The position numbers were made by a program, and so were the translations under genes. A stretch of DNA of 64,000 nt from Treponema sp. (GTDB lineage Bacteria > Spirochaetota > Spirochaetia > Treponematales > Treponemataceae). Below, one piece after another: positions 1-64,000 of this stretch; within the stretch, counting starts at the first letter, position 1, and each line of letters begins with the position of its first letter. The notes under the pieces were generated by a model. The model ran no database searches. It was given only the letters and a program-made list of their open reading frames with translations, and was not told the origin of the DNA. The stretch spans positions 1 through 64,000 of the forward strand of contig JAIKYZ010000037.1 in NCBI GenBank assembly GCA_024682655.1, in the 5' to 3' direction.

Positions 1-290
1 GGTGCACCTTCAACCAAAGCTTTAGCTTCACCAAGTCCGAGACCTGTGATTTCACGTACTGCTTTGATAACAGGGATTTTTTTAGCTGCATCGAATGATT
101 CGAGTGTAACTGTGAATTCTGTCTGTTCTTCAGCACCACCAGCTGCACCAGCTGCTGCAGGACCTGCTGCCACTGCTACTGCTGCTGTTACGCCGAATTT
201 TTCTTCCATTGCTTTTACGAGTTCTGAAACTTCAAGAACTGACATAGATGCGATTGCATCAAGAATCTGATCATTTGTGAGAGCTGCCAT
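1..290 (-). CDS. rplL: 50S ribosomal protein L7/L12 (partial, C-terminus beyond window start)
   Basis: Reverse complement reads ATGGCAGCTCTCACAAATGATCAGATT... ([34 protein letters not shown]), Ala-rich hinge; follows rplJ. Confidence 0.95.
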
Positions 291-444
291 ATTGTCTTCT
301 CCACTATAAATAAATTATTTATTCCACTCTTTGAGTGGCTGCGGTATTTTACTCAACTGAGCTATTCCGCATTTAGTCCGGATAGTCGACAGCTATGAAG
401 CCTAACCGAACTTTTTTGTACCTAAGTACTTATACAAACTAAAA

Positions 445-960
445 CTAGTTTGCACCTTCTGCAGATTTTTTGTCTGCGTATGCCTGTAATGTAGCTGCAA
501 GTTTCTGAACTGGACCGTTCATTGCAGACATCAACATAGCATAAAGCTGTTTCTTTCCAGGAACCTTTGAATAAGCTTCGATTTTAGCCTGATCATAGAT
601 TTCATTTGCAATAGAAGCACCTTTTACTGAAAGTGCAGGTGAATCTTTTGCAAAGTCGAAAAGAACTTTTGCAACTTCGTTTGAATCTTCTTTAGCCATT
701 GCAACAACTGTTGGGCCTTTAAGATAATCAGCAACGTTTTCAACTTTCATTTCTTCGAAAGCGATACGTGCAAAGTTGTTTTTTACAACTTTAAGAACAG
801 CGTTCTTTTCACGAAGTTTGTCACGAAGAGCTGTAATCTGTTCTACAGTCAATCCGCGGTAGTCAGCAAAAATGAAGTCACTGTAATCAGCGAAAACTTT
901 TTTTGCGTTTTCAATAGCTTCTGCCTTAGCAGGCTGAATTTTCTTTGCTCTAACTGCCAT
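445..960 (-). CDS. rplJ: 50S ribosomal protein L10
   Basis: 171 aa, L10-like; position between rplA and rplL. Confidence 0.95.
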   Translation of the reverse strand: MAVRAKKIQPAKAEAIENAKKVFADYSDFIFADYRGLTVEQITALRDKLREKNAVLKVVKNNFARIAFEEMKVENVADYLKGPTVVAMAKEDSNEVAKVLFDFAKDSPALSVKGASIANEIYDQAKIEAYSKVPGKKQLYAMLMSAMNGPVQKLAATLQAYADKKSAEGAN

Positions 961-1634
961 TATTCGCCTTCCTTGTAATCAACCCATACACCTGGGCCCA
1001 TAGATGAACTTACAGATACTGACTGAATAAAGTTAGCAGCTCCAACTGGCTTTTTCTTTCCAACTTCAGAAAGAAGAGTGTTTACGTTAGCAACAACTTT
1101 ATCAGCATCCATTGAACATTTACCAACAGCGATATGTACGATACCAGCTTTATCAGCACGATATTCTGTACGACCTTTTTTAAGTTCTGCAACAGCATTT
1201 GCAACATCTGGAGTTACAGTACCAGTTTTTGGGTTAGGCATAAGACCTTTACGACCAAGAACCATACCAAGACGTCCTACATCTTTCATCATGTCAGGAG
1301 TAGCAACTGCAACATCAAAGTCTAACCAGCCACCCTTAACTTTTTCGATGTATTCTTCACCAGCGTAAGCTGCACCAGCGTCTAAAGCTTCTTTTACTTT
1401 GTCGCCCTTACAGAATACAAGAACTTTCTTTTCGCCACGGAACTGATTTGGGAAAACCAATGTATCACGAACAGTAGCATTTTTTTCAAGACGGAGTACT
1501 AAGTGAGCTTCGATTGTTTCATCGAACTTAGCAAATTTCATATCCTGAACCATTTTACAAGCTGAAGCTACATCATATTTCTTTGAAAGATCATATTTTG
1601 CAACAGCGGCGTTATATTTCTTTCCATGTTTCAT
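960..1634 (-). CDS. rplA: 50S ribosomal protein L1
   Basis: 224 aa with [22 protein letters not shown] signature. Confidence 0.97.
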
Positions 1635-1635
1635 A

Positions 1636-2067
1636 TTACTGCTCCACCTCTACACCCATACTGCGTGCAGTACCGGCAATGATTTTCTTTGCTGCTTCGA
1701 TATCGTTAGCATTGATATCTGGCATTTTTGTTTTAGCGATTTCTTCAAGATCTGCCTTAGACAAAGTAGCAACCTTGTCACGAAGAGGATTTCCTGAACC
1801 CTTATCGATTTTGCAAGCTTTTCTGATAAGAACAGCTGCTGGAGGAGTCTTAAGAATAAATGTGTAAGATTTGTCCTGGTAAACAGTAATTACAACAGGA
1901 ATGATGAGACCACGTTCCATTGTCTTTGTTCTATCATTAAATTCCTGAACAAATTTTGGAGCTGAAACGCCGTGTGGTCCAAGAGCTGGTCCAATTGGAG
2001 GAGCTGGTGTTGCTGCTCCTGCTGGACACTGTAACTTGATAACGGCAGTAACTTTTTTTGTAGCCAT
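1636..2067 (-). CDS. rplK: 50S ribosomal protein L11
   Basis: 143 aa, [14 protein letters not shown] motif. Confidence 0.97.
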
Positions 2068-2216
2068 TTTCTTTCTCCCAATATTGGTGTGTAAGTATCA
2101 TATAGATATCTTACTAACGAGATGCCTATGTCCAACGGACTTGCACCTCTCCCAAAAACAGGATTAACGATTTATGTTTGGGACATAAATCCCTGAATTT
2201 GCAAAGATCACTGAAG

Positions 2217-2774
2217 TTATGCTTTTTCTACCTGAAGGAAGCCAACTTCTACTGGAGTAGAACGTCCAAAAATCTGAACTTCTACGCTTAACTTTTCTTT
2301 TTCAAGGTTAATTTCTTTAACTGTACCTGAGAATGATGCAAATGGACCGTCAATAACTTTAACGTTATCGCCAACATTATAAGACTGATGAACACGTACA
2401 GCTTTTTCACCTTTAATTACACCTGAACGCTGTAAAATTGCTTTTGCTTCGTCATTAGAGATAGGACGAGGACGAGTGTTTGGATCTGTTCCAACAAAAC
2501 CACCACACCCCTGAACTTTTCTAAGAGCTGAACAAGTATCTTTCCAACCGATTTCAGGAAGGTCCATTTCAATTAAAACATAACCTGGAAGGAATTTATT
2601 CATACGGCTTTTCTTTTTACCGTCTTTTACTTCTACAACTTCTTCCAATGGAACTCTTACATCAGTAACTACATTTGGATCAATTTCTTTTTTATCCAAC
2701 AAGCTCTTTATAACTCGTTCTACTTTATTTTCTAAACCTGTATAAGTTTGAAGAATATACCAGCTTTTAGACAT
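2217..2774 (-). CDS. nusG: Transcription termination/antitermination protein NusG
   Basis: 185 aa, SWYILQTYTGLENKV and KOW region; nusG-rplK order. Confidence 0.96.
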   Translation of the reverse strand: MSKSWYILQTYTGLENKVERVIKSLLDKKEIDPNVVTDVRVPLEEVVEVKDGKKKSRMNKFLPGYVLIEMDLPEIGWKDTCSALRKVQGCGGFVGTDPNTRPRPISNDEAKAILQRSGVIKGEKAVRVHQSYNVGDNVKVIDGPFASFSGTVKEINLEKEKLSVEVQIFGRSTPVEVGFLQVEKA

Positions 2775-2836
2775 ACGTTATTTCCTTAATAAAAATACTA
2801 ATAACAAAACCAACCTTAACAAAAACAAACAAGAGT

Positions 2837-3019
2837 TTATTTCATTAAAAGGCGGAATAAAGAAGTGAATCCTAAATCAAGAGCTCCAAGCAAAACAGCA
2901 ATAACGATAGTTGAAATAACAACAACTTTAATTGATGCAAAAACATCTTCTTTTGTTGGCCAAACAACTCTCTTAAGTTCTGCAGCACTTTCCTTAAAAT
3001 AACGACCTACTTTACTCAT
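2837..3019 (-). CDS. secE: Preprotein translocase subunit SecE
   Basis: 60 aa, single TM, ELKRVVWPTKEDV motif; upstream of nusG. Confidence 0.93.
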   Translation of the reverse strand: MSKVGRYFKESAAELKRVVWPTKEDVFASIKVVVISTIVIAVLLGALDLGFTSLFRLLMK

Positions 3020-3098
3020 TTTTCAATTTCCCTCTATAAAGAACTTGAGAAGCAAACAGCACCCTAAAAGCCCCATCCACTTCTCACTTAAAAAAAAT

Positions 3099-3171
3099 CA
3101 GGGCAGGCAGGATTTGAACCCACGACAGGCGGTTTTGGAGACCGCTGCTCTACCAGCTGAACTACTGCCCT
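3099..3171 (-). tRNA. tRNA-Trp (CCA)
   Basis: Cloverleaf AGGGCAG...CTGCCCT on minus strand; anticodon loop CTCCAAA. Confidence 0.95.
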
Positions 3172-3250
3172 ATATATAAAATTACCAGAAAACTGATAAT
3201 TAAATATCTAATTAAATCTTAATACAACAAACTGTATTTACAACAAAAAC

Positions 3251-3427
3251 TTATTTTGCTTTTGTTTCTTTATGCATTACTGATTTACGGCAGAATGGAC
3301 AATACTTCATCTTTTCCAATTTACCAGTAATGTTTTTACGGTTCTTGTAAGTAGTATAATTCTTGCGTTTGCATTCAGTACACTGTAAAGCAATAATTTC
3401 TACCGAACCCTTCTTTTTGCTACCCAT
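3251..3427 (-). CDS. rpmG: 50S ribosomal protein L33
   Basis: 58-codon ORF read directly ([58 protein letters not shown]), between two tRNAs; not in ORF track because of length. Confidence 0.93.
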
Positions 3428-3472
3428 ATTTTAACTCCTGTTTAAATTTCTCAAAAGTTCAAAAGTTTCCTA

Positions 3473-3545
3473 AGCCCATGTGCAGAATCGAACTGCAGAC
3501 CTCCACATTACCGATGTGGTGCTCTACCAACTGAGCTACAGGGGC
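3473..3545 (-). tRNA. tRNA-Thr (GGT)
   Basis: Cloverleaf GCCCCTGTAGCTCAGTTGGTAGAGC...; anticodon loop TCGGTAA; T arm TGCAGTTCGATTCTGCA. Confidence 0.9.
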
Positions 3546-3709
3546 ATGCTTGCAGTCTCTACACAAAAATCATAGAAAACGTGCGTTTTATGACTATAAT
3601 TAAAGATAGAGATTTAGTCAATAAATTCACCCAAGTTTTTTGAAAATTTTATTAACAGTTTTCAATATTTAATATATTATTTTTATACTATAATTTTAAG
3701 GGGTAGACA

Positions 3710-4567
3710 ATGAATATAGACGACCTTGTTAACAATATTTTGGACTCATATAATCAATATGGGTTAATAAATAGAAGTGATGAAGAAAATTTCCCAAACC
3801 GACAAAATGTAGTTAAGATTCTACAAGATTTGGAATTTTTAATTTTCCCAGGTTTTAAATATGCAGAAGAAATCACTCCAACTAATCTACCCTACATTAC
3901 TGGATTAAAAGTAAATAGTATTATTGCCCAACTAACAAGAGAAATTCAAAAAGCATTAATTTACACCGGACAGCAGTTTAAACCTGAAGAAAAAATTCAG
4001 GATAAACATTGTTTTAAACTTGCAGAAAAAACTGCCATTGTTTTGATTAAAGAAATTCCAGAAATTCGAAGACTTATGTCGCTTGATGTAAAAGCAGGAA
4101 ATTTAGGTGATCCAGCAGCCAAAAGTGACGAAGAAATAATTTTGTCTTACCCAGGCCTTGAAGCTATTTTAGTTCATAGAATTGCTCACTTTTTGTTTAA
4201 ATGCGGAGTTCCTTTAATTCCAAGAATTATGAGTGAACACGTTCACGGAAAAACTGGAATTGATATTCACCCGGGTGCAACAATTGGAGAATCTTTCTTT
4301 ATGGACCACGGAACAGGTATTGTTATTGGAGAAACCTGTATTATTGGAAATAACGTTAAGATTTACCAGGGAGTTACTTTAGGAGCCTTAAGCGTAAAGA
4401 AAAATCTGCAGAATAAAAAACGACATCCTACAATTGAAGATAATGTAACAATTTACGCAAATGCTACTATTTTAGGTGGCGATACTATAATTGGAAAAAA
4501 TTCTATTATTGGTGGAAATACCTGGGTTACAAAATCAGTTCCTGCAGACACTGTAATTACTCAATAA
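3710..4567 (+). CDS. cysE: Serine O-acetyltransferase
   Basis: 285 aa with left-handed beta-helix hexapeptides: GIDIHPGATIGESFFMDHGTGIVIGETCIIGNNVKIYQGVTLGA. Confidence 0.93.
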   Translation: MNIDDLVNNILDSYNQYGLINRSDEENFPNRQNVVKILQDLEFLIFPGFKYAEEITPTNLPYITGLKVNSIIAQLTREIQKALIYTGQQFKPEEKIQDKHCFKLAEKTAIVLIKEIPEIRRLMSLDVKAGNLGDPAAKSDEEIILSYPGLEAILVHRIAHFLFKCGVPLIPRIMSEHVHGKTGIDIHPGATIGESFFMDHGTGIVIGETCIIGNNVKIYQGVTLGALSVKKNLQNKKRHPTIEDNVTIYANATILGGDTIIGKNSIIGGNTWVTKSVPADTVITQ

Positions 4568-4622
4568 TCTGAAAAAAAATCATAAAAAAAGTTGCCGTTT
4601 GGGAATTTTGTCGTTAAAAATA

Positions 4623-4682
4623 AAACAGAGTTCCCTGACAGTAACACTAGAAGGGAACTCTGTTCGTCCAGCATTGCTGGAC
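4623..4682. other. Two tandem perfect stem-loops in the cysE-radA intergenic region
   Basis: AACAGAGTTCCCT(4623-4635)/AGGGAACTCTGTT(4652-4664), then GTCCAGCATTGCTGGAC(4666-4682); no following T-tract. Confidence 0.6.
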
Positions 4683-4795
4683 ATCGGAGAGAGTTTATCA
4701 GCTTATTTACAAGCTTGTTTAAATATAATATAAGCACTATCACTTGTCAATATTTTTTTTATAATAGTTTTTTTTATTTTTAAAAAGGAGCGGGT

Positions 4796-6157
4796 ATGGC
4801 TAAGAAAAACGGTTCAATTTTATACAAATGCAGCAATTGTGGTTACAGTCAGGCAACCTGGCTGGGCCGTTGTCCAGAGTGCGGAGTCTGGAATTCTCTG
4901 GAAGAAATTATTATTGATAAGAACGCTTTAACACCTGCAGGAAGAGGTTCTGAACTTGCAGAAAAAGCTAAGCCTATTAAACTTGAAAGTGTAAAGGCCC
5001 AGGATAATTTAAGATTTACAACCGGGATTTCCGAGTTTGACAGAGTATTAGGCGGCGGTGCAACAAAAAGATCTGCAATACTTTTAGGTGGGGAACCGGG
5101 AATTGGTAAATCCACTCTACTTTTACAAACGGTTGCCAGCGCCTGCAAAACTTTTGCAAAAGATAAAAAAGTCCTTTATGTAAGCGGTGAAGAATCTCCC
5201 GGGCAAATTAAAGAAAGAGCCGAAAGACTTGGATTAGACTGCTCGGGTATTGAACTTTTATGCACTTCCAGATTGGAAGATTGTCTGGATGCCTTAGATT
5301 CTTTAAATCCAGTGTTAACAATTATTGATTCAATTCAAACAATTTATTCTGTGGAAGCAGGTTTAATTCCCGGTACTGTGAATCAGCTTAAATATTGTGC
5401 AAATGAATTTATTTCCTGGGTAAAAGAAAGAGATTCGGTTTTGATTATGACCGCCCATGTTACTAAAGAAGGTACAATTGCAGGACCAAAATCTCTGGAA
5501 CATATGGTAGATACCGTTATTTCTTTTGAAAAAAATAATGAAGACATAAGATTTTTACACGCCCAGAAAAACCGCTTTGGTTCTGTTGATGAACTGGGAA
5601 TATTCAATATGTCAGAAAAAGGACTTTCGCCTGTGATTGATCCAACTACCCTTTTTCTTACAAAAAGAAGCCAATCCCAACCGGCGGGAGTTGCCTGCAC
5701 ACCGGTATTTGAAGGAAGCCGGGTATTTTTAGTTGAAATCCAGGCATTAACAATTCCGGCAAAGGCTTCTATTTCAAGAATCTACAGCGAAAAAATTGAT
5801 TCTGCCCGAGTTGCAAGAATTGCAGCGGTAATTGAAAAACGTTGTGGTCTTAGTCTTAGTGACCAGGATATTTATGTAAACGTAGCCGGCGGAGTAAAAT
5901 TAAACGAAAGTTCTATTGATGCGGCCCTGGCAGCGGCAATTTATTCTGCAAGAACAGATTTAGCCCTGCCTATAAGTACAGTTGTTTTTGGAGAAGTAAG
6001 TCTTGCTGGAGAAATCAGGCCGGTAAATAAAGCAAAGCAAAGAATTAAAACCGCCCAGTCTTTAGGATTTAATTCGATTTTCTGTCCTGAAGTTGATAAA
6101 GACTCTGTAAAAGTAATCAATATTAAACAACTGGTCCAAAATGTCTTTTCAAAGTGA
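4796..6157 (+). CDS. radA: DNA repair protein RadA
   Basis: 453 aa; N-terminal CSNCGYSQATWLGRCPEC zinc finger, GGEPGIGKST Walker A, KNRFG motif. Confidence 0.97.
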   Translation: MAKKNGSILYKCSNCGYSQATWLGRCPECGVWNSLEEIIIDKNALTPAGRGSELAEKAKPIKLESVKAQDNLRFTTGISEFDRVLGGGATKRSAILLGGEPGIGKSTLLLQTVASACKTFAKDKKVLYVSGEESPGQIKERAERLGLDCSGIELLCTSRLEDCLDALDSLNPVLTIIDSIQTIYSVEAGLIPGTVNQLKYCANEFISWVKERDSVLIMTAHVTKEGTIAGPKSLEHMVDTVISFEKNNEDIRFLHAQKNRFGSVDELGIFNMSEKGLSPVIDPTTLFLTKRSQSQPAGVACTPVFEGSRVFLVEIQALTIPAKASISRIYSEKIDSARVARIAAVIEKRCGLSLSDQDIYVNVAGGVKLNESSIDAALAAAIYSARTDLALPISTVVFGEVSLAGEIRPVNKAKQRIKTAQSLGFNSIFCPEVDKDSVKVINIKQLVQNVFSK

Positions 6158-6247
6158 GTAATTTTGACACATGTCTAAAAGATAAAAGCAAAATTTCTGG
6201 GTAAAATTTTCACTTTGACTTAAAAGCATACGCCGGATTGGAATGGT

Positions 6248-6275
6248 AAAAAAATGGCCCCAGGGCCATTTTTTT
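6248..6275 (+). terminator. Rho-independent terminator downstream of radA
   Basis: AAAAAAATGGCCCCAGGGCCATTTTTTT. Confidence 0.85.
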
Positions 6276-6276
6276 A

Positions 6277-6326
6277 GTCTTGGCAGGCCAAGACCGCGGG
6301 TACCAAGCCATGCAAAGCCGGTCTTG
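6277..6326. promoter_or_regulatory. GC-rich inverted-repeat cluster upstream of the sigma-54 promoter of hsp20 (candidate enhancer/UAS)
   Basis: GTCTTGG-CAGG-CCAAGAC (6277-6294) and CAAGACCG (6289-6296)/CGGTCTTG (6319-6326). Confidence 0.45.
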
Positions 6327-6373
6327 AGTGAAATTCGTTCAAAAAAAATATATTTTTTATCTCCATCTCATAC

Positions 6374-6390
6374 TTGGCACGAAAATTGCT
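6374..6390 (+). promoter_or_regulatory. Sigma-54 (RpoN) -24/-12 promoter for hsp20
   Basis: TTGGCACGAAAATTGCT; GG-N10-GC spacing, full match to YTGGCACG-N4-TTGCW; 59 bp upstream of the ATG. Confidence 0.85.
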
Positions 6391-6448
6391 ATATATTAAG
6401 TGTAAGCTTTGGACTTACAAAATAATTCAATTTTAAGAGGTAATAACT

Positions 6449-6850
6449 ATGAACGATTTAATTAATTCTATTTTTAATGATTTGTGGGTTTCACCAACTG
6501 CTTGCGTAAAAACTTATCCTTACTCTGCACCTAAGGTTGATGTAAAAGAAAACAAAGATTCTTACACTTTGGAAATGGATCTTCCTGGACGTTCTGAAGA
6601 CGACATAGAAATTGAACTCAACAAAGATAATTTGACTATTGCTTCGAAAGAGGAAAAGAAGGCTGAAAATAAGGAAGAAAAATATATTCTGAGAGAAAGA
6701 AATTATTCTGATTTCAACAGACGTTTTACTCTTCCAGAAGATGTTGATACCGATTCAATCAAGGCTAACTTCAAAAATGGAGTTTTAATTATCAACATGA
6801 ATAAAAAGGAAATTGAAAAACCAAAGTCAATAAAAATTATTGCAGGCTAA
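6449..6850 (+). CDS. Small heat shock protein, Hsp20/alpha-crystallin family
   Basis: 133 aa; alpha-crystallin fold, YTLEMDLPGRSEDDIEIEL, GVLIINMNK. Confidence 0.93.
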   Translation: MNDLINSIFNDLWVSPTACVKTYPYSAPKVDVKENKDSYTLEMDLPGRSEDDIEIELNKDNLTIASKEEKKAENKEEKYILRERNYSDFNRRFTLPEDVDTDSIKANFKNGVLIINMNKKEIEKPKSIKIIAG

Positions 6851-6864
6851 AAACTGGAATAAAT

Positions 6865-6908
6865 AAAAAGACCCGGAGTTTAATTATTTCTAACTCCGGG
6901 CCTTTTTG
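6865..6908. terminator. Bidirectional terminator between hsp20 and convergent pgsA-like gene
   Basis: CCCGGAGTTA(6872-6881)/TAACTCCGGG(6891-6900) flanked by A and T runs. Confidence 0.85.
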
Positions 6909-6921
6909 TATTTTGTCTTAT

Positions 6922-7518
6922 TTATTCTTTTAATACTTTTCCAAAGTGGATAAGGTAATCCAGGAAGGAAATGTATGAAAGAACAACACAAAGAATAAAG
7001 AGTCCAACTGCAACGTTTTTCATAATTCCAAAACATTCTAATTGAACCTTAAAGCGAACTAAAGTTTCAAGGAAAAATCCATAAAAACCAGAAATTACAT
7101 AAACAACGGTTTTTACTTTTCCACCTTTACGAGCGGCAATTGTTGTTCCCTTTGTTACTGCAACCATTCTTAAGAAATTCATGGTCATTTCTCGGTATAA
7201 AATCAAGATAAAAATAAAGGCTGGCATATAACCACCCTCTGGTGAACAAGATCTCATAAGACAAACAAAAGTTGACATATGAACTATTACGTCCGCAAAA
7301 GGATCGAAATGTTTTCCAAAATCACTTACCTCATTATGTTTTCTAGCATAATGACCATCAAGATAATCAGTAAATTCCATAAATGCTAATAAAGGAATTC
7401 CGATACACATTGAAACTCTTGAGAAAGAGCCGCCAGTCCAGATTGGAATAAAATACAATAAAAAAAAGATTGGCGATAAAAGGACTCTTGTAAGAGTAAA
7501 TCTGTTTGATAATTTCAT
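6922..7518 (-). CDS. CDP-alcohol phosphatidyltransferase family protein (PgsA-like)
   Basis: 198 aa membrane protein with motif DYLDGHYARKHNEVSDFGKHFDPFAD (DGx2ARx8Gx3Dx3D). Confidence 0.9.
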   Translation of the reverse strand: MKLSNRFTLTRVLLSPIFFLLYFIPIWTGGSFSRVSMCIGIPLLAFMEFTDYLDGHYARKHNEVSDFGKHFDPFADVIVHMSTFVCLMRSCSPEGGYMPAFIFILILYREMTMNFLRMVAVTKGTTIAARKGGKVKTVVYVISGFYGFFLETLVRFKVQLECFGIMKNVAVGLFILCVVLSYISFLDYLIHFGKVLKE

Positions 7519-7563
7519 AATGTTATAATTATCAATAAATAATCCTTTTAAGTCAAGTTTAGA

Positions 7564-8385
7564 TTACTGATAGGTCTTAAAATCATGTACAATACTGATT
7601 GCCGACTTTGCTTCGTAATTAGGCATTTCGTTTTTAATGATTCTTAGAGCCTGTTCTACAATAGCTGGAGAATCAGAAACACCATGTAAAATTACAGTCT
7701 TGTCTTCGATTGTAGCGTGCATAAAATCAATATTAAGTTTGTATTCAAAATAAAGCTTATTAATGATTTTTTGGGCTTTAAGCATATCTTCTATGACTTT
7801 ATTTCCTTTTGCTTCCTGTTCAACAGTTACGGTTTCTTCTACAAGTCTTGCAATTAAATCTGCGGCGGCCTCTTCTGAAACAAAGCCTGTATTTATAACA
7901 GAGTGAAATAATGTGTCATCATCTACATCTACGTTGTAAAAATTTGAGTGGAAGCCTGCTCTGTTACTGTCACTTTCCTGAATTCTCTGTAAGGCCTGTT
8001 TTTTTGTCCACTTAAATTCTTCTTCCAGGCGCTTAACCCTTGTAGCTTCGTCAGCAACCAGGCGGACTGAAATATTATTTGGAACTTTCTGTAAAACTGC
8101 AAAAGCACCGCGTCCAATAATAATTACATTTTTTTCTTCTGCGGCTTCAAGAATTGCAAGCTGAACATAATATAAATATTCATCTCTGTCTTTTACAAGA
8201 GAAGCAAAAAATCCTGGTTTACGTTCATCGTAACGAGGCATTTTTGACTTAGGAAATCCTAATTCAATTATTCTTTCTTCTATTTCTTTACGAGTGATAA
8301 ATCTGTAATTTAATTTTTTAGCCAAAATCTCTGCAACTTCATCACCATGAGCTGCGACCTGTCTTGAAAGTGTGATTACTGCCAT
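7564..8385 (-). CDS. Cytidylate kinase-like family protein with C-terminal BON-like region
   Basis: 273 aa; MAVITLSRQVAAHGDEVAEILAKKLNYRFI and GRGAF typical of the cytidylate kinase-like family. Confidence 0.8.
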   Translation of the reverse strand: MAVITLSRQVAAHGDEVAEILAKKLNYRFITRKEIEERIIELGFPKSKMPRYDERKPGFFASLVKDRDEYLYYVQLAILEAAEEKNVIIIGRGAFAVLQKVPNNISVRLVADEATRVKRLEEEFKWTKKQALQRIQESDSNRAGFHSNFYNVDVDDDTLFHSVINTGFVSEEAAADLIARLVEETVTVEQEAKGNKVIEDMLKAQKIINKLYFEYKLNIDFMHATIEDKTVILHGVSDSPAIVEQALRIIKNEMPNYEAKSAISIVHDFKTYQ

Positions 8386-8524
8386 AAGTTGTCTCCTGAT
8401 TAATTGACATTAAATTATTGATAAATAATAATTATCCTAACACAATATTAAATCTCAAAGGACTTTATGTCAAAAAAAAGCTCGTTAGAATTTTATATTA
8501 ATATTATGTAAGGTAAAAAAATCT

Positions 8525-9094
8525 ATGAATAGCTATTTTACAGATAAAGATAAAAAACTGCTCTGGAAAGAAGGAGAAAGTAAAAGTCTATTAAAGACCT
8601 GCGTTTTTGAAGTTACTTCTAAACATAATACTTCTTCGACTGGAGTTTCTGGTGATTATATAATTATGAAGGCCAGAGAATGGGTGATTGTTGTTGCCAA
8701 AAAGGATGATAAATTTTTAATGGTAAAACAATTTCGTCACGGGGAAGGAAAATTGTCTATTGAATTTCCTGGTGGGGTTGTAGATTCTGGAGAAGATCCT
8801 GAAGTTGCAGCTAAAAGAGAACTGGAAGAAGAAACTGGCTGTATTGCAAAGAAAATTACAAAACTGGGCTGCGTAAATCCAAATCCGGCACTTTTTTCCA
8901 ACCATGTTCATGTTTATCTGGCTGAAGATTTAGTTGAAACTGGAGTTCAGCATTTAGACAAAGATGAATTGATAAATTACATGGAATTAACAGAAGACCA
9001 GGTAATTGAAGGTATGGGAACTGCGGAATTTCCCCATGCCCTAATGTCTATGGCAATGATGCTTTATATAAAACATCAGAGAAAATTAAAATAA
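8525..9094 (+). CDS. NUDIX hydrolase (ADP-ribose pyrophosphatase-like)
   Basis: 189 aa; Nudix box GGVVDSGEDPEVAAKRELEEETG. Confidence 0.93.
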   Translation: MNSYFTDKDKKLLWKEGESKSLLKTCVFEVTSKHNTSSTGVSGDYIIMKAREWVIVVAKKDDKFLMVKQFRHGEGKLSIEFPGGVVDSGEDPEVAAKRELEEETGCIAKKITKLGCVNPNPALFSNHVHVYLAEDLVETGVQHLDKDELINYMELTEDQVIEGMGTAEFPHALMSMAMMLYIKHQRKLK

Positions 9095-9106
9095 ATGAGG
9101 GTAGAT

Positions 9107-9170
9107 AAAAAAAGGCCCGGTAATTTTTAGCAACTTTACTGTCTGCTATTTTATTACCGGGCCTTTTATT
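9107..9170 (+). terminator. Terminator downstream of the NUDIX gene
   Basis: GGCCCGGTAA(9114-9123)/TTACCGGGCC(9154-9163) followed by TTTTATTTT. Confidence 0.8.
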
Positions 9171-9204
9171 TTAACTGAAAACTAATCCACTGGGAAAAGA
9201 TAAA

Positions 9205-9897
9205 TTAGTTTGTGTAAGGTTCGTATTCTTTCTTTGGATCGTAAGTTCCAGAGCGGTATTCACCTGTAAGACTTGGAACTTTCATCTTCATACCAGGAAG
9301 AATAAGATTTGGATCTTCTGGTTTAGGCATATTTGATTTATTTGCCTGATAGAGATTTTCCCATAACAGAGGATTGTTATAGATGTAATGACGTCCAGAA
9401 ATATTCCAGTAACAGTCTTTTGTTTCTGCCCAAGGACGAACAATATAATATTCAGGAAGTGGAGTTACTTCTTTAATTCCATCAAGGGCAGCAAGGCACT
9501 GTTTTGCAAAATCATCTGCGGCAAGCCAATTTTCCTCTGCAAAGGCTGCTTCGGCTTTTTCTAAATCTTCTTTGGCAGCTGTGTAAGCCATAGGATAAAT
9601 GTTTGGCGCATCAATTTTTTCTGCCCATGCTAATTGGTTTTTAGCGAGTGCAATACTGTTACTTGCATTACTTTTTTCTGTCATAGCAGCAATAAAGGCT
9701 TTTGATAATTCTGCATTTTCTTCTGCCAGTTTTGAATATTCAATAGCATCATCATACTGGCCGGCATCCATTGCAACTTCAGCCTTTTTTGTATATTCAT
9801 TTGCCAGCTTTTGATAGGTATTGTTTTTGTAACTTACGGCAAACACAGAAGATGCAATCAAGGCTAATAAAAGTGAAATTGTAATTACTTTTTTCAT
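9205..9897 (-). CDS. Secreted protein with helical region and LysM-like C-terminus
   Basis: 230 aa; signal peptide; C-terminal YIVRPWAETKDCYWNISGRHYIYNNPLLWENLYQANK..NLILPGMKMKVP resembles LysM. Confidence 0.65.
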   Translation of the reverse strand: MKKVITISLLLALIASSVFAVSYKNNTYQKLANEYTKKAEVAMDAGQYDDAIEYSKLAEENAELSKAFIAAMTEKSNASNSIALAKNQLAWAEKIDAPNIYPMAYTAAKEDLEKAEAAFAEENWLAADDFAKQCLAALDGIKEVTPLPEYYIVRPWAETKDCYWNISGRHYIYNNPLLWENLYQANKSNMPKPEDPNLILPGMKMKVPSLTGEYRSGTYDPKKEYEPYTN

Positions 9898-9899
9898 AA

Positions 9900-11039
9900 C
9901 TATTCCTCCTGTGATTCAGAAGTTTCTGAATCTTCAAGATTTTCCTGAACTTCAACTTCAGTTTCTTCTGCTTCTGTTGAATCTTCTGTGGCTGGAACTT
10001 CTTCAGAGATTTCTGCTGATTCTTCTTGAATTTCCTGGCTTTCTTCTCCGTCGATTGTTGCATCAACTTCAATTACAGCATCATCAGGATTTTCGTAATT
10101 ATCAGCTTCGAGTAATACAGCATCTTCCTCTTCAATTCCTTCAATTGGTTCTTCAATTGGAGTTTTAGCGTCGGCTTCTTCTGCAAACTGTTCACTTTCT
10201 TCTACACGTTTTTTAGCTTCTTCGATAGCGGCTAAAGCGGCAGCACGTTTTTCTCTAACATCTGCGGCAAGTTCTGAATAAAGATTCTTTGCATTTGTAT
10301 ATTTATCCAAAGCTTTTTCTGGGCTCTGCATAGAGTACAAAGAATCACCATCTTTAAAATATTGTGTTGCTTCAGCATACTGCTCTTTTCTTGAAACACC
10401 GGCCTTAACTTCATCAGCAGATTTTTTTGCTTTAAGAGCTTCACTTCTTTGAGCTTTTGCTAAGGTTTTGTAAGCGGTAATCAAAACAGAGTTGAAATTA
10501 CTGTATGCTTCATTTGAGGCTTGTAAAATTTCTGCAGAAGTTGCTGATTCTGCGGAATAGGCATCTTCTACAAGAGTAAGATTTTCTAAACCCTTGTCGT
10601 ATGATGATTGGTTATAACTTGCAAGCTCATTTTCATCAATTTTTTGCTTAGCTGATTTTGCCTTTACATAATTAGTTAAAGTATTATATCTCATCTCCAA
10701 ATCCGAAGTTTCCTCTTCTGAAAAAGATTCTTTACCCTTCAGATCTTCAAAAAGTGCATCAATTTGAGCAAGCTGTTGGCTAGCAAATTCTTGAGCACCG
10801 GCTTCAACTGCAGCGTTTCTTGCATCATTTAAACGGCTAATAAGATCTTCTGTATTAACAGTAATAACAGCGTCTGTATTAGACTGTTGATTTTCATCTT
10901 CATGCTTAGCCAAACCTTCATCTGTATCTTCAATTACAGGTGCTTGTGCTGGGCTTTCTTCAGCTTCAGGCTTTGACTTACATGAAAATAAGGTTAAAGC
11001 AAGAAAAACTGTAAGTGTGATTTTAACAACCTTCTTCAT
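9900..11039 (-). CDS. Putative lipoprotein, Ala/Glu-rich helical
   Basis: 379 aa; lipobox TLFSC; very acidic C-terminus. Confidence 0.7.
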   Translation of the reverse strand: MKKVVKITLTVFLALTLFSCKSKPEAEESPAQAPVIEDTDEGLAKHEDENQQSNTDAVITVNTEDLISRLNDARNAAVEAGAQEFASQQLAQIDALFEDLKGKESFSEEETSDLEMRYNTLTNYVKAKSAKQKIDENELASYNQSSYDKGLENLTLVEDAYSAESATSAEILQASNEAYSNFNSVLITAYKTLAKAQRSEALKAKKSADEVKAGVSRKEQYAEATQYFKDGDSLYSMQSPEKALDKYTNAKNLYSELAADVREKRAAALAAIEEAKKRVEESEQFAEEADAKTPIEEPIEGIEEEDAVLLEADNYENPDDAVIEVDATIDGEESQEIQEESAEISEEVPATEDSTEAEETEVEVQENLEDSETSESQEE

Positions 11040-11167
11040 AATTACCTCACTATATTATTGATATAATTTTACTATATTTATTTTATAACCTCAACGATAA
11101 TAGTAGTAGGAAATGTTACAAAATCTTAAATAATGTCATTTATTCTTAAGTTTTATTGGAGGAAATT

Positions 11168-11392
11168 ATGGCTGATGATTTTTCTTTTAGCATTGAAAAG
11201 AATTTGGGTATTATTTCAGAAGGCAAAGGCGGCTGGAATATTGAATTAAATTTAGTTTCCTGGGGCGGTAGACCTTCAAAGTACGATATAAGAAGCTGGT
11301 CTCCAGATCACCAGAAAATGGGAAAAGGTAGTACTTTTTCTAAAGAAGAATTAATCTCTTTAAAAAATTTATTAAATCAGATTGAACTTTAA
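11168..11392 (+). CDS. PC4/YdbC-like single-stranded DNA-binding domain protein
   Basis: MADDFSFSIEKNLGIISEGKGGWNIELNLVSWGGRPSKYDIRSWSPDHQKMGKG pattern; ATG at 11168 after GGAGG. Confidence 0.75.
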   Translation: MADDFSFSIEKNLGIISEGKGGWNIELNLVSWGGRPSKYDIRSWSPDHQKMGKGSTFSKEELISLKNLLNQIEL

Positions 11393-12399
11393 GCCTCGTA
11401 AGTTAATAACTGGGCCCCTTTTTTAACAATAATCTCGTAAAGCATTTTTTGAAGCATAAGGTCTTCCATGAAGGAACCTCCACTTCGAATTTCCATGTCT
11501 GTTGAAGCTAAAATTGCAAGTATGGCTGTTGCCTGTCCCAAATTCCAGATTTTGGCGGCATTTCTGTATTGACTCTTAATTGTAACCCCGGAAAATCCTT
11601 TTGTTTTAAGGGTAAAATCATCGGGACTGCCATTTTCATGAATTCTGTGCCAGACTATTAATCTTCTAAAACAAGAAGTAAGCCCCGCAATAATTTGAAC
11701 TGAAGAATTATCTTTTGAAAGCCTGACCTTCTGCAAAATATTAAGGCCATTTTCAAAACGTTTTTCTTTTGTGTCTTCCGGGTGGCAGATTGTATTAAAA
11801 AGTGTAAAAGCAGATTCTTCGCGATTGTGAGTTAGAACCGATTCAACGTCATCGCAATTAATTTCATGAGATTGTGGAAAACAAAGCATCAGGCGGGAAC
11901 ATTCGTTTCCTAAAGTCTGAGTATTATTTTCTACCATATCGAGAATTAACTGGCAGGCTTCTTCTTCAATTCCATAACCTTTTTTTGCAAAATAATTTTT
12001 TATCCAGGGAAGTCTTTCGTTTTCGTACATTTCCCAGCATTTTTTACGATTTTCTGCAGGGATTAATTTTTCCAGTTTTGAATCCACAGAGATTTCGTCA
12101 GATATAAAGACCAGAATTGCATTATCTGAAGGTTTTGAATCCAGCCAGTTTTTGATGATTTCTATATCTTCTTTACGTTTAATAACTTCTGCGTTTTTAC
12201 AAACAAGAAATACTCCATCGGAAAATAAAGTTCCATTTTCCAAAATAGACATTGCTTTTGCCAGTGGAGATTCCAAGAGATAAATATGATGTTCGTCCAA
12301 TTCTGGATATTTTTTGTGAGCGGATTTTTTTACATCTTCTAAGTAAGAATCTCTTTTTCCAAACTCAGGGCCTGAAAAAAGGTAAATTGGAGCTGCCAT
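11389..12399 (-). CDS. holA: DNA polymerase III subunit delta
   Basis: 336 aa; HolA-like architecture and spacing. Confidence 0.8.
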   Translation of the reverse strand: MAAPIYLFSGPEFGKRDSYLEDVKKSAHKKYPELDEHHIYLLESPLAKAMSILENGTLFSDGVFLVCKNAEVIKRKEDIEIIKNWLDSKPSDNAILVFISDEISVDSKLEKLIPAENRKKCWEMYENERLPWIKNYFAKKGYGIEEEACQLILDMVENNTQTLGNECSRLMLCFPQSHEINCDDVESVLTHNREESAFTLFNTICHPEDTKEKRFENGLNILQKVRLSKDNSSVQIIAGLTSCFRRLIVWHRIHENGSPDDFTLKTKGFSGVTIKSQYRNAAKIWNLGQATAILAILASTDMEIRSGGSFMEDLMLQKMLYEIIVKKGAQLLTYEA

Positions 12400-12402
12400 C
12401 TT

Positions 12403-13017
12403 TTAATTATATGTCCTTACAATATTTGAAAGTATCCCAACTATTCTAACATCTGTACAATAGATTGGTTTAAAGTCCGGATTTTCAGGCTGAAGACGAA
12501 TTCGCTGAGCTTCCTTGTAATAACGTTTTAAGGTAATTGCATCATCAATAACAGCAACTATAATCTGGCCGTCTAATGCAACAGAGGCCTGTTCAATTAC
12601 TGCTAAGTCGCCATCCAGAATGCCTGCATTTATCATACTCTGTCCCCTAACTTTAAGGGCAAAATAACTTTTTCCAGGGCGAATAAAAGGTTCCGGAAGA
12701 TTTACATAACCGTCCAGATTTTCTTCACTTAACAAAGGTTTACCAGCGGCTACAGTTCCTAAAAGTGGAATTTTTCCAACATACAAAGCAGGTTCTTTTT
12801 CCCTTGGATCTGATAAAACCCTGATTGATCTTGATCTGTTTTGACACTGGGAAAGAAAACCCTTTTTCTGTAAAGCTGTAATATGATCTTGAATTGCTTT
12901 TAATGAAATTCCAAAATGATCACTAATTTCTCTTACGGTTGGAGGATATGAATTTTCTTCTGTGTAATTTGAAATATAAGTAAGAACTTCTTTTTGACGT
13001 TCTGTTATTTTTTTCAA
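12403..13017 (-). CDS. lexA: LexA repressor
   Basis: 204 aa; TERQKEVLTYISNYTEENSYPPTVREI, cleavage-site region VAAGKPL, VRGQSMINAGILDGD. Confidence 0.97.
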   Translation of the reverse strand: MKKITERQKEVLTYISNYTEENSYPPTVREISDHFGISLKAIQDHITALQKKGFLSQCQNRSRSIRVLSDPREKEPALYVGKIPLLGTVAAGKPLLSEENLDGYVNLPEPFIRPGKSYFALKVRGQSMINAGILDGDLAVIEQASVALDGQIIVAVIDDAITLKRYYKEAQRIRLQPENPDFKPIYCTDVRIVGILSNIVRTYN

Positions 13018-13039
13018 CTAGCCCCTCCCAAGTAAAAAT

Positions 13040-13306
13040 TTATTCTTCTTCAAATTTACTATTGAACAATTCTTCAATAACTGATGCTGCTTCTGATTCA
13101 TCAGCTCCTGTAGCTCTTAAAGTAAGCTGGGTATTATATCCTGCACCCATTGCAATTACACCCATAATAGATTTTGCATTTACTGTAGCATCATCTTTTG
13201 TGAGTGTTATTTCACTTTCAAATTTATTTGATGTCTGAGCAATAATTGCGGCTGGTCTGGCGTGGATTCCAGCTCTATTCTGTACTGTTAAAATTTTTTC
13301 TACCAT
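13040..13306 (-). CDS. ptsH: Phosphocarrier protein HPr
   Basis: MVEKILTVQNRAGIHARPAAIIAQ; Ser46-region KSIMGVIAMG; start at 13306. Confidence 0.95.
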   Translation of the reverse strand: MVEKILTVQNRAGIHARPAAIIAQTSNKFESEITLTKDDATVNAKSIMGVIAMGAGYNTQLTLRATGADESEAASVIEELFNSKFEEE

Positions 13307-13355
13307 TATTTGGGTCCTCTCTTTCAAATACTAATAATATAAAAATCGACTTTTG

Positions 13356-14360
13356 TTAATAAGAATCATCATTTCCATTGTAAGCTGACTGAGCATCACC
13401 GGTTTCAATCCACTTAAGAACGTTTTGATTAAAGTCCTTAGCTGAATTATATCCCATATTTTTAAGACGCTCATTCATTGCCGCAGCCTCAATAATAATA
13501 GGAAGATTTCGTCCTGGTCTTACAGGGATTTCAATTACCGGAACTTTTACACCAAGCAGTTCTTTATATTTTTGCTCAGTTCCAAGTCGGTCATAAGCTT
13601 TGTTAGAATCCCAGTCAGAAAGTTCTACAATAAGCTGAACTTCCTTTTGGTCTCTAATTGCTCCAACTCCGTATAATTGAGAAATATTAATAATTCCTAA
13701 GCCTCGAATCTCCATGTGGTGACTGATAATTGAGTTTGCTCCTCGGCCCAGCAATGTATTTCCGTTTACACAACGAACTTCAATAATGTCATCTGCTACT
13801 AATCGATGACCTCTTTCTACTAATTCCAAGGCAGTTTCACTTTTACCAACACCAGAATGTCCATTTAAAAGAATACCAATACCATATACTTCAACTAAAA
13901 CACCATGCAAAGTCTGTTTTGGTGCAAAAATATTAGAAAATACACGAATAATACGATTGGAAAATTCAGTAGAGGTTAAATCTGTTTGTAAAATTGGACA
14001 ACAAGCATCACCTGCTATTCTTCTAAAATCTTCTGTTGGCTCCAGATTGTAAGTGAATACACAACAAGGCATTTCACTATCAAAAAAGTGAGTTAAAACT
14101 TCATCGTTTTTTTCTTTCTGAAGTTTCTGAAGGTAGGCAACTTCACCCCGGCCAAAAACCTGTACGCGTTTTGTTGAAAAAGCTTCATAAAAACCACATA
14201 AAGCTAATCCGGGTCGATTAATTTCTGGAACTGTGATAGCTCGCGGTAAACCCCTGCGTCCACCAATACACTTTAAATTAAGAGCATCGTGACCAGATAG
14301 TTCAAGATCAAGGAGATCTAAGACCGTGACTTTTTTGTCTGCCATAAAATAACTATACAA
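13356..14360 (-). CDS. hprK: HPr kinase/phosphorylase
   Basis: 334 aa; Walker A GHSGVGKSETALELVERGHRLVADD, MEIRGLGIINI; alternative start MADKK at 14345. Confidence 0.97.
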   Translation of the reverse strand: MYSYFMADKKVTVLDLLDLELSGHDALNLKCIGGRRGLPRAITVPEINRPGLALCGFYEAFSTKRVQVFGRGEVAYLQKLQKEKNDEVLTHFFDSEMPCCVFTYNLEPTEDFRRIAGDACCPILQTDLTSTEFSNRIIRVFSNIFAPKQTLHGVLVEVYGIGILLNGHSGVGKSETALELVERGHRLVADDIIEVRCVNGNTLLGRGANSIISHHMEIRGLGIINISQLYGVGAIRDQKEVQLIVELSDWDSNKAYDRLGTEQKYKELLGVKVPVIEIPVRPGRNLPIIIEAAAMNERLKNMGYNSAKDFNQNVLKWIETGDAQSAYNGNDDSY

Positions 14361-14471
14361 ATTGTATGATAAATTTTCAATATTAAATTTGTGTTATGAA
14401 ATTTGTCTTTTATAACTTTCTGATTTATACTCTAAGTAGTTAGGCGTAAGCTTAATTTATTTCAAACAGAA

Positions 14472-14792
14472 GTGCTCTATTACACTTCGGAGGAGACAAC
14501 TATGACACCATCAATTAATGCAATAGGCTTTACTTTAGACAAAAATCAATCTGACTTGATAGACACTAAATTAAAAAGAATCTCTTATGCAGAAGATTTA
14601 ATTATTGACTTGCTCATTAAAATCAAACTTGATAATGGTTTTTCTGTAGAAACTACAGTAAACTTCAAATGGGGAGCAACAGCTCATGTTTCTGCTGAGG
14701 ATTTTGATTTTGCGGCAGCATTCAACAAGATGATGGATGTTCTTGATAACAAGGTTAAGAAGGAAAAGGATAAAATCCAGAAAGTTAAGTAA
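14472..14792 (+). CDS. hpf: Ribosome hibernation promoting factor (short HPF/RaiA type)
   Basis: About 100 aa HPF-like protein next to rpoN; annotated start may be ATG at 14502 after CGGAGGAG. Confidence 0.75.
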   Translation: MLYYTSEETTMTPSINAIGFTLDKNQSDLIDTKLKRISYAEDLIIDLLIKIKLDNGFSVETTVNFKWGATAHVSAEDFDFAAAFNKMMDVLDNKVKKEKDKIQKVK

Positions 14793-14799
14793 TTGACTT

Positions 14800-16260
14800 T
14801 TATCGCTCGTAAGAGTTTTTAATTCCAGCCTGCTGACGGTATTTAGTTACTGTTCGGCGGGCTATTTTTATGCCCTGATCATTTAATAACTGGCAGAGTT
14901 TACTGTCTGAAATCATTTTATTGGGATTTTCTGCCTTAAATTTTTCCAGAATTTCTATAATTTTTGCTTTAATTACATCAGCACTGATTTTTTCGTCAGA
15001 GTCTGAATTTCCTTTGCTTTCAACTCCCGAAAGATAAAAATATGAGGCAGGGAAAAGGCCCCAGTCCGTTTGAATATATTTACTGTTTTTTTTGGCCGAC
15101 ATGCGGGAAACGGTTGATTCATTAATTCCCAGGGCCGCCGCAACTTTTCTTCGGGTAAGAGCCTTTAAATGCCCCGGACCTTTTTCAAAAAATTCTTTCT
15201 GTTCATGAACAATCTGACAACCCTGCAAAACCATTGTAGATTTTCTATATTCAAGATTTCCCAAAAAAGCCTTAGCATCGGCAAGAAGATTTTTATCAAT
15301 ATTTATTCCTTCTACCAATCTAACTTCAGGTAAAAATCCAGAAGCATATTTAACCTGAAAATAAGTATGATTATCGCAAAATATTTTACCTGTAGAAAAA
15401 TCATCCTGATGTAAAAGACCATCAACTCTTTCGACCGTTAAAATAACGTCAGGTTTTTCAAAATCAATCTGGGATGAATCATGATCATACTGGCCCGCAG
15501 GAAAGGGGTTAAGACTTGTAATATAGTGAATTGATTTTTCCACTTCCTCCAGAGAAAGTTCTATTCTGTCCAATAAAATTTCTTTTGCAAAAGCCTTGTT
15601 GTGATAATCTCTTTTAAAATTTTCCAATTTTTTGAGTACACTTTCGGCATTTGGAGGATTTAAGAATTCAAGGTTTCCATCTAAAAGAAAAAGACTTAAA
15701 TCTGAAGCCTTTCCTAAAATTTTTGCCTGAACAAAAAGACTTTCTTCTGCATTTTTACAGCAAACCCCAATTGGATCCATGTTTTGAATTAAATCTATAC
15801 AGTAATCCAGCATTTTTTTATTTTGCAGGGGTCGGCTTCTATCAAGTAGACTTTCTGGAGAAACCCTTGAACCGTAAAAACCATATTTATCCAGATTATA
15901 AATTAAACGTTCACAGAGATTTTTTTCGTCAGGACTTAGTTTTATCATATTTACCTGGGACATAAGATGATGTTGCAGGGTTTCCCGGTTATCTTCTTTA
16001 GATTCCAGTGCTGCCTGATAGGCGTCTGCGCTAATGCTGGATTTTTTACTATAATTTTCAGCAGATTTTTTAGATTTGAGTGGATCTGAAACTATTTCCA
16101 GTGCAGGATTTTCATTTACAGCTTTGAATATTTCTTCCCTCAAATCCATAGAATCCATAGATAAAAATCCCAGGGCCTGAATTTGTCTTTGTGAAAGATG
16201 CTGAACTTGTCTTTGAATTAAAGATTGATTTACTGCCTGCACTCCTTGATTATAGCACAA
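14800..16260 (-). CDS. rpoN: RNA polymerase sigma-54 factor
   Basis: 486 aa; Gln-rich region I, HTH region and RpoN box ARRTVTKYRQQAGI. Confidence 0.96.
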   Translation of the reverse strand: MCYNQGVQAVNQSLIQRQVQHLSQRQIQALGFLSMDSMDLREEIFKAVNENPALEIVSDPLKSKKSAENYSKKSSISADAYQAALESKEDNRETLQHHLMSQVNMIKLSPDEKNLCERLIYNLDKYGFYGSRVSPESLLDRSRPLQNKKMLDYCIDLIQNMDPIGVCCKNAEESLFVQAKILGKASDLSLFLLDGNLEFLNPPNAESVLKKLENFKRDYHNKAFAKEILLDRIELSLEEVEKSIHYITSLNPFPAGQYDHDSSQIDFEKPDVILTVERVDGLLHQDDFSTGKIFCDNHTYFQVKYASGFLPEVRLVEGINIDKNLLADAKAFLGNLEYRKSTMVLQGCQIVHEQKEFFEKGPGHLKALTRRKVAAALGINESTVSRMSAKKNSKYIQTDWGLFPASYFYLSGVESKGNSDSDEKISADVIKAKIIEILEKFKAENPNKMISDSKLCQLLNDQGIKIARRTVTKYRQQAGIKNSYER

Positions 16261-16287
16261 ATTAAAATCAATCAGTATACTTGGCCT

Positions 16288-17610
16288 ATGAAAACATTAG
16301 AACAGTTAGGAATTAGAATTCCTCAGATTTTATTACCAAAAAATATTGATATTTCGAGCTGGTCAGTAATTGCCTGTGACCAATACACACAAGACAGAGA
16401 TTACTGGAAAAAAGTAGAAGAAAATACAAAAGGTAAAGCTTCAACTTTAAATCTTATTTTACCAGAAGTTTATTTAAACGACGGCGATAAGGCAGAAAGA
16501 ATTGCAAAAATCCGCCAAACCATGAAATCTTATCTGGACCAGGGAATTTTTGACAATGAAATAAATGGATTTATTTATCTGGAAAGAAAAACTGCTTTTG
16601 GAAGAGTAAGAAAAGGTCTTGTAGCTCAAATTGATTTGGAAAGTTATGAATGGAAGCCTTTTAGTAAGGCTAATATCCGCGCTACAGAAGCAACAATTAT
16701 CGACCGTATTCCACCAAGAAAGGAAATAAGAAAAGGAGCTCCCTTAGAACTTCCTCACATAATGCTTTTAGTAAACGATAAAGATAAAAAACTTTTAGAG
16801 GGAATTGGAGAAAAAGTCAGCAAGAAAAAGCCTCTTTACCAGGGAGAATTGATGTCCAATGGTGGAAGTATTACTGGTTGGGAAGTTTCTTCTAATCAAG
16901 AAATTGAATATCTAACTCAGGCCCTAAACGAAATTGCCCAAAAGAATTCTTCTGATGATGGTTCTACTTTCCTTTTTGCAGTTGGAGATGGAAATCACTC
17001 ACTTGCAACCGCAAAAGCTGTCTGGGATGAACACAAAGAAGAATTAATTAAAAAGGGTGCGGATGAAAATCAATTAAAAAATGATCCCGTACGTTTTGCC
17101 TTAATTGAAATTGTAAACATTTACGACCAGGGTTTAACTTTTGAACCAATCCACAGAGTTATCTTTAATATCAAGTCCAAAGATTTAATTCAGGAACTTT
17201 CTGAAAAACTTCAGGGAAGCTGCAGCCAGTTAGAATCTGCAGAGGAATTGGAAAAGGCTGTAAAAGAATCCTGGGCAAATTTTGGTTTTGTTTTCAAAGA
17301 AAATGGAATTCAAAATTATATTCTTATGAAAACTCAAATAAAAGAACTGGCAGTATCAAGATTACAACCCGAAATTGATAACTTTTTAAAATCTTGTCCA
17401 GATTCAGAAATTGACTACATCCACGGCAGTCAGGAAGTCTTCCGTTTAGGTTCTCAAGAAAATGCCCTTACAATTTTACTTCCACCAATTGCAAAAGATT
17501 CTTTCTTTGACACAATTAATGGACGGGGACCTTTACCACGTAAAAGTTTTTCTATGGGAGAAGCTGACGAAAAAAGATTCTACTTGGAATGCCGAAGATT
17601 ATTCAGTTAA
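16288..17610 (+). CDS. DUF1015 family protein
   Basis: MKTLEQLGIRIPQILLPKNIDISSWSVIACDQYTQDRDYWKKVEE; GDGNHSLATAKAVWDE; ATG at 16288. Confidence 0.88.
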   Translation: MKTLEQLGIRIPQILLPKNIDISSWSVIACDQYTQDRDYWKKVEENTKGKASTLNLILPEVYLNDGDKAERIAKIRQTMKSYLDQGIFDNEINGFIYLERKTAFGRVRKGLVAQIDLESYEWKPFSKANIRATEATIIDRIPPRKEIRKGAPLELPHIMLLVNDKDKKLLEGIGEKVSKKKPLYQGELMSNGGSITGWEVSSNQEIEYLTQALNEIAQKNSSDDGSTFLFAVGDGNHSLATAKAVWDEHKEELIKKGADENQLKNDPVRFALIEIVNIYDQGLTFEPIHRVIFNIKSKDLIQELSEKLQGSCSQLESAEELEKAVKESWANFGFVFKENGIQNYILMKTQIKELAVSRLQPEIDNFLKSCPDSEIDYIHGSQEVFRLGSQENALTILLPPIAKDSFFDTINGRGPLPRKSFSMGEADEKRFYLECRRLFS

Positions 17611-18822
17611 TTTTAAGATTTCGATTTGATTTTTATAGGTCTGGGCTACTTTTAGACAACGGGCCTTACAAATATCAAAAATTGTATTAAAGCCGTTTGA
17701 AGGATTTTCTTCCCCAGACGGCTTTTTTATTTCCTCTGCCTTTTGAATCAAAATACAATGACGATTTCCACCATCCACAGAATTTAATTTACTTACAGCC
17801 TCAAAAGTTGTTCCGCTACCGGCAAAAAAATCCATAATCAAAGCATCTTTTTTCATTTGTGTGATTTCAATTAAATGGGAAATTAAATCAACAGGTTTGG
17901 GATTATCAAAAAGGCCCTTTACTTCCAGTAACTGGTCCAGATGATTTTGAGCCGACCGGGTAGATTCTACACAATCAATAATATTTCTTGGAATCACCTG
18001 AGTTGGTGTTCCATTAAAGATTTTTACCCGGGGAACAGAAGAATAGGAAGGGGTCTGTCCCCAGTAAATACGATTATCTTTTATTAAATCATCCATTTCT
18101 TCTTTACTGCGCTGCCACTGTCTTGTCCATTTTTTACCAGAAGGAGAAGTAATCGTATAATAGTTTGGATGTTTAGGATTAGAACGATTTTCCGAAAAAG
18201 AAACACTGCCACTAAACCAATTTCCTCTTGGATCATTATCAGGATTTGTCTTAGCCCAAGAAGAATATTCATATTCACAAAACTCGGCTAATTTAGCTTT
18301 ATTCTTTGCATAGCAGAGAGTGTGTTGTTGTAAAGTTCTAGACCACTTATCTTTTTTACCCTTGCCATGAAGCCACATAAAATCATTTACAAAATTTTCC
18401 TGCCCAAAAATCTGATCACATAAAAGTTTTAGGACATACAATTCACTTTGATCTATTGCAATAAAAATACAGGCAGATTGGGATAAAAGTTCCCGGGCTA
18501 ATTTTAATCTTCTGCTCATAAAACTGAGCCAGCAACTGTGTAAATCGCTTTTTATGGCAAAAGAATCATTATAGGTAAAGTTATTTCCAGTATTGTAGGG
18601 CGGATCGATATAAATTATATCAACAGAATTTTTTAGTTTTTCGCAAAGTTTATTTAAAAGAGGATAATTATCACCCTCAATCAAAAGATTCTGGGGTTGG
18701 GACAAAAAATCTGAAGAAATCTTTGGCTCAATTTTAAGTTTTTTTATTTTGTCTAAATCGTCATAGACTTCCGGGTAATCATCCCAATTGATTGTTAACA
18801 ACCTTTCCCCCTTTTCTTTCAT
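17599..18822 (-). CDS. Site-specific DNA methyltransferase (type III Mod-like, beta class)
   Basis: 407 aa; motif IV IDPPYNTGNNFTYNDSF precedes motif I DFFAGSGTTFEAV. Confidence 0.88.
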   Translation of the reverse strand: MKEKGERLLTINWDDYPEVYDDLDKIKKLKIEPKISSDFLSQPQNLLIEGDNYPLLNKLCEKLKNSVDIIYIDPPYNTGNNFTYNDSFAIKSDLHSCWLSFMSRRLKLARELLSQSACIFIAIDQSELYVLKLLCDQIFGQENFVNDFMWLHGKGKKDKWSRTLQQHTLCYAKNKAKLAEFCEYEYSSWAKTNPDNDPRGNWFSGSVSFSENRSNPKHPNYYTITSPSGKKWTRQWQRSKEEMDDLIKDNRIYWGQTPSYSSVPRVKIFNGTPTQVIPRNIIDCVESTRSAQNHLDQLLEVKGLFDNPKPVDLISHLIEITQMKKDALIMDFFAGSGTTFEAVSKLNSVDGGNRHCILIQKAEEIKKPSGEENPSNGFNTIFDICKARCLKVAQTYKNQIEILKLTE

Positions 18823-18983
18823 TCTAACAAAAATATGCGTAAAACAAAATAATTCTTTTACTTTTAGATTTTTATTTTAGGGCAAAATTCTTATATTTAA
18901 TTTTCTTAAAAAATCTTACTTGCAATCCATGATAAGTGCATTATGATTTAATTATCAGGAAAATTAGGAGGAAAATAATTTTT

Positions 18984-19565
18984 ATGAAAAAACTTTTAAA
19001 ACTCTTTTCAGTTTTTGCCTTACTTGGATTAGCATTTACTTCTTGTGCTTCTAAACCAGCTGAAGAATCAGCAGAAGCTCCAGTAGTATTAGAGCCAATT
19101 GAATTAATCTATGGTGTAGATTACATGTTGGAACCAGTTTTTGGTACAGATTTATTTTATGTAAACGAAACTTCTATCGAATTTTATAACGGAACTTTAA
19201 ATAATAACCACGCAGTTCTTTTTAGATTTATGGATCCTACAATTTTGAATAATGATTATGATATTGAAATCACTTACGAAATGGGTAATTACAATCCAGA
19301 AGAAGCATGTCAGCTTTGTATTCAACCTGCTTCTGATGATGGTGCAGATTTTAGTGCTCAGAAATATCCAATTCTTTACAATAATTTTGAAGAAAATGAA
19401 TTTAAGTTAGTTATTCCAGTAAAAGATTTATTGAAATCAACTGTAAAAAATAATTTAGTTGGTTTCCGTATGGTAAACAACAGTGGTAGCTATGAACAAT
19501 ACACTTGGCAATCTGAATGGGATTTTACAATTACTGCTGTAAATCTTATTCCTGCTGCTAAATAG
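18984..19565 (+). CDS. Putative secreted lipoprotein, beta-sandwich/CBM-like
   Basis: Signal MKKLLKLFSVFALLGLAFTSCASKP; ATG at 18984 after AGGAGGAAAAT. Confidence 0.7.
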   Translation: MKKLLKLFSVFALLGLAFTSCASKPAEESAEAPVVLEPIELIYGVDYMLEPVFGTDLFYVNETSIEFYNGTLNNNHAVLFRFMDPTILNNDYDIEITYEMGNYNPEEACQLCIQPASDDGADFSAQKYPILYNNFEENEFKLVIPVKDLLKSTVKNNLVGFRMVNNSGSYEQYTWQSEWDFTITAVNLIPAAK

Positions 19566-19584
19566 TGTTTTTATCTAGAGCAGA

Positions 19585-19632
19585 AAGGGAACTTTACTCT
19601 TTATTTTTAGAGTAAAGTTCCCTTTTTTTTTT
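19585..19632 (+). terminator. Strong Rho-independent terminator
   Basis: AAAGGGAACTTTACTC/GAGTAAAGTTCCCTTT perfect 16-bp stem + T-tract. Confidence 0.93.
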
Positions 19633-19721
19633 TAAAAATTACTTTCATTATGAGCCATTAAATAATATAATAAAATATCATAGGGGTTTTTACCTACCCC
19701 TGCTAGGAGGAATATTTTATT

Positions 19722-20789
19722 ATGAAAAAAATGCTCAAATTATTTGCAGGATTATTAACACTTTCTGCATTATTTGTAAGTTGTGCATCAACTGGAGGTT
19801 CAGCAAAAAAAGGCGAAGCTGAAATGGTTTCAAGTGTTCCACATCCAAGAACATACATACTTGATATTGCAGATTCAACTGTTGAAACAACAACAAAATT
19901 TTCACCAAACAATGGAATTAGACAAAGTCCATCTCACTCTCTGGTTTACACAGAATTCTTTAAATACGATGTACCACAGGCTGGTGATACAATCGAGGTA
20001 CACTACAAAGGCGTTTCAGATATAGATCTTGACGGTATTGAAATTTACCTTATGGATGCAAGTCCAGCAGCTAACTACTGGAAAGGACTTATGGCCCAGG
20101 AAGATATTGATGGCCGTCCAATCGCAATCAATGCAAAAGCAGGTGTTCCATTCGAAGGAGTAGAATCTTATGTTCTCAAAGAATCAGGAACAAAACGCTG
20201 TGCATTCGAAATTGTATTCTTTTATGATAATATCTGGTACAAAAATCAGGGATTAAGCAAGATTGGTAAAGATGCAACAATCAAATGGGAAAAAACAGAT
20301 GTTAATACAACAAATACATACGATGATTTAGTTGCTTCTGGTGCGGAACTTTCAACAGGTCCAAAAACTATGACAATTGACCTTGCTGATGCTTCAAAAT
20401 TAATTGAAATGCAGCAGACTTCTGAAAATGGTGTAATCACTGGTTTCCAGTCTATTTTTGATATTTCAGCTTGTTTCCCAGGAGATCTTCCAATGGCTGG
20501 AGATACAATCACAGTAAACTTCAAGGGAACTTCTAATAATGATATTCCAACTCAGATTTATGCAAGTATCGTTGAAAATACCGCTGCTGTAGGCTGGTGG
20601 GCAGAAATTGCTCCTGGAACAGCAAATCAACTTTGTGCAGAAAATATTGTTGCCGGAGAACCATTTGATCTTACAGCAACATTTAATATCGAAACTTCTT
20701 GTGTCGAGGGTGTTTCAATTCAGCTTTATTATAAGCCAACAAGCGAAGACGTTGTTCCAACAATGTGGAAGTTTGTTAGTCAGCAATAA
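19722..20789 (+). CDS. Putative lipoprotein with two tandem homologous domains (paralogue A)
   Basis: 355 aa; lipobox LFVSCAST; repeated P[QM]AGDTI...[SV]xxAAVxxW pattern. Confidence 0.75.
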   Translation: MKKMLKLFAGLLTLSALFVSCASTGGSAKKGEAEMVSSVPHPRTYILDIADSTVETTTKFSPNNGIRQSPSHSLVYTEFFKYDVPQAGDTIEVHYKGVSDIDLDGIEIYLMDASPAANYWKGLMAQEDIDGRPIAINAKAGVPFEGVESYVLKESGTKRCAFEIVFFYDNIWYKNQGLSKIGKDATIKWEKTDVNTTNTYDDLVASGAELSTGPKTMTIDLADASKLIEMQQTSENGVITGFQSIFDISACFPGDLPMAGDTITVNFKGTSNNDIPTQIYASIVENTAAVGWWAEIAPGTANQLCAENIVAGEPFDLTATFNIETSCVEGVSIQLYYKPTSEDVVPTMWKFVSQQ

Positions 20790-20833
20790 GTAAATTTGTT
20801 TATAATTAATTAAACAATTTAACTAAAAGCTCT

Positions 20834-20877
20834 AAAGGACTTAGTTCTGCCTAAAGCAGAGCTAAGTCCTTTTTTTT
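20834..20877 (+). terminator. Rho-independent terminator
   Basis: AAGGACTTAGTTCTGC CTAAA GCAGAGCTAAGTCCTT + T8. Confidence 0.9.
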
Positions 20878-20967
20878 AAAATTTTTTTGCTTTATTAGAA
20901 ATAACAACTTATAATTAGAATTGTAAAAAAAAGAATTTTCACATAAATTTAGGAGGAAAAAGAATTT

Positions 20968-22029
20968 ATGAAAAAAATGTTAAAATTTGCTGCTGGCCTT
21001 TTAGTAGCCGGAGCATTATTAGTTAGTTGTGCTTCAACTGGTTCTTCATCAAAGGCATCAACTGCTGCTGGAACAGGAATTCCACATCCAAGATCATATG
21101 AAATTGATCCTGCTGATGTTACAGCTACTTTAGATATGGCATATAACCAGTATGGACCTAACTACCAGGGTGTTGTTGATTTCTACAAACCATTCTTAAA
21201 GGCTGATAAACCACAGGCTGGAGATACAGTAAAAATCAAGATGAAGATTACAGCTGATCTCGAAATTCCAGGACTCGCATATTATATCATTGATAACTCT
21301 CCTGCTGCTAATTACTGGACAGTTCTTTCTGGTGATAACTACATTGAAAACCTCAAGCCAGGTGAATATGTTGAAATTGAACAGGATGTTGTTCTTACAG
21401 AAAGTGTAAAAGGTGGTTTCCAGATTGTATTTGGTTACGACGGTGCTGACCACGGACAGGATCAGTTTGCAAAGGCTGGAGCTGCTTCTAAATTTTCTTT
21501 TGAAAAAATTGGTGAAACAACAAACACAATCGCTGAAGCAGAAGCTTATGCAGCTGCTAACGGTGTAGCAGAAGCTCCAAAAGGACCACAGACATACAAT
21601 ATTGCAATCGAAAAAGTTGCTGCTTTCTTCCAGCTTGAAACAAATCACCCATGGGTAGACGGTGTTCAGGATATGTCTCAGATTTCTAACTATCAGGGAA
21701 TTGCACACTTCACAACAGAATTCGGTGAAGACCTTCCAAAAGCTGGTGATACAATCCACGCTACATGGCATGCAACTTCTGACGTTGATATTAAAAACTT
21801 ACACATTCGTGTAATTGAAAACTCTGCTGCTGTAAACTGGTGGGCAGAAATTTCTGAAGCTGGCGGAACAGGATATGTTCTTATTGAAGATGTTAAAGCA
21901 AATGAAGCATTTGATGTAAGTATTGATATTCCTCTCGTTCAGGATGCTCAGGAAGATATTTCATTCTGTATTTGGGCTGACGTTGGTGATGTTGCACAGC
22001 CAGCTACAATCATTATGGCAAGAGACTAA
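20968..22029 (+). CDS. Putative lipoprotein with two tandem homologous domains (paralogue B)
   Basis: 353 aa; MKKMLKFAAGLLVAGALLVSCASTG; same repeated domain signature as the upstream gene. Confidence 0.75.
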   Translation: MKKMLKFAAGLLVAGALLVSCASTGSSSKASTAAGTGIPHPRSYEIDPADVTATLDMAYNQYGPNYQGVVDFYKPFLKADKPQAGDTVKIKMKITADLEIPGLAYYIIDNSPAANYWTVLSGDNYIENLKPGEYVEIEQDVVLTESVKGGFQIVFGYDGADHGQDQFAKAGAASKFSFEKIGETTNTIAEAEAYAAANGVAEAPKGPQTYNIAIEKVAAFFQLETNHPWVDGVQDMSQISNYQGIAHFTTEFGEDLPKAGDTIHATWHATSDVDIKNLHIRVIENSAAVNWWAEISEAGGTGYVLIEDVKANEAFDVSIDIPLVQDAQEDISFCIWADVGDVAQPATIIMARD

Positions 22030-22049
22030 TTATTTAATTAGTTAAATTA

Positions 22050-22089
22050 AAAAGCCTGTACATTTCAAAAAATGTACAGGCTTTTTTTT
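22050..22089 (+). terminator. Rho-independent terminator
   Basis: AAGCCTGTACATT TCAAAA AATGTACAGGCTT + T8. Confidence 0.9.
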
Positions 22090-22092
22090 GTC

Positions 22093-22198
22093 CCAAAAAC
22101 TAGTATAGAATTAATGGTGAAATCGGCATGGTTGTAATTCTACTCAAAGCACATACTTTCCTGCACCATGCCGCTAGTTTTTGTTCCAAAAACTAGTA
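22093..22198. repeat. Short palindromic element with nested inverted repeats and flanking direct repeat (MITE/REP-like candidate)
   Basis: CCAAAAACTAGTA at 22093-22105 and 22186-22198; inverted CTAGTTTTTG at 22174-22183; inner CGGCATGGT(22124-22132)/ACCATGCCG(22165-22173). Confidence 0.55.
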
Positions 22199-22201
22199 AA
22201 A

Positions 22202-23374
22202 TTAGTGATGAAATAAACGAATACCATTAAAACACATTACCATGTTGTAGCTGTCGGCGGATTGGATTACTAAATCGTCACGAACAGAACCACCTGGCTG
22301 GGCAATTACTGTTACACCAGATTTATAGGCACGGTCAATGTTATCACCGAATGGGAAGAAGGCATCAGAACCAAGAGCAACATTTGTATTTTTTGCAATC
22401 CATTCTGCTTTTTCTTCGCGAGTAAATACTGATGGTTTTTCCTTAAAAATCTTCTGCCATTTACCTTCGGCAAGGACGTCCATATATTCTTCGCCAATAT
22501 AAACATCAATTGCGTTATCTCTGTCGGCACGTTTAATTCCATCTACAAACTTAAGATTAAGAACCTTAGGCGACTGACGCAACCACCAGTTATCAGCTTT
22601 CTGTCCTGCAAGGCGTGTACAGTGAACTCTAGACTGCTGACCTGCACCAATACCAATTGCCTGTCCGTCTTTTACAAAACATACTGAATTTGACTGAGTG
22701 TATTTTAATGTAATCAATGAAATTATAAGATTACGTCTATCATCTTCTGAAAGTTCTTTATTTTTTGTTACAATATTAGAAAGAGCATTTTCATCAATCT
22801 TAAGGAAGTTGTGTCCCTGTTCAAAAGTTACACCAAAAACCTGTTTACGTTCCAATTCTTCTGGCACATAATTTGGATCAATTTGAATTACACAGTAATT
22901 TCCACTCTTTTTGGCTTTTAAGATTTCTAAAGCTTCTGAAGAATAAGAAGGAGCAATAACACCATCACTGACTTCTTTTTTAATTAAAAGAGCAGTTGCT
23001 TTATCACATTCATCTGAAAGGGAAATAAAATCTCCAAAAGAAGACATACGGTCTGCACCACGGGCGCGGGCATAAGCAGATGCTAAAGGAGTAAGTTCAA
23101 CGTCGTCTGTAAAATAAATCTTCTTGAGTGTATCAGAAAGTGGAAGGCCTACAGCAGCACCGGCAGGAGAAACATGTTTAAAAGAAGTTGCGGCAGGAAG
23201 TCCTGTTGCTTCTTTTAATTCTTTTACAAGCTGCCAGCCATTTAAGGCATCAAGAAGGTTAATATACCCTGGTCTACCATTTAAAACTGTAATTGGGAGA
23301 TCGCCATTTTCAACGAAAACCTTTGCAGGTTTCTGGTTTGGATTACATCCGTATTTTAATTCAAGTTCTTTCAT
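22202..23374 (-). CDS. Phosphoribosylaminoimidazolecarboxamide (AICAR) formyltransferase, stand-alone
   Basis: 390 aa; MKELELKYGCNPNQKPAKVF, FKHVSPAGAAVGLPL; no IMPCHase domain. Confidence 0.92.
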   Translation of the reverse strand: MKELELKYGCNPNQKPAKVFVENGDLPITVLNGRPGYINLLDALNGWQLVKELKEATGLPAATSFKHVSPAGAAVGLPLSDTLKKIYFTDDVELTPLASAYARARGADRMSSFGDFISLSDECDKATALLIKKEVSDGVIAPSYSSEALEILKAKKSGNYCVIQIDPNYVPEELERKQVFGVTFEQGHNFLKIDENALSNIVTKNKELSEDDRRNLIISLITLKYTQSNSVCFVKDGQAIGIGAGQQSRVHCTRLAGQKADNWWLRQSPKVLNLKFVDGIKRADRDNAIDVYIGEEYMDVLAEGKWQKIFKEKPSVFTREEKAEWIAKNTNVALGSDAFFPFGDNIDRAYKSGVTVIAQPGGSVRDDLVIQSADSYNMVMCFNGIRLFHH

Positions 23375-23417
23375 ACGGGTATAATAGTGAAAATGGCGAT
23401 TTTAGAAAAGTAGTCTA

Positions 23418-25511
23418 TTAAACTTTGAACTGATCTATCTGTCCACCGATTTCGTCAATAGAACCTGTCATTTCTGCAGCAATTCCTCTTAAAGCTTCAC
23501 CAGTTTCGTTGATTTTCTTAGCACCGACTGTCATTTCACGCATACTGTCTTCCATAATGTCAGTTGCATCCTGAAGTTTGCGGATTTCCTGAAGAATAGC
23601 CTTATTTCCTTCGGCCATTTCCTGACTGGCATTCTTAACCTGAAGAGATGAATCATTCATAACATGAAGAACATTACTGATTTGTTTTGAACCTTCATTC
23701 TGTTCTTCCATAGCAGCTTTAATCTGACGTACCAATTCATCAGTATCATTAATTTTTGTTGAAACCTGATTAAAGGCTTCGCTAGACTGTTCAGAGGCAA
23801 CAACAACATCACTAATAGAACGCTGAATTGCAGTAAGCTGGTCTCCAATTGTTTTAGATTGTTGAGTTGAGGTCTCAGAAAGCTTTCTAATTTCATCTGC
23901 TACGACAGAGAATCCTTTTCCGGCTTCACCAGCATGAGCAGCTTCGATTGCGGCGTTCATGGCAAGTAAATTTGTTTGCTCAGCGATTGCAGAAATTGCA
24001 AGGTTTGCTTCCTGTAAAATCTCACTTTGAACTTTTATTTGTTCAATTTTTTCGTTAACCCCAGCCTGGATTTGCTGTCCACTACGAGCATTAACATTAA
24101 GCTGATCAAATGAATCTGACATTTTTTCAACAGAATTATTTACAGAATGAATATTACCAATCATTTCCTCTACAGCGGCAGAGGCTTCTGAAACACAAGA
24201 ACTCTGTTTTTCAATCATATTATCAAGAGATTCAATATTAGAAGCAATTTCGTTTACTGCACCTGCAGTTTCGTGAACACTTCCTGCCTGATTGTTAATT
24301 TGGCCGTGAACTGATTCAATATTAGAAATAATCTGAGTAATTGAAGAAGCGGTATCTTGAGTACTTGCCTGTAATGTAGAACCTGCACTTCCAAGTTTAC
24401 TTTTAGATTCTTTAATTTGACCGATAATTCCCTGAAGTTTTTCCATGAATTTATTAAATTCAGAAACTACATCGGAAATTTCATTATTACCCTTCTTTTC
24501 AATTCTCTTGGTAAGGTCAGCATCTCCAGAAGCAACATCACCAATTGCATCTTTAACTTTAATGAGTGGTTTTAAACTTATAGACATTGTTGCGCCAATT
24601 CCACAGAAAACTACTAAAATCATTATAGTTGTAAGAATAAGTACCAACTGTGACATTCTGGAGATTTCAGAATAAAAATCATCATAAGCACAGGCACCAA
24701 AAACAGCCCAATCAGTTCCTTCAACTGGACAAAAAGCTGTAATCATCTTTAGTCCGTTTGCAGGGGCTACAAAAGTTTCAATACCAGTTTCTCCTGCTAC
24801 AACTTTTTTAAGAATTGGAGCAACAGCCTCGTCTGCATCTTCTGTTACACTTTGAAATGAAGTAACCTGTTCAAATACATTAGAAGCAATTGTATGTCCT
24901 GTTACACGGCTTATAACCTGAATATGAGAATCTGATTTTCCAAAGGAAATTTTTTCAATTCTTTTAGAAAGAACATCTCCATAAATATTTAAGGTCAAAC
25001 ATCCTATAGCTTTCTTGTTCTTATCAAATACAGGAGCTGCATAAATCTGGAAAAGCACATTTGTTACCGGATTAATTGCAGGGTCAGTAATAGTAGTTTT
25101 TCCCTTGGCAGCATTATCAATATAAATTCTTGATAATTTTATTGGATCACCTGCGGCTGTAAAACTATTACCTTCCAAATCATAATAACCAACATTTTCG
25201 TAATCACTACTTACTTTAGAAATTCGGGTAAGTTGGGCACATTTTTCTTTTAATGGAAGGTTTGGATCTTGAAGAAAGTCAGCCAATGCAATTGCATTTA
25301 ACATTCGAAAATTCTTTTCTTCTTCAGCTTTAATTTCAGACGCAACTGAAGATACAACTGTTTCTAAGAGGGAATCAACAGAATTAGTTGTAGACTTGGT
25401 AGAAAGATTCATTACAATTGTTGTAACAACAGCATTTGAGCCAACAAAAATAAGAACAGCAATAATTATTAATTTGAATTGTAGACTTCTTAAAAATTTT
25501 TTGAATTTCAT
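23418..25511 (-). CDS. Methyl-accepting chemotaxis protein (Cache-HAMP-signalling)
   Basis: 697 aa; two TMs, HAMP, hairpin tip EQTNLLAMNAAIEAAHAGEAGKGFSVVADEIRKLSE. Confidence 0.96.
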   Translation of the reverse strand: MKFKKFLRSLQFKLIIIAVLIFVGSNAVVTTIVMNLSTKSTTNSVDSLLETVVSSVASEIKAEEEKNFRMLNAIALADFLQDPNLPLKEKCAQLTRISKVSSDYENVGYYDLEGNSFTAAGDPIKLSRIYIDNAAKGKTTITDPAINPVTNVLFQIYAAPVFDKNKKAIGCLTLNIYGDVLSKRIEKISFGKSDSHIQVISRVTGHTIASNVFEQVTSFQSVTEDADEAVAPILKKVVAGETGIETFVAPANGLKMITAFCPVEGTDWAVFGACAYDDFYSEISRMSQLVLILTTIMILVVFCGIGATMSISLKPLIKVKDAIGDVASGDADLTKRIEKKGNNEISDVVSEFNKFMEKLQGIIGQIKESKSKLGSAGSTLQASTQDTASSITQIISNIESVHGQINNQAGSVHETAGAVNEIASNIESLDNMIEKQSSCVSEASAAVEEMIGNIHSVNNSVEKMSDSFDQLNVNARSGQQIQAGVNEKIEQIKVQSEILQEANLAISAIAEQTNLLAMNAAIEAAHAGEAGKGFSVVADEIRKLSETSTQQSKTIGDQLTAIQRSISDVVVASEQSSEAFNQVSTKINDTDELVRQIKAAMEEQNEGSKQISNVLHVMNDSSLQVKNASQEMAEGNKAILQEIRKLQDATDIMEDSMREMTVGAKKINETGEALRGIAAEMTGSIDEIGGQIDQFKV

Positions 25512-25544
25512 TTAAACTCCTTACTCCTCTCTTTTGCGAAATCA

Positions 25545-25573
25545 ATTTTAACACCGGCTTTTTTAACCGTCAA
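25545..25573 (-). promoter_or_regulatory. Sigma-70-type promoter upstream of the MCP gene
   Basis: Minus strand TTGACG - 17 nt - TAAAAT. Confidence 0.6.
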
Positions 25574-25579
25574 TTTTTT

Positions 25580-26218
25580 TTACTGATTTATAGTTCCCGA
25601 ATTTGAATCATTACCTGCTTCGATTTTTTGAAATATCCTTTTAGAAATTCCACTCACAGTATAAATAATAAATTCTGGACCTATTAGAATTCCTACAAAT
25701 AATGTCCATTTGTTCCATAAAATTAAAAGAACTTCGATTACAATCAAAAGGCATAAAAATACCGTTTTTCCAAAATATCGAACCGAAATGGCCATTGAAT
25801 TTTTTATCATATTTATTAATTTATTTTCATAACGGGCAATCAATGGATAGGTATATAGATTTGAGATTACCACCAGAGCGGTATAAACAATTGCACCTAT
25901 AATTACTAAAAAGTTAACATCTTCGCCTTTTACGATAAATTGAAACATTAGAAAATCAAGATAAATAGAAGGGGCTGTAATAAGCCACATGATTGTCCCT
26001 TGTTTGAAGTTATCCTTAAAAGCCTTTACAAATTGACGTCCAACATAACCTTCTTCTTCATCTACCATTTTTAAGGTTACAGAATAGGCTGCACAGGTTG
26101 AAGCACCAATTGTAATAATTGGAAGACAAAAAAGGAGCCATAAGATATTGAGCCATAAAACATCTAAAGCTCGGTTAACAAATTTAACAAATCCACTGTT
26201 CTGACTAAAAATTCCCAT
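25580..26218 (-). CDS. YesL/DUF624 family membrane protein
   Basis: 212 aa; LDVLWLNILWLLFCLPIITIGASTCAAYSVTLKM typical of DUF624. Confidence 0.88.
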   Translation of the reverse strand: MGIFSQNSGFVKFVNRALDVLWLNILWLLFCLPIITIGASTCAAYSVTLKMVDEEEGYVGRQFVKAFKDNFKQGTIMWLITAPSIYLDFLMFQFIVKGEDVNFLVIIGAIVYTALVVISNLYTYPLIARYENKLINMIKNSMAISVRYFGKTVFLCLLIVIEVLLILWNKWTLFVGILIGPEFIIYTVSGISKRIFQKIEAGNDSNSGTINQ

Positions 26219-26337
26219 AAATCAATAATAATAAAAAACCCTGTAAAAATATAGAATATGTAATGTTAAACAAAAAGTGGTGATAAGAATTCACCTCATC
26301 ACCACTTTTTATTATAGGTTTTACGTTAAACCTCTAA

Positions 26338-28038
26338 TTATTTTGTACCTCTAGCAAGCTTTTCGGCAGCAGCACGTTTTTCAGCCTGTTTAAGAGTATG
26401 AGCGTTACAATCATCGTAACCATAAGATTTAGCATCAGCTCTCATCTTTTCTACGATTGAATTGAATTCAGCATCAGTTTTTGCATAGATAGCATTCCAT
26501 GTACCGTTTCTGATACATTCAGCAACCTGATTCCATTTCATTGAAAGATCATCTGGAACACCAGCACCTGTATACAATGAACCTGGACTTACACGATATT
26601 TAGTTGTCTGCATGTATTTATCAGGAGTTGAAGCTTTTGCCCAATCACGCCAGTTTCCTTCGATTTCTGTCTGAGCTGGAAGCTGTTCTGATTCCCAAGA
26701 AATCTTGTTGTAAGTTTCGTTAGTAGTCATAGGGTTAAGAGCATCAGCACTCCATGTAATGTTGTTAATCTGGAATGAACCGTCAGCAAATGTTCCTGAG
26801 TATGGAGAAGGCATATTTGTTTTAGAGTCAGAAGAAGTTTTCTTTCCGAGTTCTGTGAAATATGTTTTTCCGTCTTTAATATCCCAAGTTACACCGCGTG
26901 GACCGTACTGAGTTGTCATATATCCTTCTGGAGTTGAGAACCAGTTGATGATAGCCATACAAAGTTCTGGATAAGCAGTTTTTGAACCAATTGTCCAAAG
27001 TCTGTTTCCACCATATACAGACTGACCGTATACGATTGGGTGAGCATCTTCTGGACATACTGGGTACATACCCTTTCCTTCATCAAGATGTTCTTTTGAG
27101 TTATAAATACCAGAAGCCATCCAGTTAAAGATGTTCCAGAAAGCTGTACCGTTCTGATAGTCTTCAGACATACCATTATATTTCTGTGTCATTGAGTCTG
27201 GATCAACAAGACCTTTCTGGTTCAATTTGTTGATGAATTTCAATGTATACATGTAAGGACCATCTGGATCCAAACAATCATAGAATTTACCAGTATCTGG
27301 ATCATAAAGACCAAAGTCAAATTCATCATATCCAAAGTATGCTGTAGCCAAAGACTTAACATACATTACCATATTTCCATCCCAGTCATTAAATAATGAA
27401 ACACCATAAGTAGTATTTCCATTATCATCTGTAGGACAGATTTCCTTCATTTTAGCAAGAACGTCGATTAAGTCGTAAAGATCTTTAATTCTTGGCTTAC
27501 CGATTTTTTCATAAAGATCAAAACGAAGATCCCAAGTATAGAAGAAACCCTGAATATCTTTAGCAGAAGTAGAAACGCCATGTCCAAAACCGTGAAGTTT
27601 TTTATCTGGAGAATCCATGTATTTATTCTTCTGAAGAGCCATCTTCATATTTGCCTGGATGTAAGGACCCCAGTTTTTAAGAAGGTCATCAGCTTCCCAG
27701 TCAAGGAGTAAACCTTTTTTACAAGCCTGAGAATATTTATCTGTGTTATCTCCCCAAATTACGAGGTCACCAAGATTTCCATCCTCCATACGAGTCTGAA
27801 AAGCTCCACCTGCATCTGGAATAATGTTGATTTTTACATTGAATTTCTCAAGCATTACATCAGCGAACCAACCAGTCTGTAAACCAGAATAGTTTGCTAA
27901 CTGTGAATAAACATCAAGAGTTACAGTCTTCTTAGGCTTAATCTTCTTGATATTACCTTCCTGTTTTGGAGCTGCAAATAATGTTGAAGCAACAAGTGCA
28001 ACAGCCATTGCAGCAACTAAAGTTTTTACACGTTTCAT
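26338..28038 (-). CDS. Extracellular solute-binding protein of a carbohydrate ABC transporter (LplA-like)
   Basis: 566 aa, signal peptide, followed by two permease genes. Confidence 0.88.
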   Translation of the reverse strand: MKRVKTLVAAMAVALVASTLFAAPKQEGNIKKIKPKKTVTLDVYSQLANYSGLQTGWFADVMLEKFNVKINIIPDAGGAFQTRMEDGNLGDLVIWGDNTDKYSQACKKGLLLDWEADDLLKNWGPYIQANMKMALQKNKYMDSPDKKLHGFGHGVSTSAKDIQGFFYTWDLRFDLYEKIGKPRIKDLYDLIDVLAKMKEICPTDDNGNTTYGVSLFNDWDGNMVMYVKSLATAYFGYDEFDFGLYDPDTGKFYDCLDPDGPYMYTLKFINKLNQKGLVDPDSMTQKYNGMSEDYQNGTAFWNIFNWMASGIYNSKEHLDEGKGMYPVCPEDAHPIVYGQSVYGGNRLWTIGSKTAYPELCMAIINWFSTPEGYMTTQYGPRGVTWDIKDGKTYFTELGKKTSSDSKTNMPSPYSGTFADGSFQINNITWSADALNPMTTNETYNKISWESEQLPAQTEIEGNWRDWAKASTPDKYMQTTKYRVSPGSLYTGAGVPDDLSMKWNQVAECIRNGTWNAIYAKTDAEFNSIVEKMRADAKSYGYDDCNAHTLKQAEKRAAAEKLARGTK

Positions 28039-28108
28039 TCTTTCCTCCTAATTTGAAATAAGAAACATTTTTATTTTTTATTCGTAAAACGAACCTTTTG
28101 GACTTTGA

Positions 28109-29011
28109 TTAACCTTTTACGGCTCCTAACATAATACCTTTTACAAAGTATTTCTGCATAAATGGGTAAACACACAAAATTGGTAAAGCAGTTACCATTG
28201 CAACAGTATACTGGATAGTTTTTGTATTTAATAATTCCTGGCGCTGTGCTTCTGTAAGACCTGTAGTTGATGTACTCATTGAAGCAGCAAGGTTAGAAGA
28301 AGAATTTAAGTAAATCCACAATCTTTCCTGTAATGTTTTCAACTGAGGTGCACCAGACATCAAAATCAAAGAATCCTGGAATGCGTTCCAGTGTCCAACA
28401 GCACACCAGATTGCAATTGTTGCAAGAATTGGCTTACTTAAAGGCCAGATGATTTTTACAAAGATTGTAAAATAAGAAGCTCCATCAATAGAAGCACTTT
28501 CTTCAAGTTCTGCTGGAATAGATTCAATATAAGTTTTTACCATGATGATGTTATAAACACTTACAAGACCTGGAATAATATATCCAAGGAAATTATTTGT
28601 AAGACCTAACATCTGCATAGTTGTGAACCATGGAATAAGACCTGCATTAAAGTACATTGTAATAATCATAAAGCGGTAAGCTATTTTTCTGTGCCACATT
28701 TCCTGTTTTGTAACAAGATAACCAACAAAACCAGAACAAATAGTTGATGTAATTGTACCAATAACAGTACGAGCCAAAGTTACAATGAAAGCAGTTCCCA
28801 AGTCATGAACATTACGTAAAGCAATGTAGTTCTTAATATTTATTCCGCGTGGATAAAAAGAAATCAAACCTTTAGCAACAAGTCCCTGATCCGAAATTGT
28901 ATTTATAAACAAATAATAGAAAGGAAATACACAAAGTAATGTGAAAATTATAAAAAATGCATAGTTGAAAATATTAAAAACTACATCACTTAAACCATGT
29001 TTTTCTACCAT
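28109..29011 (-). CDS. Carbohydrate ABC transporter permease (LplC/YtcP-like)
   Basis: 300 aa; EESASIDGASYFTIFVKIIWPLSKP EAA loop. Confidence 0.93.
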   Translation of the reverse strand: MVEKHGLSDVVFNIFNYAFFIIFTLLCVFPFYYLFINTISDQGLVAKGLISFYPRGINIKNYIALRNVHDLGTAFIVTLARTVIGTITSTICSGFVGYLVTKQEMWHRKIAYRFMIITMYFNAGLIPWFTTMQMLGLTNNFLGYIIPGLVSVYNIIMVKTYIESIPAELEESASIDGASYFTIFVKIIWPLSKPILATIAIWCAVGHWNAFQDSLILMSGAPQLKTLQERLWIYLNSSSNLAASMSTSTTGLTEAQRQELLNTKTIQYTVAMVTALPILCVYPFMQKYFVKGIMLGAVKG

Positions 29012-29049
29012 AATTAAAACCTCCTGATAATCGTATGTTAAACTTTAGA

Positions 29050-31356
29050 CTAGAAAATACTAGTTCCACGAATCCATTTAGAAATTCGGTTAGTAATAAA
29101 GAGTAAGATAACAGAAACTAAAGACTTAAACATACTTACTACAGTAGAGAAAGGAATGTTACTGTTACTTGTCTGTCCAAAGGTCAATTGATATACATAC
29201 AAATCAAGAACTTCAATTGGATCTTTATTTGTTGCATTCTTGAAACATAAATACTGATCCATACCGTTACTTAAAATACCTGAAACAGAAAGGATTAAAA
29301 GAACTAAATATGTAGGTAACAACTCAGGAATTGTAATATGCCAGATTTTCTGGAAACGACCTGCACCGTCAACTGTAGCTGCTTCGTACAATTGCTGATC
29401 AATACCAGAAATTGCAGCAATATACATAATTGCAGACCAACCAAGACCTTTCCAGGTACCCCAGAGCCACATCTTAATCCAAATACCCTTATCACCCATA
29501 AGCATGTTACGGCCTTTTTCCCAAACTCCGTTGTTTACCATAAGGCTTGAAATAAATCCTTCTGTACCAAAAATACAGAATGCAATGGCGTAAACCAATA
29601 CCCATGAAATAAAGTTTGGTACTGTTGTTAATGTCTGAATGATTTTACGAGCTGTTGTATTTTTAATTTCCGAAAGGAAGATAGCAAAAATCATTGGTAA
29701 CCAGCTAAAGAGAATACCAAGACCACTCATAATTAAAGTGTTTCTTAAAACACGTAAAATATCACTACGAGTTGCTGCATTTTCGAAAGGTGCTTTGAAC
29801 CATTTTAAGCCAACCCAAGCATCCATTGATAATGTATCACCAGCGTTATAATCAAAGAATGCATAGCGCCATCCCCAGAGTGGTAAATAACTGAAAAGGA
29901 ATACCAAAAGAAGGAATGGAAGTATCATTAAGAACAGCTGATATGGAGCTTCAATCTTTGCTTTTTCATCTGCCAAAGGAGCAGGTGTAAGGAAGAATGA
30001 TATAAGTGCGGTTGCAAAAATTAAGGCAAAAAGAATTAAGAACATAACAGCAGAAGAAGGCTGTAATGGCAAAACTCTATCAACATTTGGTGAAGAAGAG
30101 AGTAAATTATAAGCTCTAAAAATACCAAAAATACTTACAAAAGAAACTGCTGAACCGCCTAAAATACACAAGTGTGCGATTCTCTTAAGTTTATTGTTAC
30201 CAACAGACATACAAGAACCAACAGCAGAAGCAATAACACCTAAACAGCAGAACAAACTTGAAAGCCAGGCAAGTCTCATTACAGATTCAGGTAACCATCC
30301 TCTGATAAGAACTCTCTGAAGATTCTTTGTATAAACCGAATATGAAAAACCAGATGTAAATAAAGAAACGTTTCGGTTGATATTTTCAGAAATGCGGGCA
30401 GGGTTTAATGAAGGAATAAAGAGAACTACAAATAAAAGCAAAGCAAGAATACGGTATGTATACTGGAAAGGCTTAGCATTTAAGACTGATTTTTCTTCTT
30501 TATTAGTTTTACCTTCTGTAAAGAATAGTGTTGCAACAATTCCTAAAGTAATAATGCTGAAAATAATAAATAAAGGAATACCTCTTGGATTTATTACAGA
30601 TACATCAAGGTTTTCCATTGTTGAATTAAGTGCATTATAGGCAACAGTAAAATTAACCATACTAAGGGCAATTAAAACAGATGCAATTGCTATTATTAAA
30701 TAACCTATTTTCTTAAATCTGTTAGTACCACAGGCAAAATAAAGACCAATAATAGCCATTACAACTAAACAGAAAGTAATAATACTGGCTCTTCTTGCGC
30801 CTTCAAAAGCAGAGGCAATTTCTGGATAATTTTCTTTAAAAGTTGACCACTCTTCGCCAAAATCTTTAATCTGGATTTTTTCGGCTTTTTCATATTCCAA
30901 AGTATCACTATCGTCATCATCAGTGTCTTCTGCAACGCCACCAAAATCATCATTGGCACTAATTGCTAAAAAGTCAGCATAACCATACTCATCGCCTTCT
31001 TCTTCAGCTTCTTCGGAGCTTTCATCCTCTCCAAAAGTATCTGTCATATTCATAAAAGCAGAAAGTTGATCTTCGTAAGACATATCTTCAGATGTAGCGA
31101 AAGGATTCTCTAATTCATCAGATGAATTATAACCAGATTCCTCAGCAGCTTTTACAACATTTCCCACATAACTCTTAAAGAAAAATGCTGATTTTACCAT
31201 TGAGACACTCTGATCGTTCAATTCAGAAATTCTTGCAGGGTTTATAAATCCAATAAAAAGGAAAATAAACAAAAAGATTACAGTGATTTTAAATCCGTAA
31301 TTCAGGATTTTATTAATAATCCCAATTGGATTTTTTTTGTTTTCAAGGGTTTCCAA
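29050..31356 (-). CDS. Carbohydrate ABC transporter permease (LplB-like) with long N-terminal membrane extension
   Basis: 768 aa; C-terminal EAATVDGAGRFQKIWHITIPELLPTYLVL EAA loop; about 450-aa extension. Confidence 0.88.
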   Translation of the reverse strand: METLENKKNPIGIINKILNYGFKITVIFLFIFLFIGFINPARISELNDQSVSMVKSAFFFKSYVGNVVKAAEESGYNSSDELENPFATSEDMSYEDQLSAFMNMTDTFGEDESSEEAEEEGDEYGYADFLAISANDDFGGVAEDTDDDDSDTLEYEKAEKIQIKDFGEEWSTFKENYPEIASAFEGARRASIITFCLVVMAIIGLYFACGTNRFKKIGYLIIAIASVLIALSMVNFTVAYNALNSTMENLDVSVINPRGIPLFIIFSIITLGIVATLFFTEGKTNKEEKSVLNAKPFQYTYRILALLLFVVLFIPSLNPARISENINRNVSLFTSGFSYSVYTKNLQRVLIRGWLPESVMRLAWLSSLFCCLGVIASAVGSCMSVGNNKLKRIAHLCILGGSAVSFVSIFGIFRAYNLLSSSPNVDRVLPLQPSSAVMFLILFALIFATALISFFLTPAPLADEKAKIEAPYQLFLMILPFLLLVFLFSYLPLWGWRYAFFDYNAGDTLSMDAWVGLKWFKAPFENAATRSDILRVLRNTLIMSGLGILFSWLPMIFAIFLSEIKNTTARKIIQTLTTVPNFISWVLVYAIAFCIFGTEGFISSLMVNNGVWEKGRNMLMGDKGIWIKMWLWGTWKGLGWSAIMYIAAISGIDQQLYEAATVDGAGRFQKIWHITIPELLPTYLVLLILSVSGILSNGMDQYLCFKNATNKDPIEVLDLYVYQLTFGQTSNSNIPFSTVVSMFKSLVSVILLFITNRISKWIRGTSIF

Positions 31357-31440
31357 TGTAATACTCCAATTTAAATATATAGTATCATTATAAGTCTCTA
31401 TTTAAAAAGATAAATTGGAAAGAAGTTAGTTTTTTAAACA

Positions 31441-32559
31441 TCATTTATTGAAATTTTTGAATATTTTATGGAGATTTCTTGCGTAAATAGTAGAACTGCT
31501 TTTACTTACCGGAGCATTAACCAAAACTATTATAGAAAGCTTTTCTTTTGGATAATAAGCGATATAGGAATTAAAAACATTAGTATTTCCGGCATGAAAA
31601 TAAGAATCTGGAGAACAGTAAATTCCATATCCATAACCAGAATAATCGGTCATTTCCTTAAAACTTTTTTTAGAAACCACTTTACCCTTGTAAAAATTAC
31701 AGTTCCATTTAAATAAATCCAGGACATTTGAATTTATATCTCCACAACCTTTGCTTAAAGCCTGGGGAATAGAATAATAACGCCCCTTGTAATCATAAGC
31801 TTTGGAAGAAGTATTTTGAAAATCCAGATTGGAATCATACATCTTGCAGGGAATAAAAATATTTTCCTGAATAAAATCTGAATAAGACTGTTTTGTGATT
31901 TTTTCTATTATATCTGCCAGAAGATAATAATTTGTGTTGCAATAAAAATAAGTAGAATCGGGTTTTGTCATAAGTGGAGCTGTGTAAAAATATTTTAAGA
32001 CAATTCCTTCATCCAGGGCCCGGTTTGCAATCTGAGCCTTTTCGATTTGATTAAAAACCTTTCTTGGAAAAAAATCATCTCCTGTATTTATATAATCCGT
32101 AAGGCCGGAACGCATATTCAAAAGCATTTTAATATTTATTTCGTCCCCGTGATTATAATCTGGATAGTATTGAGATAATTTATCGTCCAGGCTTAATTTT
32201 TCCTGCTCTACCAGTTTCATAATGGCGGCTGCAGTCATCTGTTTTGTGATTGAACCAATTTCATAGGTAGTTTTGATTGTATTTTTTTCCAGGGAAGAAG
32301 ATTTAGGATCCTGATACCCAAAACCTTCTGCGTAAATTATTTGATTTTTTTTACCAATTAAAATCGAGCCCTGAAAATTATCTTCGTAGAGATAGGCTTC
32401 GGCTTTTTGAATAAAATCTGCGTATTTAGGATTTTTTATGGAATCTTCTGAAGTAATAGGATTTGATTTTTGGCAGGAAATTAAAATAAAGGAGAGAAAA
32501 ACCCCGGCTAATACGATTAATCTTATAAAGTTTCTTTTGATAACAATTAATCTGCTCAA
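31441..32559 (-). CDS. Serine hydrolase, beta-lactamase (class C/PBP) family, lipoprotein
   Basis: 372 aa; lipobox ILISC; SxxK motif EIGSITKQ; YCN motif. Confidence 0.87.
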   Translation of the reverse strand: MSRLIVIKRNFIRLIVLAGVFLSFILISCQKSNPITSEDSIKNPKYADFIQKAEAYLYEDNFQGSILIGKKNQIIYAEGFGYQDPKSSSLEKNTIKTTYEIGSITKQMTAAAIMKLVEQEKLSLDDKLSQYYPDYNHGDEINIKMLLNMRSGLTDYINTGDDFFPRKVFNQIEKAQIANRALDEGIVLKYFYTAPLMTKPDSTYFYCNTNYYLLADIIEKITKQSYSDFIQENIFIPCKMYDSNLDFQNTSSKAYDYKGRYYSIPQALSKGCGDINSNVLDLFKWNCNFYKGKVVSKKSFKEMTDYSGYGYGIYCSPDSYFHAGNTNVFNSYIAYYPKEKLSIIVLVNAPVSKSSSTIYARNLHKIFKNFNK

Positions 32560-32588
32560 GATTTTTCTCCCTCTCTTGTATTTTTATT

Positions 32589-33317
32589 TTATTTATTTTT
32601 ATTAATTATTTTTGTTTCGTACTTTCCTGTTGCAATTTCTATGAATCTTACAAAAAGTGAAACTTTATTATCCTGATTCAAGGCATTCCAGATTTTGTCG
32701 GTCAATTGATTGATATCACCTTCAAGTTCAACCTTAACAGGTTCGCCTTCAAAACTTGGAAGAGGATTTCCGTCCCCCTGATAAGTGTGGATGTAACGTC
32801 CTTCTCCTGCCTGTGGATTTTCGTAATCAAAAGTCTGGCGGAGAACACAGTCAGGATTTCCACTGTCACTTTTTAATATTGAAAGTGAGTAGTTTAGGCT
32901 CCCTCCTTCAATATCCAAAAGTGAAGAAATTCTTGGAGTGTAGTTTGGTGCATCGTGTTCATATTTACGACTTCTTAAAGATTCTTCAAAAGTTTTACCT
33001 TCTTTTAAACCTTCAAAGATTGTATCAGTCTGATCACCATTTGTTACGATTGTTTTATTTCCCAGCTGACGAACTGCGGCGTAAATAATCAAACTAGGAT
33101 CACCAGCGATTAATGATGGATCAAAAGCTTTTGTTCTAATTACTTCGCTTCCATTTTCCTTTTCTGTAACAAAAATTCTGTTACGACTGCCGGCACTTCT
33201 TCCCATTGTCCAATAGGCAGAAATTGCATATTTTCCATCAGCTGATTTTCCAGCAATAATTCCTCTTCCAGGATAGGAAGTTCTTGAAATCTCTTTTTCC
33301 AGATTTAATTTTTCCAT
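32589..33317 (-). CDS. IMP cyclohydrolase, PurO-type family
   Basis: 242 aa; YPGRGIIAGKSADGKYAISAYWTMGRSAGSRNRIF, FDPSLIAGDPSLIIY, NGDQTDTI. Confidence 0.85.
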   Translation of the reverse strand: MEKLNLEKEISRTSYPGRGIIAGKSADGKYAISAYWTMGRSAGSRNRIFVTEKENGSEVIRTKAFDPSLIAGDPSLIIYAAVRQLGNKTIVTNGDQTDTIFEGLKEGKTFEESLRSRKYEHDAPNYTPRISSLLDIEGGSLNYSLSILKSDSGNPDCVLRQTFDYENPQAGEGRYIHTYQGDGNPLPSFEGEPVKVELEGDINQLTDKIWNALNQDNKVSLFVRFIEIATGKYETKIINKNK

Positions 33318-33328
33318 CTTTTAATCCT

Positions 33329-34252
33329 TTATTTTGAAAGTCTTGTTTTTTCTACTTCGTCGTGGATATCTTCCATAACTTTCATAACTGCATCTACAGT
33401 TGCCTGTTTTGGATCTGGACAATCTGCAGGAAGACCTTCAAGAATCTTGTTACGGAACTGCTTACAATTGATAAGAGGACTTGCAGTAAATCTTTCTACA
33501 TCTGGTTCAATAATATCTGCAAGCATATCTTCTGGATGTTCTGTACCAATTCTAAGGCTCATACCATTATTGGCTACACAAATCATATTATCAAAAAGTC
33601 TTAAATAACTATCAATTTCGCGTAAACCACGTTTAGTTTCTGGCTTACCTGGACGATATCTGGTTCCACTTGGGAATACAAGAATAATCTGACCGCGTTT
33701 TTTACACTGATCCATTGCTCTCATAGCGGCAAAATTAATTTTTCTTGCTTTCTGTTCCTCGGCTTCAATTGCTTCTGCAGAAACATCACCCTTTTCTTTC
33801 ATTGCTGTAATACTTCTTGTAGGATAAACGATTACTCTTGAGAAAGATTCTGAAAAACCACGAACACCAACTCCAGATTCATTTAATTTCATACCTGCAA
33901 TTGCTACAATTCGGGAAGCCATATCTTTTGCCCATTCTTCACCATAACTTTCAAGAAAATAAATAATAGAAGGTAAATCAAGATTTGAAAAATGTTCAAC
34001 TAAAATAAGTCCACTTTTGCCTTCTTTTGTTACAGAATCGTACAAAGCCTTATAATTTTCGATGTTGCCAAGACCTGAACCAGGAAGTACGTTATCACTT
34101 ACAATCTGTAACGAATACTTTCTTAAATCCATATTTGCTTCTTCGTAAACTTTTTCTTCATCGATTTTTGAAGCTGAACGAGTAAGTTTTGCCATGTCCT
34201 GAAAGAAACTGGCATACTTAACTTTTAAAGGAATACCCATTAAAAACCTCAC
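33329..34252 (-). CDS. 1-acyl-sn-glycerol-3-phosphate/glycerol-3-phosphate acyltransferase family protein
   Basis: 307 aa; HX4D motif EHFSNLDLP and FPSGTRYRPG. Confidence 0.8.
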   Translation of the reverse strand: MRFLMGIPLKVKYASFFQDMAKLTRSASKIDEEKVYEEANMDLRKYSLQIVSDNVLPGSGLGNIENYKALYDSVTKEGKSGLILVEHFSNLDLPSIIYFLESYGEEWAKDMASRIVAIAGMKLNESGVGVRGFSESFSRVIVYPTRSITAMKEKGDVSAEAIEAEEQKARKINFAAMRAMDQCKKRGQIILVFPSGTRYRPGKPETKRGLREIDSYLRLFDNMICVANNGMSLRIGTEHPEDMLADIIEPDVERFTASPLINCKQFRNKILEGLPADCPDPKQATVDAVMKVMEDIHDEVEKTRLSK

Positions 34253-34373
34253 TTTTTCCTTATTATTGTTGTTATTATGGCATTATAGAACTTTTTATGC
34301 CATTTGAGAACTATTACCTATTTCTTTATCTCAAATGTGGGGTAAAATATAATTGGAATATTATTAATTAGGA

Positions 34374-36068
34374 GTGAAAATGAAAAAATCAATTGCACTT
34401 TTTATTTTAGGTGGACTTTTAATAACTTCACTTTTTGCAGGAAATACAAATCCTAATCTTAAAGAAATTGAAGATGGCGTTTTAACTATTTCGGCTATTG
34501 ATAAAGATGCAGCAGTAAAATACAAGCAGAAATACGAAGATTCTAAGGATGTAACTATTGTTACAGGAGAAAAAAATAAAAAGAATAATCCAATCACAGT
34601 AAATCTGGCTGATTTTGAAAACAAAGAAGTTTACATTGAATTTTCCTGTGATATCAAAGTAGAAACTTCAGATAAATCAGAAATTGAAATGGTTTGGATG
34701 ATTAATGATTTGGATGCCGGACTTCCAACCCTTGTGGATAAAAAAATTGCGGTTGGAGAATGGGTTCATCTTGAAGGAGAAACAGCAATTCCTTTGGGAG
34801 CAAACAAAAGTTTTTATCTTTCGGGAGCCGGAATTGACCTTGCTAAAACAAATTTCTACATCAAGAATTTTCTTTTGAGATTCACTGGTGACGGGCTGGG
34901 CAAAAATCCACCTGCCCCAGTTGATTGGAAAGCTGTTCCAAGTTTAAAAGAAGCTTATGCCCCTTATTTTACTTTTGGTATTGCCTGTGAATTAGGACCA
35001 GAACTTGCAAAAAAAGGAGTACAGGATGGAATTGCTTACCACGCCGCAAGTGTTACCCCTGGAAATGAGTTTAAGCCTGATGCAGTATTTAATTATGCCA
35101 AACCTCAAAATCAAAATTATGTAGATTTCCAGGCTGAAGACGGAAAAATCTATAAAATGCCAGATAAAATGCCTAGTTTTGGAAGAATTAAACCTTTCCT
35201 TCTAACTGCAAAAAAATTAGGTGTAAAGGTAAGAGGCCATGTTTTAGTTTGGCACAGTCAGACTCCAAAATGGTTCTTTAGAGAAGACTTTAGTACCCAG
35301 GCAAATGCCCCTTACGTTGATAGAGCTACTATGAACGCCCGCATGGAATGGTACATCAAAGAAGTTTTATCTTATGTTGATAAAGTAGAAAAAGAAAATA
35401 ACAATGGCCAGCACATCGTATATTCCTGGGATGTTGTAAACGAAGCAGTTGCAGACGGAGCAGGAGATATAAAATGGCTTAGAGAAGATAGTGACTGGTA
35501 CAAGGTTTATGGTGACGAAACTTTTATAATCAACGCCTTTAGATATGCAAATAAATACGCACCAGCAGACGTTACTCTCTGCTACAATGATTATGCCTGC
35601 TACAGCCCTACAAAACGTAAGGCAATTTGTAAAATTATTGATGAAATTAAAGCCTGCCCAGATGCCCGCATTGATGCAGTTGGTATGCAGTCTCATGTAA
35701 AATTAACAACTCCTGTAACAGGTCCTAACTCTTATGAAGAAGCTGTAGAAACTTTCTTAAGTCACGGGGTAAATGTTCAGGTTACAGAACTTGATATTGC
35801 AAATGCCAACAAACCTTACAGTTCAATTATGCTTAAGGCAAAATATAAGGAATATTTCAAATTATTCTTAAAGCACAGAGCAAAAGATGGAAATCCTGGA
35901 ATTACAGGAGTTACAATCTGGGGGGTAAGTGATAATAGAACCTGGCTCAACAATCAAAAAGAATATCAGGGACACACTCAGTATCCTCTCTTGTTTAATG
36001 AAGATTACACAGTAAAGCAGGCTTATTACGGAGTTTTGGAAGCAATAAAATCTGTAGAAGCAGAATAA
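34374..36068 (+). CDS. Endo-1,4-beta-xylanase, GH10, with N-terminal CBM-like domain
   Basis: 564 aa; VTPGNEFKPD, HVLVWHSQTPKWFF, WDVVNEAVADG (acid/base), VTELDIAN (nucleophile); signal peptide. Confidence 0.95.
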   Translation: MKMKKSIALFILGGLLITSLFAGNTNPNLKEIEDGVLTISAIDKDAAVKYKQKYEDSKDVTIVTGEKNKKNNPITVNLADFENKEVYIEFSCDIKVETSDKSEIEMVWMINDLDAGLPTLVDKKIAVGEWVHLEGETAIPLGANKSFYLSGAGIDLAKTNFYIKNFLLRFTGDGLGKNPPAPVDWKAVPSLKEAYAPYFTFGIACELGPELAKKGVQDGIAYHAASVTPGNEFKPDAVFNYAKPQNQNYVDFQAEDGKIYKMPDKMPSFGRIKPFLLTAKKLGVKVRGHVLVWHSQTPKWFFREDFSTQANAPYVDRATMNARMEWYIKEVLSYVDKVEKENNNGQHIVYSWDVVNEAVADGAGDIKWLREDSDWYKVYGDETFIINAFRYANKYAPADVTLCYNDYACYSPTKRKAICKIIDEIKACPDARIDAVGMQSHVKLTTPVTGPNSYEEAVETFLSHGVNVQVTELDIANANKPYSSIMLKAKYKEYFKLFLKHRAKDGNPGITGVTIWGVSDNRTWLNNQKEYQGHTQYPLLFNEDYTVKQAYYGVLEAIKSVEAE

Positions 36069-36116
36069 AAAACTTACAGAAAAAAACTTACGTTTACATA
36101 AAGAAAGAAAAATAAA

Positions 36117-36180
36117 AAAAAGGTAACTGAAATTGAGTTTACTTAAATTAAATAAACTCAAAGGACAGTTACCTTTTTCT
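36117..36180. terminator. Terminator between convergent GH10 and GH31 genes
   Basis: AAAGGTAACTG...TTGAGTTTA / TAAACTCAA...CAGTTACCTTT. Confidence 0.8.
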
Positions 36181-36199
36181 TTTAACAAATTAAAAGAAA

Positions 36200-38323
36200 T
36201 TAACGTTCAAAGACAGGAATATACTCGATTGGAGAGTCGATTGTAAGGGTCTGTCCCCCATCATATTCTTTACCTGAATGAATTTCCTTCCACTTTTGAC
36301 CTTGATTTAATGGAGGAAGATAAACAAGACGACTTCTGGCCCCGGCTTCCATTACAGGACAAACCATATATTTTGGCCCGAACATATACTGATCTTCTAC
36401 TTCCCAAGAAAGAGTATCCTGGTCAAAATCGTACATTAAAGGTCTCATTACAGGACTTCCTTTTTCGTGAGCCGCAAGCATCTGTTCTTTGATGTAAGCT
36501 TTTAAACTTGCTCTGGATTTTAAAAGCCCAGAAAGAATTTCGTAAACATCATCGCCAAAAGACCAGACTTCGTTATCCTGACCACTCTCCATCTGTTTAA
36601 TTTTATGGCCGCCAAGCTCATGATAAGCTTTTTCTGGTTTAAAGAATGGCGGTCTTTCCCCGTGTAAGCGCATAACTGGACAGAAAACAGCCCATTGGAA
36701 CCAGCGGATTAATAATTCTTTGAATTCATCAGATCTTATGTCTCCACCTAAAAATCCACCGATATCAGTTGTCCACCAGGGAATTCCCGCAATAGCCATA
36801 CTTAAACCGGCCTGTACTTGATTTCTAAAAGAAAGGAAATCTGAATGTACATCTCCGCTCCAAACTACAGCCCCGAACTTTTGACTTCCGGCCCAGGCAC
36901 ATCTTACAAGACTTAAAGGAAGTTCAACACCTTCTTCTTTAAGACCATCGTAAAATCCTTTTGCATAGTAGTAAGGATAAATATTTGAACATTCCATTGC
37001 AGGTCCCAGATGATATTTATAATGTTCAAATTCATATAGACCGTATTCTGGTTCTGCTTCATCAAGCCAGAAAAGTTGAATACCTTTCTTAAAATAATTT
37101 TCCTTACACTTTTCCCAAACATACTTTCGGGTTTCTGGATTTGTTGTATCAAAGAAAACTGTATTTCCCATCCAATCCATATTAAAACCATCTTTTTTAT
37201 CAAAAGAAATCAAAAGTCCACTTTGAGCCATTTCCTCAAAATTTTCTGAACGTTCATCAACAGTTGGCCAAACGCTAACCATTAATTTTACATCCATCTG
37301 GCTAAGTTCTTTTACCATTCCTTCTGGATCCGGCCAATCTTCAGGGTCAAATTTAAAATCCCCCTGACAAGACCAATGGAAAAAGTCAATTACAATTACA
37401 TCAAGAGGAAGTCCACGTTTTCTATATTCTCTGGCAACTTTTATAACTTCTTCCTGATTTCTATAACGGAGTTTACACTGCCAAAATCCCATTGCAAAAT
37501 CTGGCATCATTGGAGTACGGCCTGTTACGGCTGTATAATTTTCTTCTATTTCCGCAGGACTACCGCAAGTTACCCAATAATCAATTTTTTGAGTTTCTTC
37601 TGCAATCCAACTTGTACCGTTACTTGCAAAAGAGGCAGTTCCAATTGCAGGATTATTCCACAAAAAGCCGTAACCTCTTGAAGAAATTACAAAAGGTACT
37701 GTGGCCTGGGAATTTTTTTGAGAAAGTTCCCAAACTCCGCCTTTTTTATCCAAATGTGAATCCTGATACTGCCCCATTCCGAATAATTTTTCGTCATCAT
37801 AAGATTCAAAACGAACTACAGCCCTGTTATTAAATTTTCCAGGATTACTTTTTAATTCCCGGCCAGCGGTATTTGTTGGAACGCAAAAACGGTCAATTCG
37901 CCAGCGGTTTCTCCACTGTTCTTCAAAAAGTAACTGGGCGTTTTCGATTTTTCCATCTAAACCTAATTTCCAGAAACTAATCCAATTTTCATGATTTACT
38001 TTTACTAAAAGGCGGCCATTTACCAAAGTTGCAAGCTGACCTTTAGTTTCCTCGATTAAATACTCTGGGCCCTTAAAATGAGAAGCCCAAGGATAAGTAG
38101 TATCAACTTCTTTAATGGTGATTCCAGCTTCTACTGAATCAGGAGTCTCTGTTAAAGCCCAATCTTCTTTATCCATAAATCTGTCTTTTGTCATACGCAA
38201 TCGGACAGAATCCTTGCCCCATGCTTCAATCCAGACAGTTCCAAAACCATCTTTAATTACCAAGCGATTATTTTCTTTTACTAACATAGTTTTATTGTAG
38301 ACTCTTTTTAATAAAAAAGGCAA
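36200..38323 (-). CDS. Glycoside hydrolase family 31 (alpha-xylosidase-like)
   Basis: 707 aa; LPLDVIVIDFFHW, FWLDEAEPEYG, WWTTDIGGF; internal start possible near MLVKENNRLV. Confidence 0.93.
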   Translation of the reverse strand: MPFLLKRVYNKTMLVKENNRLVIKDGFGTVWIEAWGKDSVRLRMTKDRFMDKEDWALTETPDSVEAGITIKEVDTTYPWASHFKGPEYLIEETKGQLATLVNGRLLVKVNHENWISFWKLGLDGKIENAQLLFEEQWRNRWRIDRFCVPTNTAGRELKSNPGKFNNRAVVRFESYDDEKLFGMGQYQDSHLDKKGGVWELSQKNSQATVPFVISSRGYGFLWNNPAIGTASFASNGTSWIAEETQKIDYWVTCGSPAEIEENYTAVTGRTPMMPDFAMGFWQCKLRYRNQEEVIKVAREYRKRGLPLDVIVIDFFHWSCQGDFKFDPEDWPDPEGMVKELSQMDVKLMVSVWPTVDERSENFEEMAQSGLLISFDKKDGFNMDWMGNTVFFDTTNPETRKYVWEKCKENYFKKGIQLFWLDEAEPEYGLYEFEHYKYHLGPAMECSNIYPYYYAKGFYDGLKEEGVELPLSLVRCAWAGSQKFGAVVWSGDVHSDFLSFRNQVQAGLSMAIAGIPWWTTDIGGFLGGDIRSDEFKELLIRWFQWAVFCPVMRLHGERPPFFKPEKAYHELGGHKIKQMESGQDNEVWSFGDDVYEILSGLLKSRASLKAYIKEQMLAAHEKGSPVMRPLMYDFDQDTLSWEVEDQYMFGPKYMVCPVMEAGARSRLVYLPPLNQGQKWKEIHSGKEYDGGQTLTIDSPIEYIPVFER

Positions 38324-38327
38324 AAAA

Positions 38328-38363
38328 AATCCGCCCCGTAATTAAACGAAGCGGACATTTTAT
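38328..38363 (-). terminator. Terminator downstream of the LivJ-like gene
   Basis: Minus: GTCCGCTTCGTTTAATTACGGGGCGGATTTTTTTT. Confidence 0.75.
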
Positions 38364-38384
38364 AAATTAGCCTTTTGGCTAAAC

Positions 38385-39554
38385 TTATGGCTGTACAGTT
38401 GCAGCGTATTTTTCACCCAAAGAACCATCTTCGTTTTTGATCATTTCGATCATTACAGCAGATTTTACTGGGTTGTGTTTTGTATCAAATGTTAAGTGAC
38501 CTGTTACATAGTCACCTTCGTTTGCTTCAAGAATATCACGGATTTTAGAGATATCTTTTTCTACATCTTTTGTTCCAGATTTTTCGATAGCATCTTTTAA
38601 CATGTAGATTGAGTCGTAAGAAAGAGCAGCAAATGCTGTTGGCTGACGACCAAATTTCTTTTCAAAACTTGCAACAAAGTTCTTTACTACTGGGGTTGTT
38701 GAGTCAGCAGCATAGTGATTTGAATAGAAACCATTTGTTACTTCATCACCAGCATTAGCTTTAAGACCATCCCAACCATCAGCACCAATAAGTGGAGTGT
38801 CGATTCCCTGAGCTCTGAGCTGTTTAGCAATCAAAGCAACAGTTGCATAATAATCTGGAAGGTATACTACATCTGGGTTAACATTCTTAATCTTTGTAAT
38901 CTGAGCGTTGAAATCTTTTTCGCCAGTTGCATAAGATTCTTTTGTTACTTTTCCACCAGCAGCTTCAAATGTAGCTACAAAGTTTTCCATAAGACCTACA
39001 GAATAATCGTTTCCTACATCATAAAGAATAGCAGCATTTTTGCATCCAAGATTTTCGATTGCAAATTTAGCACCTACAGTTCCCTGGAATGGGTCAATAA
39101 AACAAGCACGGAAAACCCAAGGATTTGTGTTACCAGAATCATCCATTGTGATGTTTGGAGCTGTTGCAGCAGGAGCCATCTGAATAACTTTTGTTGCTTT
39201 TGACTGTTCTGTAATAGCCTTTGTACATCCTGATGTCAAAGAACCAAGAATAATTTTACATTTATCCTGAACAGTAAGCTTTTTGAAAGCAGATACAGTT
39301 TTAGCTGGATCACCTTCATCATCTTCTGCAATTAATTCAATCTGAAGACCATTAATTCCACCAGCTGCATTAATTTCTTCTACAGCAAGAACGGCAGCAT
39401 CTTTAGCTTCAGTACCATAAACAGCTACGGCTCCTGAAAGTGGACCAATTGATCCGATTTTAATAGAAGTTGACTCTTGAGCACAAGAAGCCAAAAAACC
39501 TAAACTCATTGCAAGCAATGCTGATGTCATAATAAACTTCAATGACTTTTTCAT
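38385..39554 (-). CDS. ABC transporter substrate-binding protein, branched-chain amino acid type (LivJ-like)
   Basis: MKKSLKFIMTSALLAMSLGFLASCAQ lipobox; IKIGSIGPLSGAVAVYG; start at 39554 after GGAGG. Confidence 0.9.
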   Translation of the reverse strand: MKKSLKFIMTSALLAMSLGFLASCAQESTSIKIGSIGPLSGAVAVYGTEAKDAAVLAVEEINAAGGINGLQIELIAEDDEGDPAKTVSAFKKLTVQDKCKIILGSLTSGCTKAITEQSKATKVIQMAPAATAPNITMDDSGNTNPWVFRACFIDPFQGTVGAKFAIENLGCKNAAILYDVGNDYSVGLMENFVATFEAAGGKVTKESYATGEKDFNAQITKIKNVNPDVVYLPDYYATVALIAKQLRAQGIDTPLIGADGWDGLKANAGDEVTNGFYSNHYAADSTTPVVKNFVASFEKKFGRQPTAFAALSYDSIYMLKDAIEKSGTKDVEKDISKIRDILEANEGDYVTGHLTFDTKHNPVKSAVMIEMIKNEDGSLGEKYAATVQP

Positions 39555-39741
39555 TTTGTTAATACCTCCGAAAAATTTAGTATTATTAAACTTTTTTAAT
39601 AATATCAAATATTTACAGTAAATGTAAAGATTCTATAACTTTAGACAAATAATTTTTTTTTAACTGGACAAATATTTCTATAGATGTAAACTTTTTCTAA
39701 AGTTTTTGTGCAAAGTGACCGATATAAAAGTGAGGTTTTAT

Positions 39742-40596
39742 ATGAAAATTAATTTAACTCATAAAATTAGAAACATTCTCTTTCTTTTACTTTGCGGCAG
39801 TCTATTCTTTTCATGTCATTTTAATTGGGAATCAGAAGAAAATGAAAACCGACCTGATATTGATAATACAAGTACAGCAAGTATTAAAGTTACTTTGCAA
39901 AAATTAAGTAGCGATACCAAGTACATAAACATTTACAGAAAAGATTCTGCGGAAGATACTTATTATGCAATTGGAATTGTTTATCCAGCCGGATTTGATT
40001 CAAACAACACTTCTTATCTATTTGAAGACTTCTATGTATTAAAAGACCACAAGTATAGTTACATGGCCCGCTACACTAATGAAGACGGTTCAGTTTATAC
40101 AACTAACTGGACAGATTCTTATACTTATAGTGCTTCAAGTGGAGCTGATTCTTATTCTGTTTACAAATATTCTATTTCAGATACAAAAATCACTTTTGAT
40201 GATACCGATAACAGTTTAAAATTCCAGGCAATAAGCGGATCAATTTCTGTCACAGCGCCAAGTGGAATCTCCGATTTTTCAACAAACTTTGTTCCTGCCC
40301 TTGTAATTGCAACTTCTTCAAAGGCACAGACTTTTGAATTGACAAATACAATCATAACAACTTCTGAAAAAATCAATTTAAGAGGACTTTTACCAGAAGG
40401 TTTTTATGATGAAGATTTATCAATTGTTGGTTTACTGGGCCAGAGAACAGAAAAAAATTCAGATGACGAAGTAATGCGTGTTTATTGGACACTTCCAACT
40501 TCTGTCCCAGTTTATAAAGGCAGCTCTACAATCGAAACCTTCTCAGTTTCTTCGGAAATTGGCGACGGCGGACTTGATTATTCAAATCCAGAGTAA
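39742..40596 (+). CDS. Putative lipoprotein of unknown function
   Basis: Signal plus lipobox LFFSCHF; ATG at 39742. Confidence 0.6.
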   Translation: MKINLTHKIRNILFLLLCGSLFFSCHFNWESEENENRPDIDNTSTASIKVTLQKLSSDTKYINIYRKDSAEDTYYAIGIVYPAGFDSNNTSYLFEDFYVLKDHKYSYMARYTNEDGSVYTTNWTDSYTYSASSGADSYSVYKYSISDTKITFDDTDNSLKFQAISGSISVTAPSGISDFSTNFVPALVIATSSKAQTFELTNTIITTSEKINLRGLLPEGFYDEDLSIVGLLGQRTEKNSDDEVMRVYWTLPTSVPVYKGSSTIETFSVSSEIGDGGLDYSNPE

Positions 40597-40666
40597 ATCA
40601 CTAAATCGTTCAAATGTCTTATCATGATATTTGAACAAAAAATGTGAAAATGTTAAATTAAACACA

Positions 40667-41911
40667 ATGAATACATTATTAGCTCTTTGCGCAGTTGGCG
40701 CAGAAAAAATTCTTGGAAATGAAATAAAATTTTTAGGATATAAACTTCACTCAAACGCACCAGGCCGTGTTTCTTTTTATACAGATGATGACGGCCTTTT
40801 TCGTGCAAATTTATGTTTAAGAACTGCAGATAGAATCTATTTACAAATGGCAGAATATGATGCCTTAGATTTTGATTCCCTCTACGACGGAACTTATCAG
40901 GTAGAATGGCAGGATTTTTTAAATAAAGATTCAAAAATCGTTGTAGATAAAGTAAGAAGCTACAAAAGTAAACTCAACTCAGAACACAGCATTCAGGGAA
41001 TTGTTCACAAGGCAATTTATGCAAAACTTGGTGAAAAATGGCACATGAATACCCTTCCCGAAAGTGGTGAAGAATCTGATATCAGAGTTTATCTTGAAGA
41101 CAATAAAGTTTTTGTTCTCTTAGATCTTTCTGGACTCCCTTTACATAAAAGAGGTTACAGGGTAGATGGTGGTATTGCTCCATTAAGAGAAACAACCGCC
41201 GCAGTTTTACTTCAAGAAATGTTATGGAGAAGAAAAACTCCCCTTCATGATCCATTCTGTGGTTCTGGTACAATTCCTATTGAAGCAAGTCTTTACGCTT
41301 TTAACGTTGCTCCAGGTTTTGGACGCCGCTTTGCCTTAGAAAATCTTCCATTTTTTGATGAAAAAAGAGCAAATGAAATTAAAGCAGAAGAAGCAGCTAA
41401 AATCAGAACTGACGTTGAAGTTAGAATTACCGGTTCAGATATTGATCCAAAAGCTATTGAACGCGCTAAGAAAAATGCAGAATACGCCTGTGTAATGGCC
41501 GGTCGCGCTCTAAAATCAATTGGAATAAGCGCTCATATCCAGAGACCAGATTTTGTTCAGGCAGATTTTAAGGATTTGTCAGCCCCATACGAAAGTGGTC
41601 TTTTACTTTGTAATCCACCTTATGGCGAAAGATTGGGAGATGAAGAAGAAGCTCAAGAACTTTACCGTCAAATGGATAGTCTCTGGACAGAATTTCCTAA
41701 ATGGGATTTGGGAGTAATTACTTCTTATAAAGATTTTGAAAAAAGTTTTAATCACCCGACAGGAAATAAAAAAATCATAAAAGCTGGCAACCTTGATACT
41801 TCTTTCTATATTTACAAGAGGAATCTTCCGGAGCAAAAGATTATTAAAAATCAAAAGAAAACCGAAAATAAAAAAGATTATAAAAATAAGGGCAAAAAAG
41901 AAAAATTTTAA
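40667..41911 (+). CDS. THUMP-domain class I SAM-dependent RNA methyltransferase (RlmL/YpsC-like)
   Basis: LHKRGYRVDGGIAPLRETTAAVLL, DPFCGSGTIPIEA, LLCNPPYGERL; Lys-rich tail. Confidence 0.93.
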   Translation: MNTLLALCAVGAEKILGNEIKFLGYKLHSNAPGRVSFYTDDDGLFRANLCLRTADRIYLQMAEYDALDFDSLYDGTYQVEWQDFLNKDSKIVVDKVRSYKSKLNSEHSIQGIVHKAIYAKLGEKWHMNTLPESGEESDIRVYLEDNKVFVLLDLSGLPLHKRGYRVDGGIAPLRETTAAVLLQEMLWRRKTPLHDPFCGSGTIPIEASLYAFNVAPGFGRRFALENLPFFDEKRANEIKAEEAAKIRTDVEVRITGSDIDPKAIERAKKNAEYACVMAGRALKSIGISAHIQRPDFVQADFKDLSAPYESGLLLCNPPYGERLGDEEEAQELYRQMDSLWTEFPKWDLGVITSYKDFEKSFNHPTGNKKIIKAGNLDTSFYIYKRNLPEQKIIKNQKKTENKKDYKNKGKKEKF

Positions 41912-41929
41912 TTAAAAAAGGGGTTAATA

Positions 41930-42529
41930 ATGGCCATTGTCGTAGAACACGATAAAAGAAAGCACGATATTTTGCAAAAATCATTAGACGTATTCATTGA
42001 AGAAGGCTATGAAGATGCAACATTTCAAAAAATAGCAGATCGCTGTGGTATTACTCGTACAACCTTGTACATTTATTTTAAGAATAAACACGAAATATTC
42101 CTTGGTAGTATAAAAGAATTACTTAGCGCACTAGAAGTTTCTTTAGCAGCCATTCTTGCTGACGATTCATTAACAACAGAAGAAGCCCTTAGACAAATCT
42201 TAAATAAAATCATTGATTATTGTGAAGAAAGCCAGAAATTATTTCTTGTACTTTTAAGTTATTTTATGCAGTTAAAAAAATCTGGTATTGATATTGAAGA
42301 AAAAATCCGCCGCCGAGTTGTAAGACTTAGACATCTTTTGAGTACAATTATGATTCGAGGCATTCAAAATAAAGAATTTAAAAATATGAACGTAAAAGAA
42401 ATGAATGAACTCCTTTACGGCCTTATTGAATCAGCAATTTTCAGACTTACTGTACTAAATCAAAAAGACATTTCTGATATAAGAAAAACTTTAGACCTGG
42501 CAGTCGATGGATTTTTGTTAAAAGAATAA
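41930..42529 (+). CDS. TetR/AcrR family transcriptional regulator
   Basis: 199 aa; N-terminal HTH YEDATFQKIADRCGITRTTLYIYFKNKHEIF. Confidence 0.93.
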   Translation: MAIVVEHDKRKHDILQKSLDVFIEEGYEDATFQKIADRCGITRTTLYIYFKNKHEIFLGSIKELLSALEVSLAAILADDSLTTEEALRQILNKIIDYCEESQKLFLVLLSYFMQLKKSGIDIEEKIRRRVVRLRHLLSTIMIRGIQNKEFKNMNVKEMNELLYGLIESAIFRLTVLNQKDISDIRKTLDLAVDGFLLKE

Positions 42530-42697
42530 AAAACTAACAAAAAATCTCTAAAATTCCAATAATTCTATATACTATTTCGGTGTTACACTTTTAATAGGTT
42601 GTTATATTTAACAATAATTTGCAAATAAACCTAACTCTATCTATATATGTTTAAAGAAGATTTAGGAATGTAAAAAGTTTTCATTTAGGAGGAAAAA

Positions 42698-43369
42698 ATG
42701 AAAAAAATCGCTTTAGTACTTGCTTCAACAGCATTACTTTTTGGTTTGGTATCTTGTGCATCAAAAGGTGCAGCAGATGAGGATTTAGGAGCTCCAGAAG
42801 GATTGGATATCTTCGCAGAAGAAGATGATGGCCTTCTCCACCTTGAATATGAATATGTAGGACAGGCTGATGCTACATCTTGTGCAGATCTTCTTGCACC
42901 TGCTAAACTTATTACAAACAAAGACTATTCAAAACCAACTCCAGTAGACATCTATTGTGATGCACCTGAATTGGTAAAATTTGCTGGTGAAGAAGCTGTA
43001 AAGATTCCTTCAAACGGTGACGGAAATATCCGTGCAATCTGGTTATTCGATGAACCAGTAGATGCTGCTTCTCTTTCAACATTCCAGTTCTCTTGTGCTG
43101 GTCTTGATATTCCATTAGACAACACATGGACAGCTAACATTGCTTTGATGTACAACAACGACATCACAGAAGGTGAACACGCAACAGCTATGTATCCAGT
43201 AGCAGCTGGATTAGACGGATTCATCACAAAAACTATCGACCTTAACTCACAGGAAGGAATTGATGGTCTTTGGGGTAACGGATTCAAACCTGAAGGACAG
43301 ATCTTAGGAATTCAGATCTACTACGGTGGACGTGATCCAATCTTCATTAAGGACATCATCCTTAAATAG
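42698..43369 (+). CDS. Putative lipoprotein, CBM-like beta-sandwich
   Basis: 223 aa; lipobox LVSCASKG; strong SD TTTAGGAGGAAAAAATG. Confidence 0.65.
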   Translation: MKKIALVLASTALLFGLVSCASKGAADEDLGAPEGLDIFAEEDDGLLHLEYEYVGQADATSCADLLAPAKLITNKDYSKPTPVDIYCDAPELVKFAGEEAVKIPSNGDGNIRAIWLFDEPVDAASLSTFQFSCAGLDIPLDNTWTANIALMYNNDITEGEHATAMYPVAAGLDGFITKTIDLNSQEGIDGLWGNGFKPEGQILGIQIYYGGRDPIFIKDIILK

Positions 43370-43387
43370 TTTTAATATAAACTAAAG

Positions 43388-43425
43388 CAAGGCCAGTTGA
43401 TTTTTATCAGCTGGCTTTTTTTTTT
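43388..43425 (+). terminator. Terminator downstream of lipoprotein gene
   Basis: AAGGCCAGTTGATTTTTATCAGCTGGCTTTTTTTTT. Confidence 0.85.
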
Positions 43426-43442
43426 ACTTAATTGGGTTTAAT

Positions 43443-43480
43443 AAAAAAAAGGCCCGGAATATTTTTCCGAGCCTTAATCA
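43443..43480 (-). terminator. Terminator downstream of purD
   Basis: Minus: GGCTCGGAAAAATATTCCGGGCCTTTTTTTT. Confidence 0.8.
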
Positions 43481-43511
43481 AAATTCATAAAATTATAAAT
43501 TGGAGTTAAGA

Positions 43512-44861
43512 TTAAATCTTTCCACTTTCAGCAGCACCAGGAAGACCAATATCTTTACGGTAGAAAGCATCTTCAAATTTAATTGCAGAAATTCCCTGGT
43601 AAGCTCTTGTCCAAGCTTCCTTAAAGGTATCACCATAAGCACTGCAAGCAAGAACACGACCTCCACTTGTGAATAAATTGTCGCGTTCGCCACGATTTCC
43701 AGCATTTGCTCCGGCAATAAAAATCTTTGAATCACTGGCAGCTAAAAGAGCCTGGTTAATTGTAATCTGACATCCTTTTTTATATTCTGCAGGATAGCCT
43801 CCGCTTACAATTACAGGAGCTACCTGATAACCTGGTCTCCAGTCAAAATTAAAGGTCTTAAGACTTCCCTGAAGAATAGCAGTACACATAGAAGCAAAAT
43901 CAAAATTCATTAAAGGTAAAACCGCCTGAGTTTCAGGATCTCCAAGACGTACATTATATTCAAGTAATTTTGGACCATTTTTAGTAAGCATAACGCCAAA
44001 GAAAATAAATCCACGGTAATCATATTTTTCTTTAATAAGACCATTTAAGGTTGGTTCAAGAATATCTTTATTGAATTCTTTCATCATCTGGTCGCTAACA
44101 TCATCCAAAGGACAAACAGCACCCATTCCGCCAGTATTTGGTCCCTTAGCACCATCTAAAAGACGTTTATGATCTCTGGCTGGTAAAAATGGAACAATAG
44201 CGGCGCTGCCATTCATAGCATATTCAGGAGTAACAGAAACTGCAGCTAAAACAGAAATTTCAACTCCTTCAAGATAATCTTCGATTACAAGTTTTTTACC
44301 TGCATTGCCAACTTTACCATTTTCCATTAAATCATCAACAGCGGCCAAGGCATCTGCTTCGTTTGCAGCAACAACAACACCTTTTCCAGCTGCTAAACCA
44401 TCAGCCTTAATTACAATTGGTGCACCATGCTTTTTAATATATTCTTTTGCTTCAGTGGAATTAGTAAAAGTTTCACTTGCGGCACAAGCTACTCCGTACT
44501 TTTTCATAAAAACCTTAGAAAGATCTTTACTTGCTTCCAGTTGGGCACCGGCTTTTTTAGGACCAACACATGGAATATTTGCATTCCAGAATTCATCTGA
44601 AAGCCCCTGAGATAATGGATCTTCAGGACCAATTACTGCCATTCTACAATTTTCATGCTTTGCTATAGCTACATAGGGATTTTCACCATCTTTAATATAG
44701 TCACAATCCTTGGGATTCACATTTACGCATTTTAATTCATGGGCTGTTCCTCCATTTCCTGGAACAACTACAATCTTATCTACTTGTGAACTTTGTGCCA
44801 ATTTCCAGCAGATTGCGTGCTCACGTCCGCCACTGCCAATAACAATTATATTCATACGCAC
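43512..44861 (-). CDS. purD: Phosphoribosylamine-glycine ligase
   Basis: 449 aa; VIGSGGREHAICWKL, GPEDPLSQGL, IKADGLAAGKGV, GANTGGMGA-like GPNTGGMGAV. Confidence 0.97.
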   Translation of the reverse strand: MRMNIIVIGSGGREHAICWKLAQSSQVDKIVVVPGNGGTAHELKCVNVNPKDCDYIKDGENPYVAIAKHENCRMAVIGPEDPLSQGLSDEFWNANIPCVGPKKAGAQLEASKDLSKVFMKKYGVACAASETFTNSTEAKEYIKKHGAPIVIKADGLAAGKGVVVAANEADALAAVDDLMENGKVGNAGKKLVIEDYLEGVEISVLAAVSVTPEYAMNGSAAIVPFLPARDHKRLLDGAKGPNTGGMGAVCPLDDVSDQMMKEFNKDILEPTLNGLIKEKYDYRGFIFFGVMLTKNGPKLLEYNVRLGDPETQAVLPLMNFDFASMCTAILQGSLKTFNFDWRPGYQVAPVIVSGGYPAEYKKGCQITINQALLAASDSKIFIAGANAGNRGERDNLFTSGGRVLACSAYGDTFKEAWTRAYQGISAIKFEDAFYRKDIGLPGAAESGKI

Positions 44862-44912
44862 ATCATAACTGAATTTTGCTCTTGTTACAATTCTGTATTA
44901 GAATAGATTATT

Positions 44913-45305
44913 ATGGATTATTTAATAATGGGTATTGCAGCCGCAATAATAACTGCACTTTTAATTGGTATTTATGCACATCTCCAAAATAAAAAATCCC
45001 AGAAAAACAAAAAAACAAAAATCCTGCAGCCGGTAAAATGCCCGGTCTGTAATTCATCCCTCTATGTTGGCGAAAATATAATCTCAAAAGTTTTTAGACC
45101 TATGAATGTGCCGGATCAACTGTGCACAATTATGGGTTGCCCACATTGCTATCCAACTTGTCAGCCAGGTGTAAAAAGAATATGCCCCGTTTGCCATAAA
45201 GAAATTGGACAAGACCAGTCTCTTACCGCAAGACTTTTTAATGAAAAGTTTGGCAAAAAACATGTTCACATTTTAGGCTGCTCAAACTGCCGCAAAAAGA
45301 AATAA
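44913..45305 (+). CDS. Hypothetical membrane-anchored zinc-ribbon protein
   Basis: 130 aa; N-terminal TM then four CxxC/HxxC motifs (CPVC, CPHC, CPVC, CSNC). Confidence 0.65.
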   Translation: MDYLIMGIAAAIITALLIGIYAHLQNKKSQKNKKTKILQPVKCPVCNSSLYVGENIISKVFRPMNVPDQLCTIMGCPHCYPTCQPGVKRICPVCHKEIGQDQSLTARLFNEKFGKKHVHILGCSNCRKKK

Positions 45306-45339
45306 CTTTTATTTATTTTAATTTTTTTTAAAATTTTTC

Positions 45340-45366
45340 TAAACTTTTTTTTCCCCCTGCCGAACA
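45340..45366 (+). promoter_or_regulatory. Sigma-28 (FliA) promoter of flaB
   Basis: TAAA (45340-45343) - N15 - GCCGAACA (45359-45366); consensus TAAA-N15-GCCGATAA. Confidence 0.8.
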
Positions 45367-45415
45367 TCTAGTAAAGGGTGGTGAGAACCCTAACCAAGAA
45401 AATAAGGAGATTATT

Positions 45416-46276
45416 ATGGTTATTAATCACAATATGAGCGCTATGTTCGCTCAGCGTTCCCAGGGAATTCAGGACCTTAATGCTCAGAAGAGTATGGAAA
45501 AGCTTTCATCAGGTATGAAAATCAATCGTGCAGGCGATGATGCTTCAGGTCTTGCAGTTTCAGAAAAAATGCGTTCACAGATTCGCGGTTTAAACCAGGC
45601 TTCTACTAACGCAGAAAATGGTATTTCCTTCATCCAGACAACTGAAGGATATTTACAGGAAACAACTGACATCGTTCAGCGTATCCGTGAACTTGCTGTA
45701 CAGTCTTCAAACGGTATTTACTCAGCTGAAGATCGTATGCAGATTCAGGTTGAAGTTTCTTCACTTATCGCTGAAGTTGACCGCGTAGCTTCTGCTGCTC
45801 AGTTCAACGGTATGAATATGTTGACAGGACGTTTTGCTCGCCCAACAGGTGAAAATGTTGTTACAGCTTCTATGTGGTTCCATATTGGTGCTAACATGGA
45901 TCAGAGAACACAGGTTTACATTGGTACAATGTCTGCTATGGCTCTTGGACTCCGCAACGTTGGTGACGAAACAATCATGACTTTGGAAACTCCAGAAGAA
46001 GCAAACCGCGCAATCGGTACTTTGGATGAAGCTTTGAAGAAGATCAACAAACAGCGTGCTGACCTTGGTGCTTACCAGAACCGCCTCGACATGACAATCA
46101 AAGGACTTGATATTGGTGCTGAAAACTTACAGGCTTCTGAATCAAGAATCCGTGATACTGACATGGCTAGCGAAATGGTTGAATTCACAAAAGACCAGGT
46201 ACTTTCACAGGCTGGTACAGCTATGTTGGCTCAGGCAAATCAGTCTTCACAGAATGTACTTTCACTCTTACGCTAG
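45416..46276 (+). CDS. flaB: Flagellin core protein FlaB
   Basis: 286 aa; [59 protein letters not shown]. Confidence 0.97.
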
Positions 46277-46298
46277 TAGAGTATTTGCTTAAAAACAT

Positions 46299-46326
46299 AA
46301 AAAAGCGTCCACCAGGACGCTTTTTT
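46299..46326 (+). terminator. flaB terminator
   Basis: AAAAAAGCGTCC ACCA GGACGCTTTTTT. Confidence 0.93.
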
Positions 46327-46348
46327 CATTTAACCCAAACTAAATAAA

Positions 46349-46954
46349 TTATATTTGACTTCGGCCTCTAAAACTTAGGCTTAAAGTTCTTTTATCAATG
46401 TATTCCAAATCTCCACCAACCGGAATTCCCGTAGCAAGGCGGGTAACTTTTACCGGCTCTTTTAATTGCAGCTGGGAAATAGCCTGATTCAAGTACAGGG
46501 CTGTAGTATCCCCCTGAACAGTTGGATTTGTTGCAATAATTACTTCTTTAATCTGACCATCAGCAGTTTTTATTCGATTTAAAAGAGGCTGAATAGAAAG
46601 TTGATTAGGTCCAATTCCTTCCAAAGGATTTAAAAGTCCACCTAAAACATGATAAAAACCCTTGTATTCACCATAAGCTTCGATAGTTGAAACATCCTGA
46701 GACTGTTCTACAACACAGAGCTGACTTTTATCTCTTAAATTATTTGAACAGATTAAACAAGGATCTTCTTCGGTCCACATTCCACAAATACTGCAAGGTT
46801 TAATTTTATCCTGAAGACTTCCTAAATTATGGGCAAACTGTTTTACATAAAGAGAATCCTGTTTTAAAAGCCAGTTTACCATTCTTATGGCACTTTTTTT
46901 TCCTATTCCGGGTAATCTTGAAAAATTATTTGCCAACTCATCAAAAGCATTCAT
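46349..46954 (-). CDS. recR: Recombination protein RecR
   Basis: 201 aa; LPGIGKKSAIRM, C4 zinc motif, Toprim. Confidence 0.96.
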   Translation of the reverse strand: MNAFDELANNFSRLPGIGKKSAIRMVNWLLKQDSLYVKQFAHNLGSLQDKIKPCSICGMWTEEDPCLICSNNLRDKSQLCVVEQSQDVSTIEAYGEYKGFYHVLGGLLNPLEGIGPNQLSIQPLLNRIKTADGQIKEVIIATNPTVQGDTTALYLNQAISQLQLKEPVKVTRLATGIPVGGDLEYIDKRTLSLSFRGRSQI

Positions 46955-46975
46955 GCAAAAATCCTAAAATCCTGA

Positions 46976-47287
46976 TTATAAACCTAAAGACGACAAATCC
47001 ATGCCACCCAAAAGTGAACCAGATTTTTCTTTGATTTTTTCCTGAACATTTTCCATAGCATTATTGTGAGCCGCTACAATTAAATCTTCAAGCATTTGAA
47101 CATCTCTGTTATCAACGCAAATTGGATCTAATTTTATGGATTTCATCTGAAATTTTCCGTTCAAAGTAATAGTAACCATTTTTCCGCCAGAAGAACCTTC
47201 AGCTTCAAGATTTTCAAGTTCTGCCTGAAGACTTTCGGCCTGTTGTTTTAATGCCTGTGTATTTTTTAATAATTCAAATGGATTCAT
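46976..47287 (-). CDS. YbaB/EbfC nucleoid-associated protein
   Basis: 103 aa between dnaX and recR. Confidence 0.92.
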   Translation of the reverse strand: MNPFELLKNTQALKQQAESLQAELENLEAEGSSGGKMVTITLNGKFQMKSIKLDPICVDNRDVQMLEDLIVAAHNNAMENVQEKIKEKSGSLLGGMDLSSLGL

Positions 47288-47338
47288 ATTTACTCCTAAA
47301 AAAGTAATTTCTACAATCTAAAAGATAACTAAATTTTC

Positions 47339-49477
47339 CTACTCTTGTCCAACAATTTTTCCCTTGAACATATCAACCAAAAGACTTACCTGTCTTGGAA
47401 TTTCAATTTTCTTTACCGGGCCTGTATTTTGTTCTTCAAGTTCTACCTGAAAGAGCATTTTTTTAGAACAAACATTAGAAATTTCCTGACTTATTATCTG
47501 CTGATTTTTTTGCAAAAGGGACAGTTCATAAGAATTTTCTACACTTGTTTTTACAATATCATTTTCAATCTTCCAGGCGCCAGTTTGCTGCAAAGTTGTA
47601 GTAATAAAACTATTATTTACAGCAAGCCCCGCAAGAACATTTCCTCTTAACTGAGCAATAGTAAGATTTTTTCCATCTGCAGTTGTGAAAGTTTCGTCAT
47701 TCTGAAGAGGAGCCTGCATAGAAGCCTGGGCTAATTCTTCTTCCTTTTCATAACTTTCTTCAAGTTTATTATATCTAGCTTCGTCAGACTCAACATAATA
47801 ATCATCTGCTGGTGGTTCATCATCAATATTTGACCAGTCGTCGCCTTCTAAATCTGGATTATCCGTAAAAGTTTCATTTTTAGCATTTTGAATAATCTGA
47901 TTAATAGTCACTGATTTTTTAGGCGGCAGTGAACCGCCATTATAAAAAGGGTTGGAACCCTCCCCCAAATCCTGGGAATCTCCTCCACCCCCGCCAGCTG
48001 CTTCTTTTTCTTCCAGTTCACGAAGAATAGAAAGTTTTGGAAGCGAAGTTGGAAGACCATCAGAACCTATGCTTGTTTCAGTTGATTTTACGTTTTCTGA
48101 ATATTTATTAGATCCCCATACATTCTGATTTACAGGACTTTCCTGATTATTTGAAAAAGAATGATTTTCCTGAGATTTAAAAATCTTATTCTGATCTGGA
48201 ATATCTTTTTTTTCTACAGGTTTTTCACCCCAAACAGCCTGTCCAGCCTGACCATTATTTACCTGATTATTAATCTGCTGGGGCTTACTATTTTCCACAG
48301 CCCCAATCTTAGGACTAGAATTATTTACAGGGGCGCCGGCAAGTAAAGCTTGAGCGGCATCAATAGCCTTTTTAACTTCTGAATTAGAAACATACTGACC
48401 AATCCAGCAAAGTCGGCTAAATGCTAATTCCAATTCATAGCGAGGCGAAAGTGAATAACGAGTATCTCTGTAAAGCTGTAAGAAAATACTTAAAGCTCTT
48501 TCAATCTGAACCGAATTCCAGGCATTTAAAACAAGTCGACTGTATCTTTCTACCGAATTTCCAAGAAGAGATTCCTTTGAAATATTACTTTTAATCAAAA
48601 GCAAACTGCGTAAATAATCAGCCGCATTTGAAATCAACTGTTCAATTGAGATTCCTGCCTGTAAAAATTCATCAAGCATATTAATTACTTTTTCGCTATC
48701 AGACTGGGCACAAGCTTCAAAAATTGTATTCAATCGGTCTAAACCTACAAGACCTAATTTATCGCGAATTTTATCATAAGTAATATGGCCATCACTAAAA
48801 GCTACAACCTGATCAAACAAAGTATAGGCATCGCGCATTGAACCAGTAGATTCACGGGCAATCCAGAAAAGAGCTTCGTCATCAGCCTGAATATTTAATT
48901 CTGCTGCGGCTTCTGCAAGACATTGTTTTACTTTATCAATTGCTACCAGTCTAAAATTAAAATGCTGGCAGCGGGATTTAATGGTTGCAGGAACCTTTTG
49001 TAATTCAGTGGTTGCAAAAATAAATATTACGTATGGAGGTGGCTCTTCTATAGTTTTAAGCAAAGCATTAAAAGCCGAAGTAGAAAGCATATGAACTTCG
49101 TCTATTATATAAATTTTGTAGCGGCAATTTGCAGGTGGAAATAAAACTTCATCTTTAATCTGACGGATATTTTCTACACTTGTATTTGATGCACCATCGA
49201 TTTCGATAACATCCATGTTTGTACCTTTTGTGATTTCAACACAATTAGAACATTTTCCACATGGACAATCAGTTGGACCGTTAGCACAGTTTAAAGCTTT
49301 AGCAAGAATTCTGGCTGTTGAAGTTTTACCACAACCTCTAGGGCCAGAAAATAAAAAAGCGTGAGCAATTTTTCCTGATTTTATGGAATTTTTAAGAGTC
49401 TCGGCAACAAATTCCTGACCAACAAGGTCATCAAAAGTTTGCGGACGTCTTCTCGTAGCTGTTACTTCATATGACAT
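47339..49477 (-). CDS. dnaX: DNA polymerase III subunit gamma/tau
   Basis: 712 aa; FSGPRGCGKTSTARILAKALNC, four-Cys zinc module, IDEVHMLS. Confidence 0.97.
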   Translation of the reverse strand: MSYEVTATRRRPQTFDDLVGQEFVAETLKNSIKSGKIAHAFLFSGPRGCGKTSTARILAKALNCANGPTDCPCGKCSNCVEITKGTNMDVIEIDGASNTSVENIRQIKDEVLFPPANCRYKIYIIDEVHMLSTSAFNALLKTIEEPPPYVIFIFATTELQKVPATIKSRCQHFNFRLVAIDKVKQCLAEAAAELNIQADDEALFWIARESTGSMRDAYTLFDQVVAFSDGHITYDKIRDKLGLVGLDRLNTIFEACAQSDSEKVINMLDEFLQAGISIEQLISNAADYLRSLLLIKSNISKESLLGNSVERYSRLVLNAWNSVQIERALSIFLQLYRDTRYSLSPRYELELAFSRLCWIGQYVSNSEVKKAIDAAQALLAGAPVNNSSPKIGAVENSKPQQINNQVNNGQAGQAVWGEKPVEKKDIPDQNKIFKSQENHSFSNNQESPVNQNVWGSNKYSENVKSTETSIGSDGLPTSLPKLSILRELEEKEAAGGGGGDSQDLGEGSNPFYNGGSLPPKKSVTINQIIQNAKNETFTDNPDLEGDDWSNIDDEPPADDYYVESDEARYNKLEESYEKEEELAQASMQAPLQNDETFTTADGKNLTIAQLRGNVLAGLAVNNSFITTTLQQTGAWKIENDIVKTSVENSYELSLLQKNQQIISQEISNVCSKKMLFQVELEEQNTGPVKKIEIPRQVSLLVDMFKGKIVGQE

Positions 49478-49606
49478 AAAACAAATTATAATGTAATTTT
49501 ATAAAAATTCCACAGATTAGCCCAAAAAACTTAGACTAATTTGCCAAGATAAAAATCAATTTTTAATAAAGTTTACATTAGATTAGATTTAAGTTAATAT
49601 TTTTGT

Positions 49607-50647
49607 ATGAAGATTTATGGTGAACTTTTAATTTTTCTACTTTTATTGATAACAAACCTACGTGTATTTTTTGTAAAAAAAACAAAAAAAGATCCAATAG
49701 TTTCTTTGGGCCCTACAGCATTTTTTTTATCGATTCTTCAGATTTTAGCCTGGAAAGTTGACCTTATAACCGCCTACGCTTTTCTTTTAAGTTTGATTTT
49801 AGTTTTAACAAATTTCCACGCCATCTTTAGATTTTTTTCAAGACTTTATGTAGATCACTATTCAAATCTCATGAAATTTTGGGCAGTAATTACAATCATA
49901 CTTTCTATTATAGGTATTGTTTTTACAATTGTTTTTGCGCCTACCCAAATTCATAATTCAAAACTGGGAATTACAGAAAGTGAATTTAAATATCAAGGAT
50001 CATTTAAAAGCGGACTGGTTGAAATTGAACCTTTTCATGATAATTCTGCTTCAATTTACGAATTTTCAATGTTCCCGGAATTAAAAGACCGTAAAAATGT
50101 TGTACTTTTTGTCCCAGATAAAAGGGCCGATACTTACAACTACCGTCCTTACCTTCAATTGCTTTGTAAAGCGGGATTTACAATTTGCTCAGCTGATTTT
50201 TACGTAGAAGACTGCAAATGGATGCATTCCCTGGCAGATTCAAAATATTTACGAAGATTGGGACTTTTAATCCAAAGTATATTTGATAATCAAAACTTCA
50301 ATTCAAAAAGAGAATTCTACACATTTAATATTAAACAGGAATTGAATGCCCTGCTTCCACTTTTGACAGAAAAATACGGACCTCAGTGCAGATATTTTAT
50401 TATTACAGATGGAATGGGAAAAACTGCGGTTACTGATTTTGCTCAAAGTCATCCAGAAGAAATTTCAGGAACTTTCTTCCTTGATTCAATTCCAGAATAT
50501 AAAACTCCTGGTTACGGTTGTATTGAACAGACCGAAGCCTATCTTACTTATCCGCTTAATATTCAGGCAGACAGAAGTCTTTTTACAACAAGATATATGG
50601 TTTTAAAAAGCAGTCAGGCAATCAAAGAAGCAATCCTAAAAAATTAA
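49607..50647 (+). CDS. Membrane-anchored alpha/beta-hydrolase-like protein
   Basis: 346 aa; three N-terminal TMs then VVLFVPDKRADTYNYRPYLQLLCKAGFTICSADFY hydrolase-like strand pattern. Confidence 0.5.
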   Translation: MKIYGELLIFLLLLITNLRVFFVKKTKKDPIVSLGPTAFFLSILQILAWKVDLITAYAFLLSLILVLTNFHAIFRFFSRLYVDHYSNLMKFWAVITIILSIIGIVFTIVFAPTQIHNSKLGITESEFKYQGSFKSGLVEIEPFHDNSASIYEFSMFPELKDRKNVVLFVPDKRADTYNYRPYLQLLCKAGFTICSADFYVEDCKWMHSLADSKYLRRLGLLIQSIFDNQNFNSKREFYTFNIKQELNALLPLLTEKYGPQCRYFIITDGMGKTAVTDFAQSHPEEISGTFFLDSIPEYKTPGYGCIEQTEAYLTYPLNIQADRSLFTTRYMVLKSSQAIKEAILKN

Positions 50648-50714
50648 TCAAAAATCTCTACAAATGAATATTTATATTTTATAAAAGCAGATAAATATAG
50701 TATATTTATTAAAT

Positions 50715-51248
50715 ATGAAAAATTTAAAAGACAAACTTTTACCAATAATTCTGGCTCTACTTGTTATTGTTTTAGACCAGATTACAAAACTGCTTATTGT
50801 AAAATTTATCCCAATCAACACAATCGGAACTCAGTTCTTTGGTGATTTTTTGAGAATTGTACACGTTTCAAACACAGGAGTTGCCTTTAGCGTTGGTGCT
50901 ACCTGGTCAGAAACTATCAGAAAACTTTTATTCTCTTTAATGCCAATACTTGTTATTGCTTTAGTCTGCGTAGTTTATTTTAGAAACAAAGATTTTACTA
51001 AATTACAGCGATGGGCAATCATGGGAATTGTTGGTGGAGGAATTGGAAATTTAATCGATAGAATTTTTAGAGCCGAAGGCGTAGTAGATTTTATTGATGT
51101 AAAATTCTTTGGCATATTTGGATTAAACCGCTGGCCAACCTTCAACGTTGCTGACTCTGCTGTAGTTGTCTGTGGAATTATTCTTTTAATCACCTTTATT
51201 ATTTCAATCGTAAAAGATTCAAAAAATAAAAATAATGGAGAAGAATAA
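50715..51248 (+). CDS. lspA: Lipoprotein signal peptidase
   Basis: 177 aa; LDQITKLLIV, NTGVAFS, GGGIGNLIDRIF, FNVADSAV. Confidence 0.97.
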   Translation: MKNLKDKLLPIILALLVIVLDQITKLLIVKFIPINTIGTQFFGDFLRIVHVSNTGVAFSVGATWSETIRKLLFSLMPILVIALVCVVYFRNKDFTKLQRWAIMGIVGGGIGNLIDRIFRAEGVVDFIDVKFFGIFGLNRWPTFNVADSAVVVCGIILLITFIISIVKDSKNKNNGEE

Positions 51249-51643
51249 TGGACCAGCCAGATTTAGATGAAGAATCAAAAAAGGCAAGAAAAGCTCAGGT
51301 TGTTGCCTGGAGAGAAAAAAAACGTTTTTCTACTATATTTATGTTACTCGCCTCTCTTTTTGAAATTGCAGAAACAATCTTAGTGATTCTTGTTTTATTC
51401 ATCCTAAGTTCAATATTTTTTCTTAGAATATTAGATCAATCAAATCCAAGTGTTCAGTTTGCTTTTGAAATCTCTACCCTATTTGTATTTGTGGGTGGAA
51501 TTGTGATTGGATTTATAATCTATAAAAAAGCTGTTTCCTGGTTCATAAAAAAAATGAAGTGGGAATCTAAACTTTCAGATGAAGTTTTATATCACTATCA
51601 AAAGAAAAATAAAAAAGAAATCGAAGAGGAACTAAAAAAATGA
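51248..51643 (+). CDS. Hypothetical two-TM protein
   Basis: 131 aa ORF overlapping lspA stop and mtnN start. Confidence 0.6.
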   Translation: MDQPDLDEESKKARKAQVVAWREKKRFSTIFMLLASLFEIAETILVILVLFILSSIFFLRILDQSNPSVQFAFEISTLFVFVGGIVIGFIIYKKAVSWFIKKMKWESKLSDEVLYHYQKKNKKEIEEELKK

Positions 51644-52329
51644 TCGGTATTATTGGAGCTATGGAAAGCGAAGTTGAATCAATCTTTGCAAATATGACTT
51701 CAAAAGAAAAAATCAATATTAATAACCTTACTTTTTACAAGGGAAAATTATTTGATAAAGAAGTTGTTGTTGTAAAATGCGGGGTTGGAAAAGTAAATGC
51801 AGCCTTGTGTACACAACTTTTGATTTTAACTTTTAAAGTTGATAAGGTTATTAACACAGGAATTGCAGGGGCCACAGGAAAAGGTCTTAATATTTATGAT
51901 TTTGTAGTTTCCAGTCAGGCACTTTACCACGATTTTGATACCAGCTTTTTTGGCTATAAATTAGGCCAGGTTCCGGGAATGGAAGAAACTTTTAAAGCTG
52001 ATGATGAATTACAGAAAATTGCTTTACAGGCCTTTGAAAAATCTGGGCTGGCAAAAGAACATAAAATTCAGAATGGCCTTATTGCTTCTGGAGATCAATT
52101 TATTGCAGGTGGAGAAAAGAAAGCCTTTATTGTAAATAATTTTCATCCCCTTTGTGTAGAAATGGAAGGTGCTGCAATTGCCCACGCCTGCTTTGCAAAT
52201 AAAGTTCCCTTTGTGATTATCAGATGTATGTCCGATTGTGCAGATGACAGCGCCGTAGAAACTTACGAAGAATCAAAAGCCTCAAAAGTTTCCAGCACTT
52301 TCCTTATGGAAGTAATCAAAGATATATAA
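51640..52329 (+). CDS. mtnN: 5'-methylthioadenosine/S-adenosylhomocysteine nucleosidase
   Basis: 229 aa; MIGIIGAMESEVE, VNTGIAGA-like, MEGAAIAH. Confidence 0.96.
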   Translation: MIGIIGAMESEVESIFANMTSKEKININNLTFYKGKLFDKEVVVVKCGVGKVNAALCTQLLILTFKVDKVINTGIAGATGKGLNIYDFVVSSQALYHDFDTSFFGYKLGQVPGMEETFKADDELQKIALQAFEKSGLAKEHKIQNGLIASGDQFIAGGEKKAFIVNNFHPLCVEMEGAAIAHACFANKVPFVIIRCMSDCADDSAVETYEESKASKVSSTFLMEVIKDI

Positions 52330-52352
52330 AATAAGATTAAAGAGGTTTAAAT

Positions 52353-52832
52353 ATGGCAGAAAAAAAATATAACGTAGATTCATTTAATCTGGACCACACA
52401 AAAGTTACAGCACCTTACGTTCGCCTTGCAGCAAGAAAAGAAGGAAAAAAAGGTGACATAGTTTCAAAATATGATATTCGTTTTACTCAGCCAAATAAAG
52501 AATTTATGACAACTGGAGCAATTCATACCCTTGAACATTTAATTGCAGAATATATCCGTGATGAAATGGAAGGGGTAATTGACCTTTCTCCAATGGGTTG
52601 CCGCACAGGTTTTTACTTTACAATCTGGGGTCAGCCAACAGAAGAAGAAGTTGCAAAGCATCTTTTAAATGTTCTTAAAAAAGTTTCTGTTTGGGATAAA
52701 GAAATTCCTGCTACTACTGAACAGGAATGTGGAAACTACCGCGACCACGATCTTGAAGGTGCAAAAAAATTTGCTAAACAGTGGTGCGATGGAATTGAAA
52801 AAAAGGGCTGGTCTGCCTTTGTAAATCAATAG
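52353..52832 (+). CDS. luxS: S-ribosylhomocysteine lyase (AI-2 synthase)
   Basis: 159 aa; HTLEHLIAEYIRD zinc motif, SPMGCRTGFYF. Confidence 0.97.
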   Translation: MAEKKYNVDSFNLDHTKVTAPYVRLAARKEGKKGDIVSKYDIRFTQPNKEFMTTGAIHTLEHLIAEYIRDEMEGVIDLSPMGCRTGFYFTIWGQPTEEEVAKHLLNVLKKVSVWDKEIPATTEQECGNYRDHDLEGAKKFAKQWCDGIEKKGWSAFVNQ

Positions 52833-52868
52833 ATTTTAAATACAAAATCCTATTAATAATTTTTAACA

Positions 52869-54410
52869 GTGAACATACTTGAAAAACTAAAAGAAACAGC
52901 AATCTCCGTTTTGCCTGTAATGGCAATTGTCCTTATCTTAGGGAATTTCCTTGTCCCAATGGATAAAATCGTCCTCACAAAATTTGTAATTGGCGGAATT
53001 CTCTTAATTTTAGGATTAACAATATTTCTTCTGGGTGTAGATTTGGGCATTCAACCTATGGGAGAACGCTGTGGTTCTGCTTTAACCCAAAAAAGAAGTT
53101 TAGGACTTTTACTTTCTGTGGCTTTTGTAATTGGTTTTATAGTTACAGCCGCCGAACCAGACATTCAGGTTTTTGGAGATCAGGTAAAAAGTATTTTTCC
53201 TCAGGTAAATAAAAGCCTCTTCACTTTTTCTATTGCGGCCGGAGTTGGGCTTTTTATTATGCTGGGCCTGCTAAGATCTGTTTTAAACTTTTCTATTAAG
53301 TGGACTTTACTGGCCGCTTATATTTTCTTATTTGTAATAAGTTTTTTTGCCCCGGAAAATTTTATTGGAATTGCTTTTGATTCAGGCGGTGCAACAACAG
53401 GCCCTATGACAGTTCCTTTTATATTAGCCTTAGGCCTTGGCGTTTCTTCTGTAAGATCAAAAGATAATGATAATTCCTTTGGTTTAACTGGAATTGCTTC
53501 TATTGGTCCAATACTGGCAGTTTTAATTTATTCTATTATTTTATCTGCAAGTGGAAGTTTTTCCGGGAATGAAGAAATTGGACAGGGAATAATAGAAAAT
53601 CAAGCCTTGGCCCAGGAATTAATAAAATCCTCTTTTTTTAAGGAAGTTTTTCAGCCTTTTGGACAGGTATTTTCTTCAGTTTTCAAAGAAGCCTTAATTT
53701 CTATTGCCCCACTTTTTGGACTTTTTATAATATTCCAGATTTTTTTATTAAAAATGACTGTCCGCCAGGTTGTAAGAATGATAATTGGTTTTATTTACAG
53801 TTTAATTGGACTTACAATTTTCCTGATTGGAGTAAATGGCGGATTTATGCAGGCAGGAAAAATTCTTGGCCAGCTTTTAGGTTCTTATGCAGTAAATCGC
53901 GGAGGAATCTGGTACGCAATCTTAATAGCTACAGGTTTTATTTTGGGGGCAATTATTGTTTGTGCAGAACCAGCGGTTTGGGTTTTAAGCGAACAGGTAG
54001 AAAGTGTAAGCGGTGGTACAATCAAGAGAAAATTCCTCCTCTTATTTTTATCTGTTGGAACAGCCCTTGCAATTGGACTTTCCCTTTTAAGATGTATCTG
54101 GGCTTTTGACCTAAAATGGGTTTTAATTCCAGGTTATTCCTTAGCCCTTTTACTTATGATTTTTAGCCCTGATTTATTCACCGGGGTAGCCTTTGATTCC
54201 GGCGGAGTAGCTTCTGGACCTTTGACTTCAACTTTTATTTTATCTTTTACAATTGGTGCTTCTAACAAGGGCGGAGATTCCTTTGGAGTAATTGCTTTAG
54301 TTGCCATGATGCCTTTAATCACAATTCAACTAATGGGAATTGTTTTCAACAAAAAAATGATTTCAAAAAATAAAACTAATCCTGAAATTGAAGGAGAAGC
54401 CGATGCATAA
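52869..54410 (+). CDS. DUF1538 family membrane protein (putative transporter), internally duplicated
   Basis: 513 aa; GTG start; two copies of FDSGG[AV][TA][TS]GP[ML]T and of xxAEPxxxVxxxQV. Confidence 0.88.
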   Translation: MNILEKLKETAISVLPVMAIVLILGNFLVPMDKIVLTKFVIGGILLILGLTIFLLGVDLGIQPMGERCGSALTQKRSLGLLLSVAFVIGFIVTAAEPDIQVFGDQVKSIFPQVNKSLFTFSIAAGVGLFIMLGLLRSVLNFSIKWTLLAAYIFLFVISFFAPENFIGIAFDSGGATTGPMTVPFILALGLGVSSVRSKDNDNSFGLTGIASIGPILAVLIYSIILSASGSFSGNEEIGQGIIENQALAQELIKSSFFKEVFQPFGQVFSSVFKEALISIAPLFGLFIIFQIFLLKMTVRQVVRMIIGFIYSLIGLTIFLIGVNGGFMQAGKILGQLLGSYAVNRGGIWYAILIATGFILGAIIVCAEPAVWVLSEQVESVSGGTIKRKFLLLFLSVGTALAIGLSLLRCIWAFDLKWVLIPGYSLALLLMIFSPDLFTGVAFDSGGVASGPLTSTFILSFTIGASNKGGDSFGVIALVAMMPLITIQLMGIVFNKKMISKNKTNPEIEGEADA

Positions 54411-55050
54411 ACTTATAATCAGTATAGTTCCCCATAACAGTGGAGAAATTATAACAAATGCAGCTAAACTTGCAGGAAGCAGGGGCGGCACAATTTTAAT
54501 GGGACGAGGAACTGCCGAAAACTCCATTATTCAGCTTTTAGGATTGGGGGATAAATCCAAGGACATAGTTTACATTCTTGTGGAAGAAGAAATATGTCAA
54601 AAGGTTTTAGATAAAATCAAAGAAAGTACAGAAAGTAAAAAGAACTTTGGAATTGTTTTTACTATTGATATAAATAATTTTCTGCGCAGTGGTTCAATCA
54701 AAAATCTGAAAGAAGAAAAACAGGGAGTAGAAAAAATGAATAATTCGTACGAAATGATTAATGTAATTGTAAATAAAGGTTATGCAGAAGATGCAATGGC
54801 CGCCGCCAGAAAAGCAGGAGCTGGTGGAGGAACTATAATAAACGCCCGGGGAACAGCAAAAGAAGGTGATGCAAAATTCTTTGGAATTGAAATTGTACCC
54901 GAAAAAGAAATGCTGATGATTCTTGTAAGTCAGGATAAAAAAGATGAGATTATAAAAGCAATTTCTGATTTACCTTGTTTAAACAAAGCCGGAAGTGGAA
55001 TTCTTTTTTCTAATAGCGCCAACAATTTTACAGTCTTGGGAAAAAAATAA
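54403..55050 (+). CDS. Tandem double PII-like regulatory protein
   Basis: MHKLIISIVPHNSGEIITNAAKLAGSRGGTILMGRGTAE... and MINVIVNKGYAEDAMAAARKAGAGGGTIINARGTAK; ATG overlaps DUF1538 stop. Confidence 0.85.
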   Translation: MHKLIISIVPHNSGEIITNAAKLAGSRGGTILMGRGTAENSIIQLLGLGDKSKDIVYILVEEEICQKVLDKIKESTESKKNFGIVFTIDINNFLRSGSIKNLKEEKQGVEKMNNSYEMINVIVNKGYAEDAMAAARKAGAGGGTIINARGTAKEGDAKFFGIEIVPEKEMLMILVSQDKKDEIIKAISDLPCLNKAGSGILFSNSANNFTVLGKK

Positions 55051-55091
55051 TCCTTTAAAAAAATTCAAATATTTATTCTAAATTTTCACAG

Positions 55092-55144
55092 TTGAACATT
55101 CAATCAATTGTTTGTATATTATTTATACTTGAACTAATGTTCAA
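55092..55144. promoter_or_regulatory. Two palindromes (candidate ArsR operators) overlapping a sigma-70-like promoter
   Basis: TTGAACATTCAA (55092-55103), TTGAACTAATGTTCAA (55129-55144); TTGAAC-17-TATATT. Confidence 0.55.
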
Positions 55145-55149
55145 ACATT

Positions 55150-55533
55150 GTGGAGCAATTTATGGGGAAAAGCGAAGTTACTTGTGATTGTGAAGTTATT
55201 CATGAAGACCTGGTAAAAAAGGTAAAAGAACAATTACAATCAGAAGAAATTATTACACAGCTTGCCAATTTTTATAAAATCTTCAGTGATACTACCAGAG
55301 TTAAAATCTTATACGCCTTAGATAAAAGTGATCTTTGTGTTTGTGATATTTCAGCTTTGTTAAATATGTCTATAAGTGCAGTTTCTCATCAACTTAAAAT
55401 TTTAAGAGATTCTTATCTGGTAAAAACAAAAAGAGAAGGTAAAGTAATCTATTATTCTTTGGCCGACGAACATGTTCAGATAATTATTGAATGTGGACTT
55501 GAACATATTCTGGAAAAAAATAATCAGAAGTAA
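55150..55533 (+). CDS. ArsR/SmtB family metal-responsive repressor (CadC-like)
   Basis: 127 aa (GTG 55150 or ATG 55162); DLCVCDISALLNMSISAVSHQLKILRD, N-terminal TCDC. Confidence 0.92.
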   Translation: MEQFMGKSEVTCDCEVIHEDLVKKVKEQLQSEEIITQLANFYKIFSDTTRVKILYALDKSDLCVCDISALLNMSISAVSHQLKILRDSYLVKTKREGKVIYYSLADEHVQIIIECGLEHILEKNNQK

Positions 55534-55588
55534 ATTTCTTAAAATCCTTTTATAAAACAAGAAATCAATTATTTGCTATAATGATTTT

Positions 55589-56326
55589 ATGAATCTTTCA
55601 AATATTACAATTGTATTAGATCATCCAGATGAAGCCAGAAATATTGGTTCAGCCTGCAGGGCAATGGCAAATTGCGACATAAAAGATTTGCGAATTGTAG
55701 GAAAAAAAGAAGATTATGATGTAGAAAAAGTTCATATTCTTGCAATCCACGCAGCCTATATTTTTGACAATGCTAAGTTTTTTGATGATATAAATCAGGC
55801 TACAGCAGATTGTTCCTTAAGTGCGGGAACTACAAGACGAAGGGGTAAAAAAAGAGGAAAATTATTACTCCCCGAAGAATTTGCCCAGGAAGCAAGCCCA
55901 ATTACCGACAAGAATGCAAAAGTAGCAATTATTTTTGGAAATGAAAGAACAGGACTGACAGATCCTCAATTAGATATGTGTACTTTGGGAGTAACAATTC
56001 CTTCTTCCGAGGAATTTGGCTCTTTGAATCTTTCTCACGCAGTTCAAATCTTAAGTTACCACATGTTTAGACAGAGCTTAAAAGAAAATCATAATGGTTA
56101 CAGAGGATACACTCCCCTTTCTCTAGAAAGAATTGATAAAAGTGTAAAAATAATCACAGATAATATGCAGAAAATCGGTTTTTTTAAAATGCCCGGTCGT
56201 GAAGATATGGAAGAATACTGGAGAAGTATTTTGGCCAGAGCAGCCTTATCAGAAGGAGAAGCTCAATATCTTGAAAAGACTTTCTCTAAAATTTCTGGAT
56301 TAGCCTTGAAAAATAAAAAGGATTAA
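55589..56326 (+). CDS. SPOUT RNA methyltransferase, TrmJ/TrmH family
   Basis: 245 aa; DEARNIGSACRAMANC, FGNERTGLT, SLNLSHAVQILSY. Confidence 0.92.
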   Translation: MNLSNITIVLDHPDEARNIGSACRAMANCDIKDLRIVGKKEDYDVEKVHILAIHAAYIFDNAKFFDDINQATADCSLSAGTTRRRGKKRGKLLLPEEFAQEASPITDKNAKVAIIFGNERTGLTDPQLDMCTLGVTIPSSEEFGSLNLSHAVQILSYHMFRQSLKENHNGYRGYTPLSLERIDKSVKIITDNMQKIGFFKMPGREDMEEYWRSILARAALSEGEAQYLEKTFSKISGLALKNKKD

Positions 56327-56351
56327 GAAACAAAGAACAAGGAATTAACAG

Positions 56352-57029
56352 ATGGACTTTAAATATCTTCTTTTTGATTTAGATAATACCCTCTACCCTT
56401 CTACATCGGATATGGATGCAGGAATTACCCGCCGTATGATGGAATGTGTAGCAGAATTTTTTAATTGCAGTCTGGAAGAAGCAGTAAAAATCAGGAGAGA
56501 AAATATAAGTCATTATTCAACAACCTTAGAATGGTTACGAGCCCAGGGCCTTACTGATATAGAAAAATATCTTGTCCATGTTCATCCAGATAATGAATGT
56601 GATGAATTAAAAAAAGAAGAGGGATTAAGAGAATTACTTTTAAGCCTTCCTCAAAAAAAATCAATTTTAACAAACGCCCCAAGAGAACACGCAATAAGAG
56701 TTTTAAATAAATTAGAAGTGAGTGATTTATTTGAATGTATAACAGATATCCGAGATCCGGAATTTTTTGGAAAACCATATCCTCAGGCTTATGAAGTTGC
56801 CTTAAAAAAATCTGGCTTTAAATTTGAAGAAACACTTTTTATAGATGATATGCAAAAGTATACCGATGGTTGGGCAGCCCTTGGCGGAACTTCAATTTTA
56901 ATTGGAAATAAAAACGGAAGACCACTTTCTAAAGATGCCAAAAGTATGAAAAAGGCAGACCAAAAAGTTTGGGGACAGACCTATAGATTAAAATCAATTT
57001 ACGAATTACCAGAATTCTTAGGAATATAA
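56352..57029 (+). CDS. HAD hydrolase, pyrimidine 5'-nucleotidase type
   Basis: 225 aa; LLFDLDNTLYP, FIDD motif. Confidence 0.88.
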   Translation: MDFKYLLFDLDNTLYPSTSDMDAGITRRMMECVAEFFNCSLEEAVKIRRENISHYSTTLEWLRAQGLTDIEKYLVHVHPDNECDELKKEEGLRELLLSLPQKKSILTNAPREHAIRVLNKLEVSDLFECITDIRDPEFFGKPYPQAYEVALKKSGFKFEETLFIDDMQKYTDGWAALGGTSILIGNKNGRPLSKDAKSMKKADQKVWGQTYRLKSIYELPEFLGI

Positions 57030-57031
57030 AT

Positions 57032-57946
57032 ATGAAGAAATTTTTATGTATCTGCTTTAGTGCAACAATGCAAAGAACAATTACTTTTGAAAGTCTTAAA
57101 TTAGAAAATGTAAATAGATCAAAAAAGTACAGATTAGATGCCTCTGGAAAGGCATTGAATTCGGCAAGAGTTTTAGCACAATTGGAAAAAGATTGCGCCA
57201 CAGCCTTTGCTCCCCTGGGAAAAAAAGATTATAAAGACTTTTTGGAATTGGCGGTGGAAGATGGAATAAAAATGCAGTACCTCCAGATTCCAGGAAAAAC
57301 TAGAGAATGCTGGACTTTATTAGATTCACAGGCAGCTACAACAACCGAATTAGTAGTAGGAGAACCTGCAATTCAAAGATTACCAGATTTTATTAAAAAT
57401 GAAGAAAAATTGATTTCAACAGAAATTCCAAAAATGATAAAAGAGGCAGATGCAGTATTACTGGCCGGCTCCAGACCTAGCGGATGGTCCCAAAATATTT
57501 ACCCTCAAATCGCCAAAGAGGCCCAGGCCCAAGGTAAAATCTTCCTGGCTGACTACATCGGGGATGATTTAATAAATACACTAAAAGTTTCAACCCCAAC
57601 AATCATAAAAATCAACGACCAGGAATTTTGCAAAACTTATAATTTACAATATCCAATAGAAGAAGAAAAACTCAAAGAAGCTATAATTTCACAGAGTAGA
57701 CAACTGGGAAATATAATAATTATTACCAGAGGGGTAAAATCAACTTTTGCCTCAAAAAATGGTGAATTTGTGGAATGCCCAAGCGAAAAAGTAAAAGCCT
57801 TAAACACAACTGCCTGTGGAGATTCTTTTAATTCTGGCTTTATTTATGAATATACAAACACCGGAGATTTTGAATCAGCTTTAAAAAAAGGAACCTGGTG
57901 TGCCGCAAGAAATGCAGAAAGAGAATGCCCTGGAAGTATAATTTAG
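57032..57946 (+). CDS. PfkB family carbohydrate kinase
   Basis: 304 aa; C-terminal NTTACGDSFNSGF anion-hole motif. Confidence 0.88.
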   Translation: MKKFLCICFSATMQRTITFESLKLENVNRSKKYRLDASGKALNSARVLAQLEKDCATAFAPLGKKDYKDFLELAVEDGIKMQYLQIPGKTRECWTLLDSQAATTTELVVGEPAIQRLPDFIKNEEKLISTEIPKMIKEADAVLLAGSRPSGWSQNIYPQIAKEAQAQGKIFLADYIGDDLINTLKVSTPTIIKINDQEFCKTYNLQYPIEEEKLKEAIISQSRQLGNIIIITRGVKSTFASKNGEFVECPSEKVKALNTTACGDSFNSGFIYEYTNTGDFESALKKGTWCAARNAERECPGSII

Positions 57947-58151
57947 CTTATATCTTCTAATAAGTAATTTTTCTTATTGTCTTTTATCAAAATAAGGTTC
58001 AAAATTATATAATATTGATTGATAAATTACGTAAATATTAGTTTTTTATCTGCCAAAATTTGCGTTGCAAATTATATTAATTACAGCTGATTTTTGTTTA
58101 GTATTCAAAACGGCATAAAAAAAGTTTTCTTTTATTTTTCGGGAGTTATTA

Positions 58152-59138
58152 ATGATAGAAAAAAGACCACTTGTTAAAGATTTATACACAGCAGATCCTT
58201 CTGCCCACGTTTTTAACGGAAAAATTTATATTTATCCATCGCATGATGAAGATAAAGATGTAGAAAATAATGATAATGGTGATCAGTACAACATGAAAGA
58301 TTATCATGTTTACGAAATGAAAGACGTAGAAACCTACCCAAGAGATTGTGGATGCGTACTTAAACTTGAAGATGTAAAATGGGCCAGCAAACAGCTTTGG
58401 GCTCCTGATTGTGTTGAAAAGGATGGAAAATATTATTTTGTTTTCCCAGCCCGCGACAAAGAAGGTTTCTTCCGCATTGGAATTGCAATTGGCGACAAAC
58501 CAGAAGGACCTTTTAAGCCAGAAGATAATTACATTCAGGGATCTTATTCAATTGACCCATGTATGTTCCCAGACACAGACGGAAAATACTATCTTACTTT
58601 TGGCGGTATTTGGGGCGGCCAGCTTGACCAGTACAGAAATAATAAATGGTCAGAAGATAATAAAGAACCAAAAGGCCAGGAAGCAGCTTGTACACCAAAA
58701 ATTGCCTTAATGAAAGACAACATGACAGAACTTGCAGAAGAAGTTCGCGACCTTGTAATCCTTGATGAAAAGGGAAAACCATTAACAGGTGGAGATGAAG
58801 ACCGCCGTTATTTTGAAGACCCATGGCTTTTTAAGAAAGGTGATACTTATTACTTTACCTATTCAACAGGTACAAGTCACTTCCTTTGTTTTGCCACAAG
58901 TAAGAATGTTTACGGCCCATACACCTATGGCGGAAAAATCCTTACTCCAGTTTTAGGATGGACAACTCACCACTCAATCCTCGAATATCAGGGAAAATGG
59001 TACCTCTTCTACCACGACTGTGAACTTTCCAACGGCATAAACCAAAAACGAAACGTAAAATTCCGCGAACTAAAATTCGATGACCAGGGAAACATTATTG
59101 AAATGAACGGGCTTGATTGGGGAGACGTTAAAAATTAA
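58152..59138 (+). CDS. Glycoside hydrolase family 43 protein
   Basis: 328 aa; DPSAHVFNGKIYIYPSHDED, SIDPCMFPD, EDPWLFKKGDTYYFTYS, HHSILEYQGKWYLFYHD. Confidence 0.92.
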   Translation: MIEKRPLVKDLYTADPSAHVFNGKIYIYPSHDEDKDVENNDNGDQYNMKDYHVYEMKDVETYPRDCGCVLKLEDVKWASKQLWAPDCVEKDGKYYFVFPARDKEGFFRIGIAIGDKPEGPFKPEDNYIQGSYSIDPCMFPDTDGKYYLTFGGIWGGQLDQYRNNKWSEDNKEPKGQEAACTPKIALMKDNMTELAEEVRDLVILDEKGKPLTGGDEDRRYFEDPWLFKKGDTYYFTYSTGTSHFLCFATSKNVYGPYTYGGKILTPVLGWTTHHSILEYQGKWYLFYHDCELSNGINQKRNVKFRELKFDDQGNIIEMNGLDWGDVKN

Positions 59139-59340
59139 TGCGTTAGCATTAATTTAGTCTCAACCAGAAAAGCCCAGGGGCGAGATTCATCGAGCCTTGA
59201 TTGGGGAGACGTTAAAAATTAATGCGTTAGCATTAATTTAGTCTCACCCACAAAATAACCAGGGGCGAGATTCATCGAGGCCTTGATTGGGGAGACGTTA
59301 AAAATTAATGCGTTAGCATTATTTTAGTCTCATCCAGAAA
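59112..59340. repeat. About 84-86 bp tandem repeat (3 units) containing the 3' end/stop of the GH43 gene and a hairpin
   Basis: CTTGATTGGGGAGACGTTAAAAATTAATGCGTTAGCATTA starts at 59112, 59196, 59282. Confidence 0.95.
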
Positions 59341-59343
59341 TGA

Positions 59344-59399
59344 TAAGGGGGAGATTTTAGTAATTAAGAATTAATTTTAATTACTAGAGTCTCCCCTTA
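59344..59399 (+). terminator. Terminator/stem-loop ending the GH43 repeat array
   Basis: TAAGGGGGAGA..AGTAATTA / TAATTACT..TCTCCCCTTA. Confidence 0.7.
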
Positions 59400-59452
59400 A
59401 AATTTTAAAATAATTATACAGGCAGGTTCTTTCTCTGTCCTTTAGAGAAAGA

Positions 59453-59659
59453 TTAATTTTTTAGAGCATCTAACAAATCTTCCAAGGGAACTTTCATTTT
59501 TTCGGCAACAGTTTCTGGTGCAAGATTAAATTCTCTTACCGCAGTCACAGCAGATTCCAAAGCTTTTACAGCCATTCCTTTTTCAATACCCTGCTCTATT
59601 CCCTGGTTTATACCTTCTTGTCTAGCTATTCGAATTAAATCTCTATCATGTATATTCAT
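59453..59659 (-). CDS. Stand-alone copy of the Rpn C-terminal domain (RpnS-like, 68 aa)
   Basis: MNIHDRDLIRIARQEGINQGIEQGIEKGMAVKALESAVTAVREFNLAPETVAEKMKVPLEDLLDALKN; preceded by AGGAG. Confidence 0.75.
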   Translation of the reverse strand: MNIHDRDLIRIARQEGINQGIEQGIEKGMAVKALESAVTAVREFNLAPETVAEKMKVPLEDLLDALKN

Positions 59660-59705
59660 CGCTGCGTACTCCTGGCGGAAACTTTCTCTGTCCTTTAGAG
59701 AAAGA

Positions 59706-59924
59706 TTAATTTTTTAGAGCTTCTAACAAATCTTCCAAGGGAACTTTCATTTTTTCGGCAACAGTTTCTGGTGCAAGATTAAATTCTCTTACCGCAGTCA
59801 CAGCAGATTCCAAAGCTTTTACAGCCATTCCTTTTTCGATTCCTTTTTCAATACCCTGCTCTATTCCCTGGTTTATACCTTCTTGTCTGGCTATTCGAAT
59901 TAAATCTCTATCATGTATATTCAT
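59706..59924 (-). CDS. Possible intragenic in-frame product of the Rpn gene (internal start, 72 aa)
   Basis: Internal ATG (59924) encoding MNIHDRDL with AGGAG 9 nt upstream (CAGGAGTACGCAGCGATG). Confidence 0.5.
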   Translation of the reverse strand: MNIHDRDLIRIARQEGINQGIEQGIEKGIEKGMAVKALESAVTAVREFNLAPETVAEKMKVPLEDLLEALKN

Positions 59925-60578
59925 CGCTGCGTACTCCTGGCGGAAACTTTCTCTGTCCTTTAGAGTCTCTACAAGGGTGGATAATCGGTTTGCAAAATCA
60001 TCTTCTCCGGGTCGATTCGTACTTATAAATTGCAAAATATTTCTGACCAGAGGATCTTTTTCCTCCCTGTAGGCACTTGCATTATAAATGACTTTGACAC
60101 AATTGTCATTTAATTTGACTTCTTCTGATTCCAAACAAGAACTTTTAAAGGTGTAACATGGTAGTCCAATGGATTTTTTATTTTCGGAAGCTTTGAAGGG
60201 ATCCTGGGTGCAAATAAATAATATGTAGGAATCTTTTAATTCAGTGTAGTCCTGACCTTTCATGAGGCTGTCCATATCTATCATGGACTGGTAATAGCGG
60301 CTTCTTTTTCCAAGAGCTGACTGCTGGTAGGACTGCATTTCTACATCAATGATTTTATCCTGATCTTTTAAGTAAACATCCAGACGAATTCCTTTGGTTG
60401 AATAAAAGGGGGCAATTGATTTTTCCAGTTCTGGATACTCAATGTTTTTAATTTTGATATGAAGAAGCCTCTCTACAAATTCCCTGCAGATTTCCTTATC
60501 GCGCAGTACAGTCTGGAAAACAAAATTATCAGCAAAAGTCAGCTGATCTACGGGTTTAAAGTAATTTGATAAACTCAT
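59706..60578 (-). CDS. Rpn family recombination-promoting nuclease/putative transposase (PD-(D/E)XK)
   Basis: 290 aa; LTFADNFVFQTVLRDKEICREFVERLL, GIRLDVYLKDQDKIIDVEMQ catalytic core, C-terminal G-rich heptads. Confidence 0.92.
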   Translation of the reverse strand: MSLSNYFKPVDQLTFADNFVFQTVLRDKEICREFVERLLHIKIKNIEYPELEKSIAPFYSTKGIRLDVYLKDQDKIIDVEMQSYQQSALGKRSRYYQSMIDMDSLMKGQDYTELKDSYILFICTQDPFKASENKKSIGLPCYTFKSSCLESEEVKLNDNCVKVIYNASAYREEKDPLVRNILQFISTNRPGEDDFANRLSTLVETLKDRESFRQEYAAMNIHDRDLIRIARQEGINQGIEQGIEKGIEKGMAVKALESAVTAVREFNLAPETVAEKMKVPLEDLLEALKN

Positions 60579-60724
60579 AAATTAATTTCTCCTTGGAGTA
60601 AAACTTGAAAGGGGTCAAAATATAAATTGTCCCGAATATTATCTTCTGGACAAAAGATAAACCACTCTCCATTCTTTTAATTGCCGAGATTGGATGAAAT
60701 TATCAAATTTTGGTGATTTTTTTT

Positions 60725-60830
60725 TACCCAGCCCAGTAAAGCAGGCGCGAGAATTGAGGAGGCCCGGAAGGGAGTCCGGAGGACCGCTCGTTAGCAAGTT
60801 CCGAAATGCGAGTTGGAAAGTGCTTTCGCC
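60725..60830. other. GC-rich structured intergenic segment between Rpn and the phosphatase gene
   Basis: GCGCGAGAATTGAGGAGGCCCGGAAGGGAGTCCGGAGGACCGCTCG...CGAG; strong composition contrast and small hairpins. Confidence 0.5.
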
Positions 60831-60878
60831 CTAAAAAATTGGATTAAAAAATTTCTGCAATATGATATAATTATTTTT

Positions 60879-61649
60879 ATGAAAATCCCAAGATTGGCTA
60901 GAAGACGTAATTTCAGGGACTTAGGTGGTATTAAAAGTTCGGACGGCAGGAAAATTAAGCATTTTATGCTGATTCGTGGTACTACTTTAAGGAAACTTTC
61001 TCCGGTTGTTATTGAACTTTTTAAGAAAATGTACAAACTTCACACTATTGTTGATTTAAGGACCAAAAAGGAAGCCGAGGAAAAGCCTTCTGTTATTCCT
61101 TCGGATGTTTCTTACTTTCATTTGCCAATTTTGGATGAAGCTTTGGTTGGTATTAGTCATGAAAAAAGGGTTCACTCTCTGCTATCGCTTTCTATGATGC
61201 CCGAAATGGAAGAACTTTATGTGAATATGGTGAGAGGAAAGGCTCTTGATAATACTGTTGAGGTTCTTAAATTTATTTTAACTCTGCCACTTGAATCTTT
61301 TTCGGTGATTTTTCATTGTTCAGCTGGTAAAGACAGGACTGGGCTTATTGCGGCTCTTCTGCTTTCTTTTTTGGGTGTTGACCGCCGTGATATTATTCAA
61401 GATTATCTTTTGACTAATTTAATTACTAAACGTAAGGCTAAACTTATTTACTTTGGAGTTTTGATTTCTAAACATAATCACAAAATTGCAAAAAAACTGG
61501 AGCATTATTACATCGCTAAGCAAGAATACATTGAATATGCTCTAAAAGATTTGGAAAAGCAATTTGGTTCGCTGGATAATTTTTTTAATGAACGCCTGAA
61601 ATTTTCGGCCCAGGAAAAAGAGGAAATTAAATCTAAGTTTTTGGAATAA
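60879..61649 (+). CDS. Tyrosine-protein phosphatase (Y_phosphatase3 type)
   Basis: MKIPRLARRRNFRDLGGIKSSDGR; HCSAGKDRTG P-loop; ATG 60879. Confidence 0.9.
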   Translation: MKIPRLARRRNFRDLGGIKSSDGRKIKHFMLIRGTTLRKLSPVVIELFKKMYKLHTIVDLRTKKEAEEKPSVIPSDVSYFHLPILDEALVGISHEKRVHSLLSLSMMPEMEELYVNMVRGKALDNTVEVLKFILTLPLESFSVIFHCSAGKDRTGLIAALLLSFLGVDRRDIIQDYLLTNLITKRKAKLIYFGVLISKHNHKIAKKLEHYYIAKQEYIEYALKDLEKQFGSLDNFFNERLKFSAQEKEEIKSKFLE

Positions 61650-61669
61650 AAGCCCGGGGCATTTTTATT

Positions 61670-62497
61670 TTACAGGTCAATTTCCAGATAAATTGGAGTA
61701 TGATCCTGTCTTGGACCTGAATCTATCATTTCTGATTTTTTTACCTGCTCTTTAATTCGCTCGCTGACTAAGAAATAGTCAATCCGCCAGCCTGAATTGT
61801 TTATTTTACTGGTTTTAATTCTTTGTCCCCACCAGGAATAAGTGTCTTTTACGTCCCCGTTGATTAATCTAAAGGTGTCAACAAAACCTCTGCTCAAAAG
61901 TTTTGTAAAGCCTTCACGCTCTTCATCGGTAAAGCCGGCAGAAAAATGATTTGAAGCAGGATTTGCAAGATCTATTTCTTTGTGGGCAACATTAAAATCG
62001 CCACAGGCAATTACTGCTTTACTTTTATCTAACTTAGACAAATAATCGGCATAAAGCTGGTCCCATTTTTGACGTTCTGCAAGGCGGCGAAGTCCATCTC
62101 CTGAATTAGGAGTATAAACGTTTACAAAGTAGAAATTGTCGAATTCAAGGGTAAGAAGACGGCCTTCATCGTCCATTGTGTCTGGTGCCTGTAATTTTGG
62201 TTGACTGGCCTTTGCGCTCATCCCCTCTTTATAAAGAATCATTGTCCCAGCGTAACCTTTTTTGGCAGGTGGAACAGAAGAAAGCCATTCCATTTTATAG
62301 CCGGGAAGATAATCTTTTAATAATTCCAGGTGTTTTTCGGAAGGGCCTTCGGCAGGGAGTTTAGTTTCCTGAATTGCAATAATATCTGCCTGATATTTTG
62401 CGATTGTTCTAAGAACATCTTGAGATAAAAGAGCGCGGGCAGAAGTTGAAGTCAAAGCCGCATTTAATGAATCTATATTCCAGGAAATTAATTTCAT
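61670..62497 (-). CDS. Exodeoxyribonuclease III
   Basis: 275 aa; MKLISWNIDSLNA, IQETKLP, DFNVAHKEIDLANP, WRIDYFLVS. Confidence 0.94.
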   Translation of the reverse strand: MKLISWNIDSLNAALTSTSARALLSQDVLRTIAKYQADIIAIQETKLPAEGPSEKHLELLKDYLPGYKMEWLSSVPPAKKGYAGTMILYKEGMSAKASQPKLQAPDTMDDEGRLLTLEFDNFYFVNVYTPNSGDGLRRLAERQKWDQLYADYLSKLDKSKAVIACGDFNVAHKEIDLANPASNHFSAGFTDEEREGFTKLLSRGFVDTFRLINGDVKDTYSWWGQRIKTSKINNSGWRIDYFLVSERIKEQVKKSEMIDSGPRQDHTPIYLEIDL

Positions 62498-62539
62498 AAT
62501 TTTTCTCCAAAAAAATAAACTTGAGGGGAGCTGTTTTTG

Positions 62540-63187
62540 TTACCAGTTTTCCAAATCCCACTGAGAATCGGCAAAGCCACAGAGTTCTCTAAAATATGGA
62601 AGTTTATAGCAGGCTTCTACAAAGGCACGCCAGTCTTCAATATTTTTATGATGAAAACGCTGAATTACAATTGTTTTGAGCTGAAGATAATTTGAAGTTA
62701 CAGTTGCCCAAAGTTCAAGACCACGTGGCAAATTGTGAACCATTACTTCAAAGGCCTGATAGATTTTATCTTTATCGCCAGTTTTTTTTGCTTCCAGATA
62801 ACGCTGATAATTTTCTCGGGCTTCTTTTTTTGTATTTTCTGATACGTATTTTGTAAAAGGATCATAGTCAGAAGTCATAAATTTATCCATTGAGTGCATA
62901 GTAGACTGGGACATGACGATATCTGCAAAGTGATAACGCTGGAATTCAGGCATAAAAACACCATTTCCCTTTATATCAAAAATTACCAGGATACCTTTTA
63001 TAAAAGCATCGTGAGATTGATGTGGAAACATATTTCCGCCAAGGGATTTAGCAACTTTCCACTGTTTATTATCATCAGATTTATCGAAAGGAATACTTGT
63101 ATCTATTTCTCCAACATTAAAAGAATTTCCTTTTGCGTTTAATGCACGATCTAGGCCAAATACTTCAAAATTCTTTACTTCTACCAT
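62540..63187 (-). CDS. Hypothetical protein
   Basis: 215 aa ORF, no confidently recognised motif. Confidence 0.55.
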   Translation of the reverse strand: MVEVKNFEVFGLDRALNAKGNSFNVGEIDTSIPFDKSDDNKQWKVAKSLGGNMFPHQSHDAFIKGILVIFDIKGNGVFMPEFQRYHFADIVMSQSTMHSMDKFMTSDYDPFTKYVSENTKKEARENYQRYLEAKKTGDKDKIYQAFEVMVHNLPRGLELWATVTSNYLQLKTIVIQRFHHKNIEDWRAFVEACYKLPYFRELCGFADSQWDLENW

Positions 63188-63322
63188 TTTTTTCCTCTTG
63201 GATTTTTTTTATTGATTTCATTTTAACACGAAAACTTATTTCTCTTCAATTTGTTTAGGGAAAAGGCGGGGAATTAATAATTTTTTTTAATATCTTCAAC
63301 ATAAGGTAAAACCTTGATTCAT

Positions 63323-63342
63323 TATGATTTTGAAGAATCATA
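63323..63342. promoter_or_regulatory. Palindrome upstream of terminal GH10 gene (candidate operator)
   Basis: TATGATT TTGAAG AATCATA. Confidence 0.35.
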
Positions 63343-63378
63343 TTATTCATATATAATTTACTCTTAGAGAGGTTTTTT

Positions 63379-64000
63379 ATGGATAAATTAGGTCACAGAA
63401 AAGCAAGTGCAAAAATTCAATTAGTTGGAAAAGACGGAAAAGCTTTAAGCAATACTGAAGTAAACATTAATCAGATTAACCATGAATTTTTATTTGGTTG
63501 TGGAGCCTTTGAATCACTAGCCTATGCAAACTACAATTCAGATATAAACACCTTTACAAGCATAAAAGGTAAGAGCATAGATTTTTCTGTAATTGAAGAC
63601 AGAATGAATAAGTGGCTGGGCCTTTTTAACTACGGAACTCTTCCATTTTATTGGGGTGGATTTGAACCCGAAGAAGGAAAACCTCACACAAAAGAATTAA
63701 TGAATGCGGCCAAGTTTTTAAGAAGTAAAGATGTTACAGTAAAAGGACATACTTTATGCTGGCAGACAGTTTATGCTCCCTGGCTCTTGAAATATGATGA
63801 TGAAGAAATTTATCAAAAGCAGTTAAAAAGAATCAGCAGAGATGTAGGAGATTTTAAAGGCATTGTAGATATGTGGGATGTAATTAACGAAACCGTAATT
63901 ATGCCTATCTATGATAAATATGAAAATCCTGCCACAAGAATCTGTAATTACAAGGGAAGAGCAAATCTTATCAAAGCAGTTTTTAATCAGGCAAAAGAAG
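63379..64000 (+). CDS. Endo-1,4-beta-xylanase, GH10 (partial, runs off window end)
   Basis: Open frame from ATG 63379: MDKLGHRKASAKIQLVGKDGK...VKGHTLCWQTVYAPWL...VDMWDVINETVI; absent from ORF track because no stop in window. Confidence 0.9.
   Translation, partial: MDKLGHRKASAKIQLVGKDGKALSNTEVNINQINHEFLFGCGAFESLAYANYNSDINTFTSIKGKSIDFSVIEDRMNKWLGLFNYGTLPFYWGGFEPEEGKPHTKELMNAAKFLRSKDVTVKGHTLCWQTVYAPWLLKYDDEEIYQKQLKRISRDVGDFKGIVDMWDVINETVIMPIYDKYENPATRICNYKGRANLIKAVFNQAKE

Follow-up and report, generated by a model that had tools for sequence, protein, structure and literature searches.

A Treponema rpn gene followed by a recent, free-standing duplicate of its predicted antitoxin frame, one repeat out of register

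Does a free-standing copy of an antitoxin frame, lying directly behind the toxin gene from which it derives, serve that gene as a second antitoxin? The question is raised by a Treponema locus within a 64,000-nucleotide stretch of DNA, the whole of which we call the window, where the 3′ end of an rpn gene is tandemly repeated directly downstream over about 250 bp, a repeat length far above chance expectation. The products of rpn genes are a nuclease toxin, RpnL, and a C-terminal antitoxin, RpnS, that is made from an internal start (Zhong et al. 2023, PMC10327210). In E. coli, a separate rpnS also occurs directly downstream, as ypaA after rpnE and as a second rpnCS after rpnC, and the YpaA protein is reported to be made (PMC10327210). 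Specificity of RpnS is set by the number of 4-residue repeats in its dimerizing helix; in E. coli, a single added repeat leaves RpnCS unable to counteract RpnC, and the reverse combination fails as well (PMC10327210). A sequence-only reading of the window had proposed that the antitoxin-like product has become a separate downstream gene. The architecture is real but not new, as the rpnE-ypaA and rpnC cases are published, and the window locus adds a spirochete case to that class.

The rpnL-like gene (59706-60578, minus strand) encodes a 290-amino-acid protein with a PD-(D/E)XK nuclease domain and a C-terminal repeat helix and is preceded by its own SD sequence (AAGGAG, 60594-60589, minus strand). 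The protein matched the profiles TIGR01784 (80.6 bits; cutoff, 52.1) and PF12784 (51.2; cutoff, 27.4), which bears out its earlier assignment to the Rpn family, and its active site is intact, with D67 and E80 invariant and Q82 nearly so across 29 sequences. It shares with Rpn family nucleases (TIGR01784, COG5464, and PF12784) the PD-(D/E)XK domain, the repeat-bearing C-terminal helix, and an internal SD/ATG, and at full length it carries no distinguishing feature. From family membership, RpnL and an internally started RpnS are predicted to constitute an Rpn toxin-antitoxin gene, with toxicity and neutralization to match, as part of an overall explanation that we consider probable. The closest named relatives of the host genome are rumen-type Treponema, e.g., UBA4267 and T. 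ruminis RU1, and no second assembly of the host species was present among the genomes searched. The sole other rpn gene found in the host genome (L002, G000:C89:29420-29845) is cut by a contig end, and rpn genes of relatives also often lie at contig ends, as expected of a multicopy sequence.

The duplication is marked by a 19-bp boundary repeat, CTCTAAAGGACAGAGAAAG (minus-strand sequence), that occurs three times on the minus strand: within the gene (59947-59965), after the first stop (59682-59700), and after the second stop (59429-59447). The downstream copy (59453-59659, minus strand) is an intact 68-amino-acid ORF, with an AGGAG (59673-59669) nine bases 5′ of its ATG (59659). Direct repeats D1 and D3 (199 nt at 91% ungapped and 127 nt at 99%) are both reconciled by a single 12-nt indel, and codon alignment of the two rpnS frames indicated that the copy is without one 12-nt unit, encoding one GIEK. 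Apart from this unit, the frames differ at two codons, GCC/GCT (Ala, silent) and GAA/GAT (Glu to Asp, near the end). The triple junction, the small ORF with SD and ATG, and its near identity to the nuclease C terminus had all been noted from the sequence and hold at every coordinate, and the description of the duplicate as a stand-alone C-terminal product is supported. Unequal recombination between the 19-bp direct repeats, one in the gene and one just after its stop, would most simply have given rise to this recent tandem copy. We conclude that the copy is a separate ORF derived from the upstream rpn gene with a near-identical tail, as is a free-standing downstream rpnS of the ypaA type, and that its repeat number is unequal to that of the upstream RpnL, by one GIEK fewer, as is not expected of a cognate antitoxin.

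The E. coli rpnE-ypaA and rpnC loci resemble the window locus in combining a full rpn gene that has an internal RpnS start, a predicted one in the window locus, with a free downstream copy that has its own SD and ATG and in having copies that vary in the number of 4-residue repeats. The number of GIEQ/GIEK units likewise varies between the window copies and relatives, in keeping with the variable repeat of RpnL/RpnS. The E. coli copies differ in the tail too, however, whereas the window tail is almost identical, as in a very recent copy, and a single repeat apart. Moreover, the K-12 annotation lists RpnE as inactive, and the window locus belongs to the phylum Spirochaetota.

Other repeated elements adjoin the duplication. 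The boundary repeat after the first stop forms a hairpin with its flanks (59682-59704), as does that after the second stop (59428-59452); on the plus strand both are terminator-like, with a T run, and face a convergent gene (58152-59138), the duplication having doubled them. Directly beyond the duplicated rpnS, a 72-nt repeat with a ATTAATGCGTTAGCATTAAT palindrome is present in three tandem copies at 84- to 86-nt spacing (59109-59350), and its core was found only there in the host genome and was absent from all 39 relatives searched. Two unrelated, adjoining tandem arrays suggest a locally unstable region.

The full-length gene itself appears to contain a second gene. An internal rpnS frame of 72 amino acids (59706-59924, minus strand) begins at an ATG (59924-59922) behind an AGGAG (59938-59934), and a predicted internal promoter, ATGACA-N17-TATAAT (60109-60081, minus strand), lies within the coding sequence and matches the consensus at 11 of 12 positions. 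For an analysis of synonymous constraint, 80 distinct Treponema rpn genes were gathered, 41 of them at <75% identity were used, and codons were shuffled within each gene. Constraint peaked at two sites, the NDNCVKVIYNASAY codons that hold the ATGACA-N17-TATAAT sequence and the codons around the internal SD/ATG. Both peaks are sharply localized and reached a z of about 11 (window median, 1.5; 41 genes), values that are upper bounds because codon shuffles leave shared ancestry in. A promoter match of at least 10 of 12 was found in 21 of 41 genes (7.8 expected; maximum of 11 in 50 shuffles), an internal SD of at least 5 bases in 25 of 37 (7.8 expected; maximum of 13 in shuffles), and an internal Met within four codons in 37 of 41. 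Single-site scans for promoters and terminators performed no better than shuffles (4 promoters versus 4.1 expected) and were rejected as evidence; the case for the promoter is built instead on codon constraint across species. Internal transcription start sites from dRNA-seq are cited for E. coli rpn genes (Zhong et al. 2023, PMC10327210). We conclude that the two peaks support a gene within a gene in Treponema rpn, from which RpnS would be translated, and that the in-frame internal start, earlier raised as a possibility, gains support from the conserved Met and the constraint on SD and promoter.

Both rpnS frames lie 3′ of the predicted internal promoter and keep an SD and an ATG, such that both are probably translated. 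A strong hairpin 3′ of both frames (59348-59396, minus strand; −20.5 kcal/mol; z, −5.4), with a weak T tract, is likely the transcript 3′ end, and the internal promoter together with full-length read-through would place both frames on one mRNA reaching to that hairpin. Two RNA candidates were rejected: Rfam matches at 59339-59404 (K10_TLS and mir-3202) fell below gathering scores and represented merely the plain hairpin, and a junction hairpin considered as an RNA switch 5′ of the small ORF had a stability no higher than that of shuffles (z, −0.67).

The free copy is predicted to fold into one long helix and two short ones (residues 5-44, 48-55, and 59-67), and the C-terminal part of RpnL is likewise predicted to form a long repeat-bearing helix followed by two short helices. 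By description, these helices resemble RpnAS (PDB 7TH0), a compact three-helix bundle with a long first helix. Structure and sequence searches of the PDB gave no significant match, and for this reason the RpnS fold is assigned from family membership and the predicted helices. Among PADLOC candidate families, C3a178, which spans 90 positions and is labeled "putative invertase," gave a weak match to the RpnS part at 59456-59659 (1.5e-5) and may represent RpnS-like tails.

Downstream copies are frequent in Treponema. A survey of relatives for duplicated Rpn C termini, of the kind proposed earlier, was positive: a downstream rpnS copy or remnant followed 8 of 31 unselected Treponema rpn loci, that is, loci found with the full-length protein only. 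Two extra tandem rpnS copies were present at loci of genomes G027 and G123, and decayed rpnS remnants were found at four loci (L104, L100, L140, and L158). Boundary remnants 3′ of every rpn stop were also considered and rejected, as most genes have none. At L100, L104, L116, L140, L156, and L158, the stop of the upstream gene and the start of the downstream rpnS overlap as ATGA. At these six loci the Rpn proteins terminate in GITPL, GGTTPL, or a variant of these, residues that come from translation, in a different frame, of the segment that carries the SD and ATG of the downstream rpnS.

Across 14 Treponema loci with about 16 downstream copies, no copy shared both its repeat number and its tail with the gene upstream of it, a count to be read knowing that exact or near-identical tandem copies collapse and are underrepresented in short-read assemblies. 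Copies with the same tail were off by exactly one repeat (window, −1; G123, +1; G188:C18, −1), and the remaining Treponema copies had a different tail, with the repeat number changed or not. To avoid such collapse, complete or chromosome-level E. coli genomes were examined. There, the repeat numbers of RpnE and YpaA were unequal in 13 of 13 pairs (one pair with a frameshifted YpaA), and the repeat regions of rpnC and its downstream copy differed in all 6 pairs. Two constructed matched haplotypes (0/0 and 1/1) occurred at ≥99% in zero of 5,399 genomes with a match, a result confined to those backgrounds. Salmonella matches to YpaA proved to be genes of another locus beside bioH, and a second small ORF downstream was not annotated. 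When the observed E. coli repeat numbers were paired at random, 45% of trials gave no match; the data therefore indicate that matching is not maintained, rather than that it is avoided. Active avoidance is statistically unsupported in E. coli; what is seen is a lack of matching only.

The mismatch bears directly on what the copy could do. The gene-within-gene layout would force the internal RpnS to match RpnL, as the two share codons, whereas the freed copy would be uncoupled from RpnL, with one 4-residue repeat fewer in its dimerizing helix. One repeat short and subject to the published matching rule, the copy is predicted to be a weak or null inhibitor of its own RpnL, although the rule was demonstrated in E. 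coli RpnC only and Treponema may tolerate one repeat. Given the observed anatomy, duplication, internal-signal constraint, and mismatch pattern, we infer that the copy would be translated, would not inhibit its neighbor, and is probably a recently duplicated, out-of-register antitoxin, displaced or drifting, rather than a backup. It might persist as a transient, functionless duplicate, block an RpnL with one repeat fewer, or enter mixed dimers.

Alternatively, tandem duplication in an unstable region could have left the copy as a transient by-product without function or selective effect, a reading that we consider possible but would not favor. Its very recent origin (2 codon changes and 12 nt), the decayed remnants at sibling loci, and the second tandem array next to it are consistent with neutrality. 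Free copies are nevertheless common in the genus, most keep an SD and an ATG, and in E. coli YpaA 104 silent versus 47 replacement codon differences in 28 allele pairs argue for purifying selection. On this codon evidence, some downstream copies do a job. Despite that selection, K-12 ypaA (L072, 7817-8002) is annotated as a pseudogene and elsewhere often as a partial "hypothetical protein."

Rather doubtful is the proposal that the window copy acts as an orphan antitoxin or cassette, blocking RpnLs of other registers (former, sibling, or incoming alleles) or donating C-terminal tails for swapping. In its favor, YpaA is constrained though out of register, some copies have a different tail yet near-identical DNA at the joint, and two loci of G188 (L075/L103 and L104) hold an identical pair of alternative RpnS tails in reversed order, which suggests tail exchange at the conserved joint. 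No RpnL identical to the copy in register and tail, however, was found in the host genome or in the relatives searched. Phage-borne orphans were also considered, and the phage collection searched contained no RpnS of the Treponema type. The orphan C-terminal modules of polymorphic toxin systems (Rhs and CDI) likewise lie behind the full gene as alternative C-terminal pieces in tandem. The rpnS copies resemble them, without membership, also in the conserved joint and the swapped orders in one genome; unlike those systems, rpn lacks secretion, and the variable piece is the antitoxin/oligomerization domain rather than the toxin. For Treponema and E. coli together, we tentatively raise the possibility that free downstream RpnS proteins form a class of non-cognate orphan antitoxins, displaced and swappable cassettes that do not share their neighbor's register, conferring immunity to other RpnL alleles or forming toxin-tuning mixed dimers.

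That the downstream RpnS is a backup, inhibiting the same RpnL and raising the antitoxin dose, is unlikely. The ORF is intact with its SD and the same tail, cotranscription is plausible, sibling loci show ATGA coupling, and E. coli is reported to make YpaA. Against this, the copy lacks one repeat and the sampled downstream copies are never in register. For the same reason, the earlier suggestion that one toxin has two slightly different inhibitors here is doubtful: in the published work specificity depends on how many repeats RpnS has, and in E. coli RpnC a mismatch of a single repeat did away with inhibition whichever partner was the longer. A copy that is decaying or acting on other alleles is more likely than a second inhibitor of the same toxin. 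Least credible by far is an assembly artifact joining two strain alleles in tandem, for although the host genome is in 151 contigs, many rpn copies lie at contig ends, and the copies differ as alleles might, the junction is an exact tandem one via the 19-bp direct repeat with unique flanks on either side, fixed differences separate the two copies, and the like arrangement in E. coli and in the complete genome of T. ruminis RU1 (locus L156) is no product of assembly. In the host genome itself, the duplication is read from the assembly.

Constraint on the internal promoter and SD, as comparative sequence evidence, extends the gene-within-gene model to spirochetes. Rpn systems solve the matching of toxin and antitoxin by using the same codons for both proteins, and a freed rpnS breaks that coupling. 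The window pair, with RpnS proteins one repeat and one conservative residue apart, offers a clean test case. Freed copies occur often but do not share their neighbor's register, and this holds for the published E. coli cases too, which raises the question of what selects for them, if not blocking of the neighbor.
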